Shown here piece by piece: positions 1 to 64,000 of a DNA stretch of 64,000 nucleotides (positions are counted from its first letter, which is position 1; every line of letters begins with the position of its first letter). The stretch spans positions 1,488,001-1,552,000 of the forward strand of contig NZ_CP047027.1 in NCBI RefSeq assembly GCF_009797025.1. Direction: 5' to 3'. Made by a program: the position numbers and the translations under genes. Origin of the DNA: Cellulophaga sp. L1A9. Its GTDB lineage: Bacteria > Bacteroidota > Bacteroidia > Flavobacteriales > Flavobacteriaceae. The notes under the pieces are model-generated. The model did no database searches, was not told where the DNA came from, and saw nothing but the letters and a program-made list of their open reading frames with translations.

Positions 1-89
1 TAGATTTTTGGAAGTTCTGAACCTGATTGAAATTCAACATCAACAACCGGCCCGATTATTTGGGAAACTTTACCTGTAACTTTAGACAT
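1..89 (-). CDS. atpD: ATP synthase F1 subunit beta, 5' end only
   Basis: Reading the minus strand from an ATG at 87-89 gives MSKVTGKVSQIIGPVVDVEF and nine further residues before the window edge. This is the N-terminal beta-barrel strand of the F1 catalytic beta subunit; the IIGPVVDVEF segment is highly characteristic. About 29 of roughly 500 codons are present, so only the start is seen. The protein catalyses ATP synthesis at the cytoplasmic face of the membrane. A -7 box lies about 80 bases upstream, and the terminator of the preceding gene lies beyond that, so atpD appears to begin its own transcript here. Confidence 0.93.
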   Translation of the reverse strand, partial: MSKVTGKVSQIIGPVVDVEFQSGSELPKI

Positions 90-170
90 TACCTAAGTAT
101 TTATGTTTAGAATTAAAGCGTCTGAGAAATACAATCCGCTATGTTTTAGCTTCCTGTGTTTTTCAGGCTG

Positions 171-178
171 CAAAGATA
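171..178 (-). promoter_or_regulatory. Bacteroidota -7 box for atpD
   Basis: The minus strand reads TATCTTTG, a full match to TAnnTTTG. It would start transcription near 164, giving an atpD leader of about 75 bases. No clear -33 TTG is seen at normal spacing. It lies between the upstream terminator and the atpD start, which is where a promoter is expected. Confidence 0.5.
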
Positions 179-227
179 TGTTTTTAACTTTTAATTAGAA
201 ATTGTTTTTTTCTTTTTTATCCACATA

Positions 228-257
228 AAAAAAGCACCCTAAAAAAGGTGCCTTTAA
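228..257 (-). terminator. Intrinsic terminator after the SGNH lipoprotein gene
   Basis: On the minus strand GCACC and GGTGC form a stem, extended by a G-U and A-T pairs, around a TTTTTTAG loop and followed by seven T. It sits 22-50 bases after the stop codon of the gene at 279-1757. Confidence 0.75.
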
Positions 258-278
258 AAACGATACTTTATGCTATAC

Positions 279-1757
279 CTACTGTAAACCAGCAGCATAG
301 TTTGTTGGATACGCTGCAGGATCTAATAAAGAACCCGAAGCCTCAAAGTTAGAACCATAAGTAACATCTATTGCTTTCATAAATTCATTCGCTAAAAATG
401 AATACCCTCTAGCTGTTGGATGCACCCCATCTAAAGAAAAAGCACCACCCGTAGCTAAACTTGATGTTAATATAAAGTCTCCCGTTGAAATTCCCGAAGA
501 AGCCAACTCACTTAAAATACTATTTACATCTACCAAAGCCAAACCAGCCTGACTAGCATTAGCAGCTATGATGCTATTAAATGCGCTTATCGCTGTAGCT
601 ATTTCTTCTTGCTCACTAGGCAATAATACCCATTTATCTTCTAAAGGAATTTGAGTACCATACCCTAATGGTATTTGTGAAGACAAGGGCAAAACAAATA
701 AATCTGCTGCTGTACCCTGTCTATAACTAGGAATAGCAAATGCACTTAAATCCGTCAAATCCTCATCTATTATAACCAATGCATTATTTAGCCCTTCTGC
801 GAAATTAATTGTTCTTTGATCTACTTCTTCTTGAGTTAACAGGCCATTTGCAAAGGCAAACTGTAAGCCGCCATTGTAGGTAGCATACCCACCATTTAAA
901 GCGTCAGCAGTGGCTGCATCTAAAGGAACTGGATTATAAGGTACTGTTGTAAAATGCGGAATACTGGTTACATTAGGAATATTAGCCACAACGCCTTGAG
1001 CTCCGCCAGCTGTTAAAGCTCCAATTAATGTAGCATACGTTGCACTAAACCCTACTCCTACAGCACCATCTACCGGAGTTAATGGATCAGTACCATCACC
1101 ACCAGACAAAGCATAGCCCAACACATCATTATTACCAATCCATAATGAAAAGAATGTTGGCTGTTGTGCTAATGTTAAATCTAACATGCTAGCATTTGGT
1201 GTTGTTCCAGTCATACGAACAAAATACGGATTCGCTAATTGCGGCGCCAAATTTGCAATGTTACCATAACCTGGTGCTAGTAAATGAAAACTTTTTGCCC
1301 CAGGAACTCCCATGTTATTAAAGGGACCCGTTGGATTATTAAAGGCTAAATCTGTACTTACCGTAACTGGCCCTATAATAGACTCTAATGAAACCGGACC
1401 GGCCCCACCAAATACCAAGCGCGGTTCTAAAATACGCGTACCACCAACAGCAATTCCTCCAAAATTATCATTCATTAAGGGCTGCGTAAAATCTCCACCG
1501 CCTATTAAAGCAAATTTCTGAGACAGCATATTTGGCAATGAATTTTCCTGCGATGCAATAAACAAGGCATTATCTGTAAAACCCGCTGTTAATGAATTTC
1601 CTATAGCTACAAAATTAGAAAAGTCTGCAGAACCCGCTACAAGAGCAGGAGCATCCACCATTAATTCTGCCTCTATTCTATCTACATCTTCAATATCATT
1701 ACAGGCAAAAAAAGTAAGTGACACCGCAGACAACAGGATATATTTTATATTCTTCAT
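279..1757 (-). CDS. SGNH/GDSL-family hydrolase lipoprotein
   Basis: A 492-residue secreted lipoprotein: hydrophobic N-terminus with Cys19 as lipidation site. It carries SGNH-hydrolase blocks: GNSLTAGF (53-60, Ser55 as nucleophile, with Asn replacing the usual Asp of GDSL), GVPGA near 150, IGNND (207-211) and DGVHPT (443-448, giving the catalytic Asp443 and His446). The family cleaves esters of lipids, acetylated sugars or related substrates; the substrate here is unknown. It starts 17 bases after the TonB receptor gene at 1775-4534 and shares its operon, so it may act at the cell surface on material imported by that receptor, but that is inference. At nearly 500 residues it is longer than a minimal SGNH domain. 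Confidence 0.85.
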   Translation of the reverse strand: MKNIKYILLSAVSLTFFACNDIEDVDRIEAELMVDAPALVAGSADFSNFVAIGNSLTAGFTDNALFIASQENSLPNMLSQKFALIGGGDFTQPLMNDNFGGIAVGGTRILEPRLVFGGAGPVSLESIIGPVTVSTDLAFNNPTGPFNNMGVPGAKSFHLLAPGYGNIANLAPQLANPYFVRMTGTTPNASMLDLTLAQQPTFFSLWIGNNDVLGYALSGGDGTDPLTPVDGAVGVGFSATYATLIGALTAGGAQGVVANIPNVTSIPHFTTVPYNPVPLDAATADALNGGYATYNGGLQFAFANGLLTQEEVDQRTINFAEGLNNALVIIDEDLTDLSAFAIPSYRQGTAADLFVLPLSSQIPLGYGTQIPLEDKWVLLPSEQEEIATAISAFNSIIAANASQAGLALVDVNSILSELASSGISTGDFILTSSLATGGAFSLDGVHPTARGYSFLANEFMKAIDVTYGSNFEASGSLLDPAAYPTNYAAGLQ

Positions 1758-1774
1758 CTTAATTTTTTAGTTTA

Positions 1775-4534
1775 TTAGTTATTAATTGTCCAAGATAGGT
1801 AGTACATAGATCCTATAAATCCTGTACCGAAAGCCGTGAAGTACTCATCACCTAGAATATTGGTGCCTCCTAATTTGAAAGAAGATTTAATACTTGGAAC
1901 TGCGTAGCTTATTTGAGCATCTAACGTATGGAACTCAGGAACAACACCATTACCGAAAGTAGCCTCCCAGAAATAATCATCACTAAATCTATACGCCAAG
2001 TTGAAACCAAAATTTTCAAATAAGGCATCATTACCAAAATTAGCTTTGAACTTATGCTCAGGAGTATTGAAACTAGACATAAAATCTGGATTCGCCTCTT
2101 GATCAAAATCTTGTTTTGTAAAGGTATAACTACCTCCTAAATTGTAATTGCCCATCACTTTCATTGTTAAACCTAATGAAGCTCCGTAAGAATTAATAGC
2201 TACATCTGAGTTTGTGTAAGCACTATACCGTTGAAAATCATCATTTCTAATTGCATCCACAGAAGAACCACCATCACCTGCAACACCGTAAAATGGCGCA
2301 TCTACAACTTCTTGAGAAATAAAATCTTTGTAGTTATTATAATAAGCACTAAAATCTATAACCAGTTTATCCACTTTACCTCTATACCCAACTTCAAAAG
2401 AAGTAACCTGTTCTGCTTTTACCAAATCTGCATTAGAAACTCTTAAATCACTAGCATCTCCTGTAACCTTAAACGTTTCTACCGATTGAGAAGAATAGGT
2501 ATCTCCGTAAGCAACTGCTCCTGTTTGTACTACTTCCGCCGGATTACCATCTAATTGACCACTCTCACTAACGGCAAAAGTTCTCGTATAACGGTCTAAG
2601 TTATCTGCAGCCGATCCTATTAAAATAGCTCTACCCGCATCTAAGCCAATAAATAAATCTTGTGTTGTTGGATTTCTAAAACCCGTTTGTACAGATGCTC
2701 TAATATTATGATCTCTGTTTAAGCTATACCCCGCAGAAAGACGCGGAGAAAAGAAACCATCGAAAAATTCTGATTTATCAAAACGAATAGAACCCGTTAA
2801 TTTTAAACTCTTATCGTCTGAAAAATCAAACTTCTTCTGTATTTGAGTATACACGCCATATTCTGAATAGCCTATTGGTCCGTCAAAATCCGTATAAATA
2901 GTTCCGGAAGAATTTAAATCATACCTTCTAAAGGAACCTCCTAATTGGATCTCAGCGAAATCTGTCAAATGCCCAAAATTATAATTCGCATCTGCATGGT
3001 AATATTTTGAAGCATCTTTAAATTGAGAACCTGTAGTTAAATCTGGATCCTTGATTACCCTATCAAAAGCAGTCTGAAATTCCGTAGTCCCTGGTAAATA
3101 ACGACCCGTATCTGCCACGGCTCTTGCTGCAGCATGTTTTTGATCGTCTGTTAAACCCGATGGATTACCACTAAGTTCTATTCCTGCATAGGTTTGAATA
3201 TACTCTCCGAACCACTGTTCATCTGATTTCCATGATCTGTTGATGTTAATTCCCGTAAAGACCATATCATAAGAGTCTCCCGCTTTATCACCAACAACAT
3301 AACCTCTTACGAAAAAGTTATCATTTTTAACCTCTAATTTATGTTGCTCTTGAAAAAAGCCATTGATGTTATATCTATTCGTTCCTTGATAGATAGTAGA
3401 TCCTGTACCTACTTTACCTACATAAGACAACTCAAGACTATTACCTTCTATAGGACGGTAATATAAACCCCAATCTGCTTTGATACTTTCCGCATTGTAA
3501 TTCGTTAAATCACTTTCATTATATCCTGTTCTACTTACAACAACGTTTGGAACGATACCAAGGCCAGAAGCAGATCTAATATTTGTGGAAACTTCATCTC
3601 CATACACATTGATTCCATCATAGTTATAATTGGCTCTTGTTCTGGTAGGATCAAACTTATCTACTTCACTTGTAGCGGCCCAATCTGTACCTTTTAAATA
3701 TCCAAAATTAACTTTAGCTGCAAATTTGTCTGAAAATTTATGTGCTGCACGAATACCAAAATCGGTATACGCATTATCTCCTGATGCTTCTTGTGAGGTA
3801 ATCCCTCTTTTAATAGAAACGCTAATCCCCTCATGATCGAAGGCACTTTTGCTTCGCATAAAAAGAATACCATTAAAGGCATTGGCACCATAAAGCGCAG
3901 AAGATGCTCCTGGCAGTAACTCTACACTCTGAACATCTGTTTCTACCATCCCCACTAAATTTCCAATAGGAAAATTTAATGCCGGCGTAGAATTATCCAT
4001 TCCATCTACCAATTGCATAAATCTAGTATTCGCGAAGGTTGCAAAACCTCTTGTGTTTACAGATTTAAAGGTTAAACTATTGGTATTTACATCTACACCT
4101 TTTAAGTTTTCTAAACCCCCGTAAAAATCGGCAGCCGTAGTATTCTTAATTTGCTCTATACCAAAACGCTCCACGGTTACTGGAGATTCAAAAATACGCT
4201 CTGGTGTTCTAGACGCGGAAATTACAATCTCATCTAAAAGTGTTTGAGATTCATTTAAAGAGACAGAAACACTTTGATTGTTTTTTGTAATGCTGGCCAT
4301 ACTTTCTGAATAGCCAATACTTGAAATCTTTAGTTTAAAAGGGGGTACTTCTGAAGTCTCTAGAACAAAGTTACCATCAAAGTCCGTTACTGTTCCTACA
4401 GTTTTACCGACGATTACTACATTTGAACCAGGAATTGGTTGCCCATCTTGATCTACTACATTTCCTTTTACTGTGGTTTGAGAGAATCCCAATGTTCCCA
4501 CTAAAAGGAAGAATACATACATTGTTGTTTTCAT
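1775..4534 (-). CDS. TonB-dependent outer-membrane receptor, SGNH-linked
   Basis: A 919-residue receptor with a signal peptide (about 1-18), a carboxypeptidase-D-like regulatory domain (about 20-105, with the TVTDFDGNF motif), a plug domain (about 115-235, with RGFATFANTRFMQLVDGMDN and LYGANAFNGILF) and a 22-strand-type barrel to the C-terminus. Such receptors import large or scarce substrates across the outer membrane using TonB energy. No SusD partner follows; the only neighbour is the SGNH lipoprotein. The substrate cannot be named. Fatty esters or esterified compounds would fit the SGNH partner. Confidence 0.88.
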   Translation of the reverse strand: MKTTMYVFFLLVGTLGFSQTTVKGNVVDQDGQPIPGSNVVIVGKTVGTVTDFDGNFVLETSEVPPFKLKISSIGYSESMASITKNNQSVSVSLNESQTLLDEIVISASRTPERIFESPVTVERFGIEQIKNTTAADFYGGLENLKGVDVNTNSLTFKSVNTRGFATFANTRFMQLVDGMDNSTPALNFPIGNLVGMVETDVQSVELLPGASSALYGANAFNGILFMRSKSAFDHEGISVSIKRGITSQEASGDNAYTDFGIRAAHKFSDKFAAKVNFGYLKGTDWAATSEVDKFDPTRTRANYNYDGINVYGDEVSTNIRSASGLGIVPNVVVSRTGYNESDLTNYNAESIKADWGLYYRPIEGNSLELSYVGKVGTGSTIYQGTNRYNINGFFQEQHKLEVKNDNFFVRGYVVGDKAGDSYDMVFTGININRSWKSDEQWFGEYIQTYAGIELSGNPSGLTDDQKHAAARAVADTGRYLPGTTEFQTAFDRVIKDPDLTTGSQFKDASKYYHADANYNFGHLTDFAEIQLGGSFRRYDLNSSGTIYTDFDGPIGYSEYGVYTQIQKKFDFSDDKSLKLTGSIRFDKSEFFDGFFSPRLSAGYSLNRDHNIRASVQTGFRNPTTQDLFIGLDAGRAILIGSAADNLDRYTRTFAVSESGQLDGNPAEVVQTGAVAYGDTYSSQSVETFKVTGDASDLRVSNADLVKAEQVTSFEVGYRGKVDKLVIDFSAYYNNYKDFISQEVVDAPFYGVAGDGGSSVDAIRNDDFQRYSAYTNSDVAINSYGASLGLTMKVMGNYNLGGSYTFTKQDFDQEANPDFMSSFNTPEHKFKANFGNDALFENFGFNLAYRFSDDYFWEATFGNGVVPEFHTLDAQISYAVPSIKSSFKLGGTNILGDEYFTAFGTGFIGSMYYLSWTINN

Positions 4535-4613
4535 TCGAGGGAGTTAAGTTTAATTAGTTTAAAATCGAAGATACAGATTTTTTTATATGATTTCTAAGAA
4601 AATAAAAAAAATT

Positions 4614-4623
4614 ATGCATGCAT
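4614..4623. repeat. Ten-base palindrome upstream of the TonB receptor gene
   Basis: ATGCATGCAT is a perfect palindrome about 80 bases before the start codon at 4534, in otherwise A/T-only DNA. It could be an operator. No regulator is known for it, and a palindrome of this length can arise by chance. Confidence 0.2.
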
Positions 4624-4700
4624 AGTACTATTTTGATAATTAGATAGCCAAAAAATTGAATATTTTGTAATACGAAAGAATACAAACCCAATAGTTTACG

Positions 4701-4740
4701 ACAAAAAAAAAGGGGAAGATGTAAACATCTTCCCCTTTTA
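4701..4740 (-). terminator. Intrinsic terminator of glmS
   Basis: A perfect 11-bp stem, AGGGGAAGATG (4711-4721) with CATCTTCCCCT (4726-4736), and a four-base loop. On the minus strand it is followed by a run of nine T. It lies 24 bases after the glmS stop codon. The plus-strand side also has a short T run. Confidence 0.9.
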
Positions 4741-4759
4741 TACCTTATAGTACGTATTT

Positions 4760-6607
4760 TTATTCTACCGTAACAGACTTCGCTAAATTCCTTGGCTGAT
4801 CTACATTACAACCTCTCATCAATGCAATATGATAAGACAACAACTGTAAAGGAATTGTAGTTAATAATGGCGTAAGGCTTTCAAACGTTTCCGGTACTTC
4901 AATCACATGATCTGCAAGTTCCTTAACCGTTTCATCGCCCTCTGTAACAATTGCTATTATTTTTCCCTTACGAGATTTAATTTCTTGAATGTTACTTACC
5001 ACTTTTTCATAATGACCTCTTTTTGTTGCAATAACAAAGACTGGCATATGCTCATCAATAAGTGCGATAGGACCGTGTTTCATTTCCGCAGCAGGATACC
5101 CTTCTGCATGAATATAACTAATCTCTTTTAATTTAAGTGCGCCTTCCAATGCTACAGGGAAATTATACCCTCTTCCTAAATAAAGACAATTTGTAGCATC
5201 TTTATATACTTCTGCTACTTGCTCTATTAATTCATTAGACAACAAAGCTCTTTCTACTTTAGCTGGAATATTTTCTAATTCTGCTAAAAACTCATGGTAT
5301 TTACTTTGTGAGAAAACACCTTTCTCTTTCGCTAATTTTAATGCAATTAACGTTAATACCGTAATCTGAGTGGTAAATGCTTTTGTTGAAGCAACTCCTA
5401 TTTCAGGACCCGCATGTGTATATGCACCCGCATCTGTCTCTCTAGAAATAGTAGACCCTACAACATTGCAAACACCAAATACAAAAGCTCCTTTTTCTTT
5501 AGCTAATTTTATAGCCGCCAAAGTATCTGCCGTTTCTCCGGATTGCGAAATAGCAATCACAACATCTTTATCTGTTATAACAGGGTTTCTGTATCTAAAT
5601 TCTGAAGCATATTCTACTTCTACAGGAATTCTCGCTAAATCTTCAAAAATATATTCTGCGACAAGACCTGCATGCCATGAAGTACCACAGGCTACGATAA
5701 TAATCCTATTCGCATTCATGAATTTTTCTAAATTATCATCAACACCAGCCATTTTTATCAGCCCTTTATCTGCCAATAAACGACCTCTATAAGAATCTTG
5801 AATAGCTCTTGGCTGCTCATAAATTTCTTTTAACATAAAGTGATCGTAACCCCCTTTTTCAATCTCTTCAATATTCAGTTGTAATTCCTTTATAATAGGA
5901 TATACCACAGAATCATCATTGATCTTACGAAGTTTAATCTCTTTACCCAAACGGATAATCGCCATTTCTTCGTCGTCCAAATACATTGCGTTATTGGTAA
6001 ACTCAATAAAAGGCGTAGCATCAGAAGCGATAAAAAATTCATTTTCCCCAATACCGATAGCCAAAGGACTTCCTAATTTAGCCACTACAATTTCATCTGG
6101 CTTATGCTTATCAAAAACAGCAATAGCATAGGCACCAACAACTTGGTTTAATGCAATCTGAACTGCCTTTCCTAGCTTTACATTTTCTTTCTTTTTTACC
6201 TCTTCAATAAGATTAACCAATACTTCCGTATCCGTATCTGAATGAAATACGTATCCACGGTTGATCAACTCTTTTTTAATAGAGTCGTAATTTTCTATAA
6301 TTCCGTTATGGATAATTACTAAATCTCCTGAATTTGAATAATGCGGATGAGAATTTGCATCATTAGGTACGCCATGGGTAGCCCATCTTGTATGACCAAT
6401 TCCTAGTTTACCCTCCAAAGACATACTTGCCTCTGCTTTATTTTTTAAATCTTCTACTTTACCTTTTGTCTTACATAGATTTATAGTAGCACCATCATAA
6501 ACAGCAACTCCTGCACTATCATAGCCTCTATATTCTAATCTCTGAAGTCCTTTTATTATGATCGGATAAGCATCTCTATGCCCTATATATCCTACAATTC
6601 CACACAT
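4760..6607 (-). CDS. glmS: Glutamine-fructose-6-phosphate aminotransferase (isomerizing)
   Basis: This enzyme makes glucosamine-6-phosphate from fructose-6-phosphate and glutamine, the first step toward UDP-GlcNAc for peptidoglycan and LPS. The 615-residue protein starts MCGIVGYIG, placing the catalytic Cys at position 2 after Met removal. The N-terminal glutamine amidotransferase half (about 1-225) includes RLEYRGYDSAG and GHTRWATHG. Two SIS sugar-isomerase domains follow, with ACGTSWHAG, SQSGETADT and the C-terminal LAKSVTVE. Length matches the family (about 610). A -7 box at 6647-6654 gives it its own short leader. No glmS ribozyme is evident in the 127 bases upstream, as expected outside Firmicutes. 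Confidence 0.97.
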   Translation of the reverse strand: MCGIVGYIGHRDAYPIIIKGLQRLEYRGYDSAGVAVYDGATINLCKTKGKVEDLKNKAEASMSLEGKLGIGHTRWATHGVPNDANSHPHYSNSGDLVIIHNGIIENYDSIKKELINRGYVFHSDTDTEVLVNLIEEVKKKENVKLGKAVQIALNQVVGAYAIAVFDKHKPDEIVVAKLGSPLAIGIGENEFFIASDATPFIEFTNNAMYLDDEEMAIIRLGKEIKLRKINDDSVVYPIIKELQLNIEEIEKGGYDHFMLKEIYEQPRAIQDSYRGRLLADKGLIKMAGVDDNLEKFMNANRIIIVACGTSWHAGLVAEYIFEDLARIPVEVEYASEFRYRNPVITDKDVVIAISQSGETADTLAAIKLAKEKGAFVFGVCNVVGSTISRETDAGAYTHAGPEIGVASTKAFTTQITVLTLIALKLAKEKGVFSQSKYHEFLAELENIPAKVERALLSNELIEQVAEVYKDATNCLYLGRGYNFPVALEGALKLKEISYIHAEGYPAAEMKHGPIALIDEHMPVFVIATKRGHYEKVVSNIQEIKSRKGKIIAIVTEGDETVKELADHVIEVPETFESLTPLLTTIPLQLLSYHIALMRGCNVDQPRNLAKSVTVE

Positions 6608-6646
6608 ATTAAATAAATAATTTGGTTAATGCTTAAAAATTCTGTG

Positions 6647-6654
6647 CAAAATTA
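6647..6654 (-). promoter_or_regulatory. glmS: -7 box for glmS
   Basis: The minus strand reads TAATTTTG (TAnnTTTG), about 40 bases before the glmS ATG. Predicted transcription start is near 6640. No -33 TTG at good spacing was found. Confidence 0.5.
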
Positions 6655-6734
6655 CGAATTCTGCAAATATTTCTAAGCTAACTATAGACGTACAACGAAT
6701 AAAAACTTTAAGTGGTATACTTCTACCCCTTATA

Positions 6735-8591
6735 TTAGTCTACTTGAGTGTATAAAATCTCTAGTTGAAGTTTTTTATCTTCGTCGGCTACACTAACGTT
6801 ACTACCATAAAGTACGGTCCCGAAGGGGTTAATAGTTGACATTAACGGAATATTAACTTCTGAATCTTCTAATTTTGCAGCTCCAGTAACTACAATTCTA
6901 ATGTCTGAAGTAACAGTAAGACCCAGTGTAGTCACCGTTTCATCACCACTTAACAAGTCATTAATATAATCTGTTATTCGAATTTTATACTTGATTCCTT
7001 TTTCGCTTTCCTTCTGTAATACTCCATCATAAAAAGGAAAAACAGATAATGCAGTAGGAGTAGTTACTGTAAATTCCGTAAAGATATTATACAACTCTTC
7101 ATTCGTTTCTGCATTGTACAAATAAAGACGCATAGGCTCTATAACTCCCGGAGCAGCATCTAAACTTGTTCTATCTACATAAAATACTAAGTTAGCCTCG
7201 TTAACAATCCAATTATTAGCTTTAATCTCACTAATTACACTAGCACTTAATGCGGTCTCTTCTGCAAACAATTTAAGTTCTGCATAAGCTCCTGCCCCAC
7301 CTTTTAAATAAATTTTTTCCGCATTTCCTGTAGCACTCAGAGCATCCGACACTTCTGGAGTATACGCCTCATTCACAAATGTATTTACAGCATTACCTGC
7401 AATTGCCGTAGTAATACCATCTCCTGTTACTAGATTAATAACAAAACGATTTTCTAAAACTACGTTCTCATCATCAGAAGTATCATCCGTAGTACCATTA
7501 ACATCAACAGCATCATACGTATAGGTAATGGTAATATTAGCTCCCGCTAAATTTAATAACATAAAAATATCATCATTGGCATCAATAGAAATATTGATTC
7601 CGCGTAAGAAATTTTTAAAATTAGTATTATTCAAAAGTTCCTGAGAACCTTCTTTATCCAAAATATTTTCTTGAAAAAACTGATTTGTCAAAGGCACCCA
7701 AATACCCGCGCCTATCGTTTGGTCTACAGTACCCGTTTCATCAACATCTTCCGTATCCGGATCATCTTCAAGATAGGTGATAATTTCTGTATCACGAACC
7801 GTCTCTGTTCCGTCATACAAAACATCTGTAAGGAAAGGTGTAAAATCATGGTCTGAATAAAAATCTTGAGATTGCTCAAAATTCGTATCAGGATCTAGAT
7901 CTCTTAAAAAAAAGGTAGAATGTTGCACCTTAATATTAAAAGGCGCCGCTTTTCCTGAACCATAAATACTGTCTAAAATAAACTTCTTAGGATAAGCACT
8001 TACGCCATTCTCTCCATCTTCAGCATCTAAAATACCATCTCCGTCAGTATCATTACTTAATGGGTTTAAACCAGAAATTCGTTCTTGATTATCCGTAATA
8101 CCATCACCATCAGTATCACTGTTGGCATCTGCAGCATCTATATCTAGATCATCTGGAACACCATCACCATCAGTATCTTTAACGTCTTGTAAATAAGGAA
8201 TATATAAATAAACACTCTTTACCGTCTCATTTTCTACAACTGTTGCGGGTATCGTATCTGCTACGGCACCATCCTCTGTTGTTTTTGAATACGTCCCAAA
8301 AGTTGGACTTACTGTTGAAAGCTGAAGCTGAGAAGTAATCGTAGCCGAAGTTTTCCCGTAAAGCGGATCATTAAAATTACCCAATTGATAAATAGGCAAT
8401 CGGTTAGATTTAACCGCATTTATTTTATTATTATAAGCATAAACATCAAAAACGGCCTTTCCTGTTTCGAAAGGTTCACCCGCAATCACAGTTGAACCGA
8501 TTGTAGAAACATCATCTTCACACGATGAAAACAATCCAGCTATTACTACTCCTGCAAGAACAGAAAAGCTTATTTTTTTAATAAATGTCAT
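6735..8591 (-). CDS. DUF4270 family lipoprotein with a thrombospondin type-3 insert
   Basis: A 618-residue lipoprotein with Cys24 in an LFSSC lipobox. The opening (DDVSTIGSTVIAGEPF, NDPLYGKTSATITSQLQL) matches the Bacteroidota DUF4270 family, whose function is not known. Residues about 139-195 hold three Asp-rich DTDGDGxxDxxD repeats typical of calcium-binding thrombospondin type-3 or dockerin-like loops, inserted in the DUF4270 body. It begins five bases after the GT5-domain gene, so the two are co-transcribed; the glmS gene follows 127 bases later with its own promoter. This order is familiar from flavobacterial genomes. Probable location is the outer membrane or cell surface. Confidence 0.82.
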   Translation of the reverse strand: MTFIKKISFSVLAGVVIAGLFSSCEDDVSTIGSTVIAGEPFETGKAVFDVYAYNNKINAVKSNRLPIYQLGNFNDPLYGKTSATITSQLQLSTVSPTFGTYSKTTEDGAVADTIPATVVENETVKSVYLYIPYLQDVKDTDGDGVPDDLDIDAADANSDTDGDGITDNQERISGLNPLSNDTDGDGILDAEDGENGVSAYPKKFILDSIYGSGKAAPFNIKVQHSTFFLRDLDPDTNFEQSQDFYSDHDFTPFLTDVLYDGTETVRDTEIITYLEDDPDTEDVDETGTVDQTIGAGIWVPLTNQFFQENILDKEGSQELLNNTNFKNFLRGINISIDANDDIFMLLNLAGANITITYTYDAVDVNGTTDDTSDDENVVLENRFVINLVTGDGITTAIAGNAVNTFVNEAYTPEVSDALSATGNAEKIYLKGGAGAYAELKLFAEETALSASVISEIKANNWIVNEANLVFYVDRTSLDAAPGVIEPMRLYLYNAETNEELYNIFTEFTVTTPTALSVFPFYDGVLQKESEKGIKYKIRITDYINDLLSGDETVTTLGLTVTSDIRIVVTGAAKLEDSEVNIPLMSTINPFGTVLYGSNVSVADEDKKLQLEILYTQVD

Positions 8592-8596
8592 GTAAT

Positions 8597-9406
8597 TTAC
8601 TTTAGAACTTCAGTGTTATAAAAATTTGCGTAAGCTTCTTCAAACTCATGGAAGGGAACATACGGAAGCACTGGTTTTTGAAGGTTTGCAATATGTGTAG
8701 TTAAGTCCTCCGAAATTTCCTCTGATGCTAAAATAACTGCATCTGAATAATTTACTGCTACTTTTAACAAATTATTATAGTCTGGTTTTGCAAGTGGCGC
8801 AATAGCATCACTAGAAATTCCATCAAATTCTATTTTCTTAACGATGTCAGGGTTTAACTCCTCATCAAACGCTTTTGTATATACCGATGTAACTACTTTA
8901 CTTTCTGAGAAAAGTGGTTCATCTGCATAATATTTTTTTAAATAAAGAGGCACTAAAGAAGCCAACCAACCATGAACATGGATAATATCTGGAGACCAGT
9001 TTAATTTTTTCACTGTTTCTACGATACCCTTTGCAAAAAATATTGCACGTTCATCGTTATCCGGAAAAAGAGCTCCGTTTTCATCAGCAAAAGTTGCTTT
9101 CCTTTTGAAATACTCTTCGTTATCAATAAAATAAACCTGAATACGTTCTTTAGGTATAGAAGCTACTTTAATAATCAAAGGCATATCCATATCATTGATG
9201 ACTAAATTCATCCCTGATAAACGAATTACCTCGTGCAGTTGATGACGTCTCTCATTGATATTACCATACCTTGGCATAAAGATCCGTATTTGACCTCCAT
9301 TGCTATTTACCATTTTAGGCGTTTCGTATGACATCAGGGAAACCTCATTCTCTGGCAAGTAAGGTACTAATTCAGAAGATACAAACAATATCTTTTTACC
9401 ATCCAT
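8597..9406 (-). CDS. Glycogen/starch synthase N-terminal-domain protein (GT5-like, single domain)
   Basis: The 269 residues resemble only the N-terminal Rossmann half of GT5 glycogen synthases: KKILFVSSELVPY at the start, IRIFMPRYGNINER, and PDIIHVHGWLASLVPLYLK near 140-157. Full GlgA is about 470 residues; the nucleotide-sugar-binding C-terminal half is absent, and the KxGG substrate motif expected after the VSSELVPY segment is not present. Catalytic activity as a glycogen synthase therefore looks doubtful. Family members of this size are commonly labelled glycogen synthase in Bacteroidota. It is the first gene of an operon with the DUF4270 gene and faces panC. A regulatory or binding role is possible, but that is speculation. 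Confidence 0.8.
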   Translation of the reverse strand: MDGKKILFVSSELVPYLPENEVSLMSYETPKMVNSNGGQIRIFMPRYGNINERRHQLHEVIRLSGMNLVINDMDMPLIIKVASIPKERIQVYFIDNEEYFKRKATFADENGALFPDNDERAIFFAKGIVETVKKLNWSPDIIHVHGWLASLVPLYLKKYYADEPLFSESKVVTSVYTKAFDEELNPDIVKKIEFDGISSDAIAPLAKPDYNNLLKVAVNYSDAVILASEEISEDLTTHIANLQKPVLPYVPFHEFEEAYANFYNTEVLK

Positions 9407-9441
9407 AAAAGCTATTTTTAATTTTTTTATTGGCGTGGCTG

Positions 9442-9449
9442 CAAAATTA
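9442..9449 (-). promoter_or_regulatory. -7 box for the GT5-DUF4270 operon
   Basis: The minus strand reads TAATTTTG, matching TAnnTTTG, 36 bases before the ATG at 9406. It lies back to back with the panC promoter. Confidence 0.45.
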
Positions 9450-9479
9450 CAAAAATTATGCAGATTAGCAGTAATTATA

Positions 9480-9487
9480 TAAGTTTG
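9480..9487 (+). promoter_or_regulatory. panC: -7 box for panC
   Basis: TAAGTTTG matches TAnnTTTG. It ends 21 bases before the ATG at 9509 and lies inside the extra N-terminal codons of the longest frame (ATG at 9458), which supports 9509 as the real start. Confidence 0.5.
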
Positions 9488-9508
9488 CGAGCTGTAAAAA
9501 ACAAACTA

Positions 9509-10354
9509 ATGCTAGTAATAGAAACAAAAAAAGAGCTAAAAGACAAATTGTCAGCGTTTTTTTCAAATTCAAAATCCCTCGGACTTGTACCAACCATGGG
9601 CGCTTTGCACGCTGGACACCTTTCTTTAATTGAAAAAGCTTCAAAAGAAAATGATCAGGTCGTTGTGAGCATTTTTGTGAACCCAACGCAGTTTAATAAC
9701 CAAAAAGACCTCGAAAAATACCCAAAAACTTTAGAAAACGATTTAAATTTGATAAAAACAGTGTCCGATTCTATAATTGTGTACACCCCATCTATCGAAG
9801 AAATCTATAAAAACAACATTGCTGCAGAAGTTTATAATTTTGATGGACTTGACACCGTAATGGAAGGAGAATTTAGAGACAATCACTTCAATGGCGTAGG
9901 CACTATTGTTGAAGAATTACTGACAAGCATCTCCCCAAACAAGGCTTATTTTGGTGAAAAAGATTACCAACAATTGCAAATCATTAGAAAACTTGTACAA
10001 TTAAAAAATATTCCTGTAGAAATTATTGGCTGCCCAATTGTCCGTGAAGAAAGTGGTTTAGCCATGAGCTCAAGGAATGAAAGGCTATCTACACCTATGC
10101 GCAAAGAAGCGGCATTAATCTACAGCACCCTAAAAGATGCCAAAGAAATGTTTGGCACAAAAAGTGCGTTAGAGGTAATAGAATGGGTTGAGAATCAGTT
10201 TAAAAATAATACATTCTTAAACATAGAATATTTTCAAATTGCTGATATCGAAACCTTAAAACCAATAAAAGAAAAATTAAGTAACAAAAAATACAGAGCC
10301 TTTATCGCAATTTTTGTTGACGATATACGACTAATTGATAACATTGCTTTGTAA
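9509..10354 (+). CDS. panC: Pantothenate synthetase
   Basis: Condenses pantoate with beta-alanine, using ATP, to make pantothenate, the precursor of coenzyme A. From the chosen ATG the protein has 281 residues, close to the 283 of E. coli PanC. An upstream in-frame ATG at 9458 adds 17 residues, but a -7 box lies within that extension. Visible motifs are [11 protein letters not shown] (HxGH nucleotidyl-transfer signature, His34/His37), [14 protein letters not shown] and the SSRNERLS segment. panD follows after 17 bases, so two consecutive steps of the pathway are encoded together. Confidence 0.96.
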
Positions 10355-10367
10355 ATTATTATCTTTG
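10335..10367 (+). promoter_or_regulatory. panD: Possible internal promoter before panD
   Basis: TATCTTTG at 10360-10367 matches the -7 box, with a TTG at 10335-10337 as a loose -33 element (22-base spacer). The box ends only four bases before the panD ATG, so transcription from it would give a leaderless or nearly leaderless message. Confidence 0.4.
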
Positions 10368-10371
10368 TACC

Positions 10372-10722
10372 ATGCAAATAGAAGTTGTAAAATCTAAAAT
10401 ACACCGCGTAAAAGTTACCGGAGCAGACCTTAACTACATAGGAAGCATCACTATTGATGAAGACTTAATGGATGCTGCTAATATTATTAGAGGAGAGAAA
10501 GTTCAGATTGTGAATAACAATAATGGAGAGCGTTTAGAAACGTACGCCATTCCTGGACCTAGAAAAAGTGGAGAAATAACTCTTAACGGGGCTGCTTCTA
10601 GAAAAGTTGCAGTAGGAGACATCCTTATCTTAATTACCTATGGCCAAATGGACATTGAAGAAGCAAAAAAATTCAATCCATCTTTAGTATTCCCTAATGA
10701 GGAAACTAACCTACTGAATTAA
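10372..10722 (+). CDS. panD: Aspartate 1-decarboxylase
   Basis: Makes beta-alanine from aspartate, the other substrate of PanC. The 116-residue proenzyme has the conserved self-cleavage site YIGSITID: Gly24-Ser25, where Ser25 becomes the pyruvoyl cofactor. Other family marks are [17 protein letters not shown] and the [11 protein letters not shown] segment. Length matches the family. It lies 17 bases after panC. Confidence 0.96.
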
Positions 10723-10726
10723 TCTC

Positions 10727-11692
10727 TTGAAGAAATCTTTAAAAAAAACACTAAAAACAGTACTCCCAATAAGCTTGGGAGTTTTTTTAGTTTGGTATTC
10801 TTATAATGCCACCTCAGAAGAAGATAGAGCACAAATTATATTTTATATAAAAGAAGCCGACCTATTCTGGGTAGGAATCTCTGTAATTATGGGAATTCTA
10901 AGCCATGTTTCAAGAGCTATTCGTTGGAACTACCTTTTAGAACCCTTAGGTTACAAACCAAAAATATTGAATAATATTTTTATTATTCTCACCTCCTATT
11001 TTGCAAATTTAGGAATCCCTAGATCTGGAGAAATCCTACGAGCAACCGCACTAGCAAGCTATGAAAATGTTCCTTTTGAAAAAGGATTTGGCACTATTGT
11101 TACCGAAAGAGTGGTAGATTTAATTATGCTATTAACCATTGTCACCATTACCTTCTTCCTTCAAACAGATATTATATTAGCCTTTTTTGAAGAGAAAGGT
11201 TTTAACTTAAATAAGTTGTTCATACTCCTAGCTATTGGTGTATTCATTGCTAGCCTAGCCTTTTTCTTTCTAAAAAAATCATCGAATCCGTTTCTTTTAA
11301 AAATCAAAAACTTTGGACTAGGATTACTTCAAGGAGTTACTAGTATTTTTAGAATGAAACACAAATGGGCATTTATATTCCACACGTTATTCATTTGGTT
11401 TATATACATTTCCATGTTTTGGGTGATTAAATTTACCGTTCCAGAAACGATAAGTTTAACCATTAGCCAATTGCTTGTAGCCTTTGTTTTTGGTGCTTTT
11501 GCAATGACAGCAACTAATGGAGGCATAGGACTTTACCCTATTGTAGTTAGTAGTGCTTTAGCCATTTTCGGAATCAGTAGTGTCTCCGGAGATGCTTTTG
11601 GTTGGATCATGTGGATTTCACAAACTTTAATGGTTGTGGTTTTTGGTGCAATATCTTTTCTTGTATTACCGTTATTAAACAGAAACAAATAA
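10727..11692 (+). CDS. Lysylphosphatidylglycerol synthase TM-domain-like (YbhN/AglD family) membrane protein
   Basis: A 321-residue protein with about seven or eight membrane segments, similar to the flippase-like transmembrane domain of MprF and the YbhN/AglD family. Family marks are SHVSRAIRWNYLL near 59-71, NLGIPRSGEILRATAL and TERVVDL. The frame opens with TTG at 10727, four bases after the panD stop; no usable ATG occurs before about residue 54, so the TTG start is favoured. The likely role is lipid-linked substrate handling in the inner membrane, substrate unknown. Oddly, the codons for the first membrane helix form a terminator-like hairpin (10762-10788). Confidence 0.85.
   Translation: MKKSLKKTLKTVLPISLGVFLVWYSYNATSEEDRAQIIFYIKEADLFWVGISVIMGILSHVSRAIRWNYLLEPLGYKPKILNNIFIILTSYFANLGIPRSGEILRATALASYENVPFEKGFGTIVTERVVDLIMLLTIVTITFFLQTDIILAFFEEKGFNLNKLFILLAIGVFIASLAFFFLKKSSNPFLLKIKNFGLGLLQGVTSIFRMKHKWAFIFHTLFIWFIYISMFWVIKFTVPETISLTISQLLVAFVFGAFAMTATNGGIGLYPIVVSSALAIFGISSVSGDAFGWIMWISQTLMVVVFGAISFLVLPLLNRNK
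10762..10788 (+). terminator. Terminator-like hairpin inside the 5' end of the flippase-like gene
   Basis: ACTCCCAA (10762-10769) pairs perfectly with TTGGGAGT (10775-10782) around a five-base loop and is followed by six more T. The shape is that of an intrinsic terminator for panC-panD, 40 bases after the panD stop, yet it encodes residues of the first membrane segment of the next protein. It may act as an attenuator, or the resemblance may be chance. Confidence 0.5.
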
Positions 11693-11717
11693 CTACAAGC
11701 ACCTAAATCTTTCTGTC

Positions 11718-12860
11718 ATGAAACGCATACTTACCGTATTGGCTTTCTTCTTATACCTTGGAACGAACGCACAAGTTACCCAAGAAATCTTTGAATCTTT
11801 TAAACTTCAAGAGCGAAGAGATGTACAATACTATATCCCTGAAGAGTATACTCCAGAGAAAAAGTACCCAATAATTATAGTTTTAGATGCCGATTATCTA
11901 TTTGATAATGTGGTTGCTACTTCAAAATTTTATAGCGGATTTCATGGAATGCCACCAGCTATTATTGCCGGCGTACACCAATCTAAGGATAATTTAAGAG
12001 CAGAAGATTGTGCCTTTGATGAAGTATCTGGCTTGCCTACAGATAAAGCAAAATTATTTTTTGAATTTTTAGGAATGGAACTTATTCCTTTTTTAGAAAA
12101 TAGTTACAGTACCGCTCCGTTTAAAATGATTGTGGGCTATGACGTTACTGCAAATTTTAGTAATTATTACCTTTTTAAAGAAGACTCTCTTTTTAATTCA
12201 TACGTAAGTATTTCTCCAACTTTAGCTCCAGAGATGGAAACAAGAGTTCCTGCCCGATTAGGTGCTATGGAGCAAACTATTTTTTACCATCTAATAACAG
12301 ATGGCGAAAAGGCAAAAAGAGACACTCAGACACCAATATTAAACACCGCTATTAAAGCTATCGATAAAGAAAACATACATTACTTTTATGATGAATATCT
12401 AGACGCAGATCATATTGCTGTGCCTACCTATGCATTAGGAAAAGCATTTGACAATGTTTTTAGAATGTTTAAACCTATTAGTCCAACAGAGTACAAGACA
12501 CAAATACTAACGTCTGAAGCGCCTGTTTTTGATTATTTATCAACCAAATATGATATGATTGAAAAATTATTTGGCTTTAAAAAGAATGTGGACTTAAATG
12601 ATGTGATGGCTATTTATGCTGCTTCTCGCAAAAAAGAAGATTTTGAATCGCTAAAACCATTGGCCGATTTGTGTAAAAAAGAATACCCAGACACTATGCT
12701 AGGTTTTTATTTTGAAGGCGAATACCTAGAACAAATGGGCGAACCTAAAAAAGCATTAAGAACTTTTGAAAAAGCATTTGGAATGGAAGAAATAGATTTC
12801 TTGACTAAAGATATGGCGCTAGAGAAAATTGATGCTTTAAAAGCTGATTTTGGGTATTAA
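11718..12860 (+). CDS. Secreted esterase-fold (IroE/esterase D-like) protein lacking the nucleophile
   Basis: A 380-residue protein with a signal peptide (about 1-18). The N-terminal 260 residues follow the alpha/beta-hydrolase plan of the esterase D family: KKYPIIIVLDADYLF, then the turn where the nucleophile elbow GHSxGG is expected. Here that turn reads VGYDVTANF, so Asp142 stands at the Ser position. The catalytic His is apparently kept (DADHIAVP, His232). The C-terminal 100 residues look like TPR-type helices (PKKALRTFEKAFGMEE). Ester hydrolysis by the usual mechanism seems unlikely. It starts 25 bases after the flippase-like gene. Confidence 0.75.
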   Translation: MKRILTVLAFFLYLGTNAQVTQEIFESFKLQERRDVQYYIPEEYTPEKKYPIIIVLDADYLFDNVVATSKFYSGFHGMPPAIIAGVHQSKDNLRAEDCAFDEVSGLPTDKAKLFFEFLGMELIPFLENSYSTAPFKMIVGYDVTANFSNYYLFKEDSLFNSYVSISPTLAPEMETRVPARLGAMEQTIFYHLITDGEKAKRDTQTPILNTAIKAIDKENIHYFYDEYLDADHIAVPTYALGKAFDNVFRMFKPISPTEYKTQILTSEAPVFDYLSTKYDMIEKLFGFKKNVDLNDVMAIYAASRKKEDFESLKPLADLCKKEYPDTMLGFYFEGEYLEQMGEPKKALRTFEKAFGMEEIDFLTKDMALEKIDALKADFGY

Positions 12861-12924
12861 ATTTAGGGTATATTTTATAAATAGGTTTAAATTGCACACC
12901 ACAACCAACACATTACTTTAAAAA

Positions 12925-13320
12925 ATGGAGAACCAACCCAACAAATCAAATTCTAATATTCTATCTATTGTCGCAATTGTATTTGGAATTTCAAGTTTAA
13001 TATTTTCTATAATTCCTTGTTTAGGCATTTTCGCAATCATCTTTGGTTCTATAGCAATCATCCTGTCAATTATAGCAGTGATTAGGGTGTTTATGTTAGA
13101 ACAAGTAAAAGCACTCGCCATTATCGCTATGGCCGTTTCTTTGCTAGGCGTTGCCTCTATTGGGCTTCAGTTTTACCTAACCTCAAAAGTATTTTTTGAC
13201 CAAATAGAATTACAAGAGTTCGAAGAAATTGAAGAGATAGAAAACACAGAAGAACTGGAAGAGATAGAAGAACCAGAAGTAATTCCGGAAGAATTACCAG
13301 AGGAAAATTCCTTTAACTAA
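12925..13320 (+). CDS. Small DUF4190-like membrane protein with an acidic tail
   Basis: A 131-residue protein: a short polar N-terminus, about three hydrophobic segments (roughly 12-35, 38-58, 65-88) rich in Ile and Gly as in DUF4190 proteins, then a C-terminal tail of about 40 residues made almost only of Glu, Ile, Leu and Pro. The tail has a repeated EEIEE-type pattern. Function unknown; it probably sits in the inner membrane. A DUF2752 gene follows 46 bases later. Confidence 0.65.
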   Translation: MENQPNKSNSNILSIVAIVFGISSLIFSIIPCLGIFAIIFGSIAIILSIIAVIRVFMLEQVKALAIIAMAVSLLGVASIGLQFYLTSKVFFDQIELQEFEEIEEIENTEELEEIEEPEVIPEELPEENSFN

Positions 13321-13366
13321 ATAGATTTAAAACTGCAATCAGAAATAGAATCAGCCCCCTTAGTTT

Positions 13367-13765
13367 ATGGAAATCTCAGATGCTATACATCGTAGAAATC
13401 ATCTTTTCTTTAACCTACTCTTTATTCTATTTTTCGCCGTAGCACTACTCTACATTTTTATCTCGAAGGATACATTAACCTGCTATTACAAAACAAATTA
13501 CGGGCTAGAATGCCCCACCTGCGGATTTACACGAGATTTTAAGTCTATTTTAAATTTTAGAACAGCGCATTTAATTAACACGCAATCTTTAGTATACTTC
13601 AAAGTACTCAGTACTTTTTTTATATCTAGAATAGCCGTAAGCCTATTTCTTGTCTTTAAATTCCGCTATAAAGCCATCTTAATAACAGACCTTATTCTTA
13701 TCAGTATTTTTATATTTTCTATCGCACTTATTTATTTTAATTTAATCTTCAACCTAACTATTTAA
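13367..13765 (+). CDS. DUF2752 domain membrane protein
   Basis: A 132-residue protein with three hydrophobic segments and the DUF2752 signature ECPTCGFTR at about 45-53, a CxxCGxTR motif placed just after the first membrane helix. The function of the family is not established. It often sits beside small DUF4190-like or CD225-like membrane proteins in Bacteroidota, as here. Confidence 0.8.
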   Translation: MEISDAIHRRNHLFFNLLFILFFAVALLYIFISKDTLTCYYKTNYGLECPTCGFTRDFKSILNFRTAHLINTQSLVYFKVLSTFFISRIAVSLFLVFKFRYKAILITDLILISIFIFSIALIYFNLIFNLTI

Positions 13766-13905
13766 GGAAAATTAGGATACCTATCTTGATATAAAAACGA
13801 GATTTCTGATCGTTTAAAGATCACATACGGAATTTTTTACTCTTAAATTTTTCCCACTTTAATTACCCCTTATTTAGTACCTTTATCCAAAACCTAAAAG
13901 AGGGA

Positions 13906-15267
13906 ATGGCTAAAACAAAAACAACATTTTTTTGTCAGAATTGCGGCACACAATATGCAAAATGGGTAGGACAATGTACCGCCTGCAAAGAATGGAATAC
14001 CGTAGTGGAAGAAGTGGTCCAGAAAGAAGAAAAGTCCAGCTGGAAAACCCCAACAAATACGGCAAAAAAAGTTTCTAAGCCCTTACGTGTTAATGAAATT
14101 AGCACAGAAAAAGAGCTGCGTTTAAATACCTTTGACCTCGAATTTAATCGCGTTTTAGGTGGCGGCCTCGTTCCTGGATCTTTAACGCTTTTAGGGGGAG
14201 AACCTGGAATAGGAAAAAGTACCTTACTGCTTCAAATTGCGCTAAAGCTACCCTATAAAACATTGTATGTTTCCGGAGAAGAGAGTCAGAAACAAATTAA
14301 AATGCGTGCCGATCGTATTCACCCAAACAGCGACACCTGCTTTATTTTAACAGAAACAAAAACTCAAAATATTTTTAAGCAAATAGAAGATACCGAGCCT
14401 GATATTGTGGTTATCGATTCTATACAAACCTTGCATTCTGATTATATTGAATCTGCTGCAGGAAGTATTTCTCAAATTAGAGAGTGTACCGCTGAGCTTA
14501 TAAAATTTGCTAAAGAAACAAATACTCCTGTTATCTTAATTGGCCATATTACTAAAGATGGCTCTATTGCTGGACCAAAAATTTTAGAACACATGGTAGA
14601 TAGCGTCCTTCAATTTGAGGGCGATCGTAATTATGTATATCGGATATTGCGCTCTTTAAAAAACAGATTTGGCTCTACTTCAGAATTAGGAATTTATGAA
14701 ATGCAAGGGAGTGGCCTCCGTGAAGTGAACAACCCATCAGAAATATTAATTTCTAAAAATGACGAAGGCTTAAGTGGTACTGCAATTGCTTCTACGGTAG
14801 AAGGCATGCGCCCTCTTATGATTGAAATTCAAGCTCTAGTAAGTACTGCTGTTTATGGTACACCGCAACGTTCTACTACTGGATATAATGCAAAACGTTT
14901 AAATATGCTCTTAGCAGTTTTAGAAAAACGTGCTGGATTTAAATTAGCTGCAAAAGATGTCTTCCTAAACATTACAGGTGGAATTTCTGTAGACGATCCT
15001 GCGATAGATTTAGCAGTGATTGCCGCTATTCTTTCTAGTAATGAAGATATCGCTATAGAAAAAGGAGTTTGTTTTGCCGCTGAAGTTGGTTTAGCAGGAG
15101 AAATACGTCCGGTACAACGCGTAGAGCAACGTATTCTAGAAGCTGAAAAATTAGGTTTCGACACCATTTTCGTTTCTAAAAACAACAAAATCAGTCTAAA
15201 AAATACGCAAATAAAAATTCAGCTTGTAGCCAAAATTGAAGATGTAGCGAACTATTTGTTTGGATAA
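13906..15267 (+). CDS. radA: DNA repair protein RadA
   Basis: A RecA-like ATPase that speeds branch migration of recombination intermediates. The 453-residue protein (family about 455) has a four-Cys zinc finger (Cys10, Cys13, Cys24, Cys27), a Walker A motif GGEPGIGKS (about 97-105), the RadA-specific KNRFG motif (252-256), and a C-terminal Lon-protease-like domain (about 290-453; GGISVDDPAIDLAVIAAI). The start is the ATG at 13906. It converges with the next gene with only three bases between stops, and no terminator is seen there. Confidence 0.97.
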   Translation: MAKTKTTFFCQNCGTQYAKWVGQCTACKEWNTVVEEVVQKEEKSSWKTPTNTAKKVSKPLRVNEISTEKELRLNTFDLEFNRVLGGGLVPGSLTLLGGEPGIGKSTLLLQIALKLPYKTLYVSGEESQKQIKMRADRIHPNSDTCFILTETKTQNIFKQIEDTEPDIVVIDSIQTLHSDYIESAAGSISQIRECTAELIKFAKETNTPVILIGHITKDGSIAGPKILEHMVDSVLQFEGDRNYVYRILRSLKNRFGSTSELGIYEMQGSGLREVNNPSEILISKNDEGLSGTAIASTVEGMRPLMIEIQALVSTAVYGTPQRSTTGYNAKRLNMLLAVLEKRAGFKLAAKDVFLNITGGISVDDPAIDLAVIAAILSSNEDIAIEKGVCFAAEVGLAGEIRPVQRVEQRILEAEKLGFDTIFVSKNNKISLKNTQIKIQLVAKIEDVANYLFG

Positions 15268-15270
15268 AAA

Positions 15271-16311
15271 TTAAGGTGCAGGGTTAGGAATTTCATTATG
15301 AATTTTTTCAATGCCTTCCAACACCTCAGCACTTAATTCCACATCTATACTCGCAATATTTTCTGTTAATTGGCGCATACTGGTTGCTCCAATAATATTA
15401 CTCGCTAAAAAAGGCCTTGTATTTACAAAAGCCAAAGACATTTGTGCTAATGTTAGGTCATTTGCTTGCGCTAACTCATAATATTTCTGCGTAGCTGCCA
15501 CGGCTGTTTCCCCACTATATCTTTTGTAATTAGGGAATAATTTTAAACGAGAATTATCTGGCAATCTATCGCCTAAATATTTACCACTTAAGACCCCGAA
15601 GCCTAAAGGAGAATACGCTAAAAGACCAAGATTTTCACGGTGTGCAATTTCAGACAACCCTGTTTCAAACTGCCTGTTTAATAAACTGTACGCATTTTGA
15701 ATCGTAATCATTCGAGGCAAAGTAGCATGTACTTTACTTTCTTCTAAATACCGCATAGCTCCCCAAGGAGTTTCATTAGAAATGCCTACCTCTCTAATTT
15801 TCCCTTCTTTCTTTAAATCACGTAATGTTTCTAAAACTTGATGAAGATTATCTTCCCAAAAATCTGCCGCATCATGGGCATACCCACGTTGCCCAAAATA
15901 ATTAGTATTGCGTTCTGGCCAGTGTAGTTGATACAGATCTATATAATCTGTCTGTAAACGCTCTAAACTTCCTTCTACAGCATCGACAAGTGAAGCTCTA
16001 TCAAAACCTGTGGTACGTATAAACTTTGTAAATTCTGCTCTTCCTGCAATTTTTGACCCTAAAATTATTTGATCTCTATTCTTCTTTTTCTCAAACCAAG
16101 TACCAATTACCTTTTCTGTTGCCGATTTACGATCTGGATGCGCAGGAATAGGATACAATTCTGCCGTATCAAAGAAATTAACACCTTGCTCCACCGCATA
16201 ATCCATCTGCTCGTGACCTTCGGCTTCCGTATTCTGGTTTCCCCAAGTCATTGTTCCCAGACAAATTTTACTAACTTCTATATCGGTGTGTGGTAATTTG
16301 GTATAAAGCAT
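15271..16311 (-). CDS. Aldo/keto reductase, Tas-like
   Basis: A 346-residue NADPH-dependent oxidoreductase, the same length as E. coli Tas. It opens MLYTKLPHTDIEVSKICLGT and carries DTAELYP (Asp/Tyr of the catalytic tetrad), the Lys in LGSKIAG, DLYQLHWPERNTNYFG (His) and LLAYSPLGFGVLSGKY. A TTG or ATG up to 45 bases upstream would extend the frame, but that adds a hydrophobic stretch without homology and lies across a -7 box, so the ATG at 16311 is preferred. The physiological substrate is unknown. It follows xth by about 75 bases on the same strand. Confidence 0.88.
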   Translation of the reverse strand: MLYTKLPHTDIEVSKICLGTMTWGNQNTEAEGHEQMDYAVEQGVNFFDTAELYPIPAHPDRKSATEKVIGTWFEKKKNRDQIILGSKIAGRAEFTKFIRTTGFDRASLVDAVEGSLERLQTDYIDLYQLHWPERNTNYFGQRGYAHDAADFWEDNLHQVLETLRDLKKEGKIREVGISNETPWGAMRYLEESKVHATLPRMITIQNAYSLLNRQFETGLSEIAHRENLGLLAYSPLGFGVLSGKYLGDRLPDNSRLKLFPNYKRYSGETAVAATQKYYELAQANDLTLAQMSLAFVNTRPFLASNIIGATSMRQLTENIASIDVELSAEVLEGIEKIHNEIPNPAP

Positions 16312-16338
16312 AAGAAAGAGGTTGAAATTTAAAAAAAC

Positions 16339-16346
16339 CAAAAATA
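16339..16346 (-). promoter_or_regulatory. -7 box for the aldo/keto reductase
   Basis: The minus strand reads TATTTTTG (TAnnTTTG), 28 bases before the chosen start codon. It supports the shorter start. No -33 TTG at normal spacing. Confidence 0.4.
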
Positions 16347-16386
16347 CACATATCAACGGCCTTTTCCTTTTCTATTGAAATAAAAA

Positions 16387-17148
16387 TTAACTCAATTCGA
16401 CTAAAATAGGGCAGTGATCACTGTGTTTTGCTTCCGCCAATATCACCGCTCTTTTTAATCTATCTTCTAGCGGTGTACTCACTAAAGCATAATCTAAACG
16501 CCAGCCTTTATTGTTATTTCTCGCATTAGCTCTGTAACTCCACCATGTATAATTATCAGGCTCCTCATTAAAATAACGAAAGCTATCTATAAAACCAGTA
16601 TCCATAAAAGCGCCAATCCACTCCCGCTCTACAGGTAAAAATCCAGAAGTATTTTTTAAACCAACGGGGTTATGAATATCAATAGCCTCATGGCAAATAT
16701 TGTAATCTCCTAAAATGATTAAATTAGGATACTCAAGCTTTAATTCAGTAACATACTCCTGAAATTCAGCCATATATTTCAACTTAAAATCCAAGCGATC
16801 CATATTGGTTCCCGAAGGTAAATACATACTCATAATAGACACACCGTTATAATCTGCACGGATATTACGCCCTTCAAAATCCATATAATCAATTCCAGTT
16901 CCATACTCCACATGGTTTGGTTTTGTTTTAGATAATATAGCAACCCCACTATACCCTTTTTTCTGAGCACTGTACCAATAATTATACGCATACCCCGCTT
17001 CTTCAAACAGCGATAAATCTAACTGCTCTTCCATTGCTTTAATCTCCTGCAAACAAACCACATCTGGATTTACGGCTTTCAACCAATCTATAAACCCCTT
17101 ATTTATTGCTGCTCTAATTCCATTTACGTTGTACGAAACAATTTTCAT
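16387..17148 (-). CDS. xth: Exodeoxyribonuclease III
   Basis: The AP endonuclease/3'-exonuclease of base excision repair. The 253-residue protein shows all family motifs: MKIVSYNVNGIRAA (Asn7), VVCLQEIKAMEEQL (metal-binding Glu), GDYNICHEAIDIHNP, WTWWSYR-type segment (YTWWSYRANARNNNKGWRLD) and the C-terminal KHSDHCPI with the catalytic Asp-His pair. Length is typical. It lacks a signal peptide, unlike the secreted nucleases later in the window, so it is intracellular. Confidence 0.95.
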   Translation of the reverse strand: MKIVSYNVNGIRAAINKGFIDWLKAVNPDVVCLQEIKAMEEQLDLSLFEEAGYAYNYWYSAQKKGYSGVAILSKTKPNHVEYGTGIDYMDFEGRNIRADYNGVSIMSMYLPSGTNMDRLDFKLKYMAEFQEYVTELKLEYPNLIILGDYNICHEAIDIHNPVGLKNTSGFLPVEREWIGAFMDTGFIDSFRYFNEEPDNYTWWSYRANARNNNKGWRLDYALVSTPLEDRLKRAVILAEAKHSDHCPILVELS

Positions 17149-17387
17149 CTGTAGCTATTTAATTTTTTAAAGATTATGCTTTTACCATGCTCAGTATACA
17201 CTTTTCAAAGGAACACCTACAGTACTCTGGAGCATATGGCAGTATATCTTTTATGAATCTTACTAGTTGCCGAAAATACATAATGTTTGCTATAGCATGC
17301 AAGTTTAGCGTCTTCCAAAAGATCATAGAATACAAGGGTTTTCATTTTTGGTATACTAATTGATTTTCATACCCAAATACTATTCAA

Positions 17388-17906
17388 ATGAAAAAAACAT
17401 TAGTACTACTGCTTGTTTTAAGTAGCGGACTTGCTTCCGCACAAGCATATCGTGAATACAACCAGAACCAAGAATTAAAATTTAATATTGGTTTGTTTTT
17501 AGCCTCAACTACGGTTGAGGGAAGTTATGAGTATTTTTTAAATGAAGATACCAGTATAGGTGGTACTATTTATTTTGATAATACACCACTGAATTATAAT
17601 GGTGATTTTGGAATAGGACCCAATTTCAGAGCCTATTTTGGCTATGCACCACGCAGCGGCTTTTTTGCAGAAGCATTTGGATTGTATTATTCCGGAGAAG
17701 TAGAAGATCCTAACTATGAAAGCAGTTCCTATATTGAGCGCTATAACACCGCGGCAATTGGTATTGGTCTGGGTCATAAATTTGCCACGTACACTCAAAA
17801 ATTTACACTTGAATTTAATGCCGGATTAGGCCGAAATGTGAATCCGCAAGAATACCAAAATACATTTATGTACCGAGCAGGAGTTTCTGTAGGTTTCAGG
17901 TTTTAA
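17388..17906 (+). CDS. Small outer-membrane beta-barrel protein
   Basis: A 172-residue protein with a clear signal peptide (about 1-20, ending ASAQA) and alternating hydrophobic/aromatic strands through to a C-terminal Phe (GVSVGFRF), as in eight-stranded outer-membrane barrels. Segments such as GSYEYFLNEDTSIGGTIYF and FGIGPNFRAYFG resemble the OmpW/PorT-like and DUF3575-type barrels. Function unknown. The 239 bases upstream hold no gene that I can see, only a ten-base palindrome TGCTATAGCA at 17288-17297. Confidence 0.75.
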   Translation: MKKTLVLLLVLSSGLASAQAYREYNQNQELKFNIGLFLASTTVEGSYEYFLNEDTSIGGTIYFDNTPLNYNGDFGIGPNFRAYFGYAPRSGFFAEAFGLYYSGEVEDPNYESSSYIERYNTAAIGIGLGHKFATYTQKFTLEFNAGLGRNVNPQEYQNTFMYRAGVSVGFRF

Positions 17907-18038
17907 TACATTAAGAGTTCGCAACGCTAACTTTAAAATTTCTTAACCTTTTCCTTACCCACTAAGTATGTAACTTTTCATCATGTATTTTAATCCCTAA
18001 AAAAATAATTTTAGAGCCTAATTTTAATCTAAACACTG

Positions 18039-19079
18039 ATGAGAAAACTACTTTTTATAACGGTATTAAACCTCGCGCTGCTGTCTTGCAAAAGTGATAA
18101 GAAAACAGATAACGAAGTAGAGATACAAGAAGAAACAACCACACCAAAAGTTGTAGAAACGAACAAAACTCAAGCAGCGTTTGAAGATTTTGATTGGTCT
18201 ACAATTCCTGTTTCCAATACTGAAATTGGTGAATTTCCATATATAACTGCTCCTGAAAATTTTATCATTTGGAAGGATGGACATAACGAAATTGCAGAAA
18301 ATGGAATGACAAAATTTTCTGATTTCAGCAAATTAATCACGTATTCTGGCACTACTTTTTTTAATGCTGAAGGAAAAAAAGCAGCACTAGACTTTGCGAT
18401 GACTGACCGTAATGCCGAATTTAATCAGTACAAATTTGACCAAAGTATTGAACGTTATTTAGAAAGCATTGGCGCACAATTACTTTTTAAAGGTCAAATT
18501 CCACGTGAAAAAATAGAGGATCTAAATAAAGAAGACGATAAGACCGTTTTTAAATATATTCAAGGAGACCCCTATAATAGTTCCCCTGTAAAGCACTATG
18601 TGCTGAATCATTCAAACGGAAAAATAGTTTTTCAAGTATGGAGTAATTCCGCACGAGCTGAAATTGGCGTCGTTGAATTAGAGGGTTTTAAACAAACCAT
18701 AAAAGCCCCAACAGCTAGCGAAATGAAATCTGAGATTGATAAAACAGGTAAAGCTATTCTACACATTAATTTTGATTCTGATAAGGCCACTTTAAAACCC
18801 GATGGCGAAAAATTGGTGACTGAAATATTCACATTATTAAAAGAAAACGAAAGTTTAAAGTTATCTATTGAAGGACATACGGATGCTACTGGAAATGCAG
18901 AAAGAAACCAGCAACTTTCTATAGACCGAGCAAACACCGTACTATATGCCCTTGCAGGAAAAGGGATTGCCATTAATCGTTTACAAGCGAAAGGTTTTGG
19001 TGCTAAAAACCCGATTTCACCCAATGATACCGAAGAAAACAAGGCCAAAAATAGACGGGTAGAATTAGTGAAAATATAA
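18039..19079 (+). CDS. OmpA-family peptidoglycan-binding lipoprotein
   Basis: A 346-residue lipoprotein with Cys17 (LLSCKSD). The middle part (about 50-230) has no domain I recognise. The C-terminal 110 residues are an OmpA/MotB domain: INFDSDKATLKPDG, IEGHTDATGNAERNQQLS with the Asp/Arg pair that binds diaminopimelate, GFGAKNPISPNDTEE and the end NRRVEL. It should anchor the outer membrane to peptidoglycan. It follows the small barrel gene by 132 bases. Confidence 0.9.
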   Translation: MRKLLFITVLNLALLSCKSDKKTDNEVEIQEETTTPKVVETNKTQAAFEDFDWSTIPVSNTEIGEFPYITAPENFIIWKDGHNEIAENGMTKFSDFSKLITYSGTTFFNAEGKKAALDFAMTDRNAEFNQYKFDQSIERYLESIGAQLLFKGQIPREKIEDLNKEDDKTVFKYIQGDPYNSSPVKHYVLNHSNGKIVFQVWSNSARAEIGVVELEGFKQTIKAPTASEMKSEIDKTGKAILHINFDSDKATLKPDGEKLVTEIFTLLKENESLKLSIEGHTDATGNAERNQQLSIDRANTVLYALAGKGIAINRLQAKGFGAKNPISPNDTEENKAKNRRVELVKI

Positions 19080-19238
19080 ATACATAATGAGCTGAGAGTC
19101 TTGTATTCAAGATTACATGCACTACGTTCCTGTAAAATTTTACTACAAAGCAATCCTCTATAAAAAATAAAACAAAATTTAGCTGTAACTCAAAGCTATT
19201 CAGTAAATTGGCGCTGATTTTTAAACTTTTCAGGTCCT

Positions 19239-20162
19239 ATGAGAAATTCTAACCTCGCCTTTATTGTAATTTGCTGCATGCTTAATTTCTCTAATAAGCT
19301 CAGCGCGCAATCAAATGTTTTATACCCACAAGTCTGGTTCGATGAAAAAGATGCCGGTACTAAACTAACCGAAGGAAGTGGCACTATAACAGGAAGTGCT
19401 TTTACTTATGAAATAAACCAAGCCTATGCTGGAAGAAAAAAACACAAGGCAAAAGAACACACCAAAGTGCTACTTTTCCCCGTAACTGAATATTTAATAG
19501 AAGTATCCAAATTACAAAAAGTTATAGGAGGTGCTGGCCGTGTAATCATGACCGAAAAAGCATTTAGTTATCGCCTCGAAACGGAAACAGATCAAAACGG
19601 AAACTTTACTTTTCACAAAATGAAACCTGGAAAGTACTACATTCAATGCAATTTAGAATTTGTGGGACACGGTGTAGGACAGCAAGAGGTTGGAAGAACA
19701 AATTATTACAACGGATATGGTAATTACGCGGGTTCTTCGGCCATTTATGAAGCCTACAACTATAGCTATAATGCGAACCATGTATTGGTGAAATTTATAG
19801 AAATTGAAAAAGATGGGGAGGTTATTGAAGCCAAATTAAAACCAAATCGCGTATTTGAAAACTACAAAAAAATTGGCGCTGCATTATCTATGGGTGATCG
19901 TTGTGGTAGCACAAACGGAAAGCAATTTGGAAAATGTACCGAGTATTATAACAATGGTCAAGCTAGAATTGTTTCCAAATGGAAAGATGGCGCACAAGAG
20001 GGTACGACACTTGAATATTATGATACTGGAGAATTAAAGTCTTCCTCTAAATGGAAAAACGGTCAATTAAACGGTGAGACCACCTATTACAATAAAAACC
20101 AATCTTTAGCAGAAGTAGTCACATATAAAAATAATATTGAGGTAAACTCTAAAAAGGACTAA
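19239..20162 (+). CDS. Secreted MORN-repeat protein with a carboxypeptidase-like segment
   Basis: A 307-residue protein with a signal peptide (about 1-24). The central part (about 110-135, DQNGNFTFHKMKPGKYYIQC) resembles a carboxypeptidase-D-like regulatory fold. The last 70 residues hold three MORN variant repeats of the YwqK type: YYNNGQARIVSKWKDGAQEG, YYDTGELKSSSKWKNGQLNG and a third ending TYKNNIE. Function is unknown; MORN-2 repeats appear in periplasmic and surface proteins of Bacteroidota. A larger MORN-repeat gene lies at 23834, so two such genes flank the metal-type TonB cluster. Confidence 0.75.
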   Translation: MRNSNLAFIVICCMLNFSNKLSAQSNVLYPQVWFDEKDAGTKLTEGSGTITGSAFTYEINQAYAGRKKHKAKEHTKVLLFPVTEYLIEVSKLQKVIGGAGRVIMTEKAFSYRLETETDQNGNFTFHKMKPGKYYIQCNLEFVGHGVGQQEVGRTNYYNGYGNYAGSSAIYEAYNYSYNANHVLVKFIEIEKDGEVIEAKLKPNRVFENYKKIGAALSMGDRCGSTNGKQFGKCTEYYNNGQARIVSKWKDGAQEGTTLEYYDTGELKSSSKWKNGQLNGETTYYNKNQSLAEVVTYKNNIEVNSKKD

Positions 20163-20188
20163 ACCATAATAAAAAGTTAAAAAAAACC

Positions 20189-20235
20189 TTATATCAATAT
20201 AAAGTTTTGCCACGTAAGATTGTTTTTTAGTTTTG
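20189..20235 (+). promoter_or_regulatory. Promoter and possible operator of the metal-type TonB cluster
   Basis: TTG at 20207-20209 and TAGTTTTG at 20228-20235 are spaced by 18 bases, a good match to the Bacteroidota -33/-7 promoter. Just upstream, at 20189-20202, TTATAT-CA-ATATAA forms a perfect 6-2-6 inverted repeat. Its position suggests a regulator site, perhaps Fur/Zur-like, but the sequence alone does not name the regulator. Confidence 0.5.
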
Positions 20236-20252
20236 TTGTTTCGTAATAAGCA

Positions 20253-20585
20253 ATGAATCAAAGCCGTAAAATTAGCAAAATTGTATCGTCAGTATTTTTA
20301 CTGGCTGTATTGCTATTTCCAACAGCGATCCAATTCATTCATGCTTTTGAAGGACATGAGCACATTACTTGCAAAGATAAAAGCACACACGTTCATCAAA
20401 AAGTGACCGATTGCGATATCTGTGATTTTCATTTTTTTTCTTCCAATTACGATATTCTATCCTATCCTGAGTTTGTAAAAGCTACCATATCTTCAAAAGT
20501 GGTCGTTGCTTTCACTGCTCAATTCATCAGTTTATTAAAGAACAACAATAACGCTTTAAGAGGTCCTCCAAGTTTTCTTGCTTAA
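20253..20585 (+). CDS. Small His/Cys-rich exported protein of a TonB cluster
   Basis: A 110-residue protein with one N-terminal hydrophobic segment (about 8-29) acting as signal or anchor. Residues 30-60 contain His30, His35, His37, Cys40, His46, His48, Cys54, Cys57 and His60, including a CDICDFH motif, so metal binding is likely. The C-terminus ends RGPPSFLA, a pattern I have seen in small proteins encoded just before TonB receptors in this family. It is the first gene of a three-gene unit with the receptor at 20626 and the lipoprotein at 23047. Function not established. Confidence 0.7.
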   Translation: MNQSRKISKIVSSVFLLAVLLFPTAIQFIHAFEGHEHITCKDKSTHVHQKVTDCDICDFHFFSSNYDILSYPEFVKATISSKVVVAFTAQFISLLKNNNNALRGPPSFLA

Positions 20586-20625
20586 TTAAAAAAAACATTT
20601 TTTTTAAATTTAATCAAGAATCTTT

Positions 20626-23025
20626 ATGCGCATTTATGCACTGATGGGACTGTTATTTTTTAGCATTTCATCAATTTCGCAAAATTGCAATAATACACTA
20701 TCGGGTAAAATAACAGACTCACATGATGGTACCGCTTTAGTTGGAGCGATGGTTATTATTGCAGGAACAGAACAAACGGTAGTCACTGATATTAATGGGT
20801 ATTTTAACATCCAAAATCTTTGTGATCAAACCTATGCTATTCAAATTTCTCATCCGTACTGCTTAACCAATGGTTATAAAGTAAAAGTAGAAGGAAATAC
20901 TATTAAGGATTTTCAGCTAGAACATCATTTAGAGGAATTAAATGAAATAGTTCTTAAAGGTCACAAGGAGAACAAAAAAATCAATACCATAGCTGAAAAC
21001 AAATTAACCCAAGAAGCCATTGAAGCGTATAGCAATGGGTCATTAGGTGATGCGCTAAATAGTTTATCTGGCGTAAGCTCTTTAAATACAGGAAGTACCG
21101 TTGTTAAACCCATGATTAATGGTTTACACAGTAGCCGTGTCGTGCTCATAAATAATGGTGTACGGATGGAAGATCAAGAGTGGGGCGTAGAACATGCACC
21201 TAACATAGATGTGAATACTGCAGATCATATAACACTAATTAAAGGTGCTGGAGCCATTCAATATAGCGGAGATGCTATCGCTGGTGTTATTATCACTGAG
21301 CCACAGGCCATATTTATTAAAGATAGTTTGTACGGAAAAACTATAGTTTCTGCAAGTTCTAATGGAAGAGGTTCTACGCTAACATCTAAACTAACTAAAA
21401 GCTCTGCGACCGGTTGGTTTGGCACAGTACAAGGTACTAGAAAACGATATGGAGATTTTGAAGCTCCTGATTATATCTTAAGCAATACTGGCACATCTGA
21501 AAGTAGCGCGTCTTTACGTTTTGGACTTAATAAGTTTAACTATGGTATTGAAGGGTATTACTCTTTCTACAAAAATAAAATAGGGATTTTGTCCGCATCA
21601 CACATTGGCGGTGCAGAAGATCAAGTCAGGGCCATTAATAGCAATATCCCATTGATTATCAATGATTTTACCTATGACATTGGTGACCCAAAACAAGATA
21701 TTACGCACCATTTAGCCCGGTTAAAAGCCTTCAAAAAGTTCGCTGGTTTAGGAAAAGTAACCCTTCAATATGATTTTCAACAAAATCATAGGCTTGAATA
21801 TGACATTCGTGTTGGTGACGATTCTGACAAACCATCATTAGATTTAGTGTTAAAAACACATACGTTATTAGTAGATATTGACAGCAAATTATCTGAAAAT
21901 AGCACCCTAAAATCTGGTATTATGGCTAGGTATCAAGATAATTTTGCAGACCCCAGTACTGGTGTTCGTAGGTTAATTCCTGATTACGAAAAATACGATT
22001 TAGGAATTTACGGAATTGGCACTTTTCAATTACAAGATAATTGGTTTGTAGAAGCAGGTGCTAGGTTTGATTACAGCTATATGGATGTTTATAAGTTCTA
22101 CCGAACATCATTCTGGGAATCCAGAAACTACGATGAACTATTTCCTGAAATTGTGGTAGAAGAATTCGATAATCAACTTCTTACCAATCCACAATACAAT
22201 TTTTATAATGCATCAGGAACAATAGGTTCTACGTATTCCTTTAATGATAATTACAAACTATTTTTAAATTACTCATTAGCTTCTCGTGTGCCTAATCCGT
22301 CAGAGCTATTTAGCGAGGGACTGCACCATTCTGCTTCTAGAATTGAGTTAGGAGATTTAAATTTTTCAAGTGAAATTGCTAACAAAGTTGCCTTAACTTT
22401 TCAAAAACAAGGTACTGTTTTTGGTTTCTCAATTCAACCTTTCATAAATACTATTAACAATTTTATTGTTATTGAGCCTACTGATGTCGAACAAACGATA
22501 CGGGGGAATTTTCAAGTATGGGAATACAGGCAAACAAATGCTCAATTGTTGGGTGTTGATGTTGATGCCACATATGCATTTACGAAAAATTTAGATTTTA
22601 AACATCAATTTTCATTCGTGAAAGGCTATGACCGCAACAATAAAGCTGCTTTAATTAGTATGCCTCCTGTAAATACTACCAATGAAATTACTTATCAGAA
22701 TTTAAAGGCTAACCATTTAAAACTTGCCATACAGAGCGAATATGTTTTTCGTCAAAACGAGTATCCAAATAATAATTTTGAAGTATACATTGCTCAGTCA
22801 GAAACTTATGAACTTGTTGATGTAAGTACGCCTCCTGATGCGTATCACTTGTTAAACTTTAAGTCAAGCATAGATTTTCCTATTACTAAAAAATCAAACC
22901 TAACATTGGGTTTTAGCGTTACCAATCTTTTAAATACTCGATACAGAAATTACCTAAACAGCCTGCGTTATTACGCTGATGATTTAGGTAGAAACTTTTT
23001 ATTCAATCTTAAATTCAATTATTAA
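20626..23025 (+). CDS. TonB-dependent receptor, probably metal-related
   Basis: A 799-residue receptor: signal peptide (about 1-18), carboxypeptidase-D-like domain (about 23-105), plug (about 115-225) and barrel ending in NLKFNY. The plug motif NGLHSSRVVLINNGVRMEDQ followed by EWGVEHAPNID resembles zinc/copper-type receptors such as ZnuD rather than SusC or siderophore receptors; this is from memory of the family and not proven here. The His/Cys-rich gene upstream and acidic lipoprotein downstream support a metal role. Forty bases separate it from the upstream gene. Confidence 0.85.
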   Translation: MRIYALMGLLFFSISSISQNCNNTLSGKITDSHDGTALVGAMVIIAGTEQTVVTDINGYFNIQNLCDQTYAIQISHPYCLTNGYKVKVEGNTIKDFQLEHHLEELNEIVLKGHKENKKINTIAENKLTQEAIEAYSNGSLGDALNSLSGVSSLNTGSTVVKPMINGLHSSRVVLINNGVRMEDQEWGVEHAPNIDVNTADHITLIKGAGAIQYSGDAIAGVIITEPQAIFIKDSLYGKTIVSASSNGRGSTLTSKLTKSSATGWFGTVQGTRKRYGDFEAPDYILSNTGTSESSASLRFGLNKFNYGIEGYYSFYKNKIGILSASHIGGAEDQVRAINSNIPLIINDFTYDIGDPKQDITHHLARLKAFKKFAGLGKVTLQYDFQQNHRLEYDIRVGDDSDKPSLDLVLKTHTLLVDIDSKLSENSTLKSGIMARYQDNFADPSTGVRRLIPDYEKYDLGIYGIGTFQLQDNWFVEAGARFDYSYMDVYKFYRTSFWESRNYDELFPEIVVEEFDNQLLTNPQYNFYNASGTIGSTYSFNDNYKLFLNYSLASRVPNPSELFSEGLHHSASRIELGDLNFSSEIANKVALTFQKQGTVFGFSIQPFINTINNFIVIEPTDVEQTIRGNFQVWEYRQTNAQLLGVDVDATYAFTKNLDFKHQFSFVKGYDRNNKAALISMPPVNTTNEITYQNLKANHLKLAIQSEYVFRQNEYPNNNFEVYIAQSETYELVDVSTPPDAYHLLNFKSSIDFPITKKSNLTLGFSVTNLLNTRYRNYLNSLRYYADDLGRNFLFNLKFNY

Positions 23026-23046
23026 TCTATTAAAACAAAAATTAAA

Positions 23047-23601
23047 ATGAAGACAATCAAAACCTTAAGTTTAGCAGTAGTGGCAGCATTATCATTCGCA
23101 TCATGTTCAGATGATGACGATACTCCAGAAATAGTAAACGAAGAAGAAGTAATTACAACTATGACAGTAACACTTACTCCAAATGACGGTAGTGAGGTCA
23201 TCACCTTACAATCTAGAGATTTGGACGGTGAAGGATCAGATGCCCCTGTAATTACTATTTCAGGAAACTTAGCTTCTGGAACAACCTACGATGGTGCTAT
23301 CGTTTTATTAAATGAAACTGAAAGTCCTGCAGAAGATATCACGGAAGAAGTAGAAGAAGAAAGCGATGAGCACCAATTTTTCTATACCATTAGTTCTGGA
23401 CTTGACGTTACAACTGAGTATAGTAATAATGACAGTGATGGAAATCCTCTAGGAACAGAATTTACATTAACTGCAGGTGCAGCAAGCACAGGAACTATAA
23501 CTTTTACATTACGTCATGAGCCAACAAAACCAAATGATGGTATTGAAAGTGCTGGCGGAGAAACAGATATCTTAGTATCATATAGCGTAACTGTAGAGTA
23601 A
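23047..23601 (+). CDS. Acidic lipoprotein of the metal-type TonB cluster
   Basis: A 184-residue lipoprotein with Cys20 (FASCSDDDD). It is strongly acidic and ends in a predicted beta-sandwich (TGTITFTLRHEP, ILVSYSVTVE). A segment around 98-112 is rich in Glu with one His (EEESDEHQFFY), which may coordinate metal. It starts 21 bases after the TonB receptor and is followed by a strong terminator. Likely a surface or periplasmic partner of the receptor; family unrecognised. Confidence 0.7.
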   Translation: MKTIKTLSLAVVAALSFASCSDDDDTPEIVNEEEVITTMTVTLTPNDGSEVITLQSRDLDGEGSDAPVITISGNLASGTTYDGAIVLLNETESPAEDITEEVEEESDEHQFFYTISSGLDVTTEYSNNDSDGNPLGTEFTLTAGAASTGTITFTLRHEPTKPNDGIESAGGETDILVSYSVTVE

Positions 23602-23618
23602 AGTTTTTTTTTGATATT

Positions 23619-23660
23619 AAATCCCTTTGCAAGACTTCTTTGTAAAGGGATTTTTATTTT
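23619..23660 (+). terminator. Intrinsic terminator of the metal-type TonB cluster
   Basis: AAATCCCTTTGCA (23619-23631) pairs with TGTAAAGGGATTT (23641-23653), 13 bp with one G-U pair, followed by TTATTTTT. It starts 18 bases after the stop codon at 23601. Confidence 0.9.
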
Positions 23661-23785
23661 TAATCCTATTTAGAGCGTCATTATAGCACCTGTTCTATTT
23701 TGAACTTCGTTCCGTTTTAAAAGGACATCCAGCAGGAAAAAATTTCAAGCGAATACAATTTATCTTATTTTACTATTATAGTTTA

Positions 23786-23793
23786 TATATTTG
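23786..23793 (+). promoter_or_regulatory. -7 box for the large MORN-repeat gene
   Basis: TATATTTG, a full TAnnTTTG match, 40 bases before the ATG at 23834. No good -33 TTG is seen. Confidence 0.45.
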
Positions 23794-23833
23794 ACTAATA
23801 CCTTTCCTTTTAATAGAATATATTAATAAAACT

Positions 23834-26044
23834 ATGCTTCAAAATAAAATCTCGCTACTTCTCTTCTTCATATTTTCAATACTAACTGCACAAGAGCAAA
23901 CTACAACATACTATGATGCTGACTGGAATGAAACCACTAAAGAGGAAGCCTCTTTTTACAGAAACAGACCTTTAGAGAAAAAAGATGACTTAGTACTTGT
24001 AAAAGACTACTATATGAATGGCAATCTTCAATTTGCTGGATGGGCAGATGAATATCGTGAAGATGACTATAGTGGGGAAGTAACTTGGTATTATGAAAAT
24101 GGGAAAAAAGAAGCTGTTCGCAACTACGAATATGGTAGCCTAAATGGAGCATCTGTTGAATACTATCCTTCGGGGCAAATAAAAAAAGAACTAAATTTTG
24201 AAGATGATTTTTTAAATGGCGAGGCCAAAATATACAATGAAGATGGTGCATTAGCCTACGAATACACGAATAAAAATGGACAACCATACAATGGGTATAC
24301 CGAATGCCTAACACTTTATAAAAATGGGAATCCGTTTGATCGCAAAATTATGTATGAAAGCACAAAAAAACTGGCCTACAAAAAAACATGCTTGGATGGA
24401 AAATGTACTTTTCTTGTTTACAATATAAAAGGAAAATTACTCAGTGAATTTGTTGTTGAAAAAAAATTTTTAGAGGGCCTTTTACCAGAGTACTATTCAA
24501 CATCTTGTAGTACTGCCGTAGCATTAAAAAATCTGACAACCTATAAAGGCGGAAAAAAAGAAGGTGAGGCTTTATTTTTTGATGAGAATGAAAATGTTTT
24601 GCACACCGGGCAATACAAAAATGACGAACCATACTCAGGGACTTTCTACATAGAAGATCATGGCTTTGAATATTTTACGTCTTATAAAAACGGCAAAAAA
24701 GAGGGCACAGAAACTACATTTAAAGACGGAGATTTAATTACAAAAGGAGATTACATACAAGGGAAAAGAACCAGTGGAACCTTTATTACCGAAGAAGAAT
24801 TTAGAGGTTCTGAGTACCTAAAATTAGTTACTGTTGCCAACGGAAAAGAAGAAGGAAAACAGTCTTACTATAATTACGCTGGCATACACGAGTATAACTT
24901 ACTAGGTTATTACCATGCCGAAAATGGCATATTAAATGGTGAAAAAGTGGTCTATGATGACTATCCTGAAATATTATACCGCATTATATATAAAAACGGG
25001 CAACCTTATGAGGGGGCAATTGTGGAACATGAAGACTCAGGAGAAGCTTTAGTTTATAAAGAAGGTAACATATTTGGCAAGCGACTTGACCAGAGGCGTC
25101 AAGGCCAAACCTACTGGGAATATTACAATTACAATGAGGAGCTATTTGCAGAAGAGCATCCTAATTTCCTTATAGAAGGCGAAGAAAAACTGTATGGTAC
25201 ATATAAAAATGGCGTGCCATATCAAGGATATATCGCTAGGCCTAAGGCTGAGCTCTATATTTTGGACTTTTACGAAGCTGGTGTAAAAAAATACCAATAT
25301 TCAGCATCTATGGCTCAATACGATCGCGAAGAAACCGCAGAGCGCTATGAAGAAGAACAAGCGTTAGAACCGGCCCAAAAATCTATCTACAAAAATGATA
25401 AAATTTATACTGGTTTAGAATTTGACGCTTCAGGTAACAGTTTCTCTAAGAAAACAGTAAAAGAAGGAGTGACTAAAGCTTTGAGTTTATATGTATTTGC
25501 CATGCATTACGGCAACATCATTAACATTACCGCCACAGAAACAGGCTATACTATAACTGAAGCAAAATACCCCAAAGCAAAAATCAGTGCTAAGAATGGA
25601 ACCATTTCATTTATTTATGATGATAAGGTTGTTCATCAAAAAAACAAAAATGAGATGGCTAATATGAGAGTTACCTATATAATATCAGGCGACTCCATAA
25701 TCCCTACGAAAGAATGGGATCAAGATTTCACTTACGCAGATGAGTATCACGAAAATTATAAAAATGATTTCTTAGGCGGGTTTTACACAAAACTAGCTCC
25801 TTCTGAATATGAAGCAAATGGCATATTTTCAAAACTTGAAAACCTTACTAGTGATGATGATTCTAGCGCAGTATCATTCATCCAATATAACAATAAAGGA
25901 GTGCCCTATACAGGTATGCTTATAGAAGAACAAGGCGAAAATTACAACGCTACCATGTTCAAAAAAGGCAAAAAAACTAAAACTTTAAAAAACAGTACGC
26001 TAACTAAGCTCAAAAAGTATTTTGAAGAAAATATCATGAAATAA
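23834..26044 (+). CDS. Large exported MORN-repeat (YwqK-like) protein
   Basis: A 736-residue protein with a signal peptide (about 1-19). From about residue 55 to 530 it is a long series of MORN variant repeats, each with the pattern YYxNGxxxxxxxYxxGxxxG, for example WYYENGKKEAVRNYEYGSLN and YYPSGQIKKELNFEDDFLN. The rest, about 540-736, is non-repetitive and unrecognised. In other bacteria YwqK-type repeats form extended beta-sheets, sometimes with toxin/antitoxin links; there is no toxin gene beside this one. Role unknown. The gene has its own -7 box and a terminator. Confidence 0.75.
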   Translation: MLQNKISLLLFFIFSILTAQEQTTTYYDADWNETTKEEASFYRNRPLEKKDDLVLVKDYYMNGNLQFAGWADEYREDDYSGEVTWYYENGKKEAVRNYEYGSLNGASVEYYPSGQIKKELNFEDDFLNGEAKIYNEDGALAYEYTNKNGQPYNGYTECLTLYKNGNPFDRKIMYESTKKLAYKKTCLDGKCTFLVYNIKGKLLSEFVVEKKFLEGLLPEYYSTSCSTAVALKNLTTYKGGKKEGEALFFDENENVLHTGQYKNDEPYSGTFYIEDHGFEYFTSYKNGKKEGTETTFKDGDLITKGDYIQGKRTSGTFITEEEFRGSEYLKLVTVANGKEEGKQSYYNYAGIHEYNLLGYYHAENGILNGEKVVYDDYPEILYRIIYKNGQPYEGAIVEHEDSGEALVYKEGNIFGKRLDQRRQGQTYWEYYNYNEELFAEEHPNFLIEGEEKLYGTYKNGVPYQGYIARPKAELYILDFYEAGVKKYQYSASMAQYDREETAERYEEEQALEPAQKSIYKNDKIYTGLEFDASGNSFSKKTVKEGVTKALSLYVFAMHYGNIINITATETGYTITEAKYPKAKISAKNGTISFIYDDKVVHQKNKNEMANMRVTYIISGDSIIPTKEWDQDFTYADEYHENYKNDFLGGFYTKLAPSEYEANGIFSKLENLTSDDDSSAVSFIQYNNKGVPYTGMLIEEQGENYNATMFKKGKKTKTLKNSTLTKLKKYFEENIMK

Positions 26045-26102
26045 AACTGTAGCTCTGCGGTAAAACGGTTCTGTTTTAAACCTGCTAGGTCTTACTATTC
26101 AA

Positions 26103-26140
26103 AAAAAAAGGGTGGTCTATTTCTAGACCACCCTTTTTAT
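26103..26140. terminator. Bidirectional terminator between the MORN gene and glyS
   Basis: AAGGGTGGTCTA pairs perfectly with TAGACCACCCTT around a TTTC loop, flanked by an A run on the left and a T run on the right. It can therefore terminate both the plus-strand gene ending at 26044 and the minus-strand glyS, whose stop is at 26159. Confidence 0.92.
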
Positions 26141-26158
26141 ATTCAAAAGAACCTACTC

Positions 26159-27700
26159 TTAGATTTTCATTAACCATTCTTTCATGGCAACAGCTTTATT
26201 TATTATAGCTTTTAAATCACTGATGGCAACTCTTTCTTGCTCCATAGTATCACGATGACGAATAGTAACCGTTTTATCTTCTAAAGACTGATGATCTACG
26301 GTAATACAAAATGGTGTACCATTGGCATCTTGTCTTCTATAACGTTTCCCTACGGCATCTTTTTCATCATAAAAAACATTAAACTCCCACTTTAATTCAT
26401 CTATAATTTCATGAGCCAATTCTGGAAGTCCATCTTTTTTTACTAGAGGAAAAACAGCCGCTTTGGTAGGTGCTAAAACTGCAGGCAATTTTAATACCGT
26501 TCTTGTTGTGCCATTTTCTAGTTCTTCTTCTTCTAAAGAATTAGAGAAAACTGCTAAGAACATACGATCTAAACCTATAGAGGTTTCTACAACGTAAGGG
26601 ACATAGTTCTTTTTTAAATCGTTATCAAAATATTGTAATTTTTTACCAGAAAATTTCTCATGCTGTGATAAATCAAAATCAGTTCTGGAATGTATCCCTT
26701 CTAATTCTTTAAACCCGAATGGGAATTTAAATTCAATATCTGCTGCTGCATCGGCATAATGTGCCAACTTTTCATGATCATGAAAACGGTAGTTATCTTG
26801 ACCCATTCCTAAAGAAAGGTGCCATTTCATGCGGTTTTCTTTCCATTTTTCATACCATTCTTGCTGTGTTCCTGGTTGGATAAAAAATTGCATTTCCATT
26901 TGTTCAAACTCGCGTTGACGGAAAATAAACTGACGTGCAACAATTTCATTTCGGAAAGCTTTACCTACTTGCGCAATTCCGAAAGGAATTTTCATACGTC
27001 CTGTTTTCTGAACGTTTAAGAAATTTACAAATATTCCTTGGGCAGTCTCTGGTCTTAGGTATAAGTCCATTGCACTATCTGCAGACGCACCTAATTTGGT
27101 GCCAAACATTAGATTAAATTGCTTTACATCTGTCCAGTTTTTTGAACCAGAAATTGGGCAAACAATATCTAACTCATCAATAAGGTTACGAACATCTACT
27201 AAATCTTCATTTTCTAAAGATTTGCCTAAACGTTTTAATATTGTATTAATCTTTTCTTGATAATCTACAACACGTTGGTTTGTAGCTAAAAATTGCTCTT
27301 TATCAAAAGAATCTCCAAAACGCTTACCTGCTTTGGCCACTTCTTTATCTATTTTAGCTTCAATTTTAGAAGTATAATCTTCTACCAAAACATCGGCACG
27401 ATATCTTTTTTTAGAATCTTTGTTATCTATTAACGGATCATTGAAAGCATCTACATGTCCCGATGCTTTCCATACGGTAGGGTGCATAAAAATTGCAGTA
27501 TCAATCCCCACAATATTATCATTCATTTGAACCATGGCTTTCCACCAATATTCTCGAATGTTCTTTTTTAGTTCAGCACCATTTTGAGCATAGTCATAAA
27601 CAGCACTTAACCCATCGTAAATTTCACTGGATTGAAAAACATACCCATACTCCTTAGCATGCGATATTACTTTTTTAAATTTATCTTCTTGATTTGCCAT
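26159..27700 (-). CDS. glyS: Glycyl-tRNA synthetase, dimeric type
   Basis: Charges tRNA-Gly. The 513-residue protein is of the homodimeric alpha-2 class II type found in Bacteroidota, not the alpha2-beta2 enzyme of E. coli. Motifs: EYGYVFQSSEIYDGLSAVYDYAQNG at the N-terminus (glycine-type motif, given here as separate short runs EYGYVFQSS and IYDGLSAVYDYA), motif 2 FRNEIVARQFIFRQREFEQ, motif 3 ETSIGLDRMFLAVF, and a C-terminal anticodon-binding domain (LAPTKAAVFPLVKKDG, YRRQDANGTPFCITVD). The -7 box ends four bases before the ATG. Confidence 0.96.
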   Translation of the reverse strand: MANQEDKFKKVISHAKEYGYVFQSSEIYDGLSAVYDYAQNGAELKKNIREYWWKAMVQMNDNIVGIDTAIFMHPTVWKASGHVDAFNDPLIDNKDSKKRYRADVLVEDYTSKIEAKIDKEVAKAGKRFGDSFDKEQFLATNQRVVDYQEKINTILKRLGKSLENEDLVDVRNLIDELDIVCPISGSKNWTDVKQFNLMFGTKLGASADSAMDLYLRPETAQGIFVNFLNVQKTGRMKIPFGIAQVGKAFRNEIVARQFIFRQREFEQMEMQFFIQPGTQQEWYEKWKENRMKWHLSLGMGQDNYRFHDHEKLAHYADAAADIEFKFPFGFKELEGIHSRTDFDLSQHEKFSGKKLQYFDNDLKKNYVPYVVETSIGLDRMFLAVFSNSLEEEELENGTTRTVLKLPAVLAPTKAAVFPLVKKDGLPELAHEIIDELKWEFNVFYDEKDAVGKRYRRQDANGTPFCITVDHQSLEDKTVTIRHRDTMEQERVAISDLKAIINKAVAMKEWLMKI

Positions 27701-27704
27701 GTGG

Positions 27705-27712
27705 CAAAAATA
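27705..27712 (-). promoter_or_regulatory. glyS: -7 box abutting the glyS start codon
   Basis: The minus strand reads TATTTTTG, then CCAC, then the ATG. If used, it gives a leaderless or near-leaderless message, as at panD. Confidence 0.35.
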
Positions 27713-27737
27713 GAATATTACCCTAAAAATGAATAAT

Positions 27738-28634
27738 TTATTTCAACTGAAATTCAGTAGAAGTAAGCAATTTTTCATTTTCGAAAATATTTAAGGTATA
27801 AGTACCTTGTCCTAGCGATCCTTCTGGCACTATTATAGCATCACAAATATCTTCTTTTTTTCCTTCAAAAATAAAATCGACCCTTTTACTATAGGTATTT
27901 CCATTTACATTCACTGTAGAAGCATTATGCGAAATTACTTTTTTCTGTGGATCTAAAAATTGTAAATAAATTACTTTTTCTTCCTTTACTACATCTATAT
28001 CTGCAGCAACCGCAACACAAGCCCTAAGTCTAGAAATGGTTGATGCTTTATTGGTAATAATTGGATCACCACCACGAATTCTATACCCTATACCTTCAGG
28101 GCCTTGTAAACGCAGGTAACTTTTAATTTTTAGCTTCTCGCTAATAATTTTATTTTGTTTTATTAATGTAGCTTCTGCTTCTTCTAATTTTCCTGTTTTA
28201 CTTTCTAAAATTTCCATTTTAGATTTCGTCTCATTATACTTCTTTACCAAGATAGAATTATTATACCGCAACGAATTATTTTTAAGCCTAAGCGTATCAT
28301 GCATCAACTCCATCTGACGAAGTTCCTTACGGTATTCACGAAGTTTTTCAATGTCGAAATTTAAAACCCCAACAGAATCAAGCAATTGATCAATACGATA
28401 CTGAGCGTGTTCCATTTCAATTTCATTGACCTCATTAGAGGTAGAAAGTCTATTAACCTCTGCTTTCATCATGGTTAAATCTTTAACCAAAATAGCCTTT
28501 TCATCCTCTAAATAATCTATTTTATTTTGAGATTGGGCATAGCTATAGTAAAATGCAATTAGAACACCTATCACGACAGCAATTAATGCCGAAAGCAGTA
28601 TTTTGTAATTGAATTTAGTATCTTGATAATTCAT
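27738..28634 (-). CDS. Inner-membrane-anchored coiled-coil protein
   Basis: A 298-residue protein with a single N-terminal membrane helix (about 12-32), a long coiled-coil (about 38-170, heptad-like runs with KLREYRKELRQMELM and KMEILESKTGKLEEAE) and a C-terminal beta-rich domain (about 195-298) unlike any I recognise. A single-pass protein with its C-terminus in the periplasm is likely. It lies 37 bases downstream of glyS on the same strand, and diverges from comF. Function not known. Confidence 0.7.
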   Translation of the reverse strand: MNYQDTKFNYKILLSALIAVVIGVLIAFYYSYAQSQNKIDYLEDEKAILVKDLTMMKAEVNRLSTSNEVNEIEMEHAQYRIDQLLDSVGVLNFDIEKLREYRKELRQMELMHDTLRLKNNSLRYNNSILVKKYNETKSKMEILESKTGKLEEAEATLIKQNKIISEKLKIKSYLRLQGPEGIGYRIRGGDPIITNKASTISRLRACVAVAADIDVVKEEKVIYLQFLDPQKKVISHNASTVNVNGNTYSKRVDFIFEGKKEDICDAIIVPEGSLGQGTYTLNIFENEKLLTSTEFQLK

Positions 28635-28674
28635 GTAAGGTTAAGTAGGTTTATGTAATTCGGTTTTAGTCAAT

Positions 28675-28682
28675 CAAATATA
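28675..28682 (-). promoter_or_regulatory. -7 box for the coiled-coil protein gene
   Basis: The minus strand reads TATATTTG, 40 bases before the ATG at 28634. It overlaps the first base of the comF start codon on the other strand. Confidence 0.45.
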
Positions 28683-29383
28683 TGCGTATAAGGTTTTCAA
28701 AGATACTAAATGATATCAACAGCATCCTAGTACCTAGGGGGTGTTTTGGATGTAATGCACACTTGAGTAAAGGTGAACGATTAATATGTACCGTTTGTCG
28801 AAACCAATTGCCGCTTACCGAATACACCTATAACGTAGAAAACCCATTTGATAGTATTTTTTACGGAAGAGTTTCTGTAAAAAAATCTAACTCCTTCCTT
28901 TTTTTTACTGATAATGGGATTGTCAAAAACCTTATTCATCACTTAAAATACAAAAATCAAGAACATATTGGTGATTTTCTGGGAGATTGGTGCGGAAGTA
29001 TTCTTCGCGAAAAAGGAAATATCCCTAAGATTGACCTTGTCATTCCGGTGCCTTTACATAAAAAAAAGCTTAAAAAACGCGGATACAATCAGGTTAGCTT
29101 ATTTGCTCAGAAAATTGCAACCCATTTAAATAGTACCTATCTTGAAGATGTGCTGATAAAAACTAAAAACACAAAAACGCAAACCAAAAAAGATCGTTTT
29201 TTTAGATGGCAAAGCAATCAAGATTTATTTCAACTAAACCCTAAACATACAATTGCAAATAAAAACATACTTCTTGTAGATGATGTAGTCACTACGGGTG
29301 CTACTTTAGAGTCTTGTGTAAAAGCTTTTGATGCTGAAGAAGGCATTTCTATCTACATACTAACCATGGCTATAGTCTTATAA
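28682..29383 (+). CDS. comF: ComF family phosphoribosyltransferase-like protein
   Basis: A 233-residue protein with a four-Cys zinc ribbon (Cys21, Cys24, Cys36, Cys39; CFGCNAHL and CTVCRNQL), a middle region with VIPVPLHKKKLKKRGYNQ, and a C-terminal type I phosphoribosyltransferase motif LLVDDVVTTGATLESC. ComF proteins help DNA uptake or processing during transformation; the exact reaction is not established. No other competence gene lies nearby. The frame opens with ATG at 28682. Confidence 0.92.
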   Translation: MRIRFSKILNDINSILVPRGCFGCNAHLSKGERLICTVCRNQLPLTEYTYNVENPFDSIFYGRVSVKKSNSFLFFTDNGIVKNLIHHLKYKNQEHIGDFLGDWCGSILREKGNIPKIDLVIPVPLHKKKLKKRGYNQVSLFAQKIATHLNSTYLEDVLIKTKNTKTQTKKDRFFRWQSNQDLFQLNPKHTIANKNILLVDDVVTTGATLESCVKAFDAEEGISIYILTMAIVL

Positions 29384-29388
29384 CCTTA

Positions 29389-29425
29389 ACATTTTGTTTT
29401 AGTTTTTACTAGCGTATCAAAATGT
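29389..29425. repeat. Inverted repeat between comF and the Big_5 lipoprotein gene
   Basis: ACATTTTG (29389-29396) and CAAAATGT (29418-29425) are perfect 8-bp arms around a 21-base spacer. It may be a weak comF terminator or a regulator site; no T run follows directly. Confidence 0.3.
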
Positions 29426-29475
29426 AGTTTTAGTAAATTAGTTGTTTCTTTGTTATTCAGAATTTGACTTTTATT

Positions 29476-31089
29476 ATGATCAGACGATTACTTGCTTGCT
29501 TGTTTTTACTATTAGCATCAATTTCTTTTTATCAATGCGCAAGAAGAGGAACTCCATCTGGCGGTATTAAGGATATTATTCCGCCTAAATTAACAAGTGC
29601 TGAGCCCGCAAACATGACGGTGAATTTTAAGGGGAATAAAATTCGCCTTTATTTTGATGAATATATAAAGCTAAATGATGTTCAGAACCAATTAATTGTT
29701 TCTCCTCCTTTAAAAAACACTCCTGTTATAACGCCAGCAGGATCTGCTAGTAAATATGTAGAAATACAACTAAAAGATACCTTAAAAGAAAATACAACCT
29801 ATACCTTAAATTTTGGACAAAGCATCGTTGATAATAATGAAGGAAATCCCAATAGTTTTTATACCTATGTTTTCTCTACAGGAACCTATATAGATTCTTT
29901 AAACCTAAAAGGGGTTGTGGAAGATGCCTTTGATAAAGAAGCCGCTTCTTTTGTAAGCATAATGCTGTATGAAATGGATAGCACCTACACAGATTCTACG
30001 GTATACAAAAGACCCCCCAATTACATTACCAATACTTTAGATAGTACGGTATTATTTGAGCTCAAAAATCTTAAAAAAGGTACTTACGCGTTATTTGGCC
30101 TTAAGGACAAAGGAAAGAATAATGTATTTGATCAAAAAGTAGATCAAATAGCATTTATAAAGGATACAGTAGTACTACCAACAGAAGAAATTTACTTGCT
30201 AACCTTATTTAAAGAAGAACCTAATTATAGCATTAGTGTTCCCAAATTTGAAGCAAAAAATAAAATTATTTTTGGGTACCAAGGAAATTATAAAGACATC
30301 AAAATAAATACTTTAACACAATTGCCTGATACGGTAAAAACAGTTGTGACAAAACTGCGAGATAAGGATACCTTAAATTATTGGTTTACGCCTTTTGAAA
30401 TGGATTCATTACAATTTACCGTAACCAATGAAAAACAAAAAGTAATAGATACGTTTGTCGTTAAAAAAAGAAAACTAGCCTTAGATTCTTTAGTGATTAA
30501 ACCTAATTTTAGTGGTACTATAGGTTTTGAAGATAATTTTGCTCTTGAAGCAAACACCCCTATTACTAAAATTGATACGACAAAAATCACCTTCATTAAT
30601 AAAGACTCCATCGCCGTTAAATACACTGCTTCCTTAGATAGTGTAAAAAATAGTCTTGAAATAAATTTTGAAAAAGAACCTGAAGAAGCATATAGACTTG
30701 CCATCTACCCCGGACTTATTGAAGATTTTTTTGCAAACAAGAACGATACTATCGTCTTTAATTTGAAAACAAATAAATATACAGATTATGGTAATTTTGT
30801 ATTAACCTTAAGTGGAAATGTTACCTACCCTGCGATTGTTCAATTAACAGATGAAAAAGGAAGTATCAAGCGAGAACTGTATGTTACGGAACCGGATGAT
30901 ATTAAATTTAACAACATAAGCCCTGGTAAATATTTGGTTCGTGTTATTTCAGATAGTAATGGTAATGGAAAATGGGATACTGGTAATTATTTAAAGAAAA
31001 TACAACCAGAACGTGTGAGTCATTCTCCAAAACTTATAGAAATGCGTGCAAACTGGGAAGAAAAATTTGATTTTATTCTTCTAGACTAA
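29476..31089 (+). CDS. Big_5 (Ig-like) domain lipoprotein
   Basis: A 537-residue lipoprotein of the Bacteroidota Ig-like/SbsA (Big_5) type. From the ATG at 29476 the N-terminus is a lipoprotein signal with Cys at about position 21 (SFYQCARRG); a TTG 12 bases upstream would add only four residues. The Big_5 domain covers about 30-135 (PPKLTSAEPANMTVNF, LYFDEYIKLNDV, LKENTTYTLNFGQSI). The remaining two-thirds are beta-rich and end with an EF-like DSNGNGKWDTGNY loop near 500. Probably outer-membrane-associated; function unknown. Its 3' end overlaps the convergent omega-amidase gene by 17 bases. Confidence 0.82.
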   Translation: MIRRLLACLFLLLASISFYQCARRGTPSGGIKDIIPPKLTSAEPANMTVNFKGNKIRLYFDEYIKLNDVQNQLIVSPPLKNTPVITPAGSASKYVEIQLKDTLKENTTYTLNFGQSIVDNNEGNPNSFYTYVFSTGTYIDSLNLKGVVEDAFDKEAASFVSIMLYEMDSTYTDSTVYKRPPNYITNTLDSTVLFELKNLKKGTYALFGLKDKGKNNVFDQKVDQIAFIKDTVVLPTEEIYLLTLFKEEPNYSISVPKFEAKNKIIFGYQGNYKDIKINTLTQLPDTVKTVVTKLRDKDTLNYWFTPFEMDSLQFTVTNEKQKVIDTFVVKKRKLALDSLVIKPNFSGTIGFEDNFALEANTPITKIDTTKITFINKDSIAVKYTASLDSVKNSLEINFEKEPEEAYRLAIYPGLIEDFFANKNDTIVFNLKTNKYTDYGNFVLTLSGNVTYPAIVQLTDEKGSIKRELYVTEPDDIKFNNISPGKYLVRVISDSNGNGKWDTGNYLKKIQPERVSHSPKLIEMRANWEEKFDFILLD

Positions 31090-31846
31090 ATGTATCCTGA
31101 TCAGCTAAAAATTTGAGCTTTTCTCTGGTTGTATGAATATGGTCTTTATGTAAGGTTACATAACCAATTTCTGGGTTTTTAGTAAACAATAGTTCTTCTC
31201 CTAAGGCATTGTATACCGCAGAATGCCCTGGATATTCATGCCCCAATTGATCTATACCAATTCTATTTACACCCACGCAATACGCCATATTTTCAATAGC
31301 ACGGGCTTTTAAAAGTACATCCCAAGCTTTTATCCTTGGCTTAGGCCAATTGGCAACATAGATTAATACATCATAACTTTCTACATTCCTAGACCAAACA
31401 GGAAAGCGTAAATCATAACAAATTAATGGGCAGATTTTAAACCCCTTAAAATCAATTACCATTTTTGTTGTCCCAGCCGTATAGACCTCACTTTCTCCTG
31501 CAAGCGTAAAAGTATGCCGTTTGTCATAGACAGATACGTTGTCTGGTTCTACAAAAAAAAGCCGATTGTAATAAATACCATTTTCATTGAAAACAATACT
31601 TCCTGATATAGCAATTTGTTTCTCAATGGCCAAATTACGCATCCAATCTAAAGTTTTTGTTCCTTCCGTAGCATCAATATTTTCTGGATGCATGGTAAAC
31701 CCCGTCGTAAACATCTCAGGCAGCAATACCAAATCTACATTTGGCTCTAGAGCCTCTATAAGCTTAGAAATATGATTCCTGTTTTTTTCTGGTTGCTCCC
31801 AAACCAATTCAGTTTGTACTATGGCTATATTTAAATTATTAGACAT
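31073..31846 (-). CDS. Omega-amidase / nitrilase superfamily (YafV-like)
   Basis: A 257-residue cytoplasmic hydrolase with the Glu-Lys-Cys triad of the nitrilase superfamily: Glu44 (LLPEMFTTGF), Lys109 (VYDKRHTF) and Cys143 (ICYDLRFP). These segments are typical of omega-amidases of the YafV/NIT2 type, which hydrolyse alpha-ketoglutaramate and alpha-ketosuccinamate, side products of glutamine and asparagine transamination. Length is typical. An ankyrin-repeat gene lies nine bases upstream on the same strand. Confidence 0.9.
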   Translation of the reverse strand: MSNNLNIAIVQTELVWEQPEKNRNHISKLIEALEPNVDLVLLPEMFTTGFTMHPENIDATEGTKTLDWMRNLAIEKQIAISGSIVFNENGIYYNRLFFVEPDNVSVYDKRHTFTLAGESEVYTAGTTKMVIDFKGFKICPLICYDLRFPVWSRNVESYDVLIYVANWPKPRIKAWDVLLKARAIENMAYCVGVNRIGIDQLGHEYPGHSAVYNALGEELLFTKNPEIGYVTLHKDHIHTTREKLKFLADQDTFSLEE

Positions 31847-31855
31847 CTTAGGGCT

Positions 31856-32326
31856 TTAATCATTTTCTAAAATTGCAATAAGAGATTGAACTCCTTGCAT
31901 TTTTGCATGCTCAAGGGCATCTTTACCCCGTACATCTTTTATAGTCTTATCTGCTCCTTTTTCTAATAGTAATTTAGCAATTTCTGTCCTATTAAAAGTC
32001 GCAGAATAGATTAATGCCGTAGCACCCATAGAATTTTGTTCATTAATATTAGCTCCTCTATCAATTAGCATTTTAGCAATATCTTCATACCCTTTAAAAC
32101 ACACCCCCATCAAGGCCGTATTCCCAGATGCATCTTTCATGTCTATTTTTGCTCCACTATTAAGCAAAAGCGTTACAATCTCTAAATGATCATAATACGT
32201 TGCTAATATTAATGGAGAAGAGCCGCGCTGATCTTTACTATGCAATAAAACTGGATTCTGTTCAAGCATAGCATTTACTTCTGTAAAATTACCGCTTCTT
32301 ATTTCATTAAAAAAAAATTCATTCAT
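31856..32326 (-). CDS. Ankyrin-repeat protein
   Basis: A 156-residue protein built of four to five ankyrin repeats: RGSSPLILATYYDHLEIVTL, SGNTALMGVCFKGYEDIAKM, MGATALIYSATFNRTEIAKL and a partial last one (GKDALEHAKMQGVQSLIAIL). No signal peptide or membrane segment, so a cytoplasmic protein-binding role is likely. It is probably co-transcribed with the omega-amidase gene. A -7 box match (TATTTTTG on the minus strand) lies at 32407-32414. Confidence 0.85.
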   Translation of the reverse strand: MNEFFFNEIRSGNFTEVNAMLEQNPVLLHSKDQRGSSPLILATYYDHLEIVTLLLNSGAKIDMKDASGNTALMGVCFKGYEDIAKMLIDRGANINEQNSMGATALIYSATFNRTEIAKLLLEKGADKTIKDVRGKDALEHAKMQGVQSLIAILEND

Positions 32327-32668
32327 AAGATCAAATTTGGTATTTAAAGGTATAAAATAAGTGGCCTATTTTCACAAAACCCATCTACAAACCACCTGAT
32401 TGTACCCAAAAATAATAAGGGAAATGTGAATATTTGCAATTAAATGAAGTTAAATCTTACAAGTATATGTACTTTTACATCTATTTTTACACGTAAACAC
32501 GTAAGTATAATCATGTTAGCACTAATAATTCTGATAGACCAAGAGCAGTGTTCTTTAAATTAATAAATCGATTTAAATAATAATTTGTACATTATATTGT
32601 CAATTATCACTCTTTTTTCCTTAATTTATTGAGCTTCATGAGCTTATAACCCATAATCACGCAAAATT
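32327..32668. other. Intergenic region upstream of the kinase cluster
   Basis: A 342-base AT-rich divergent region without a coding frame that I would accept. It holds a minus-strand -7 box match at 32407-32414, a tandem direct repeat ACACGTAA-ACACGTAA at 32489-32504, and an inverted repeat TTTAAAT/ATTTAAA at 32554-32560 and 32571-32577. No good TAnnTTTG box for the first kinase was found. Confidence 0.5.
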
Positions 32669-34852
32669 TTGAGTATATTATCCTCCCTAAATTATCTCCA
32701 AGATTTACCTATTGCTATAACAGTAATTGATTTAAACTTTAAAATAAAAAATCATTCCAATAAATGGCTGAAGGAGTTTCCTTGTACTATTAACTCTAGT
32801 CCTATTTCTTTTTTAGATGTTCTATCCATACCTGAAGCAGTAAAAACAGAAGCCTTTAAAATGGTTAGCAATCACAATCAAACTGCCATTAACTTAGAGC
32901 TTAAAAATAATTTAAATTTATGGCATCGCTGGAAACTAGCCCCTTCTTTTAACGATGAACATAAGTTTTCTGGAGTAATTATTATTGCTGATGATATAAC
33001 TGATGAGAAGCGAGAAAACCAACTCCTAAGGAATGCTAAAAAAGTAGCACTCATAGGTGCCTGGGAATTAGACCTAATTACGAATAGAATTTTGTGGACT
33101 GAAACTACAAAAGTGATTCACGAGGTTTCTAGTGACTACGTACCCACATTAGAAAAAGCGATCCTTTTTTACAAACAGGGACATTACCGTGATTTGATTA
33201 CCTCTTTAGTTAGTAATGCCATAACCGATGGTGAGTCATGGGATACCGAATTGATCATTACTACCGCAAATAATACTGAAAAATGGGTCAGAACAAAGGG
33301 AGAAACTGAAATTGTTAATGGCAAATGCATTAGAGTCTATGGCATATTTCAAGATATTCATGAACAAAAACTTAAAGACACAGCTTATACGCGTTTAACA
33401 GAACGACTAAAGATAGCCACCAAAACTGCTAAAATTGGAATCTGGGAATACAACTATACAAACAGAAATCTTTTTTGGAGTGATGAGATGTTTGATCTCT
33501 ACAAAATACAAAAAGCCGATTTTGATGGACACAAAAGTTTTTGGGACCAAAGTTTACACCCTGAAGACAAAGAATTATGCTCTCAAAAGGTGGAAGAGGC
33601 TTTTGAGTTGAAAAAAGATTTAGAAATAGATTTTAGAATCGTTTTGCCTAATGGGAAAATTAGAAATATCAAATCTATAGCTTATGCAGAATTGGATACC
33701 TTAGGAGAGGTTAAAAAACTGGTTGGCGCAAACTGGGACATCACAGAACTAATTCACACGCAATTACAACTTACAAAAAGTGAGGAATCTATGCAACAGG
33801 CATTTGAAAACTCTTCCGTAGGAATGGCGCTCATAGGCTTAGAAGGTAATTGGATTGATGTAAACACGAGTTTATGCAATAGTGTTGGGTACACTAGAGA
33901 AGAAATGATTCAGAAAAAAATCATTGAAATTACCCATCCTCATGATTGGACGAAAGATTCACATTTCTTAAAAAAAATGCATGAAGGCCAACTGACAAAT
34001 TACACCATAGAAAAACGTTTTTTCCATAAAGACGGCAGTATTGTAAATGCATTACTCACCGTAACAACAGTTCATAAGGTAAACGGCAATCTATCCCATT
34101 TTATAGCGCAAGTAAGTGATGTTACAGCAATGATTGCATCAGATAATAAAACAAAAGCACTATTAGAGATAACAAAGCATCAAAATGATAGTCTGTTAAA
34201 TTTTGCACATATCGTTTCCCATAATTTACGCTCACATTCTACAAATTTATCCATGTTGACTAACTTTTTAAAAGAAGAGTCTGATCCTAATGAAAAAGTA
34301 CATTTAGAAAGAATGTTGAGTGATGCTTCTGAAAGCCTAAGTGAAACCGTACATCACCTTAATGAGGTGGTACACATTACCACCAATACCCAAGAGAACC
34401 TAAGTAAGGTTAATCTGTTTGACTCCATTAAACGTGTTGAAAAAAATATAATGGCACTTCTTAAAGAAAAAAATGCCAGTTGTAAGATTCTTGTAGCAAA
34501 TGACGTTATCATTAAAGCAGTACCTGCCTATTTAGACAGTATATTACTAAACCTATTTACCAATAGTGTAAAATATTCTTCGGAAGATAGAAATTTAGAA
34601 ATACACATAGATCACAAATTTAGTAAAGATCAAGTCATCCTACATTTCTCTGATAACGGTCAAGGAATAGATCTAAAAAGACATGGAGAAAAATTATTTG
34701 GAATGTATAAAACCTTCCATAAACACAAAGATGCCAAAGGAATAGGGCTCTTTATAACAAAAAATCAAGTTGAAGCCATGAACGGATCTATAGATGTACA
34801 TAGTACCGTAAACAAAGGAACAACTTTTATATTAACATTTGAAAAAGCTTAA
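32669..34852 (+). CDS. Multi-PAS sensor histidine kinase (first of a tandem pair)
   Basis: A 727-residue soluble kinase without membrane segments. Four PAS-type domains precede the kinase core: about 8-112, 120-235, 245-362 (PAS_3 fold; LFWSDEMF, LHPEDKE) and 370-490. The dimerisation box has FAHIVSHNLRSHSTNL with His518, followed by a HATPase domain: N-box LLNLFTNSVKYS, G1 DNGQG (662-666) and G2 GIGLF. The frame starts with TTG at 32669, which places the first PAS in register with the paralogue at 35356. It should sense a cytoplasmic signal and pass phosphate to the adjacent regulator. The kinase core closely matches that of the second kinase. Confidence 0.88.
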   Translation: MSILSSLNYLQDLPIAITVIDLNFKIKNHSNKWLKEFPCTINSSPISFLDVLSIPEAVKTEAFKMVSNHNQTAINLELKNNLNLWHRWKLAPSFNDEHKFSGVIIIADDITDEKRENQLLRNAKKVALIGAWELDLITNRILWTETTKVIHEVSSDYVPTLEKAILFYKQGHYRDLITSLVSNAITDGESWDTELIITTANNTEKWVRTKGETEIVNGKCIRVYGIFQDIHEQKLKDTAYTRLTERLKIATKTAKIGIWEYNYTNRNLFWSDEMFDLYKIQKADFDGHKSFWDQSLHPEDKELCSQKVEEAFELKKDLEIDFRIVLPNGKIRNIKSIAYAELDTLGEVKKLVGANWDITELIHTQLQLTKSEESMQQAFENSSVGMALIGLEGNWIDVNTSLCNSVGYTREEMIQKKIIEITHPHDWTKDSHFLKKMHEGQLTNYTIEKRFFHKDGSIVNALLTVTTVHKVNGNLSHFIAQVSDVTAMIASDNKTKALLEITKHQNDSLLNFAHIVSHNLRSHSTNLSMLTNFLKEESDPNEKVHLERMLSDASESLSETVHHLNEVVHITTNTQENLSKVNLFDSIKRVEKNIMALLKEKNASCKILVANDVIIKAVPAYLDSILLNLFTNSVKYSSEDRNLEIHIDHKFSKDQVILHFSDNGQGIDLKRHGEKLFGMYKTFHKHKDAKGIGLFITKNQVEAMNGSIDVHSTVNKGTTFILTFEKA

Positions 34853-34856
34853 CTCA

Positions 34857-35264
34857 ATGATAGAATATGTAGAAAATGCCTGTGTGATAGATGACGATCC
34901 TATTTCTGTTTTTGGTTTACGAAAAACATTTCGAGAAACTAATTTTTGTAAAGAAATTACCGTATACCAAAATGGATTTGAAGCCATACATGGTTTGAAA
35001 GAATTATTGGAAGCAAAAAAAAGTCTGCCACCAGTGATCTTCCTCGATTTAAATATGCCTATCATGGATGGTTGGGATTTTTTAGAAGATTTTATAAAAA
35101 TACCAGAATACAACAGACAAAATGTAAGAATATACATCATAAGTTCTTCTGTTGATCCTAGAGATTTATTAAAAGCAAAAAGCTATACCACCGTAAACAA
35201 TTTCTTTGTAAAGCCCATTACCACCAATGATTTAGAAAAAGTAATCCACGAAATATCACAATAA
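34857..35264 (+). CDS. Single-domain response regulator (first pair)
   Basis: A 135-residue receiver domain: acidic cluster IDDDP (11-15), phospho-acceptor Asp64 in FLDLNMP, the SSS switch residues (IISSSVDP) and Lys in FFVKPIT. No output domain follows. The ATG at 34857 is preferred over a TTG at 34839 that overlaps the kinase gene; it leaves four bases after the kinase stop, so the genes are translationally close. It probably acts by protein binding or as a phosphate shuttle, as in CheY-like receivers. Confidence 0.9.
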   Translation: MIEYVENACVIDDDPISVFGLRKTFRETNFCKEITVYQNGFEAIHGLKELLEAKKSLPPVIFLDLNMPIMDGWDFLEDFIKIPEYNRQNVRIYIISSSVDPRDLLKAKSYTTVNNFFVKPITTNDLEKVIHEISQ

Positions 35265-35276
35265 AACAGCTGTTTT
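35263..35276. repeat. 14-base palindrome between the two kinase/regulator pairs
   Basis: AAAACAGCTGTTTT is a perfect palindrome that starts inside the stop codon of the first regulator, about 80 bases before the second kinase. It could be an operator for the second pair or a remnant of the duplication boundary. Confidence 0.25.
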
Positions 35277-35355
35277 CTTGTTATAATATCTTGGACTTTC
35301 AATTTTTTATTGATTTCTTTTCTTAAATTTAATAACCAATCATTAAGTACTCCTT

Positions 35356-37194
35356 ATGGGATCTTTTTTTTCACAGATTAAAGTCAACGAATCTTTAATA
35401 AAAGATGCCCCAATTTCTGTAGCGAATTTAGATAAAAACTGTAATTTTTTGTCATTTTCTAATCTGTTTTTAAAAGAACACAACATAAATAATGACAAAA
35501 TTATAGATGCCTATTTTTTTGACGTACTCCCTGATTTTCCCAAAGCCTTCAAAGAAGTTTTAGAGCAGTGTTTATTAGATAACCCTTGTGAAAATGAAGG
35601 TAAAAAGTACCTCTTAGAAAACGGTTCAAACATTTGGCTTAAATGGAAAATAAACCCATGGACTAAAGAAGATGGGACTGTAGGCGGGCTTGTGGTAGTT
35701 TTAGAGGATATTACAGATACCAAGAATATTGATGAATTAATTAAAGAAGCTCAGGAAGTAGCAAGAACAGGAGGCTGGCAACTCAATCTACTCACCTATA
35801 AGGCGCAATGGACCAAAATGGTAAATATCATTCATGAAATGCCTTTAGATTATGTTCCGCAAACTTTTGACGAATGCTTTGTGCATTTTAAAGAAGGCAT
35901 TTACCGAGATCTAATTCTTAAAGCTACTCACGAGGCAATTGAACACGGAACACCATGGGATGAAGAGGTCATCATGATCACGGGAACAGGTAAAGAAGTC
36001 TGGATAAGAACTAAAGGTCATGCAGAATTTATAGACGGCAAGTGCGTGCGCATTTATGGTATTTGTCAAGATATTGATTGTTACAAACGATCACAACAAG
36101 ATTATATAGAATCCGCAGAAAAATTAAAAAGTGCCATTTCAGCATCTAATGTAGGTACTTGGGAATATAATTTAAATAATGGACACACTTTGTGGGACGA
36201 TATTAATTATCAGCTCCACAATATAGATAAAGAAAATTATACTGGAAGTCTTTACCGAAATTGGAAAAAATCAGTACACCCCGAGGATGTCAAACGCGTA
36301 CATAAAGAAGTAGTTTCTTATTATAATGGCAATGGCTCAAGAGTTGTTGAATACCGAGTGCTTTTGCCTGACAATAACATTCGCAATATTAAGGCAAGTG
36401 TCACCATATTAACAGGTCCAAAAAATAATAAATTTAGAGCTTTAGGTATTTGTCAAGACATAACTAAAGAGAAAAATGCCGAGATAAAACTGAAAAAATT
36501 TGCAGAAATTACAGGCCAGCAAAATAATAGCCTTACTAATTTTGCCCATATGGTTTCTCATGATTTGCGTTCACATTCTACGAACCTTTCTGTTTTGACT
36601 TCACTTATTGAAGATGAGAAAGATCCTGAAGAGCGCAAACAGATTTTAGAGATGTTAAAAAGCGCTACAAATAGCTTAAATAGTACCGTGTATAACCTTA
36701 ACGAGGTTGTACAATCAAGCGATACTAATATTCATACAAAATTAGTCCAAGTCAATATTCTAAAAGCAATAACAACCGTACAAAATAATATTAGCACTTT
36801 ATTTCAAGATAAAAAAGGAATGTGCGTTCTAGATGTTAATCCCGATTATTTTGTTCCTGTAGTCCCTGCTTATTTAGATAGCATTCTACTTAATTTATTC
36901 ACCAATAGTTTAAAATACTGTGCTCCAAATAGGACTCCAATCATTAAAATTTGCACACTATTACTTGACAAACAACTACAATTGACTTTTGAAGATAATG
37001 GAAAAGGAATTGATATGGCTAAGTTTGGAAAAACCATTTTTGGAATGAATAAAACTTTTCACAGAAATAAAGATGCAAGAGGAGTAGGCTTATATATTAT
37101 TAAAAACCAAATAGAAGCTATGGGCGGTACTATCTCTGTAACAAGCGAAGTAAATATTGGGACCAAATTCACCATTAATTTTAAAACAATTTAA
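35356..37194 (+). CDS. Multi-PAS sensor histidine kinase (second of a tandem pair)
   Basis: A 612-residue paralogue of the kinase at 32669 with three PAS-type domains (about 10-122, 130-245 and 255-372) instead of four. Matching segments include WVRTKGE/WIRTKGH, KCIRVYGIFQDI/KCVRIYGICQDI and LHPEDKE/VHPEDVK. The H-box reads FAHMVSHDLRSHSTNL with His402; the ATPase domain has LLNLFTNSLKYC, DNGKGID and GVGLYIIKNQ. No membrane segments. The missing domain corresponds to the last PAS of the first kinase. It is followed two bases later by its own regulator. Confidence 0.9.
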   Translation: MGSFFSQIKVNESLIKDAPISVANLDKNCNFLSFSNLFLKEHNINNDKIIDAYFFDVLPDFPKAFKEVLEQCLLDNPCENEGKKYLLENGSNIWLKWKINPWTKEDGTVGGLVVVLEDITDTKNIDELIKEAQEVARTGGWQLNLLTYKAQWTKMVNIIHEMPLDYVPQTFDECFVHFKEGIYRDLILKATHEAIEHGTPWDEEVIMITGTGKEVWIRTKGHAEFIDGKCVRIYGICQDIDCYKRSQQDYIESAEKLKSAISASNVGTWEYNLNNGHTLWDDINYQLHNIDKENYTGSLYRNWKKSVHPEDVKRVHKEVVSYYNGNGSRVVEYRVLLPDNNIRNIKASVTILTGPKNNKFRALGICQDITKEKNAEIKLKKFAEITGQQNNSLTNFAHMVSHDLRSHSTNLSVLTSLIEDEKDPEERKQILEMLKSATNSLNSTVYNLNEVVQSSDTNIHTKLVQVNILKAITTVQNNISTLFQDKKGMCVLDVNPDYFVPVVPAYLDSILLNLFTNSLKYCAPNRTPIIKICTLLLDKQLQLTFEDNGKGIDMAKFGKTIFGMNKTFHRNKDARGVGLYIIKNQIEAMGGTISVTSEVNIGTKFTINFKTI

Positions 37195-37196
37195 GT

Positions 37197-37616
37197 ATGA
37201 TTTCTTTTTTAAAAAAAATCTACTTTGTAGATGATGACCCTATTTTTACCTTCATTTCAAAAAAATTAATGAAAGAAGAACAATTTGGTGCTTCCATAGT
37301 TGCGTTTGAACATGGAAAGGGAGCTATTGAAGCGTTACTAGACTGTGATCAGAAAAATGATCTACTGCCTACCGTAATTTTTCTGGACATTAGTATGCCC
37401 GTTATGAATGGCTGGGAATTTCTTGATAGTTTTCAAGCAGCACCAATTAATAATAAGGAAAAAATTAAAATAGTAGTCATGAGTTCTTCTATCAACCCCT
37501 TAGAAATAGATATGATTAAAAATTACTCGGTTGTTCATGATTATGTTGTAAAACCTATTACACCTGCAGATCTTAATAAAATAAAAGAGTGTTTGGTTAA
37601 CGAATCCCAGGAGTAA
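37197..37616 (+). CDS. Single-domain response regulator (second pair)
   Basis: A 139-residue receiver domain paralogous to the one at 34857: VDDDP (11-15), Asp64 in FLDISMP, MSSSINP and DYVVKPITPAD. It has no output domain. It begins two bases after its kinase. Its last 20 bases overlap the convergent DUF5689 lipoprotein gene, and no terminator is seen there. Confidence 0.9.
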   Translation: MISFLKKIYFVDDDPIFTFISKKLMKEEQFGASIVAFEHGKGAIEALLDCDQKNDLLPTVIFLDISMPVMNGWEFLDSFQAAPINNKEKIKIVVMSSSINPLEIDMIKNYSVVHDYVVKPITPADLNKIKECLVNESQE

Positions 37617-38967
37617 AATCCTCTGGGGCATTTTGGGGCATGTTAATTGTCCCAGAATCACCTGTATCATTATACACATCCCATTCCAAAAATACGAATA
37701 CCGGATTCCCCCTGGTTATTTCTTGATTACGTAAGGCTTTACCATCTTCAAATTCATGTTGGGTGCCAGAACCATCTTCCCCTATAATTCCAAAAACATC
37801 AATAACAGCACCAAAAGGATCTACCAAAACCAGAGTATCATCACCATTAGAATCTGCTGCACTACCCGTGTTTACAACTATATCTGGAGCAAAACCATAC
37901 ACTAAAGTAAATTCTTCTTCATTCGGAGAAATAACCAAAGTAGCTCGAGATTCTAAAATAGTCCCGGTCAAGTCTACCGCAGCACCAACAGTTGTATTTT
38001 CATTGGTATGCCTAAGTAGCTGCCAATTTTTTAAACTTATAGCCGGTCCTGAATTGTATAGTTCAATAAAACGAGCTCCTGAATTATTATCTGGATCGGC
38101 TATTTCACTAATAAAAACACTATTTGAGCTAAATTCATCAATAAAATCCTCACAGCGCTCATTGCTTAATGTTACATCTTTTTCATCTCTAATCACTAAA
38201 AAATAGTCTTCATTTTCATGAAGAAGCAATCCGGTAATTGCTCCGCTTCCTTCAGGTAACATTACATGTTGAAAATCTGAATACCCACTATTTCGCAATC
38301 TAATTTCATGATCTAAGCAATCTATTAAAATCTTATCTGTCTCCTCTTCTTTTACAGCATATGTTTGACCTAATTCTGAATTAGAAAACTCAATTTGAGC
38401 TATACGCACTAATGTATTTCGATAATTTGTCAGATCATCTTCTAAAGAGATTACAGTAGGCTCAATTTCCACAGTATCCTCACAGGAAGGAAATATATGT
38501 TGATTCACGATTGATGCTGGCAATCTCCCCACGGAAGCGTTCCCAAAAGAAGTAAATACACCTCCTATTTTATAAACATCCTTACTTTTCCCTAGATACA
38601 ATCCTTTTAATTTAATTAAAATTTTACTCCCTACAGGGTAAAACAAATGACTATCTCGAACATCTAGTTCTACCTGTAACCCTAGGGTAGGATTCAAAGA
38701 TTTATCTTGAAAATAAAGGGTCCCAAAGAAATTACCGGCTTCATCTGATGAAATCACATACCCTTCAATGACTAAATCGTCTTGTATTTGTACCGTTCCC
38801 TCTTTATACAAGCTAAAAACTTCGAGAAACGTACTATTTGCTACCAGTTCTTTATCACTAGTGGATTGAATTTCATCAAAATCTCTATTTTTTACGCATG
38901 ATGAAGGCAGCATTATAAATAAAATTATCCAGAATATATACTTAAATAAAATTGATGTATTTGCCAT
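37597..38967 (-). CDS. DUF5689 and lamin-tail domain lipoprotein
   Basis: A 456-residue lipoprotein with Cys24 (PSSCVKN). The first 270 residues fit DUF5689, an OB-fold-like domain of Bacteroidota surface proteins (VIEGYVISSDEAGNFFGTLYFQD, given here as VIEGYVISSDEAGNFF). Residues about 285-410 form a lamin-tail domain (VFISEIADPDNNSGARFIEL, LKNWQLLRHT), common in secreted nucleases and surface proteins. It starts seven bases after the TonB receptor at 38975-41704 and is co-transcribed with it. Likely the surface partner of that receptor; ligand not known, nucleic acid is suggested by context. Confidence 0.82.
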   Translation of the reverse strand: MANTSILFKYIFWIILFIMLPSSCVKNRDFDEIQSTSDKELVANSTFLEVFSLYKEGTVQIQDDLVIEGYVISSDEAGNFFGTLYFQDKSLNPTLGLQVELDVRDSHLFYPVGSKILIKLKGLYLGKSKDVYKIGGVFTSFGNASVGRLPASIVNQHIFPSCEDTVEIEPTVISLEDDLTNYRNTLVRIAQIEFSNSELGQTYAVKEEETDKILIDCLDHEIRLRNSGYSDFQHVMLPEGSGAITGLLLHENEDYFLVIRDEKDVTLSNERCEDFIDEFSSNSVFISEIADPDNNSGARFIELYNSGPAISLKNWQLLRHTNENTTVGAAVDLTGTILESRATLVISPNEEEFTLVYGFAPDIVVNTGSAADSNGDDTLVLVDPFGAVIDVFGIIGEDGSGTQHEFEDGKALRNQEITRGNPVFVFLEWDVYNDTGDSGTINMPQNAPEDFTPGIR

Positions 38968-38974
38968 AGTATAA

Positions 38975-41704
38975 TTAAAAACTTATTGCAAAATTTAAAA
39001 AATAGGTCCTTCCGTAACCATACCAATATTTTGGTGCAAAAGACGGAGTGCCACTCAAAGCATCTTGTTTCAGCTGCCCATAATTTCCATTCCTACTTTG
39101 TTCATACCCCCCTGATCTAAAAGCAGTATCAAAAACATTATTTACACTAGCAAAAACACTAATATACTTTCCACTTTTTAACCACGATTTACCACCCACC
39201 AAATTGAGTAAATAAAAATTATCTAATGGTTTTTGCTTTAGTAACGCTGCAACATTTTCATCGGTGGCGTCCGGGAAGTTTATTCCCGTTTCTGGGTCTA
39301 TATAAAAACTCTTTGTTCTAGTAATCGTAGATATATTGGAATAGTTATTCGCTAAATAATTTGCCGTTGCCCCGATCCACCAATATTTAGGATCGCGATA
39401 ATTTATTCCAAGAGCAAATGCTTTTTGTGGACCTTGCGCTAATTTGTAATCTTTAATGTTCGCTAAGCCTAAATCTTTACTCCCTTCCAAATTTATAAGT
39501 TCTTCCTCTGCATCTGCGGTATCAAAATTTATAGTAACATTAGGGTTATTTGCAAAAACATATTTACCTATTGCAGCAACCGCTGTTAGTTGTACGGAAG
39601 AAGAAATTTGATACTCTAGTCCAAGCTCTGTGCCCAATTGTAGCTTATCTACATTAGTTAAAACTTCTTGGACAAAATCTGATCCTACCCCTGCATCCAC
39701 AAAAAAGAAATTTACATCCGTTGCATCTTGAAATCTTGTATAAAAGCCACTAACCCGACCTGTTAATTTTGGATATCGGAAAAAATAGGATCCATCAATA
39801 CTGGTAATCTTTTCTGAATTTAATTCTGGAACAATTTGATTGTTTTCTCTAGGATTAATAAAAACATTCTGCAACACTGGTGGCTTATGTTGCAGCATAG
39901 CATTGGATTCTATCCAGTTACGACCGTTAATCTTATAGGAAACGCCACCTTTAAAACTAAAATTTGAAAAATGAACGTCAGCACTTTTTCCAAAAGAATC
40001 GTTTTCATAACGTTGATTTTTGAACAGCCCATTTCTACCATATTTTATAGACTCCCAATGAGCAGCTATAAATCCCTTCCACCCATTCTCCTCATAATTA
40101 AGCTGTGCAAAAGTTTCTAATTGTTCCGCTTCCATTTTATAATGGTAATTAAAAATATCATTTTCATATTTTTGCAGCGAGCCATTGCTATTGTTTTGCG
40201 TATTTGAAAAAACATCTACATCCTCATGATAATTAGCCCCTAACAAATCATTAATCTCCGCGTAATTCATAGAAGACAAGGATTTATAACCAAACCCGAT
40301 ATCCATTTTAAATTGCTCACCATATGTAATATTTGCTATTGAATTTACCGACAACTGTGTATCTTTTACCACATCATCATACAAAACATACGCAGCTTTA
40401 TCATTCTCATTCGCTTTATAGAGCTGATCCCAATTAAGTTGTGGATTTATAAGAAATCCTTCTTTCGCAGTATTTGCACTTAAAAAGTTTGCACCAATGG
40501 TACTATTGATATAATAACTTGGCAGATATCTATAATATGTAGGATCCGGATTTGGCGCATTATAATATCCTAATCTAGATCTAGAATTAATTCCCCACTG
40601 ATAGCTTACTCCTGTGTTTAATTTAAAATGACTGGTCTCAAAATTATGATTAAACATTAGAATTGGTTCTGCTATTTTACGTTCTCTAGAATTTCTAATT
40701 TCACCCTCCTGTTTGCCCCAATAGGGGTTATACCTACTCCCAATAAGATTAAAAACTTCTTCCGTAACAGCAGAAGACCTTCCTCTTCTATTAGACGCCA
40801 TTATGCCAGTAAACAATAAGCTATTCTTTGAATTGATCTGGTATTCCACAGCTCCAAAGAAAGAATAAGCATCATAAAGTGTACCTTCAACATATCCCTC
40901 TTTAGACCATCTTCTAGAACCAGAAACACTATAACTGAGTCCTTTTTCTGAAACTTTAGAAGTATATGTAGCCATAATCCTTGCCCCATAAGTTCTATTG
41001 GATGCGGAAGATGATATCCTAATTCCTGGACGAAATGTTGATGGTCTTGTTGAAATATTTGTGGTACCTAAAGTACCTCCAAAATTATATGCGGATGCTG
41101 ACAGCCCATTGCTAAATTGCTGATTTCTAGTTACATCATTTAAACCACCCCAGTTGTTCCATTGTGGTCTGCCATCATAAAATTTATTCATGGTTATTCC
41201 ATTCAGCAATACTTTTCCGTTTTGTGAATCATAGCCTCTAACTCTAAAAAATGCTTGGCCAAAATCAAATGCTGCGCGTTGCAGAAAAATATCCTTGGTT
41301 GCCTGCAACAATCCCACAGAACTTGCACTTTGTTCATCATCATGAATCTCTGCCTCTGTTAGCGTTATTAAATTATCTGTTAATTCTGTCCTTATATCCT
41401 TCTCTAAATATAAAATTCCTAAATCGATATTTTGTACGCCAACACTAATGGGCACCCTTTTTACAATATAATCTGAAGATTGAAAACTTAGAATATAATC
41501 ACTCGAATCAGGAAGTATTATTGAGAAAATACCATCTTTATCCGTAAAGGAATAAGTACTAGTTTTTTCGACTATAATACGAATACCAACCAGAGCGTTC
41601 TTCTGATGCTTGTCTAAAACCTGAGCGGTTACCGTACTATTGCCTTGTGAAGAGCACAAGTTATATACTGCGAAAATTAAAATAAATAAATAAATTTTTC
41701 GCAT
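38975..41704 (-). CDS. TonB-dependent receptor, nuclease-linked (paralogue A)
   Basis: A 909-residue receptor with a signal peptide (about 1-19), a carboxypeptidase-D-like domain (about 24-105), plug and barrel. The plug has VLLNGITMNKFYDGRPQWNN followed by WGGLNDVTRNQQF, and the protein ends YGYGRTYFLNFAISF. The NWGGL block and terminal GYGRT are shared with the receptor at 46865, so these two are one subfamily and likely import related substrates. It diverges from the secreted endonuclease/exonuclease/phosphatase gene at 41823 and is operonic with the DUF5689 lipoprotein. No SusD is present. Confidence 0.87.
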   Translation of the reverse strand: MRKIYLFILIFAVYNLCSSQGNSTVTAQVLDKHQKNALVGIRIIVEKTSTYSFTDKDGIFSIILPDSSDYILSFQSSDYIVKRVPISVGVQNIDLGILYLEKDIRTELTDNLITLTEAEIHDDEQSASSVGLLQATKDIFLQRAAFDFGQAFFRVRGYDSQNGKVLLNGITMNKFYDGRPQWNNWGGLNDVTRNQQFSNGLSASAYNFGGTLGTTNISTRPSTFRPGIRISSSASNRTYGARIMATYTSKVSEKGLSYSVSGSRRWSKEGYVEGTLYDAYSFFGAVEYQINSKNSLLFTGIMASNRRGRSSAVTEEVFNLIGSRYNPYWGKQEGEIRNSRERKIAEPILMFNHNFETSHFKLNTGVSYQWGINSRSRLGYYNAPNPDPTYYRYLPSYYINSTIGANFLSANTAKEGFLINPQLNWDQLYKANENDKAAYVLYDDVVKDTQLSVNSIANITYGEQFKMDIGFGYKSLSSMNYAEINDLLGANYHEDVDVFSNTQNNSNGSLQKYENDIFNYHYKMEAEQLETFAQLNYEENGWKGFIAAHWESIKYGRNGLFKNQRYENDSFGKSADVHFSNFSFKGGVSYKINGRNWIESNAMLQHKPPVLQNVFINPRENNQIVPELNSEKITSIDGSYFFRYPKLTGRVSGFYTRFQDATDVNFFFVDAGVGSDFVQEVLTNVDKLQLGTELGLEYQISSSVQLTAVAAIGKYVFANNPNVTINFDTADAEEELINLEGSKDLGLANIKDYKLAQGPQKAFALGINYRDPKYWWIGATANYLANNYSNISTITRTKSFYIDPETGINFPDATDENVAALLKQKPLDNFYLLNLVGGKSWLKSGKYISVFASVNNVFDTAFRSGGYEQSRNGNYGQLKQDALSGTPSFAPKYWYGYGRTYFLNFAISF

Positions 41705-41781
41705 GTTAATAGATACAATTACAGGTATTTACGGAGTAATATAAGAATATTATTGTTAATATTACAAAATAATTAAACTAA

Positions 41782-41796
41782 ATTCGATTAACGAAT
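41782..41796. promoter_or_regulatory. Inverted repeat between divergent receptor and nuclease genes
   Basis: ATTCG-ATTAA-CGAAT is a perfect 5-5-5 inverted repeat, 27 bases before the nuclease start and 78 before the receptor start. The position fits a shared operator for both directions, but the arms are short. Confidence 0.3.
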
Positions 41797-41822
41797 ACCT
41801 GTTTTAAATACTAAGTCAAGAA

Positions 41823-42866
41823 ATGAATAAACTACTTTTTGTATTTTTACTGCTTATATACTTCAATCTACACGCTCAGAAAAAGAGCTATAAAATACGA
41901 ACTATCGCATTTTACAATGTAGAGAATTTATTCGACCTGAAGAATGACAGTCTTACCTATGACGATGATAGAACACCTGAAGGTAAAGATCACTGGACGA
42001 TGGATCGCTACCAAAAAAAACTAACAAATGTTTCTAAAGTATTATCAGAAATAGGTCGCAGCGTTTCCAAAAACTCGCCAGACATTATAGGTTTGTGCGA
42101 AGTAGAAAACCAACAGGTAGTAGAAGATTTAGTATATCATAAAAATTTACAAGACAAAAACTATGGGATTATACATTTTGATTCCCCCGACGAAAGAGGA
42201 ATTGATGTAGCACTACTCTATAAGAAAAATGCATTTATCCCTACGTCATTTAAAAGCCAACGCTTGTTATTACAAAATAATGAAGGTTTTAGAGACTATA
42301 CAAGAGACCAATTAGTGGTTGGGGGCTTATTAGACAATGAACAAATCTATTTTATTATTAACCACTGGCCTTCTAGAAGCGGTGGAGAGGCTAGAAGTAA
42401 ACCAAACAGGATAGAAGCTGCAAAACTAAATAAACGCATCATAGACTCTATTACAAGGAATGATGCGAATGCTAAAATTATAAGTATGGGCGATTTAAAT
42501 GACGACCCAACAAGCGATAGTTTAAAAAAAATACTTAAAGCCAAAGGAGACATAAACAAGCTAGAAGAAAAGGACCTTTACAATCCCATGGAAAAGTTGC
42601 TAAAAAAAGGAATAGGCTCATTGGCCTACAGAGATAAATGGAATTTATTCGATCAGTTCTTTTTTACCAGTAATTTAATTTCAGACAAAAAAGGACATTT
42701 TTCATTTTGGAAAGCAGGAGTATTCACACCTACTTATTTATTAGATCCATCAGGAAGATATAAAGGATACCCATTACGCACCTATGCCGGTGGTAATTAT
42801 GTAGGCGGGTATAGTGATCATTTTCCCGTATACATGTATTTGATTAAACCCGCCCTTAATCAATGA
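41823..42866 (+). CDS. Secreted endonuclease/exonuclease/phosphatase family protein
   Basis: A 347-residue exported protein: signal peptide about 1-18 (NLHAQ), then the EEP fold with FYNVENLFD, IIGLCEVEN (metal Glu), RGIDVALLY, INHWPSRSGGEARSKPNR, MGDLNDDP and the terminal YSDHFPV (catalytic Asp-His). The INHWPSR and GGYSDHFPV forms are typical of secreted Bacteroidota members that probably cut nucleic acids or phosphodiesters outside the inner membrane. It faces away from the TonB receptor and has a terminator directly after it. Confidence 0.88.
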   Translation: MNKLLFVFLLLIYFNLHAQKKSYKIRTIAFYNVENLFDLKNDSLTYDDDRTPEGKDHWTMDRYQKKLTNVSKVLSEIGRSVSKNSPDIIGLCEVENQQVVEDLVYHKNLQDKNYGIIHFDSPDERGIDVALLYKKNAFIPTSFKSQRLLLQNNEGFRDYTRDQLVVGGLLDNEQIYFIINHWPSRSGGEARSKPNRIEAAKLNKRIIDSITRNDANAKIISMGDLNDDPTSDSLKKILKAKGDINKLEEKDLYNPMEKLLKKGIGSLAYRDKWNLFDQFFFTSNLISDKKGHFSFWKAGVFTPTYLLDPSGRYKGYPLRTYAGGNYVGGYSDHFPVYMYLIKPALNQ

Positions 42867-42875
42867 GTTCGGGAA

Positions 42876-42918
42876 ATAAAGAAAGCTTTAAGGTTATCCT
42901 CAAAGCTTTCTTTATTGG
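42876..42918. terminator. Terminator between the secreted nuclease and the cytochrome-like gene
   Basis: AAAGAAAGCTTT (42878-42889) pairs with AAAGCTTTCTTT (42902-42913); AGG/CCT extends the stem inward past one mismatch. T-rich flanks occur on both sides, so it can serve the plus-strand nuclease gene and the convergent minus-strand gene. Confidence 0.75.
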
Positions 42919-42947
42919 GATTTTACTCCGTTTAATGTCAACTATTT

Positions 42948-43388
42948 TTAAGCAAACCATTGCGCCCAAGGAAGGCGACTTAATATTAAAACCAATCCTA
43001 TTCCGTAGAAAATTGCAATAGTTTTAAACTTACGTTTTGCTTCCATAATTTTCTTATGCTTAGACCATCCTATAGTAATAAACACTAAGGCTATAATATT
43101 AATAAACGGATGTTCCACGGCCAATAAACGTGCTGCAGAAGTTAAGCCACCCATTCCAAATTCGCTAATGGCATAAAAACCTTTAGGCGACACAAAGTAT
43201 AGGATGATACCGATCAATAGTTGTATGTGTGCTAGAATAAGTGCAAAAAGACTAATTCTAAAATCTTTTTCTAAAGTAAACATCTTGTTACCCGTAAAAC
43301 CAATTATGGCATTAATTACGGCTATCACCAACACTATCAGAACGATATAAGCAAAAAAGGAGTGCAGGTTATAAATAATTTCGTACAT
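42948..43388 (-). CDS. Four-helix membrane protein, cytochrome b-like
   Basis: A 146-residue protein with four membrane helices (about 9-31, 44-66, 90-108, 122-140). Histidines at 9, 54, 93 and 111 lie in or at the ends of the helices and could bind heme b; Bacteroidota homologues are often labelled cytochrome B for this reason. No partner redox gene is adjacent. It separates the two halves of the nuclease/TonB locus. Function not established. Confidence 0.65.
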   Translation of the reverse strand: MYEIIYNLHSFFAYIVLIVLVIAVINAIIGFTGNKMFTLEKDFRISLFALILAHIQLLIGIILYFVSPKGFYAISEFGMGGLTSAARLLAVEHPFINIIALVFITIGWSKHKKIMEAKRKFKTIAIFYGIGLVLILSRLPWAQWFA

Positions 43389-43434
43389 ATTTTTAATTTT
43401 AATTAGTTCCCCTAAAAATACTAAAATTTAAGCA

Positions 43435-43466
43435 CAAAAAAACCCTGCTGAATAGCAGGGTTTTAA
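43435..43466. terminator. Intrinsic terminator of the endonuclease I gene
   Basis: AAAACCCTGCT (43439-43449) pairs perfectly with AGCAGGGTTTT (43454-43464) around a four-base loop. On the minus strand a run of T follows. It starts a few bases after the stop codon at 43472. Confidence 0.9.
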
Positions 43467-43471
43467 AAATA

Positions 43472-45073
43472 TTACCATTTATTTTGAGCAGAGGCACCTC
43501 CCCAGATAAGGGTGGCCAAATATGGATTATCTATAAAAGGGTTTCTATTGCCTTGTGCAGCATAAATAACATTATTACGCTGCTCTTCAAATTCAGATAC
43601 TGGATCTGCAATATTCCAAGATAGAAAAAGCTCTAATTCACCAACACGACTAAAAGATTCTCCATAACGAATGTTTAAATACATTACCATTCTAGCTACA
43701 TCTCCCCTCCAATCATCACCAGGGTACCAAGAATTATTATTAACTAATGCATAACCACCAGAGCTATCAGTATATGGGTAATTTAATCTTTCAGAATTAA
43801 CAGCATCGTCTGCCGCTCTTAAATGATGTAAATCTGTAACAGCATCTGTAGAAGTTAGTAGTGACTGCGGATATATATGTTCCGTATTAAAGGTTTGTGG
43901 AGAATATGAATTAATTCCCGAGGTGTATTCTTCCCAATATCTACTTTCACCTGAATACATAAGAGTTACATTATCTTGATTAACTAAATCAGCATCAGCA
44001 TTATATAAATATAAATGACGTTGAGAATACGATAATATTGTAGTGTGCATTGATTTTGTATGAGTTTCAATTTCATCATACATTACATCTGCATTATCTG
44101 TAAATAATACTCCATCATAATATTCTTGCAAGTCTTCACTAATATTAAAACTTAACGATTTTATTACTGTAACTGTAACCGTTGCTGTAACACATGTGGC
44201 ACTTGGAGAATCATCATCACAAAGTGTATAAGTAAATGTATCATCACCTTCAAAATCTGTTAATGTAGAGTAACTTACAGTTCCATCTGCATTTAAAGTA
44301 ACTGTTCCTTGGGCAGTTGAATCATCAATTGAACTAATTTCAGCTTCGTCAAAAATACCATCATTAGACAAAACATCTAATATATTACCTGATGTGTTTT
44401 CTGATATAAAAAAAGTATCATCATCAGCAACAGGTTCACCATCATCAACAACAGTTATAGTAACTACAGCTGTTGAACAAGTTGGCGTATCATCATTATC
44501 ACAAATGGTATATGTAAAAACTTCGTTACCTACAAAACCATTTAGTGCTGTATAACTAATAGAATTATCATCATTTAGTATAATAGTTCCAGTGATTCCA
44601 TCAGTATTTATACTTTCTAAAACTGCTCCATCTACTATTATATCATTTTCTAATAAAGATGTAATTTCTAACGTAGAATTCTCAACGGTTTCAAATTCAT
44701 CATCAACAGCTACTGCTTCTCCTTCATCATTAACAGTAATAGTAACCGTAGCAGTTGAACAATTCGGTGTTGACAGAACATCACAAATTGTGTAAGTAAA
44801 ACTATCTGTGCCAACAAAATTAGTTGGAGGTGTATAAACAAAAGAACTACTTAGTCTTTCAACTATTGTACCTCCATTCTCAGATTCAGCATCATAGCTT
44901 GTAATTGTTGCTTGATTATTTAACTCATCATTCTCTAATATTAATAAAGTAATTGTAGTATTTTCTATACTTATTGCACTATCATTAAAAGCTACAGGTG
45001 GGTCAACTACAGTTTCAACAGAGCTACAACCATATAGTAGTAATGATATAAAGATTGCATATATATACTTCAT
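43472..45073 (-). CDS. Secreted endonuclease I with three Ig-like (Big_9/cadherin-like) repeats
   Basis: A 533-residue lipoprotein with Cys16 (LLYGCSSVE). Residues about 25-310 hold three tandem repeats of roughly 95 residues, each with the pattern ENDxxxxAxxxS...GTxxxNxDGxxxYTxxxxFxGxDxFTYTICD and ending TATVTITV; these are Big_9/VCBS-like extracellular domains. The C-terminal 210 residues are an endonuclease I domain: NTEHIYPQSLL, DLHHLRAADDAVNSERLN, GDDWRGDVARMVMYL and QGNRNPFIDNP. It is probably a cell-surface, metal-dependent DNase/RNase. A terminator separates it from the upstream lipoprotein gene, so it may have its own promoter. Confidence 0.9.
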   Translation of the reverse strand: MKYIYAIFISLLLYGCSSVETVVDPPVAFNDSAISIENTTITLLILENDELNNQATITSYDAESENGGTIVERLSSSFVYTPPTNFVGTDSFTYTICDVLSTPNCSTATVTITVNDEGEAVAVDDEFETVENSTLEITSLLENDIIVDGAVLESINTDGITGTIILNDDNSISYTALNGFVGNEVFTYTICDNDDTPTCSTAVVTITVVDDGEPVADDDTFFISENTSGNILDVLSNDGIFDEAEISSIDDSTAQGTVTLNADGTVSYSTLTDFEGDDTFTYTLCDDDSPSATCVTATVTVTVIKSLSFNISEDLQEYYDGVLFTDNADVMYDEIETHTKSMHTTILSYSQRHLYLYNADADLVNQDNVTLMYSGESRYWEEYTSGINSYSPQTFNTEHIYPQSLLTSTDAVTDLHHLRAADDAVNSERLNYPYTDSSGGYALVNNNSWYPGDDWRGDVARMVMYLNIRYGESFSRVGELELFLSWNIADPVSEFEEQRNNVIYAAQGNRNPFIDNPYLATLIWGGASAQNKW

Positions 45074-45092
45074 AATAATTTAAATTTATTTA

Positions 45093-45127
45093 AGTTAAAA
45101 AAACCGCTTCTTTCGAAGCGGTTTTAA
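45093..45127 (-). terminator. Intrinsic terminator of the receptor/repeat-lipoprotein operon
   Basis: AAAACCGCTTC (45100-45110) pairs perfectly with GAAGCGGTTTT (45115-45125). The minus-strand loop is GAAA, and seven T follow. It lies between the repeat lipoprotein and endonuclease I, on the strand of both. Confidence 0.9.
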
Positions 45128-45157
45128 ATTATATATTAAAATAACTAGTACTTAGAT

Positions 45158-46852
45158 TTAATTATTATCAACCCAAACACCGCCTGTTTTAATTAAACTA
45201 AATGTCTCAGCAGTAGTTGAACCATTGTAAATAACAAATACCACATCGTATTTTTGACCTTCTTCTGCACTTGGATCAATACTATCCAGCAACACGTTAA
45301 AAGCTTCAACTAACATCTCATCAGTCCATTCAGCTGCATTACCAACTCTCCTATCGAAGTTACTATAGTTTGCAACACTACCTGTAGCATCAGGATATAC
45401 ATCTGAAAATGCATCAGCAATTAATGTATAATCAGCTGACAACAATGTATAAACAATAGTATTATCAGGTAACCATTCACCATCTTCAAAACCATATTGA
45501 AAAGTTGTAGCCTCAACATCTTCTGGTATAGACCAATTTGTACCATCAAAATTGGCTATACTATACTTTTCATTTGTTGAACCATCATAATATTCATATT
45601 GAACACTAACAGTATCACCTGACTGAGCATATGGTAATAATGATTTTAAGAAAATTTCTAACTTGTAAATAGAGCTACTATCAAAATTTCCATAACTTAA
45701 ATCTAAAAGTTCATAATCACTTTCTGTTACTAAATAAGGGAACTCCCATTCTCCATTATTTTTTGCAACGATAGCTTCAATTTCTGCTGTTGATTCTTCA
45801 GATACAATATCAGAATATATATAAACACCTGAGCTATACTCTAAAGTAATAGTTTCAGTAACAGCTGAACCATTATATATATCATAAGTAACAACATAAA
45901 TATCACCTTCAGTTGATGCAGGTAATACAAGATTAACAGCTTCAAGAATCATATCATCACTCCAGTAAGCATCATTATCAGTTCTTCTTTCAAAATTACT
46001 ATATGATCCGACACTCGCAGCTGGCTCAGGATATGTAGAAGCCAATTCTGTACCAACTGTGTCATAATCATCACCAGTAAATGTATATTCTGTTCCTAGA
46101 GCATCCGCAACATCAACCGTAACATCTTCTAATTCTAAAAATGAATAACCATTGTACTGAACAACTAAAGACTCTGTTCCACTAGATCCATTATATATTG
46201 CAAACGAAACTGAAAGAACTTCACCAGAAGTATAATCATCTCCAAAAAGAATACTAAGGCCCTCAACAATCATACTATTAGACCAATATGAGTCATTATC
46301 TTCTCTTCTTTCAAAATTTGAAAAGCTACTTGCACTGTCTGCAGCATCAGGATATTTTGAACTTAAGGCATTCCCTATAGTCACGAAATCATCGCTAGTT
46401 AGAGTATAAAAATCTACTGCAGCATTATAAGTTAAAGCAACAAAAGTTCCTTCACTCGCTGTTTCATAACTAGTAGATAAATAATCATCTATACCATAAA
46501 CATTACTTAAAGTCTCTGAAGTCGATAGTGTTTCTACTTCTGAAGGACTAAATAAATCATAAGTAACATTTATTAAAGAACCCTCACCTAATACTGGATG
46601 AGTAGAAGCTAAGATTATTGGTATAACTTCTTGTGCTAACTCTTCAGATGCAAAGTATTCTACAGAATCAATTTCTGTTGCAACTAATTCATAATCATCT
46701 TCAGTAAGTGTATAATCAAGTGATCCTGATATAAAATCTACACCTTCTATTCCACCATTTGCATCTATGTCATCATAGATTTCATCCATAGGATCACACG
46801 AAGTAAACAACGTAGCTCCTAAAATTAATAAGTAATATATTGCCTTTTTCAT
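45158..46852 (-). CDS. Five-repeat acidic lipoprotein of a TonB operon, family unrecognised
   Basis: A 564-residue lipoprotein with Cys19 (FTSCDPMD). It is built of five imperfect repeats at about 46-109, 149-240, 256-346, 373-445 and 468-562. Each opens like YTLTxDDYxxVxxxL, and three carry a block YSNFxRRxxNxxxWSxxMxxEA followed by VxFxIYNGSxxxE. The protein is very acidic. The repeat is not one I can name. It starts 12 bases after the TonB receptor at 46865 and occupies the place where a SusD-like binding lipoprotein would sit, so a surface ligand-binding role is likely. Endonuclease I follows after a terminator. Confidence 0.8.
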   Translation of the reverse strand: MKKAIYYLLILGATLFTSCDPMDEIYDDIDANGGIEGVDFISGSLDYTLTEDDYELVATEIDSVEYFASEELAQEVIPIILASTHPVLGEGSLINVTYDLFSPSEVETLSTSETLSNVYGIDDYLSTSYETASEGTFVALTYNAAVDFYTLTSDDFVTIGNALSSKYPDAADSASSFSNFERREDNDSYWSNSMIVEGLSILFGDDYTSGEVLSVSFAIYNGSSGTESLVVQYNGYSFLELEDVTVDVADALGTEYTFTGDDYDTVGTELASTYPEPAASVGSYSNFERRTDNDAYWSDDMILEAVNLVLPASTEGDIYVVTYDIYNGSAVTETITLEYSSGVYIYSDIVSEESTAEIEAIVAKNNGEWEFPYLVTESDYELLDLSYGNFDSSSIYKLEIFLKSLLPYAQSGDTVSVQYEYYDGSTNEKYSIANFDGTNWSIPEDVEATTFQYGFEDGEWLPDNTIVYTLLSADYTLIADAFSDVYPDATGSVANYSNFDRRVGNAAEWTDEMLVEAFNVLLDSIDPSAEEGQKYDVVFVIYNGSTTAETFSLIKTGGVWVDNN

Positions 46853-46864
46853 TTTGATTTTTTT

Positions 46865-49408
46865 TTAAAAGTTAAGTTTTAATCCTAAACTAAATGTTCT
46901 TCCGAAACCATAGTATACTAAAGCTGTATTAGCTACAGAACCGTCACCATCATTACCTTCAGAAACGTACTCCGTATTTAAAACATTATTCATTCTACCA
47001 GTCAACCTTGCATCAAAACCACCAAATTCGAAGTTATGAGAGATTGCTGTATCAAATAAACCATAAGCTGGCAATTCCCATGCCTCAGGCGCAACTTCTC
47101 CTCTATCACTAGGGTCAAAAGACGCATATAAATCTGCGTAGTAATTATAATCTACCGTGAATGTTGTTTTGTCTGTTAATTTATAGTTTGTACCTACAGC
47201 TAATGTTGTTTGAGCAGCATCACCTACATGTAAACCTTCAATATATAAATCAACTGTATCTACTAATGTTTGATCTTCATCAAAAATTTGAACACCTGTT
47301 ACATTATTATCCCATTTCCAATCTCCTATTGAAGACATCGCTGTAATGGTAAGTTTATCAGTAACTCTATAGTTGAAATCAATTTCAAGTCCTTGGTGAA
47401 CTGCATTTACCCCAAGTACGTTAGCACTATTAAAAGTACCATCAGGCTCTGTGTAAGAAACACTTTCAGATCTATCCTTCCAAGATGTTCTATACAAGTT
47501 TACGTTTGCACTTAATTTTTCTGATCTATAGCCGTAACCCAATTCAAAACTGATTACTTTTTCATTAGCTGCATCACTAAAAATATCTTCATTATTAAAA
47601 TTCGGGAAAACCGCATCAAAATCTGGAGCTTTTTCAAAATAACCTGCATTAATAAATACATTGTGGTTACCATCAATCCTGTAGTTACCACCACCTTTAA
47701 CACTGTAACCAAAAAAGTTGTACCAATCTGTCTCTCGTAAATTATCAGACTCTAAATATTGAAAATAATCAACTCTTTTATAACCTGTATTAGAACCTGA
47801 TAAAGATAAGTACGTATTAATATCTTCAGTAACATCATACTCTAATTGAGTAAATAAACCATACCAACCTACTAAACCATCGTTATTATAGCTTAATTTG
47901 TCTCCTACCTGCAATCCCGCATCTGGATTATTTACATTAGAATCATCATATAAATATTGACCACCTAACAAATCTGTTACTTCTCTGTAATGCTTTCCTT
48001 TATAGCTTCTTAAATCTACACCACCCAAAAACACTAAATCATCAGTTAAATCTACTTTTAAAGTAGATAAAACACCGTACCAATTATGATTATTAAATGA
48101 AGCTCTTAAAGCTGAAGTAGAACCATTTGCTCCATTCGCAATATTTTCATCTACTATACGGTCAATATCAACAGGACCAAAGTTACCTATCTTATATTCT
48201 GAACTACTAAATTTACTAGTATCATCGCCAGCAGTACCACCACCACCACCTGATCCGAAGGATACATAAGCAACTGTTGATAAGTTAGTTTTCTCATTAA
48301 TATCCCAATAATGGTTTAATGACATTTGAGGTTTATTATAAAAGTTATCTTCTATATGTTTAACCTGACCATTATCATATCCCCAATCAGAATTATATCT
48401 TATTCCTGATTCAGAAGCTTGATATGTTTGAATTAACTGTCTATTTTGTCTTTGACCATGTCTTTGAGTAGATCCAAATCCTGTAAAAGATATTTTATGA
48501 GCATCGTTAATCTGCTTAGATATATTTAAGAAGTAAGAGATACCTTTAAATTCAGTACCATCTACATAACCATCACCTTGAGTAGAAGAGCCCGATACTG
48601 TAACTGCTAAACCTTTATCAGACAATCCTGTAGAATACGTAAAACCATATTTTTCATAACCATCATTTGCCAAAGAAGCGTAAATACTACCACCTTCTTC
48701 AACATCTGTAGTTTTTGTTACGATATTAATTGTACCACCAATAGAAGGCACGGCAATTTTTGAAGCACCTAAACCTCTTTGTACTTGCATTGCGCTAGTA
48801 ACGTCACCTAAACCAGCCCAGTTAGACCAATAGACAGCACCGTTCTCCATATCGTTTACAGGAATACCGTTGATCATTACAGCAACGTTTTCAGAACTAA
48901 ATCCTCTAATATTTACCCTACCATCACCATAACCACCACCTGATTTTGTAGCATATATACCCGGTGTTGATTTTAAAATTTCAGGAAATTCTTGAGTTCC
49001 TAATTTCAATTCAATATCACCTGCTTTAATAGTAGAAACGGCAACAGGAGTTTTACGATCTACAGCTAAAGAATATGTTGTTACAATTACTTCATCTAAA
49101 GCACTTGCATCAGCATCTAAAGAAATACTTCCTAAGCTAGTAGAACCACTAGTAATTGAAAATGACACCTCTTTACTTTTATATCCAATATAAGAAACAA
49201 CTAAAGACCCACTTGAAGCTGAAGCATTTATTGAAAAGTTACCATCAAAATCCGTTACTGTACCATTTTTTGTTCCTTTTACCAGAACATTAGCCCCTGG
49301 AAGTGGCTCGTTTGAATCACTACCGACAATAATACCGGTAATTGTCCCCTGTGAAAAAGCAACTGCCGAAAACAATAATGCGACAATTGTGAAATAAAAT
49401 TTTCTCAT
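46865..49408 (-). CDS. TonB-dependent receptor, nuclease-linked (paralogue B)
   Basis: From the ATG at 49408 this is an 847-residue receptor with a good signal peptide (MRKFYFTIVALLFSAVAFSQ). A longer frame adds 19 unlikely basic residues. A carboxypeptidase-D-like domain (about 20-105; NGTVTDFDGNFSI) precedes the plug (VMINGIPVNDMENGAVYWSN, then WAGLGDVTS) and barrel, ending YYGFGRTFSLGLKLNF. The NWAGL block and C-terminal GFGRT link it to the receptor at 38975. A Gly-rich loop (GSGGGGGTAGDD) lies near residue 385. It is the first gene of an operon with the five-repeat lipoprotein. Confidence 0.87.
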   Translation of the reverse strand: MRKFYFTIVALLFSAVAFSQGTITGIIVGSDSNEPLPGANVLVKGTKNGTVTDFDGNFSINASASSGSLVVSYIGYKSKEVSFSITSGSTSLGSISLDADASALDEVIVTTYSLAVDRKTPVAVSTIKAGDIELKLGTQEFPEILKSTPGIYATKSGGGYGDGRVNIRGFSSENVAVMINGIPVNDMENGAVYWSNWAGLGDVTSAMQVQRGLGASKIAVPSIGGTINIVTKTTDVEEGGSIYASLANDGYEKYGFTYSTGLSDKGLAVTVSGSSTQGDGYVDGTEFKGISYFLNISKQINDAHKISFTGFGSTQRHGQRQNRQLIQTYQASESGIRYNSDWGYDNGQVKHIEDNFYNKPQMSLNHYWDINEKTNLSTVAYVSFGSGGGGGTAGDDTSKFSSSEYKIGNFGPVDIDRIVDENIANGANGSTSALRASFNNHNWYGVLSTLKVDLTDDLVFLGGVDLRSYKGKHYREVTDLLGGQYLYDDSNVNNPDAGLQVGDKLSYNNDGLVGWYGLFTQLEYDVTEDINTYLSLSGSNTGYKRVDYFQYLESDNLRETDWYNFFGYSVKGGGNYRIDGNHNVFINAGYFEKAPDFDAVFPNFNNEDIFSDAANEKVISFELGYGYRSEKLSANVNLYRTSWKDRSESVSYTEPDGTFNSANVLGVNAVHQGLEIDFNYRVTDKLTITAMSSIGDWKWDNNVTGVQIFDEDQTLVDTVDLYIEGLHVGDAAQTTLAVGTNYKLTDKTTFTVDYNYYADLYASFDPSDRGEVAPEAWELPAYGLFDTAISHNFEFGGFDARLTGRMNNVLNTEYVSEGNDGDGSVANTALVYYGFGRTFSLGLKLNF

Positions 49409-49581
49409 TTTTCTAAGTGTTATTTTAGTTTTAGTTTTGCTGCAAAAGTGAAACTTTAATTGCACTTGTATATTAACAAAACGTTAAATTAGCTTTGCTA
49501 AAATTAACATAAAAACACGTGTCTAACACCTGTAGAACAAGAACTTATCAACTTTTATTAAGAAAAAGAGAAAAAGGCCAA

Positions 49582-51219
49582 TTATTTCTTAAAATTCTGC
49601 AAAAGATTTAATGTAGAGGAATCATGCTTAGCAATTTCGGAATTCTCTATATCCTTAAGAATAGTGGTTGCTAGTTGTTTTCCTAATTCTACCCCCCACT
49701 GATCGTAACTAAATATATTCCAAACAACGCCTTGAACAAATATTTTGTGCTCATACATGGCAATTAAAGCTCCTAAACTTTCTGGAGTTAACTTGTCTAT
49801 CAATAAACTATTTGTAGGATTGTTACCTTGAAAAACTTTGAAAGGAATCAATTCTTTTAAAGTTTTTTCATCCATTCCTTTTTCTACCAGCTCTTTCTCT
49901 ACCTCAGCAGCATCCTTCCCATTCATTAATGCCTCCGTTTGAGCAAAGAAATTTGCCATAAGCTTATTATGATGATCAACATCACCATGAAGAGATTCTC
50001 TATACCCAATAAAATCTGTAGGGATTAATTTTGTTCCTTGATGTATTAATTGAAAAAACGCATGTTGAGAGTTTGTTCCTGGTTCTCCCCAGATAATTGT
50101 ACCTGTTTGATACGTAACAGGATTCCCTCCTCTATCAACACTTTTTCCATTACTTTCCATAATACCTTGTTGTAAATATGCCGAAAAACGACTCAGGTAT
50201 TGTGTATACGGAATTATGGCTTCTGTTTCTGCTTCATAAAAATTATTATACCAAACACTTATTAATGCTAAAACTACCGGAATGTTTTGATCAAAATCTT
50301 CATTCTTAAAATGCTCATCCATTTCATTTGCTCCTTTTAATAAAGCATCAAAATTTTCAAAGCCTACTGCTAATGCAATAGATAAACCTACCGCACTCCA
50401 CAATGAAAAACGACCACCAACCCAATCCCACATCGGGAACACGTTCTCAGAAGCAATACCAAACTCCGCTATTTTTTCTGTATTGGTAGAAACTGCAGCA
50501 AAATGCTTAGCAACATCTGCTTGTGTAGCGTGTTTTAAAAACCATTTTTTAATGGTTGTTGCATTACTCAATGTTTCTTGTGTTGTGAAAGTCTTAGAAA
50601 CTACCACAAACAATGTTGTTTCTGGATCTAAATGGCGTAAAGTTTCATATACGTGATCACCATCTACATTACTCACAAAATGCATTTTTAAATGATTGCC
50701 GTAAAACTGTAACGCTTTAACAACCATTTCCGGACCTAAATCTGATCCTCCAATACCTATATTTACAACATCTGTAAACTTCTTTCCCGTGAACCCCTTT
50801 TTAGCACCCGAAATAACAGATTCGGTAAACCCTTTTATCTTTTCTTTAACCTCGTAAATTTCTGGCATTACATTTTCACCATCCACCAATACAGTATCAG
50901 ATTTCTTAGCTCTTAATGCCGTATGAAGCACTGCTCTACCTTCCGTTTGATTAATAATATCACCCCCAAAATACTTTCCTATAGCATCTTTTAATTTTAC
51001 TTCTTCCGCTAAGCTAAGCAACAAGTCTAAAGTTTCTTTAGAAAGTCTATTTTTTGAAAAATCTACTAAAAAATCGTTCCAGGTAATACTAAACGCATCA
51101 GCACGGTCAGAATCCGATTTAAAATATTCTTTTATTTCTTGATTCTTATTTGCATTGAAATGATCTGTTAATTGCTTCCATGCTTTTGTACTGGTAGGAT
51201 TAATATTTTGTAGTGCCAT
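49582..51219 (-). CDS. pgi: Glucose-6-phosphate isomerase
   Basis: Interconverts glucose-6-phosphate and fructose-6-phosphate. The 545 residues match the long bacterial form (E. coli 549). Motifs: [41 protein letters not shown], the signature [19 protein letters not shown] with the catalytic His, and the C-terminal [10 protein letters not shown] with the active-site Lys. It lies two bases after the M23 peptidase gene, so it may be read with kynA and the peptidase. Confidence 0.97.
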
Positions 51220-51221
51220 TT

Positions 51222-52511
51222 TTATTTACGTGTTAACTGTTGTTCTTGTTCTTGTTCTTTAACTTCTACTTCTGTTTTTACTTCAGTATAGGGTACGCTA
51301 TCTAATTTTGCCTTAATAGGATTCATAAAATCAAAATACCCTACTCTTAAGGAATCTGCTAATGGTTCTGCCGCAGGTAACTTTTCTCTTAAAGGATCTA
51401 CTTGCTGACCATTCTTCCAAAAACGATAACACACATGCGGACCTCCCGAATTTCCCGTCATCCCAATCCAACCAATAACATCACCTTGATGCACATATTG
51501 GCCTTTTTTAACGTTCTGATTTTTCATGTGCAAGTACTGCGTACTATACGTTCCATTGTGCTGAATCTTAACAAACTTACCATTACCACCTCTACGCGTA
51601 GATTCTACAACAGTACCGTTTGCAGTCGCTAAAATAGGTGTTCCTATAGGTGCTGCATAATCTGTACCTTTATGAGGCCTAACTTTATACCCATAATAAG
51701 CTATTCTTCTATTGAGATTATAACGAGAAGATATTCTACTAAATTCTACCGGAGCTTTTAAAAAGGTACGACGCAGATTTTTAGCCTCTTCATTGTAATA
51801 ATCGGTAACATTGTTAAGGGAATCTGTCTGATATGCAAAAGCATAAAAAGATTCGCCATTATGCTCAAAAAAGGCCGCTTCTATAGGTTCTGCACCTGCA
51901 TAAATGCTATCATTAATATATTTCTCCTTATAAAGCACTTTAAACCTATCCCCTTTCTGTAGTCGAAAGAAATCTATTGACCATGCATAGATTTCGGATA
52001 AGTTATTTGTAACGCCATAATCTATTCCTTGCTCGTTTATAGCTGTAGATAAATTTGAATTTATTACTCCTGAAGCTACTCGTTCAACATATTTTACATT
52101 TTTCTTACCCCGATAAGCAATAACCGAATCGCGCAGATCTACAACAGTATAATTAATACGATCATCTTCATAGATGAAAAATTGAGCTATTTCTGAAGTA
52201 TCTTTAGATTTTAATATCGCATACGGTTTACCAATCTTTATTCTTCGAACATCAAAAGTATCTTTAAACTCTGTTGATATTTTAAAAATTTTCTGATAAT
52301 CTACCTTGTTCTTAATCATTAGGTCGCCAAAACTATCGCCATTACGAACGGTATCTTTTAAAACAACAAAATCATCTAGATTAAAACCATAGGCTTCCAC
52401 AATTGGTTTTTCTATAACTTCTACTTTCTCAACAGTATCTTTCTCTTTCTTTTCATCTCCGCAGGAGCTTAAAAAAAGGCAAGTCAAAATAATCAAACAA
52501 ATTTTTTGCAT
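51222..52511 (-). CDS. M23 family metallopeptidase lipoprotein
   Basis: A 429-residue lipoprotein from the ATG at 52511 ([17 protein letters not shown], Cys17); a TTG six bases upstream is also in frame. The N-terminal 270 residues are unassigned apart from a LysM-like opening ([19 protein letters not shown]). The C-terminal LytM/M23 domain has the zinc motifs [11 protein letters not shown] and HMKNQ, and [10 protein letters not shown]. Such enzymes cut peptidoglycan cross-links or regulate amidases at division. The extreme C-terminus carries an EQEQEQQ tail. It lies two bases after kynA. Confidence 0.9.
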
Positions 52512-52513
52512 TC

Positions 52514-53482
52514 TCAATGTGTACTTTTTTCAGGGTTAAAGATATGGTCTACCCATTGTTTTCCCCAATCATTTAACTCCTCTTTAGAATATAACGCCGG
52601 AAAAAATATAACTTTCTGAAAACTAGGAGGTAAATATTCTTTCCAGTTTGTACCACCTGTTGCGTCAATTGGCTTTTTATCTTTAGCAAGATAGCGGTAT
52701 GCAGAACCCATATGCATTAAAGGCCAATTAACATTCGCATTAATATCTAATTCTTTTAATGCCTTAATAAGTAATGGGTTTTGCTTCTCTTTTTCTGGTA
52801 ACTGAAGGTATTTTGAATAAATACTATTGTTTTCTACTTGCTTTGCAATACGAATTAACCGAGGTGTATACCTATATTCAAATTGCTTTAAGGTTAATGT
52901 TTTCTCACCCGTATCCTTATCTGTAGCTCCTTTTTTCCAATAAATATGCTCATACAATTCTTCTATTCCATGCTCTGAAGAAAAACTCTCTCGCTCCGTA
53001 TGGTGGACTAAGTTTTCCATAGAAGTAGCATAAATTTCTATCATCCTATATTGTGCTGACTGAAACCCACTGGCTGGCAACAAAGCCATTCTATATTGCA
53101 AGAACTGCTCTCGCTCCATTCCATTTATCATAATACTGAAAGATGAAATCAAAACCCTATAGTAGCCGTTAATTCTATTTGCTTTTTCAATAAAAAAAGG
53201 GACACTTTGAGTTTTATCATCTACCAATTGTTTTTGCTCATGAAGTATAAGCTTAAAATACAATTCTGTAATTTGATGATACATGATGAAAATTTCTTCA
53301 TCAGGAAAGTGTGTTCTAGGTATCTGAAGACTTAAAAGCGTATCTAAGTGGATATAATCCCAATAAGTTAGGTAGCGCTGATAAAGAAGACCATCTAAAT
53401 AAGAACTTAAATCTTGACCTGAATTTTTATATTTTTCTTCAAGCTTCGATATTTGCATATCGATATCTTCTTTACTTTTCAA
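52514..53482 (-). CDS. kynA: Tryptophan 2,3-dioxygenase
   Basis: A heme enzyme that opens the indole ring of tryptophan to give N-formylkynurenine, the first step of the kynurenine pathway. The 322-residue protein shows YLTYWDYIHLDTLLSLQ, EEIFIMYHQITELYFKLI, LPASGFQSAQYRMIE and HMGSAYRYL followed by ATGGTNW, which include the substrate-binding and heme-ligand residues. No other kynurenine gene is in the window, but hppD for tyrosine breakdown lies 1.3 kb upstream on the same strand. Confidence 0.94.
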   Translation of the reverse strand: MKSKEDIDMQISKLEEKYKNSGQDLSSYLDGLLYQRYLTYWDYIHLDTLLSLQIPRTHFPDEEIFIMYHQITELYFKLILHEQKQLVDDKTQSVPFFIEKANRINGYYRVLISSFSIMINGMEREQFLQYRMALLPASGFQSAQYRMIEIYATSMENLVHHTERESFSSEHGIEELYEHIYWKKGATDKDTGEKTLTLKQFEYRYTPRLIRIAKQVENNSIYSKYLQLPEKEKQNPLLIKALKELDINANVNWPLMHMGSAYRYLAKDKKPIDATGGTNWKEYLPPSFQKVIFFPALYSKEELNDWGKQWVDHIFNPEKSTH

Positions 53483-53532
53483 AATGGAATAAATTTAGAT
53501 TAACTGAATACGTTGAAAAAACAATGTTTTCA

Positions 53533-53571
53533 CAAAAATAGAATAAAGAATTAAAATAGAATTCTTTATTC
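53533..53571 (-). promoter_or_regulatory. kynA: -7 box of kynA with an adjacent 12-bp inverted repeat
   Basis: The minus strand reads TATTTTTG at 53533-53540, 51 bases before the kynA ATG. Directly upstream, GAATAAAGAATT (53541-53552) and AATTCTTTATTC (53560-53571) are perfect inverted arms around seven bases, covering the -33 zone. It could be an operator of kynA, a terminator for the DUF3108 gene, or both. Confidence 0.5.
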
Positions 53572-53632
53572 AAGTCAACTTTTAATCAGCCTCCATAATA
53601 CTACCTTATTTAACAAAATAGTACTTAAAATT

Positions 53633-54412
53633 TTAATCCATAATAATTTTAAACTGATTATTCAACCCATTATAGCCATCTAAATCTGCCTTTATAGATC
53701 CTACTGCAATATCTGCCTTAATCCGAATTGGTATTTTGTTCTGATCATTAGACACCCAAAGAGACAAACTCTCTTCTTCTTTAAAAACTCTACCTGATTG
53801 CACATAAGGTCTAAACCTTAAACAAGCCACCTTTCCATATTTCGTTTTTAAGGTATCTATACCAACATACTTTAATTTAAATTGATACACTCCATCATCA
53901 TCATACAGCATATCTAATTTAATAAACTCCCCTTCCGTCAAATCATTAAAATCATAATTCTTTCTAATGTAGTAAAAAGCTGAAATTAAATCTTGAACTT
54001 TATTGGTGATGGTAAAGTTTTGCTTCTTATCGTGTTTTTTATCATTAAGCTCCGCTTTTTTCTTATTGTAATCAAAATTGATTTCAATATCTTTAGTATA
54101 TCCTCCCTCATCTATCTTACGAACAAACTTATAAGGCTTACCATCTTCTTTATCAAAATAACTTTCATAAACATCATCTACCTTATAGAATACCCTTGCA
54201 GCGCCGGTTGTTTTTCCTTCTCCACGGACCTTGTACACGTTTTTACCATTTACATTATCATTAGTAAGGTGCAGCGTTGCACTACTTGCATTAAAAATAC
54301 CATAATGAATACGAAATTTGAGCCATTCTCCTGACTTGAAAGGTGCATTTTCCTCCTGCGCAGTTATTGCAGTAGTAGCTATAGCGAATATGAGTAGTAC
54401 TAAATTTTTCAT
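53633..54412 (-). CDS. DUF3108 family exported protein
   Basis: A 259-residue protein with a signal peptide (about 1-18, ITAQ). It opens FKSGEWLKFRIHYGIFNAS and continues with VRGEGKTTGAARVFYKVDD, the pattern of DUF3108, a beta-barrel-like periplasmic family of unknown role, and ends IRIKADIAVGSIKADLDGY. It lies between hppD and kynA on the same strand. Confidence 0.85.
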   Translation of the reverse strand: MKNLVLLIFAIATTAITAQEENAPFKSGEWLKFRIHYGIFNASSATLHLTNDNVNGKNVYKVRGEGKTTGAARVFYKVDDVYESYFDKEDGKPYKFVRKIDEGGYTKDIEINFDYNKKKAELNDKKHDKKQNFTITNKVQDLISAFYYIRKNYDFNDLTEGEFIKLDMLYDDDGVYQFKLKYVGIDTLKTKYGKVACLRFRPYVQSGRVFKEEESLSLWVSNDQNKIPIRIKADIAVGSIKADLDGYNGLNNQFKIIMD

Positions 54413-54560
54413 ACTTTATGTGTTGCCCTAAAGAATATAGTTTCCATAAGAGATTAATTTAAAGCAAACACTGTAAAAATAGTAAAAAACAAATATCACA
54501 GAACCAACTTTACATTTAGATAAACAAAATTTATTCCAAACTATTGCATTCCGAAAAAAA

Positions 54561-54669
54561 GAATAAAAAAAAGCCCAGTGTTTCCACTGGGCTTTCCCTA
54601 AATAACCAACCAAACTTTAAATTATGAAAAACCAATACTTAAAGTCAATAAGGGAACCACCCCTTATTT
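54561..54669 (-). ncRNA. Candidate structured small RNA downstream of hppD
   Basis: The 381-base gap 54413-54793 has no convincing gene but holds what looks like a small RNA unit. A TAACTTTG -7 box (54675-54682) would start a transcript near 54669. The transcript begins with a hairpin ATAAGGG-loop-CCCTTAT (54667-54648), then ACTTTAA (54645-54639) pairs with TTAAAGT (54620-54614), then comes a perfect 11-bp GAAA-loop hairpin (54595-54570) followed by eight T, an intrinsic terminator. Total about 108 nt. I cannot match it to a named family. It could also be a processed 3' end of the hppD message. The rest of the gap is featureless AT-rich sequence. Confidence 0.5.
54562..54596 (-). terminator. 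Intrinsic terminator of the candidate small RNA (or of hppD)
   Basis: AAAGCCCAGTG (54570-54580) and CACTGGGCTTT (54585-54595) are a perfect stem with, on the minus strand, a GAAA tetraloop and a following T run. It lies about 200 bases after the hppD stop codon. Confidence 0.9.
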
Positions 54670-54674
54670 GATGA

Positions 54675-54682
54675 CAAAGTTA
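54675..54682 (-). promoter_or_regulatory. -7 box of the candidate small RNA
   Basis: The minus strand reads TAACTTTG (TAnnTTTG), ending six bases before the first stem of the RNA. No -33 TTG at normal spacing. Confidence 0.4.
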
Positions 54683-54793
54683 AACCAAACCTTTTATTTT
54701 AAAATTAGTTTTAACGTACTTTAACTATAGTCTTAACAGTAATTTATAGAAGTTAGATAAAAATTAATAATTCATTAAGAAAATTGAGCATAT

Positions 54794-55957
54794 CTAGAGT
54801 GTTCCTCTAGCTTCTTGCTCCCTTTCTATAGCCTCAAATAAGGCTTTAAAGTTTCCTACTCCAAACGATTGCGCTCCTTTTCTTTGAATAATTTCAAAAA
54901 ACAGTGTGGGTCTATCTACAATTGTCTTGGTAAATAATTGTAAAAGATAACCTTCCTCATCTCTATCAATTAAAATTCCATGTTTTTTAAGCACCTCAAT
55001 ATCTTCGTCAATAGCTCCTACGCGCTCCAATAAATCATCATAGTATTCTTCAGGCACATATAAAAATTCTACGCCACGGTCTCTCATTGCAGATACCGTA
55101 GCTACAATATCATCTGTAGCTAATGCCAAGTGTTGCACTCCTGGCCCATTATAAAAATCTAGATACTCTTCTATTTGAGATTTCTTTTTCCCTTTTGCGG
55201 GCTCATTTACAGGAAACTTTACGCGACCATTGCCATTACTCATCACCTTACTCATCAATGCCGTATATTCTGTAGCAATATCATTGTCTACAAAAGAAAC
55301 AATTTGAGCAAAGCCCATTACTTCTCCGTAAAATTTACACCAGGTATTCATTTCATTCCAACCGACATTACCCACAATATGGTCTATAAATTTAATCCCT
55401 GTTGGTTCTGGGTTATAATGAGATTCCCATTTTCTAAATCCAGGCAAGAAAACACCCTTGTAGTTTTTGCGTTCTACAAACAAATGGACTGTTTCGCCAT
55501 ACGTGTAAACTCCAGAACGTATTACATGCCCATTTTCATCTTCTTCTTTAGTAGGCACTAAATAAGGTTTTGCTCCACGCTTTGTTGTTTCTTCAAAAGC
55601 TTTAGTCGCATCGTCTACCCACAAAGCAACAATTTTTACACCATCGCCATGTTCATTAATATGCCTATTAATCTCACCATCTTTTTGTAATGGCGTTGTT
55701 AATACCAAACGAATCTTATCTTGCTTTAAAACATAAGACACGCGATCTTTAATTCCTGTTTCTAAACCCGCATATGCTTCTGATTGAAAACCAAAAGCTG
55801 TTTTATAAAAATGCGCTGATTGCTTTGCATTACCTACGTAAAGTTCTACGTAATCCGTGCCTAATAACGGAAGAAAATCTTCTGCCTCTTTAAAAAGTTT
55901 TTTTAGAGAATATTCCGTGTTCTTTAAGTCTTTTAAATTTTTTATTTCTGCTGCCAT
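54794..55957 (-). CDS. hppD: 4-hydroxyphenylpyruvate dioxygenase
   Basis: Converts 4-hydroxyphenylpyruvate to homogentisate in tyrosine breakdown. From the ATG at 55957 the protein has 387 residues; the longer frame adds 14 residues with no family match. Two vicinal-oxygen-chelate halves are visible. The iron ligands are His193 (GIKFIDHIVGN), His276 (GPGVQHLALATDDI) and Glu355 (FFEIIQRKG). Product homogentisate would be handled by genes outside this window. No clear -7 box was found upstream. Confidence 0.95.
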   Translation of the reverse strand: MAAEIKNLKDLKNTEYSLKKLFKEAEDFLPLLGTDYVELYVGNAKQSAHFYKTAFGFQSEAYAGLETGIKDRVSYVLKQDKIRLVLTTPLQKDGEINRHINEHGDGVKIVALWVDDATKAFEETTKRGAKPYLVPTKEEDENGHVIRSGVYTYGETVHLFVERKNYKGVFLPGFRKWESHYNPEPTGIKFIDHIVGNVGWNEMNTWCKFYGEVMGFAQIVSFVDNDIATEYTALMSKVMSNGNGRVKFPVNEPAKGKKKSQIEEYLDFYNGPGVQHLALATDDIVATVSAMRDRGVEFLYVPEEYYDDLLERVGAIDEDIEVLKKHGILIDRDEEGYLLQLFTKTIVDRPTLFFEIIQRKGAQSFGVGNFKALFEAIEREQEARGTL

Positions 55958-56155
55958 GATATTTTTCTTGAAATGATTAATAAAAAGTAAGGTGTACACA
56001 AGTTTCCTCCTTAAGAATAAGAAAGAATTAAAATGGCATTACCACATGGCACGAAGGTGCGCCGTAATATCAACTCTGTATTGTAGCATTTTACAAATAT
56101 CGCAATTAAACTATAACTTTTATATTAAATTAACAACAAACCAATGGGTGCCGAA

Positions 56156-58408
56156 TTAAAACCAATAGCCCACACTAAAAAATAAATTTGATTGCGATTT
56201 CTCCGGGGACCAAGAATAAATAACCTGAAGCGGGCCAACAAAAGATTCCCATCCACAACCAACACCATACCCTGAAAAAGTTGGTTCTTTAAACCATTGT
56301 CCTGTTCTAAAAAGATCATCATCTACATTGGCATAATTTGCAGCAAAGATTAAATGATTTTTTGGCGTAAATTCATAATCCAATCTCATCATACCTTTTA
56401 CAAAACTGTTTCCAGGAAGACTTAAAAAATCATAGCCATAAAAAGGAATAAAATTATTTACTCTAGCCGCTCCAAAACCCCCTAATACAAAATCAAATGA
56501 AGTCACCGATGATGTTCCCAATTTAAACCCGCCCTCTGTTTCAATATTCAGAGATAGGTTTTTAAAAATAGGAAATGCGGCTCCCATTTTAGATTTTGCT
56601 ACAGAAAATTCTTTAAAATTATTGGTAAAATCTGATGACGCTAGATAGAAATGAAAATCTCCATCAAAATACAAGCCTTTACTCGGAAAATACTTACTAT
56701 TATAAGTATCTAAGGTTAACTTCCCATATCCACTAAAAAAGTTGCTTTTTTCAAAATACAGCCGATCATCACTTGAGACTTCATCTGAATCAGATAGCTG
56801 ACTTATGGTTTCTGTGCTATATTTTAAAAACTTATGCTCTACACCCAATGCAAACGCAAACTCTTCTTTAACCACTGTTTGCAAGTAAAGCTGATTAGTT
56901 ACATCAGACACATCCATATTTATAGTCTTAATATTAGGATCTGCAGGTGCATCAAAATTAGATTCAAAATTTTGATAATCGATAGTTTGACCAAACCCAA
57001 CAAATCTAGAATTAAAACCAAAACTCCAGTAGGTACCTTTATCTATATAATAATCTAAATTATACCTAACATTATCTCCCAATATAAAATCGAACGAAAC
57101 AACATCATCATCAAAAAATAAATTCTTTTTTGTCAAGTTCAAAATTGCTGCAGTATTGAATAAATCATCATAATGCACCCCCATTTTAATAAAGGTTTTA
57201 ATTTTACTCTCTCTTAAATCTAAGACTAAATCTGTTTTTTTACCGTTAGGTTCCAGGCGGTATCGAATTGTTTTAAAATTTCCTGTTGCAGATAAATTAC
57301 CGATACCTTGTTGCAGTTTATCAAAAGCGACGTTATTATCTAATGGAAATCTCAATTTACCTTTTACAAATCCTCTAGAATAATTATCACTCCCATTAAT
57401 AATCAGGTTATTTAATTGTAAAGTATCTTTACAAACTATAGGAATTCTTTTTACAACTTTTCTATTTTGTTTGATTGCTAATTCTTTTAACGCAATGTAA
57501 TTTTCTCTTGCAGCAAGTTCTCCGCTATTTACAATTTCCGATAAGAAAGCAAAATCTATTACTGAGTATTTATCTATATTTGGTTTTATATAGATATCTG
57601 TTTTCTCAACTTTCTTTACCATATCCTTGACGGTTCTGTAGTTGTTTATTTGCAGTAATACTTCTGTTGCAGATCCTAAATTTTCTCTACTTGAAAGCCC
57701 GTGCTGCACATCTACACCAATAATTACATCGGCACCCATCTTTAACACCCCATCTACGGGATAATTATTAATAACACCACCATCAATTAGCACTCTGCCA
57801 TCAATTTCAGTAGGCTCAAATAGGGATGGAAAAGTTCCACTTGCCATTATTGTTTCCGGAAGGTACCCTTTATTAAGTATGATTTCATTTCCTGTCTCCA
57901 CATCTGTGGCAATACAAAAAAATGGAATAGGTAATTTGCTAAAATCATCTACATTATCTACATGGTATAGCAATCTTACCAACTCATTATAGATACTCTG
58001 ACCACTAGAAATTGCAGAAGGAAACGATATTTTAAAATTATTAAATGGCAAGGTTAAAGCATACCGCTCAGAATCATCCTTCTCATAAAAAGTTTTAGAA
58101 CTTCGGGGTAAGTTATCCTGAATTAATTTAGTGAAATCTGTGTTCCTGAAAATTGAATCTAACTCATTTGCTGAGTACCCTGAAGCATAAAGCGCACCGA
58201 CAATTGCCCCCATACTTGTACCTCCTATATAATCTATCTGCACCCCAGCTTCCTCGATGACTTTTAATGCCCCAATATGCGCAAACCCTTTTGCACCACC
58301 ACCACTAAGCACAAGTCCTACTTTTACATCTTCCATTTTTTGGTTGTCTTGTGCTACAACTGCAAAAATAGAAAACAGAAAAACCGACAAAAATAAAATT
58401 CTATTCAT
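56156..58408 (-). CDS. Patatin-like phospholipase fused to a POTRA and Omp85-type barrel
   Basis: A 750-residue exported protein from the ATG at 58408 (MNRILFLSVFLFSIF, signal about 1-20); the longest frame uses a TTG 15 bases earlier. The patatin domain (about 25-310) has the oxyanion motif GGGAKG (36-41), GTSMG with nucleophile Ser65, and DGG with catalytic Asp209. A POTRA-like segment (about 325-385) and an Omp85/bacterial surface antigen barrel (to the C-terminal WF) follow, the layout of PlpD-type type Vd secretion. It should place a lipase at the cell surface. uvrC lies 16 bases upstream and may be co-transcribed. Confidence 0.9.
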   Translation of the reverse strand: MNRILFLSVFLFSIFAVVAQDNQKMEDVKVGLVLSGGGAKGFAHIGALKVIEEAGVQIDYIGGTSMGAIVGALYASGYSANELDSIFRNTDFTKLIQDNLPRSSKTFYEKDDSERYALTLPFNNFKISFPSAISSGQSIYNELVRLLYHVDNVDDFSKLPIPFFCIATDVETGNEIILNKGYLPETIMASGTFPSLFEPTEIDGRVLIDGGVINNYPVDGVLKMGADVIIGVDVQHGLSSRENLGSATEVLLQINNYRTVKDMVKKVEKTDIYIKPNIDKYSVIDFAFLSEIVNSGELAARENYIALKELAIKQNRKVVKRIPIVCKDTLQLNNLIINGSDNYSRGFVKGKLRFPLDNNVAFDKLQQGIGNLSATGNFKTIRYRLEPNGKKTDLVLDLRESKIKTFIKMGVHYDDLFNTAAILNLTKKNLFFDDDVVSFDFILGDNVRYNLDYYIDKGTYWSFGFNSRFVGFGQTIDYQNFESNFDAPADPNIKTINMDVSDVTNQLYLQTVVKEEFAFALGVEHKFLKYSTETISQLSDSDEVSSDDRLYFEKSNFFSGYGKLTLDTYNSKYFPSKGLYFDGDFHFYLASSDFTNNFKEFSVAKSKMGAAFPIFKNLSLNIETEGGFKLGTSSVTSFDFVLGGFGAARVNNFIPFYGYDFLSLPGNSFVKGMMRLDYEFTPKNHLIFAANYANVDDDLFRTGQWFKEPTFSGYGVGCGWESFVGPLQVIYSWSPEKSQSNLFFSVGYWF

Positions 58409-58424
58409 AGTGTTGCTTTTCAAA

Positions 58425-60212
58425 TTAATGAAAACTCTCGTATATTTTTTTAGCTCTAGCCATCCCTACTATTTCTGCTAAATGTTCTAATGAAGCTTCT
58501 TTAACTCTTTTTACCGATTTAAATTTTTTCAGCAGATCTTCTATTGTTTTACCACCTATACCTTCAATGGCCTCTAATTCTGAGGAAATTGCACTAGCAC
58601 TTCTTTTATTACGATGAAAGGTAATTCCAAAACGGTGCGCTTCATTTCTTAAAAATTGAATGACTTTAAGGCTTTCTGACTTTTTATCTAAATATAAGGG
58701 AATTGAATCTCCTGGGAAATAAATTTCCTCTAAACGCTTCGCAATTCCGACAATTGCTATTTTACCTCGCAAGCCTAGTATATCTAAACTTTTTAAAGCA
58801 GAGGACAACTGCCCTTTACCACCATCAATAACGATTAACTGTGGTAGAGACTCATCTTCATCCAAAAGTCTTTTGTAACGCCTAAAAACAACTTCTTCCA
58901 TAGAAGCAAAATCATCAGGGCCATCTACTGTTTTTATATTATAGTGGCGGTATTCTTTTTTTGATGGTTTCCCATTTTTAAAAACTACACAAGCAGCAAC
59001 AGGATGGGTACCTTGAATATTTGAGTTATCAAAACACTCTATATGCCTAGGCTCTTCAGACAATCTAAGATCTTTTTTCATCTGCGCCATTAACCTATTG
59101 GTATGACGCTCTGGATCCATAATTTTTATCTGATTAAAGCGCTCTTGCCGTTGAAGTTTCGCATTACGCTCAGACAGTTCTAATATTCTTTTTTTATCTC
59201 CCAATTTTGGGATTGTAATTTTTAAATCTTCTGCCACCTCTACCTGAAAAGGAACATATATTTCTCTTGTTAGGGATTTAAATCTTTGACGAATTTCAAC
59301 AATAGCTAATGCCAACAAATCAACATCAGATTCGTCCAGTTTCTTTTTCATCTCCAAGGTATGGGATCGGATAATAGAACCATGCGAGAGCTGCAAATAG
59401 TTAACATACGCAAAAGCTTCATCTGATATTATTGTAAAAACGTCAACGTTATTAATTTTAGGATTAACAATCGTTGTTCTCACTTGGTAATTCTCGAGAA
59501 CAGCTACCTTCTCTTTAATGTCCTGGGCCTCTTCAAAGCGCATGTCCTCAGCAAAAATTTTCATTTGATTTTTAAAATACTGAAGTGATGATTTAAAATT
59601 ACCCTTCAAAATTTCACGAATCTCTTCTATTTGTCTGTGGTACTCTTCTACATCTTGATGATCTTCACAAGGTCCCTTACAGTTTTTTAGGTGATACTCA
59701 AGACAGACTTTATATTTACCCGCTTCTATTTTTTCTTTTGATAGATCGTAATTACACGTACGCAAAGGGTATACACTTTTTATTAAATCTAAAAGCGTCT
59801 TAACAGTCTTCATACTTGTATATGGGCCAAAATATTCCGATCCATCCTTGATATGTCTTCTGGTTGGAAAAATCCTCGGAAAACGTTCGTTCTTAATACA
59901 AATCCATGGGTATGATTTATCATCCTTTAAGAGTACGTTATACCGCGGCTGATATTTCTTAATCAAATTATTCTCTAAAAGAAGCGCATCAGACTCTGTA
60001 GCAACCACAATATGCTTAATACTCCTAATCTTTTTTACCAGAACCCTTGTTTTACCAATTTCATGGTTCTTCGTAAAATAGGAGCTTACTCTTTTTTTTA
60101 GGTTTTTTGCCTTTCCAACATATAAGATTTTATCTTCAGCATCATAAAACTGATATACTCCTGGGTTATTAGGCAGTGTACTTAGCTGTAATTCTAAAGA
60201 AGGTTCTTCCAT
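58425..60212 (-). CDS. uvrC: UvrABC system protein C
   Basis: The nuclease that makes both incisions in nucleotide excision repair. The 595-residue protein (E. coli 610) has a GIY-YIG domain (about 14-95; GVY at 18-20, YVGKAKNL at 31-38), a Cys-rich segment CNYDLS/CLEYHLKNCKGPCE, a UVR motif near 205-240, the RNase H-like domain (HIECFDNSNIQGTHPVA, LIVIDGGKGQLSSAL) and a C-terminal helix-hairpin-helix pair (EAIEGIGGKTIEDLLKKF). All catalytic segments look intact. Confidence 0.97.
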   Translation of the reverse strand: MEEPSLELQLSTLPNNPGVYQFYDAEDKILYVGKAKNLKKRVSSYFTKNHEIGKTRVLVKKIRSIKHIVVATESDALLLENNLIKKYQPRYNVLLKDDKSYPWICIKNERFPRIFPTRRHIKDGSEYFGPYTSMKTVKTLLDLIKSVYPLRTCNYDLSKEKIEAGKYKVCLEYHLKNCKGPCEDHQDVEEYHRQIEEIREILKGNFKSSLQYFKNQMKIFAEDMRFEEAQDIKEKVAVLENYQVRTTIVNPKINNVDVFTIISDEAFAYVNYLQLSHGSIIRSHTLEMKKKLDESDVDLLALAIVEIRQRFKSLTREIYVPFQVEVAEDLKITIPKLGDKKRILELSERNAKLQRQERFNQIKIMDPERHTNRLMAQMKKDLRLSEEPRHIECFDNSNIQGTHPVAACVVFKNGKPSKKEYRHYNIKTVDGPDDFASMEEVVFRRYKRLLDEDESLPQLIVIDGGKGQLSSALKSLDILGLRGKIAIVGIAKRLEEIYFPGDSIPLYLDKKSESLKVIQFLRNEAHRFGITFHRNKRSASAISSELEAIEGIGGKTIEDLLKKFKSVKRVKEASLEHLAEIVGMARAKKIYESFH

Positions 60213-60752
60213 TAAATTAATCTGAAAATTTGGATCTCTTGTAAAGACGGTTAAATTACTCTGTTTTTAGCAAAAGCTATAATTTTTAAAAGGTTTTAAC
60301 TTGAAATTCTTAAGCCTAAAACCCTATTCAAGAGGAAACTATTCCTAAACTTTAGCATGTTATGATTCCAATTAAGGAATTGTAAATTAAAATGCAAAAT
60401 TCAAAAAAATAGTGTCACTATAAGATTCACCCCTTAAAGTTCTATTAAAAATTTGATTATCAATATTTTAAACACTATTTTTAAATGAGAAAAACTTCCT
60501 ACACTTCCTACAAAATCATAAATTTTTATTAAAAGAGTGCATTTCATCGATTTATCATTGCACTTCGCAGAGTCATGTTGTTTTTTTCTTTACATTTAGG
60601 ACATAGAAAATTAATACTGCTATGGATAATTACATTATAACTCTAGGAACTTATTTAATATTGATGCTTTTCTTTAAAATTTATGTAGCTGTTTCAGCTA
60701 AAGAATAGTCATTGAATTAAACCTAATTACTGCGTACTAATCAAGATTTCAC
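60213..60752. other. Intergenic region between uvrC and the folate ligase gene
   Basis: A 540-base AT-rich divergent region. It contains one plausible small reading frame (60622-60708) and an inverted repeat AGTGCA (60536-60541) / TGCACT (60559-60564) with a 17-base loop. A near -7 match TACATTTA lies at 60591-60598. Nothing else is recognisable; there is no tRNA-like fold that I can see. Confidence 0.5.
60622..60708 (+). CDS. Possible 28-residue membrane microprotein
   Basis: ATG at 60622 to TAG at 60708 encodes a short peptide with one uninterrupted hydrophobic segment (IITLGTYLILMLFF) and a basic/polar end (KIYVAVSAKE). The composition is that of a single-pass membrane peptide, and an imperfect -7 box (TACATTTA) lies 24 bases upstream. 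It is too short to exclude chance. No known family. Confidence 0.3.
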   Translation: MDNYIITLGTYLILMLFFKIYVAVSAKE

Positions 60753-61313
60753 ATGAATAAAAATGATCTTCGGTTAATACACACTGCTAAGCGCGAAAAA
60801 CTTTCCCCTGAAGAAATTACAGATTACAGCATTTCCATTGCGAATAATCTACTTCAATTACCCATTTGGTCTAATACTAATTTTCATTTATACCTCTCTA
60901 TCTCAGAGAAAAAAGAGATAGACACTAGTTTTATACTTTCTATTTTACAAGGAAAAGATAAAAACGTCATTTTATCAAAAATGATAGCTACAAATTCGCT
61001 CCAACATTTTTTACTTACAGACAATACCTTAATCAAAAAAAATAAATGGAATGTACCTGAACCTGTAGACGGGATAGAAATACCTGCATCAACTATAAAT
61101 ATTGTTTTTATTCCTTTATTAGCTTTTGATGCTTTTGGTAATAGAGTAGGCTACGGTAAAGGGTATTACGATAAATTTCTGGCAGATTGTAAAGAAAATT
61201 GCATAAAGATTGGTCTTTCTTTTTTTGAAGCTACAGAAACAATCACAGACATGCTACCTACAGATATTAAGCTAGACTATTGTGTTACTCCAAATAAGAC
61301 GTATACGTTTTAA
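60753..61313 (+). CDS. 5-formyltetrahydrofolate cyclo-ligase
   Basis: Converts 5-formyl-THF to 5,10-methenyl-THF using ATP, returning folate to the one-carbon pool. The 186-residue protein shows NFHLYLSISEKKEIDT in the N-terminal half and the family signature VFIPLLAFDAFGNRVGYGKG followed by YYDKFL. Length matches the YgfA/MTHFS family. Its stop overlaps that of convergent lspA by four bases. Confidence 0.93.
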   Translation: MNKNDLRLIHTAKREKLSPEEITDYSISIANNLLQLPIWSNTNFHLYLSISEKKEIDTSFILSILQGKDKNVILSKMIATNSLQHFLLTDNTLIKKNKWNVPEPVDGIEIPASTINIVFIPLLAFDAFGNRVGYGKGYYDKFLADCKENCIKIGLSFFEATETITDMLPTDIKLDYCVTPNKTYTF

Positions 61314-61981
61314 ACAGTCTCCTCTTGAGATTGTGATGCCTCAATAGCTTCTTCTTCGTCTGTTTTAGAAAATGCTTTTTTATTAAAAACAAGCAATATA
61401 CCTACACCAGTACTAATCGCCATATCTGCAATGTTAAATACAGGCTCAAAGAAACTAAAAGTATTACCCCCAAAATAAGGAACCCATTCTGGCCAAATAG
61501 CATTTTCTATAAATGGAAAATGAAGCATATCTACTACTTTACCATGAAAAATACTACCATAAGGTTCTCCAGAAAAAGCTGTAGCTAGGTCACCACCATA
61601 AACGCTTTCACTAAAAATCATACCATAAAAAACAGAATCTAGAATATTCCCCAGAGCCCCTGCAAATATTAGAGAAACCGCTATTGCTAGGGTATTTGAT
61701 AAATTTTTCTTTACCGTATCATACAACCAATATCCAATACCTACTACTGCAAATAATCTAAAAACAGTTAAGATAAGTTTACCTGTTTCTTCCGAAATAG
61801 GTAAAAAGTCACTAAGCTTAGTGCCCCATGCAGCTCCTGAGTTTTCTATAAACACGAGTTTAAACCAACTAAAAACTTCAAGGGTTTCATTATAGGTGAA
61901 ATGTGTTTTCACATATATTTTACTTATTTGATCTACAACTAGAATTATTAGAACTAGTAGAATTGATTTTTTTAAACTCAT
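61310..61981 (-). CDS. lspA: Lipoprotein signal peptidase
   Basis: The inner-membrane aspartyl protease that removes signal peptides from prolipoproteins, many of which are encoded in this window. From the ATG at 61981 it has 223 residues and four membrane helices. Catalytic Asp115 (GNILDSVFYG, with Ser where Arg is usual) and Asp186 (FNIADMAIS) are present, with VVDQISK and FIENSGAAWG nearby. A Bacteroidota-type insertion of about 50 residues lies between the last two helices. A longer frame starting with TTG is rejected because that codon lies within the -7 box. Confidence 0.95.
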   Translation of the reverse strand: MSLKKSILLVLIILVVDQISKIYVKTHFTYNETLEVFSWFKLVFIENSGAAWGTKLSDFLPISEETGKLILTVFRLFAVVGIGYWLYDTVKKNLSNTLAIAVSLIFAGALGNILDSVFYGMIFSESVYGGDLATAFSGEPYGSIFHGKVVDMLHFPFIENAIWPEWVPYFGGNTFSFFEPVFNIADMAISTGVGILLVFNKKAFSKTDEEEAIEASQSQEETV

Positions 61982-62002
61982 GCTTATTTTATAAACGTGG
62001 TG

Positions 62003-62010
62003 CAAAAATA
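62003..62010 (-). promoter_or_regulatory. lspA: -7 box for lspA
   Basis: The minus strand reads TATTTTTG, 22 bases before the ATG at 61981. It sits just after the stop of the upstream gene at 62017. Confidence 0.45.
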
Positions 62011-62016
62011 GTTATA

Positions 62017-62637
62017 TTAATTGATTTTCTTAAGATGTATATTTCCTGTAACAGATTTCAGATTATAAACAGCCTCTCCGAGCTTAATATCATCAGCATC
62101 CAATGTTCCGTATTTACTAATGGCACTAAATTTTCCTGATGTAGCAAATACTGTTATTGCTCCACTTTGCGTTTGAACACTGGTCTCTAAACTTGTATCC
62201 CTCAGCACACAATTACCATCGTTTAACGAAATCTCTAAATTGCTATACAACCCTGAAACATCTGCATTACTATAGGTGCCAAAAATTCTTACTTTTAAAT
62301 GCTCTGGTACACTAATATGCAATGAAATTGATACCACCTTATGCGCACTTAATTTATCATTAGGAGCTTCAAAAGTTAAATTAAAACTAGTATCAATTAA
62401 TAACGTACTACCTTCCTCATGTATGTTTAGCCCCAGATTATCACTGTATTCTCCCGCCATTTTTGCTTCAACCACCACCTTATTGGTTTTTGTAGTTTCA
62501 ACAAATATGGCATAGCAATTACTAGCATCTATTTCAATTGCCGTATCCTCAGTATTAAAAATAGTTTTCTGAACTATTTTTTGGGCATGTAATAGCTGCA
62601 TTGATGCCAATAAAAAAAGAACAAATAGAACTCTCAT
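62017..62637 (-). CDS. DUF4097-like exported adhesin-type protein
   Basis: A 206-residue protein with a signal peptide (about 1-18, LLHAQ). The rest is a run of short beta-strands of the putative-adhesin/DUF4097 kind, with repeated S-x-G turns (GTYSNADVSGLYSNLEISL, TQSGAITVFATSGKFSAIS, SVTGNIHLKK) suggesting a small beta-helix. Function unknown. It sits between the DksA-like gene and lspA, an insertion into the usual ileS-DksA-lspA order. Confidence 0.72.
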   Translation of the reverse strand: MRVLFVLFLLASMQLLHAQKIVQKTIFNTEDTAIEIDASNCYAIFVETTKTNKVVVEAKMAGEYSDNLGLNIHEEGSTLLIDTSFNLTFEAPNDKLSAHKVVSISLHISVPEHLKVRIFGTYSNADVSGLYSNLEISLNDGNCVLRDTSLETSVQTQSGAITVFATSGKFSAISKYGTLDADDIKLGEAVYNLKSVTGNIHLKKIN

Positions 62638-62649
62638 TTTAAGTTTTCA

Positions 62650-62706
62650 TATAAACAAAAAAACCCATGTCAATGCACTCTTAAAGTAACATTACACAGG
62701 TTTTAT
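62650..62706 (-). terminator. Probable terminator after the DksA-like gene
   Basis: On the minus strand ACCTGTGTAATG can pair imperfectly with CATTGACATGGGT around a loop of about 14 bases, followed by seven T. It starts about 20 bases after the stop at 62726. The stem has a mismatch and a bulge, so it is weaker than the others in the window. Confidence 0.5.
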
Positions 62707-62725
62707 ATTTTTATTGAAGAAAAAA

Positions 62726-63106
62726 TTATTGCATATTCTTAGCTTCGATGCTCAACGTAGCATGCGGCACTAATTTTAAACGTTCTTTATTAATCAATTT
62801 CCCAGTTACTCTACAAATCCCGTATGTCTTATTCTCAATACGTAGCATTGCATTTTTTAAATCGCGAATAAATTTTTCTTGACGAATAGCTAATTGCGTA
62901 TTTGCTTCTTTACTCATTGTCGCAGAACCTTCTTCAAAAGCTTTAAATGTAGGAGAGGTATCATCAGTACCATTATCACTATCATTCATATATGAACTTT
63001 TCAAAAGATCTAAATGACTTTTAGCTTTTTCAATTTTGTCTGAAATAAGGACCTTAAATTCTGCTAAGTCTTTATCAGAGTATCTAACTTTTAAATCTTC
63101 AACCAT
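62726..63106 (-). CDS. TraR/DksA family protein with a degenerate zinc finger
   Basis: A 126-residue protein of the DksA/TraR type: N-terminal coiled-coil (about 8-90) and a C-terminal YGICRVTGKLINKERLKLVP followed by HATLSIEAK. The family zinc finger has four Cys; aligned here only Cys98 remains, the others being Thr101, Ser119 and Ala122. The fold may still bind RNA polymerase through its secondary channel, as in Cys-less DksA paralogues. It starts five bases after ileS and is surely in its operon. Confidence 0.88.
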   Translation of the reverse strand: MVEDLKVRYSDKDLAEFKVLISDKIEKAKSHLDLLKSSYMNDSDNGTDDTSPTFKAFEEGSATMSKEANTQLAIRQEKFIRDLKNAMLRIENKTYGICRVTGKLINKERLKLVPHATLSIEAKNMQ

Positions 63107-63111
63107 AGTTT

Positions 63112-64000
63112 TTAGTGTTTTTGGATAAACAATTTGGTGTTTACCTCATCAAAGGCAATTTCCGTACCATTTTCTAATTTTTCTTCAAAAGTTAGCTCAG
63201 CAGTTAATGTTTCTGTTTTTATATAATCAAGATTACTCGCAACAGCATCCTCGACCAAACTACCTTTCAAAATCTTAATATTAATTCTATCAGTTACTTC
63301 AAAACCAGAGTCTTTTCTTAAATTCTGAATTCTATTCACCAGCTCTCTCGCAATTCCTTCTTTTCTTAAATCCTCATTAATTGTCACATCTAATGCAACA
63401 GTTAACGGACCAGAAGTAGCCACTAGCCAACCTTCTATATCTTGAGAAGAAATCTCTACGTCTTGCAGCTGTAAAATACTACTTTTATTATTAATTTCTA
63501 TTGAAATTTCGCCTTGTTGCTCAATTTTTTGGATATCCTCCTGTGTAAATTTAGCTACTTCACTGGCAACCAGCTTCATATCTTTACCAAATTTTGGTCC
63601 TAAAACTTTAAAATTTGGCTTTATTTGTTTCACTAATATCCCAGAAGCATCATCTAAAAGCTCAATTTCTTTTACATTCACTTCTGACTTAATTAAATCT
63701 GATACCGCTAAAATCTCATTCTTCTGTTTTTCATCTAAAACAGGAATCATAATTTTCTGTAAAGGCTGACGCACTTTAATCTTTTCTTTCTGACGAATAG
63801 AAAGTACTAAGGATGAAATTGTTTGTGCTTTTGCCATTTTGCTCTCTAACTCTTTGTTTACAATGTTTTCATCGTAAACTGGGAAGTCGGCCAAATGTAC
63901 ACTATCAAAGTTTTCTGTATGTGTTGTATTGGTTAAGTCCTTGTAAAGTCTATCCATAAAAAATGGAGCTACTGGAGCCGATAATTTCGCCACCGTTAAC
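63112..64000 (-). CDS. ileS: Isoleucyl-tRNA synthetase, C-terminal part
   Basis: The last 296 codons of IleRS; the gene runs off the window edge. The visible sequence starts within the anticodon-binding helical domain (LTVAKLSAPVAPFFMDRLY) and continues through the linker (IRQKEKIKVRQPLQKIMIPV) to the C-terminal DUF5915-like domain (REDLR-type LRKEGIARELVNRIQNLRK). A frame-internal Met or Val could be misread as a start, but the reading frame is open to the edge and the homology continues. About a quarter of the usual 1130 residues is seen. Confidence 0.94.
   Translation of the reverse strand, partial: LTVAKLSAPVAPFFMDRLYKDLTNTTHTENFDSVHLADFPVYDENIVNKELESKMAKAQTISSLVLSIRQKEKIKVRQPLQKIMIPVLDEKQKNEILAVSDLIKSEVNVKEIELLDDASGILVKQIKPNFKVLGPKFGKDMKLVASEVAKFTQEDIQKIEQQGEISIEINNKSSILQLQDVEISSQDIEGWLVATSGPLTVALDVTINEDLRKEGIARELVNRIQNLRKDSGFEVTDRINIKILKGSLVEDAVASNLDYIKTETLTAELTFEEKLENGTEIAFDEVNTKLFIQKH

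Follow-up and report, generated by a model that had tools for sequence, protein, structure and literature searches.

What does the gap between hppD (54794-55999) and the gene for a DUF3108 protein (PF11306; 53633..54412, minus strand) encode in the 64,000-nucleotide stretch of Cellulophaga sp. L1A9 DNA analyzed here (the window)? The preliminary description had placed there, on the minus strand, a promoter-like box followed after six bases by three hairpins, the last of them a terminator with eight T residues, and our coordinate check and fold prediction bear out this arrangement. The whole unit (54682-54565, minus strand) comprises a -7 box, a 5' hairpin, a 39-nt seed, and a terminator. The -7 promoter box TAACTTTG (54675..54682) is separated by the six bases TCATCA from the 5' hairpin (54647..54668), a perfect 8-bp stem AATAAGGG/CCCTTATT with the hexaloop GTGGTT (GUGGUU in the RNA). 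A second predicted hairpin, ACTTTAAGT/ATTTAAAGT (54614..54645), holds the anti-start-codon sequence UUUUUCAU in its loop region, and GGTTGGTTATTTAG lies between it and the intrinsic terminator (54565..54595), which has an 11-bp stem, a GAAA loop, and eight T residues and was also picked up by a simple terminator scan. All of these features are on the minus strand. The predicted RNA (54565..54670) would be about 105 nt long (approximately 102 to 108 nt, with the 5' end estimated at about 54670), as suggested by its fold and by the models R1 and R2 described below. The whole unit folds into three hairpins with a minimum free energy of -40.9 kcal/mol, compared with -22.4 ± 3.1 kcal/mol for shuffled sequences (n = 200; z of -5.98), and none of the 200 shuffles folded equally well. 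No family had been named for this unit, and none of the Rfam 15 families reached its gathering cut-off across the 64-kb window; the 16 matches with E values up to 10 in a focused scan of the locus (451 bases) were all far below cut-off. A peptide-coding unit was also considered and rejected. Among the listed open reading frames (ORFs) of at least 60 amino acids, the minus strand of the gap has one, of 61 amino acids, which starts with TTG at 54613 and crosses the terminator. Coding on either strand is disfavored because near relatives differ by single-base insertions and deletions inside the unit.

The promoter-like and terminator sequences are retained in relatives. Eighty named loci were chosen by a 34-mer match to the seed, and their flanks are conserved as well. 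In the 78 of these listed loci with enough sequence, the -7 box reads TAnnTTTG in 60 and TAnnTTTA in 18 (the 18 counted by eye), and the terminal T-run is kept in 76. The sigma-A -7 consensus in Flavobacterium psychrophilum is TAnnTTTG (PMC9723704). The RNA thus appears to be an independent transcription unit with its own promoter and terminator, which supports the earlier reading of a stand-alone regulatory RNA. Farther upstream, a conserved box, GTTAAGACTATAGTTAAAGTACGTTAAAA (54709..54737, minus strand), contains two GTTAAA hexamers whose first bases are 10 nt apart, together with a weaker GTTAA as the third repeat, giving GTTAA direct repeats 10 to 12 bases apart, and ends 26 nt before the -7 box. 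In the 78 named loci listed, conservation is 95% or higher in each of the twelve hexamer columns and lower in the spacer and third repeat. Since both hexamers are conserved across genera, an activator is suggested, and we regard the GTTAAA repeats as its candidate site.

The two stems upstream of the terminator, for which covariation had been proposed as a check, gave different results. In the 5' hairpin, the three outer pairs have both partners altered in 34, 14, and 5 of 86 sequences, while the nine pairs of the second hairpin show no both-side changes; this second stem is nearly invariant and is therefore unsupported by covariation. The covariation of divergent members was examined on a MAFFT alignment (A5, not structure-fitted), which replaced the model-fitted alignment A4 of 62 sequences and holds 48 of these. 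The 14 omitted sequences are four without the GUGGU loop (L256, L298, L319, and L321), L238, and nine that are near duplicates or additional copies. In the 48 sequences, 93.5% of the cells of the 5' hairpin are paired and all seven pairs show both-side changes. The covariation score of hairpin plus terminator was 0.604, compared with 0.230 in shuffled alignments, and 0 of 500 shuffles reached it. Changes in the terminator stem are compensated among relatives. A loop-anchored count over 50 distinct arm pairs, with L238 included, gave 83% paired positions versus 59 ± 1.8% in shuffles (0 of 1,000 as high); L238 has the loop CUGGUU, and its arms pair at 2 of 9 places in this fixed-loop count. The loop consensus is GUGGU(U/G), with GUGGUA in three sequences and CUGGUU in one, and the loop is absent from 4 of the 62 sequences. 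These covariation results establish the 5' hairpin as a real, well-supported RNA structure, whereas the second hairpin is a structure predicted by folding that is not apparent by eye in every divergent member.

The unit is widespread in Flavobacteriaceae, a large family whose members live mostly in the sea and in soil. By blastn it was found in all 18 genus genomes (our own included); outside the genus, G018, G028, and G035 (three further genera) match it over more than 100 bases. Searching for an exact 34-mer of the seed turned up at least 120 stretches in named genomes, and the 80 of these loci that were listed come from Maribacter, Arenibacter, Zobellia, Muricauda, Croceitalea, Robiginitalea, Eudoraea, and others. 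A covariance model built from the 86 sequences (R1) matched 231 of 397 sampled Flavobacteriaceae genomes and 153 of 237 genera at an E value of ≤0.01; many of these matches are weak, with E values above 1e-4, and chance would account for about four genomes. Each matching genome has one to four matches. Model R2 (E ≤ 0.001) further recognized 5 of the 20 R1-negative genomes listed (of 166), and in the class it matched 11 of 295 sampled genomes, namely six Flavobacteriaceae (our own included), four genomes of the family f55, and one of f29. Tandem copies occur, three at L268 and two each at L251, L255, and L116. In our own genome, R2 finds a single strong copy, plus eight matches that are weak (E of 0.009 to 0.64). 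One locus in this genome (L326; G000:C1:433736-433838, minus strand; R2 E of 0.056) has GGTTTTCATAATGGTTGGTTTAAGTTGGTTAGTT and a terminator shortly past a stop codon and is a possible second, 3'-UTR-derived relative.

The neighboring genes bear on whether the unit acts in cis. A script could orient 113 of 120 loci; a DUF3108 match was present at 95 of them, hppD at 56, both at 51, and neither at 13. Some oriented loci end early, and we therefore also counted by length: DUF3108 lies downstream in 86 of the 100 loci with at least 1,500 bases on that side, and hppD lies upstream in 54 of the 97 loci with at least 1,400 bases on the other. These counts link the RNA to DUF3108 rather than to hppD, whose position upstream is not constant. 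One could propose that the upstream structure regulates the terminator ahead of DUF3108, as in a cis-acting attenuator or leader; the frequent presence of this gene downstream (95/113) and its regular spacing, with 80 of the 95 genes 130 to 260 nt from the GGTTGGTTA part of the seed, would fit such a role. Against it, loci L240 and L248 have hppD upstream and no DUF3108 within about 3 kb, the RNA occurs in the tandem copies noted above, and eleven divergent loci (three of G063 and eight oriented loci of the sigma-54 type described below) have no match to any of six marker genes. In many loci, moreover, a promoter-like sequence follows the terminator (by eye), so that we judge an attenuator very improbable. 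The RNA might also be processed from the 3' UTR of the hppD mRNA, as the 56 loci with hppD upstream would allow, including the 54 of 97 with sufficient flank. However, 38 of the 113 oriented loci have a patatin-like gene immediately upstream and no hppD match, and the -7 box is conserved, which leaves this origin still less credible than an attenuator. The promoter-like sequence itself, TTTGGAAYAAATTTTGTT (54523-54548, minus strand), is conserved between the RNA terminator and DUF3108 at the same place in many relatives; it looks like the promoter of DUF3108, possibly of the -24/-12 (sigma-54) type.

A stand-alone RNA of this kind raises the matter of its partners, and a conserved candidate for contact with them is the 39-nt seed ATTGGTTTTTCATAATTTAAAGTTTGGTTGGTTATTTAG (54598..54636, minus strand). 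Read from 54636 to 54598, it looks antisense to a start codon (UUUUUCAU) and a leader (GGUUGGUUA), with CAT at 54626-54624 and GGTTGGTTA at 54611-54603. Its complement, CTAAATAACCAACCAAACTTTAAATTATGAAAAACCAAT, resembles a Bacteroidota start region, and many short secondary blastn matches of the unit land on gene starts. We calculated the duplex energy of the seed with the region from -40 to +20 of the genes for SusC/TonB receptors and of long ORFs. Receptors were identified by TIGR04056 (best 30 loci per search), and the background was 20 sampled 20-kb stretches per genome, plus the window for our own genome. For Kriegella aquimaris (G169), the best 30 of 56 SusC matches had a mean energy of -19.49 kcal/mol, compared with -14.10 kcal/mol for 289 ORFs (AUC of 0.873, p of 8.7e-12), and none of 40 dinucleotide-shuffled seeds gave as high a value. 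In our own genome, 27 receptors averaged -16.36 kcal/mol versus -13.60 kcal/mol for 315 ORFs (AUC of 0.688, p of 5.9e-4; 0 of 40 shuffled seeds). These receptors come from the loci of 30 of 57 matches, the other 27 matches having no locus, and leave out L038 and L041, which have no plausible in-frame start, and L048, which is the second part of the L047 gene. The background ORFs were not purged of receptors (one is the L054 gene), a bias that works against the difference. The signal was similar for the 14 receptors over the TIGR04056 cut-off (AUC of 0.699, p of 0.006) and the 13 below it (AUC of 0.677, p of 0.016). An earlier test in this genome, which used a 50-nt query and different rules for ORFs, had given a p value of 0.02 for all 27 receptors and one of 0.13 when limited to the 14 over the cut-off; the signal in our own genome is moderate. 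A third genome, G036, gave an AUC of 0.781 (p of 2.3e-7; 0 of 30 shuffled seeds). It had been picked as an RNA-free control but carries a sigma-54-type copy and therefore fails as a negative control.

The complementarity is centered on the start codon. The mean energy in Kriegella was -19.1 kcal/mol there, versus -10.2 to -13.2 kcal/mol at ten other offsets, and the minimum also lies at the start codon in our own genome. Both halves of the seed contribute in Kriegella, and each is weak singly in our own genome (p of 0.05 and 0.06). Neither the reversed seed nor the 5' hairpin discriminated SusC from other ORFs. The seed CAU was in register with AUG in 23/30, 21/27, and 25/30 SusC regions, compared with 142/289, 142/315, and 136/258 background regions. 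Within AUGAAA starts this difference in register is small (18/19 versus 63/75, 13/14 versus 66/90, and 18/19 versus 57/77), and the energy signal of SusC persists (AUC of 0.82, 0.70, and 0.85). Genes with hydrophobic N termini were not enriched (AUC of 0.51 to 0.54), and SusC was separated from them with an AUC of 0.69 to 0.88. Just 13/30, 7/27, and 12/30 SusC regions reached the best 5% of the background, and SusC leaders are not independent data points because they share ancestry. Start-codon-centered complementarity to SusC-type mRNAs exceeds that to other genes, and the seed thus appears to match a coherent set of mRNAs encoded elsewhere, moderately so in our own genome. A single dominant target with a long near-perfect complement was also considered; a 27-mer search of our own genome with up to 3 mismatches found none, and this candidate was rejected.

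The conserved segment might instead bind a protein (an RRM protein, for instance) or other mRNAs, with the SusC match as a by-product of a generic anti-start sequence. GUGGUU and GGUUGGUU could be protein sites, and several non-SusC starts match well, among them those of genes named by eye as ccoP-like, in five genus genomes, and porin-like, in three. Parts of the seed gave weak positional peaks over all genes, with a slight optimum at the start codon for pairing of gene starts overall with the 5' half (z of -1.4 and -2.1), and the SusC leader type extends past the lineage of the RNA. A leader-plus-start pattern occurs at 26 places in 25 of 299 genomes, versus 3 for the reversed pattern. Fifteen of these places are ORFs of at least 90 amino acids and of differing kinds, which would fit a broader set of partners; 14 of the 15 have hydrophobic N termini, compared with 24 of 35 controls, a difference that is not significant (p of 0.058). 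The other 11 are short ORFs. Eight short-ORF loci scanned with R2 gave matches with E values of 5.6e-7 to 0.03 (L256 is a ninth source), so that some of them are likely further copies of the RNA. Such a by-product does not readily account for the finding that SusC exceeds other genes within AUGAAA starts and in comparison with hydrophobic N termini, or for the loss of the signal with shuffled and reversed seeds, and we consider it unlikely, though clearly less so than the two cis-acting or processing schemes above. In the ccoP-like genes (cbb3 oxidase subunit, by eye; L027, L030, L080, L083, and L084), the start region complements the seed over 28 to 33 bases.

We therefore favor, as the probable function, a stand-alone, trans-acting antisense small RNA that represses SusC-type transporters. 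In the proposed mechanism, which is built from conserved sequence, sigma-A polymerase, probably aided by an activator at the GTTAAA repeats, would make the RNA of about 105 nt up to its own terminator. The 5' hairpin with its GUGGUU loop probably shields the 5' end or binds a protein. In the predicted fold, part of the seed (UUUUUCAU) would lie in a loop and part (GGUUGGUUAUUUAG) would be single-stranded; AAUUUAAAGU has a mean unpaired probability of 0.11, and the second hairpin would mask part of the seed. Judging from the statistical complementarity, the seed would base-pair across the start codon and leader of mRNAs for SusC/RagA-type outer-membrane transporters. Such pairing would block initiation and lower transporter synthesis. 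Since the seed is complementary to SusC start sites, the RNA probably turns down their translation.

Some copies may be under different control. Among 44 divergent copies, 11 have a -24/-12 (sigma-54) box, TGGCA-N-TTG, compared with 25 of 4,000 random windows; of the others, 28 carry just a sigma-A-type box and 5 carry neither type, and a loose sigma-A pattern is matched by 3 of the 11 as well. The sigma-54 box was present in all six copies from R1-negative genomes (one of them, L498, at an E value of 0.0012). In F. psychrophilum, the listed sigma-54 promoters precede the genes for GroESL, DnaK, Lon, ClpB, HtpG, and Skp, the RNA Rfp36, and others (PMC9723704), and the sigma-54 regulon in Flavobacterium holds chaperones and envelope-stress genes. 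The copies with a sigma-54 box might be tied to envelope stress and so connect the RNA to it.

Several known RNAs resemble parts of this system. FopS and GibS of Bacteroides thetaiotaomicron are small RNAs whose seed pairs with the start region of SusC-type mRNA and blocks translation, which for FopS has been proven experimentally (PMC11697453). FopS genes lie mostly between other genes, with promoters of the sigma-A type and intrinsic terminators, one of the 14 RNAs being derived from a 3' UTR (PMC11697453). The likeness lies in a small RNA with a sigma-A-type promoter, a terminator, and a seed to the SusC start region, which here is complementarity only. In contrast, FopS is about 65 to 70 nt long with 14 copies and is reported from Bacteroidaceae (PMC11697453), whereas the RNA here is about 105 nt with one strong copy in its own genome and belongs to Flavobacteriaceae. 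FopS also consists of a single-stranded 5' seed followed by the terminator (PMC11697453); the window RNA does not have this architecture, since a covarying 5' GUGGUU hairpin precedes its seed, and 4 of 62 members lack the GUGGU loop. The 16 Rfam matches at the locus (E up to 10) include no FopS row, and that copy of Rfam may lack a FopS model. They do include a same-strand match to the RteR small RNA (RF04181), which was rejected because its score of 25.5 bits (gathering score, 72) and E value of 0.09 in the 451-base scan are at chance level. Among the Rfp RNAs of F. psychrophilum, several are conserved between species; Rfp36 lies downstream of a sigma-54-type promoter and its set includes chaperone and envelope genes, and Rfp18 is reported to affect metalloprotease mRNAs, with predicted pairing via its third stem-loop (PMC9723704). 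Compared by description alone, Rfp18, Rfp11, and Rfp36 resemble the present RNA as flavobacterial small RNAs, one of them sigma-54-linked (PMC9723704). Searches of the open-access literature found no paper whose title or abstract describes the RNA family reported here, part of which may already be among the Rfp RNAs.

SusC-type transporters are the main glycan-uptake gates in these polysaccharide-degrading bacteria. In the literature searched, FopS of gut Bacteroides is the single small-RNA family found to control them. If the proposed function is true, it would place a post-transcriptional switch on glycan uptake across an environmentally important family, with 153 of 237 sampled genera matched. 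In enterobacteria, the sigma-E-dependent RNAs RybB and MicA shut off outer-membrane protein synthesis, and sigma-54-driven copies here would be an analogue that differs in phylum, promoter class, sequence, and targets. We offer tentatively, at somewhat less than even odds, the broader view that Bacteroidota share a class of SusC-leader-antisense RNAs, comprising the Flavobacteriaceae family, elements of f55, and FopS, in which the branch driven by sigma-54 would play, in this phylum, the part of the envelope-stress RNAs that shut off outer-membrane protein synthesis in enterobacteria.

The f55 elements (L338, L340, L341, and L342) are SusC-leader-antisense-like sequences with terminators in another Bacteroidia family and are perhaps independent inventions. 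Two of the four, L340 and L341, combine the terminator with the different anti-start sequence TCTTCTCAT or nearly so (TCTTTTCAT in L341). In the f55 genome G604, the AUC for SusC was 0.779 with the seed of L340, which is from a different f55 genome, 0.724 with its own element L338, and 0.731 with the Flavobacteriaceae seed. Because this last seed separates SusC in an f55 genome, the SusC leader type is wider than the range of the RNA. In Kriegella, the f55 seed gave an AUC of 0.658, compared with 0.873 for the native seed. Co-adaptation of seed and leader would fit these data in part, in a comparison of one genome on each side and with f55 R2 scores of 41 to 44 bits. In one f55 genome, 9 of 30 SusC genes start with ATGAGA, compared with 0 of 30 in Kriegella.
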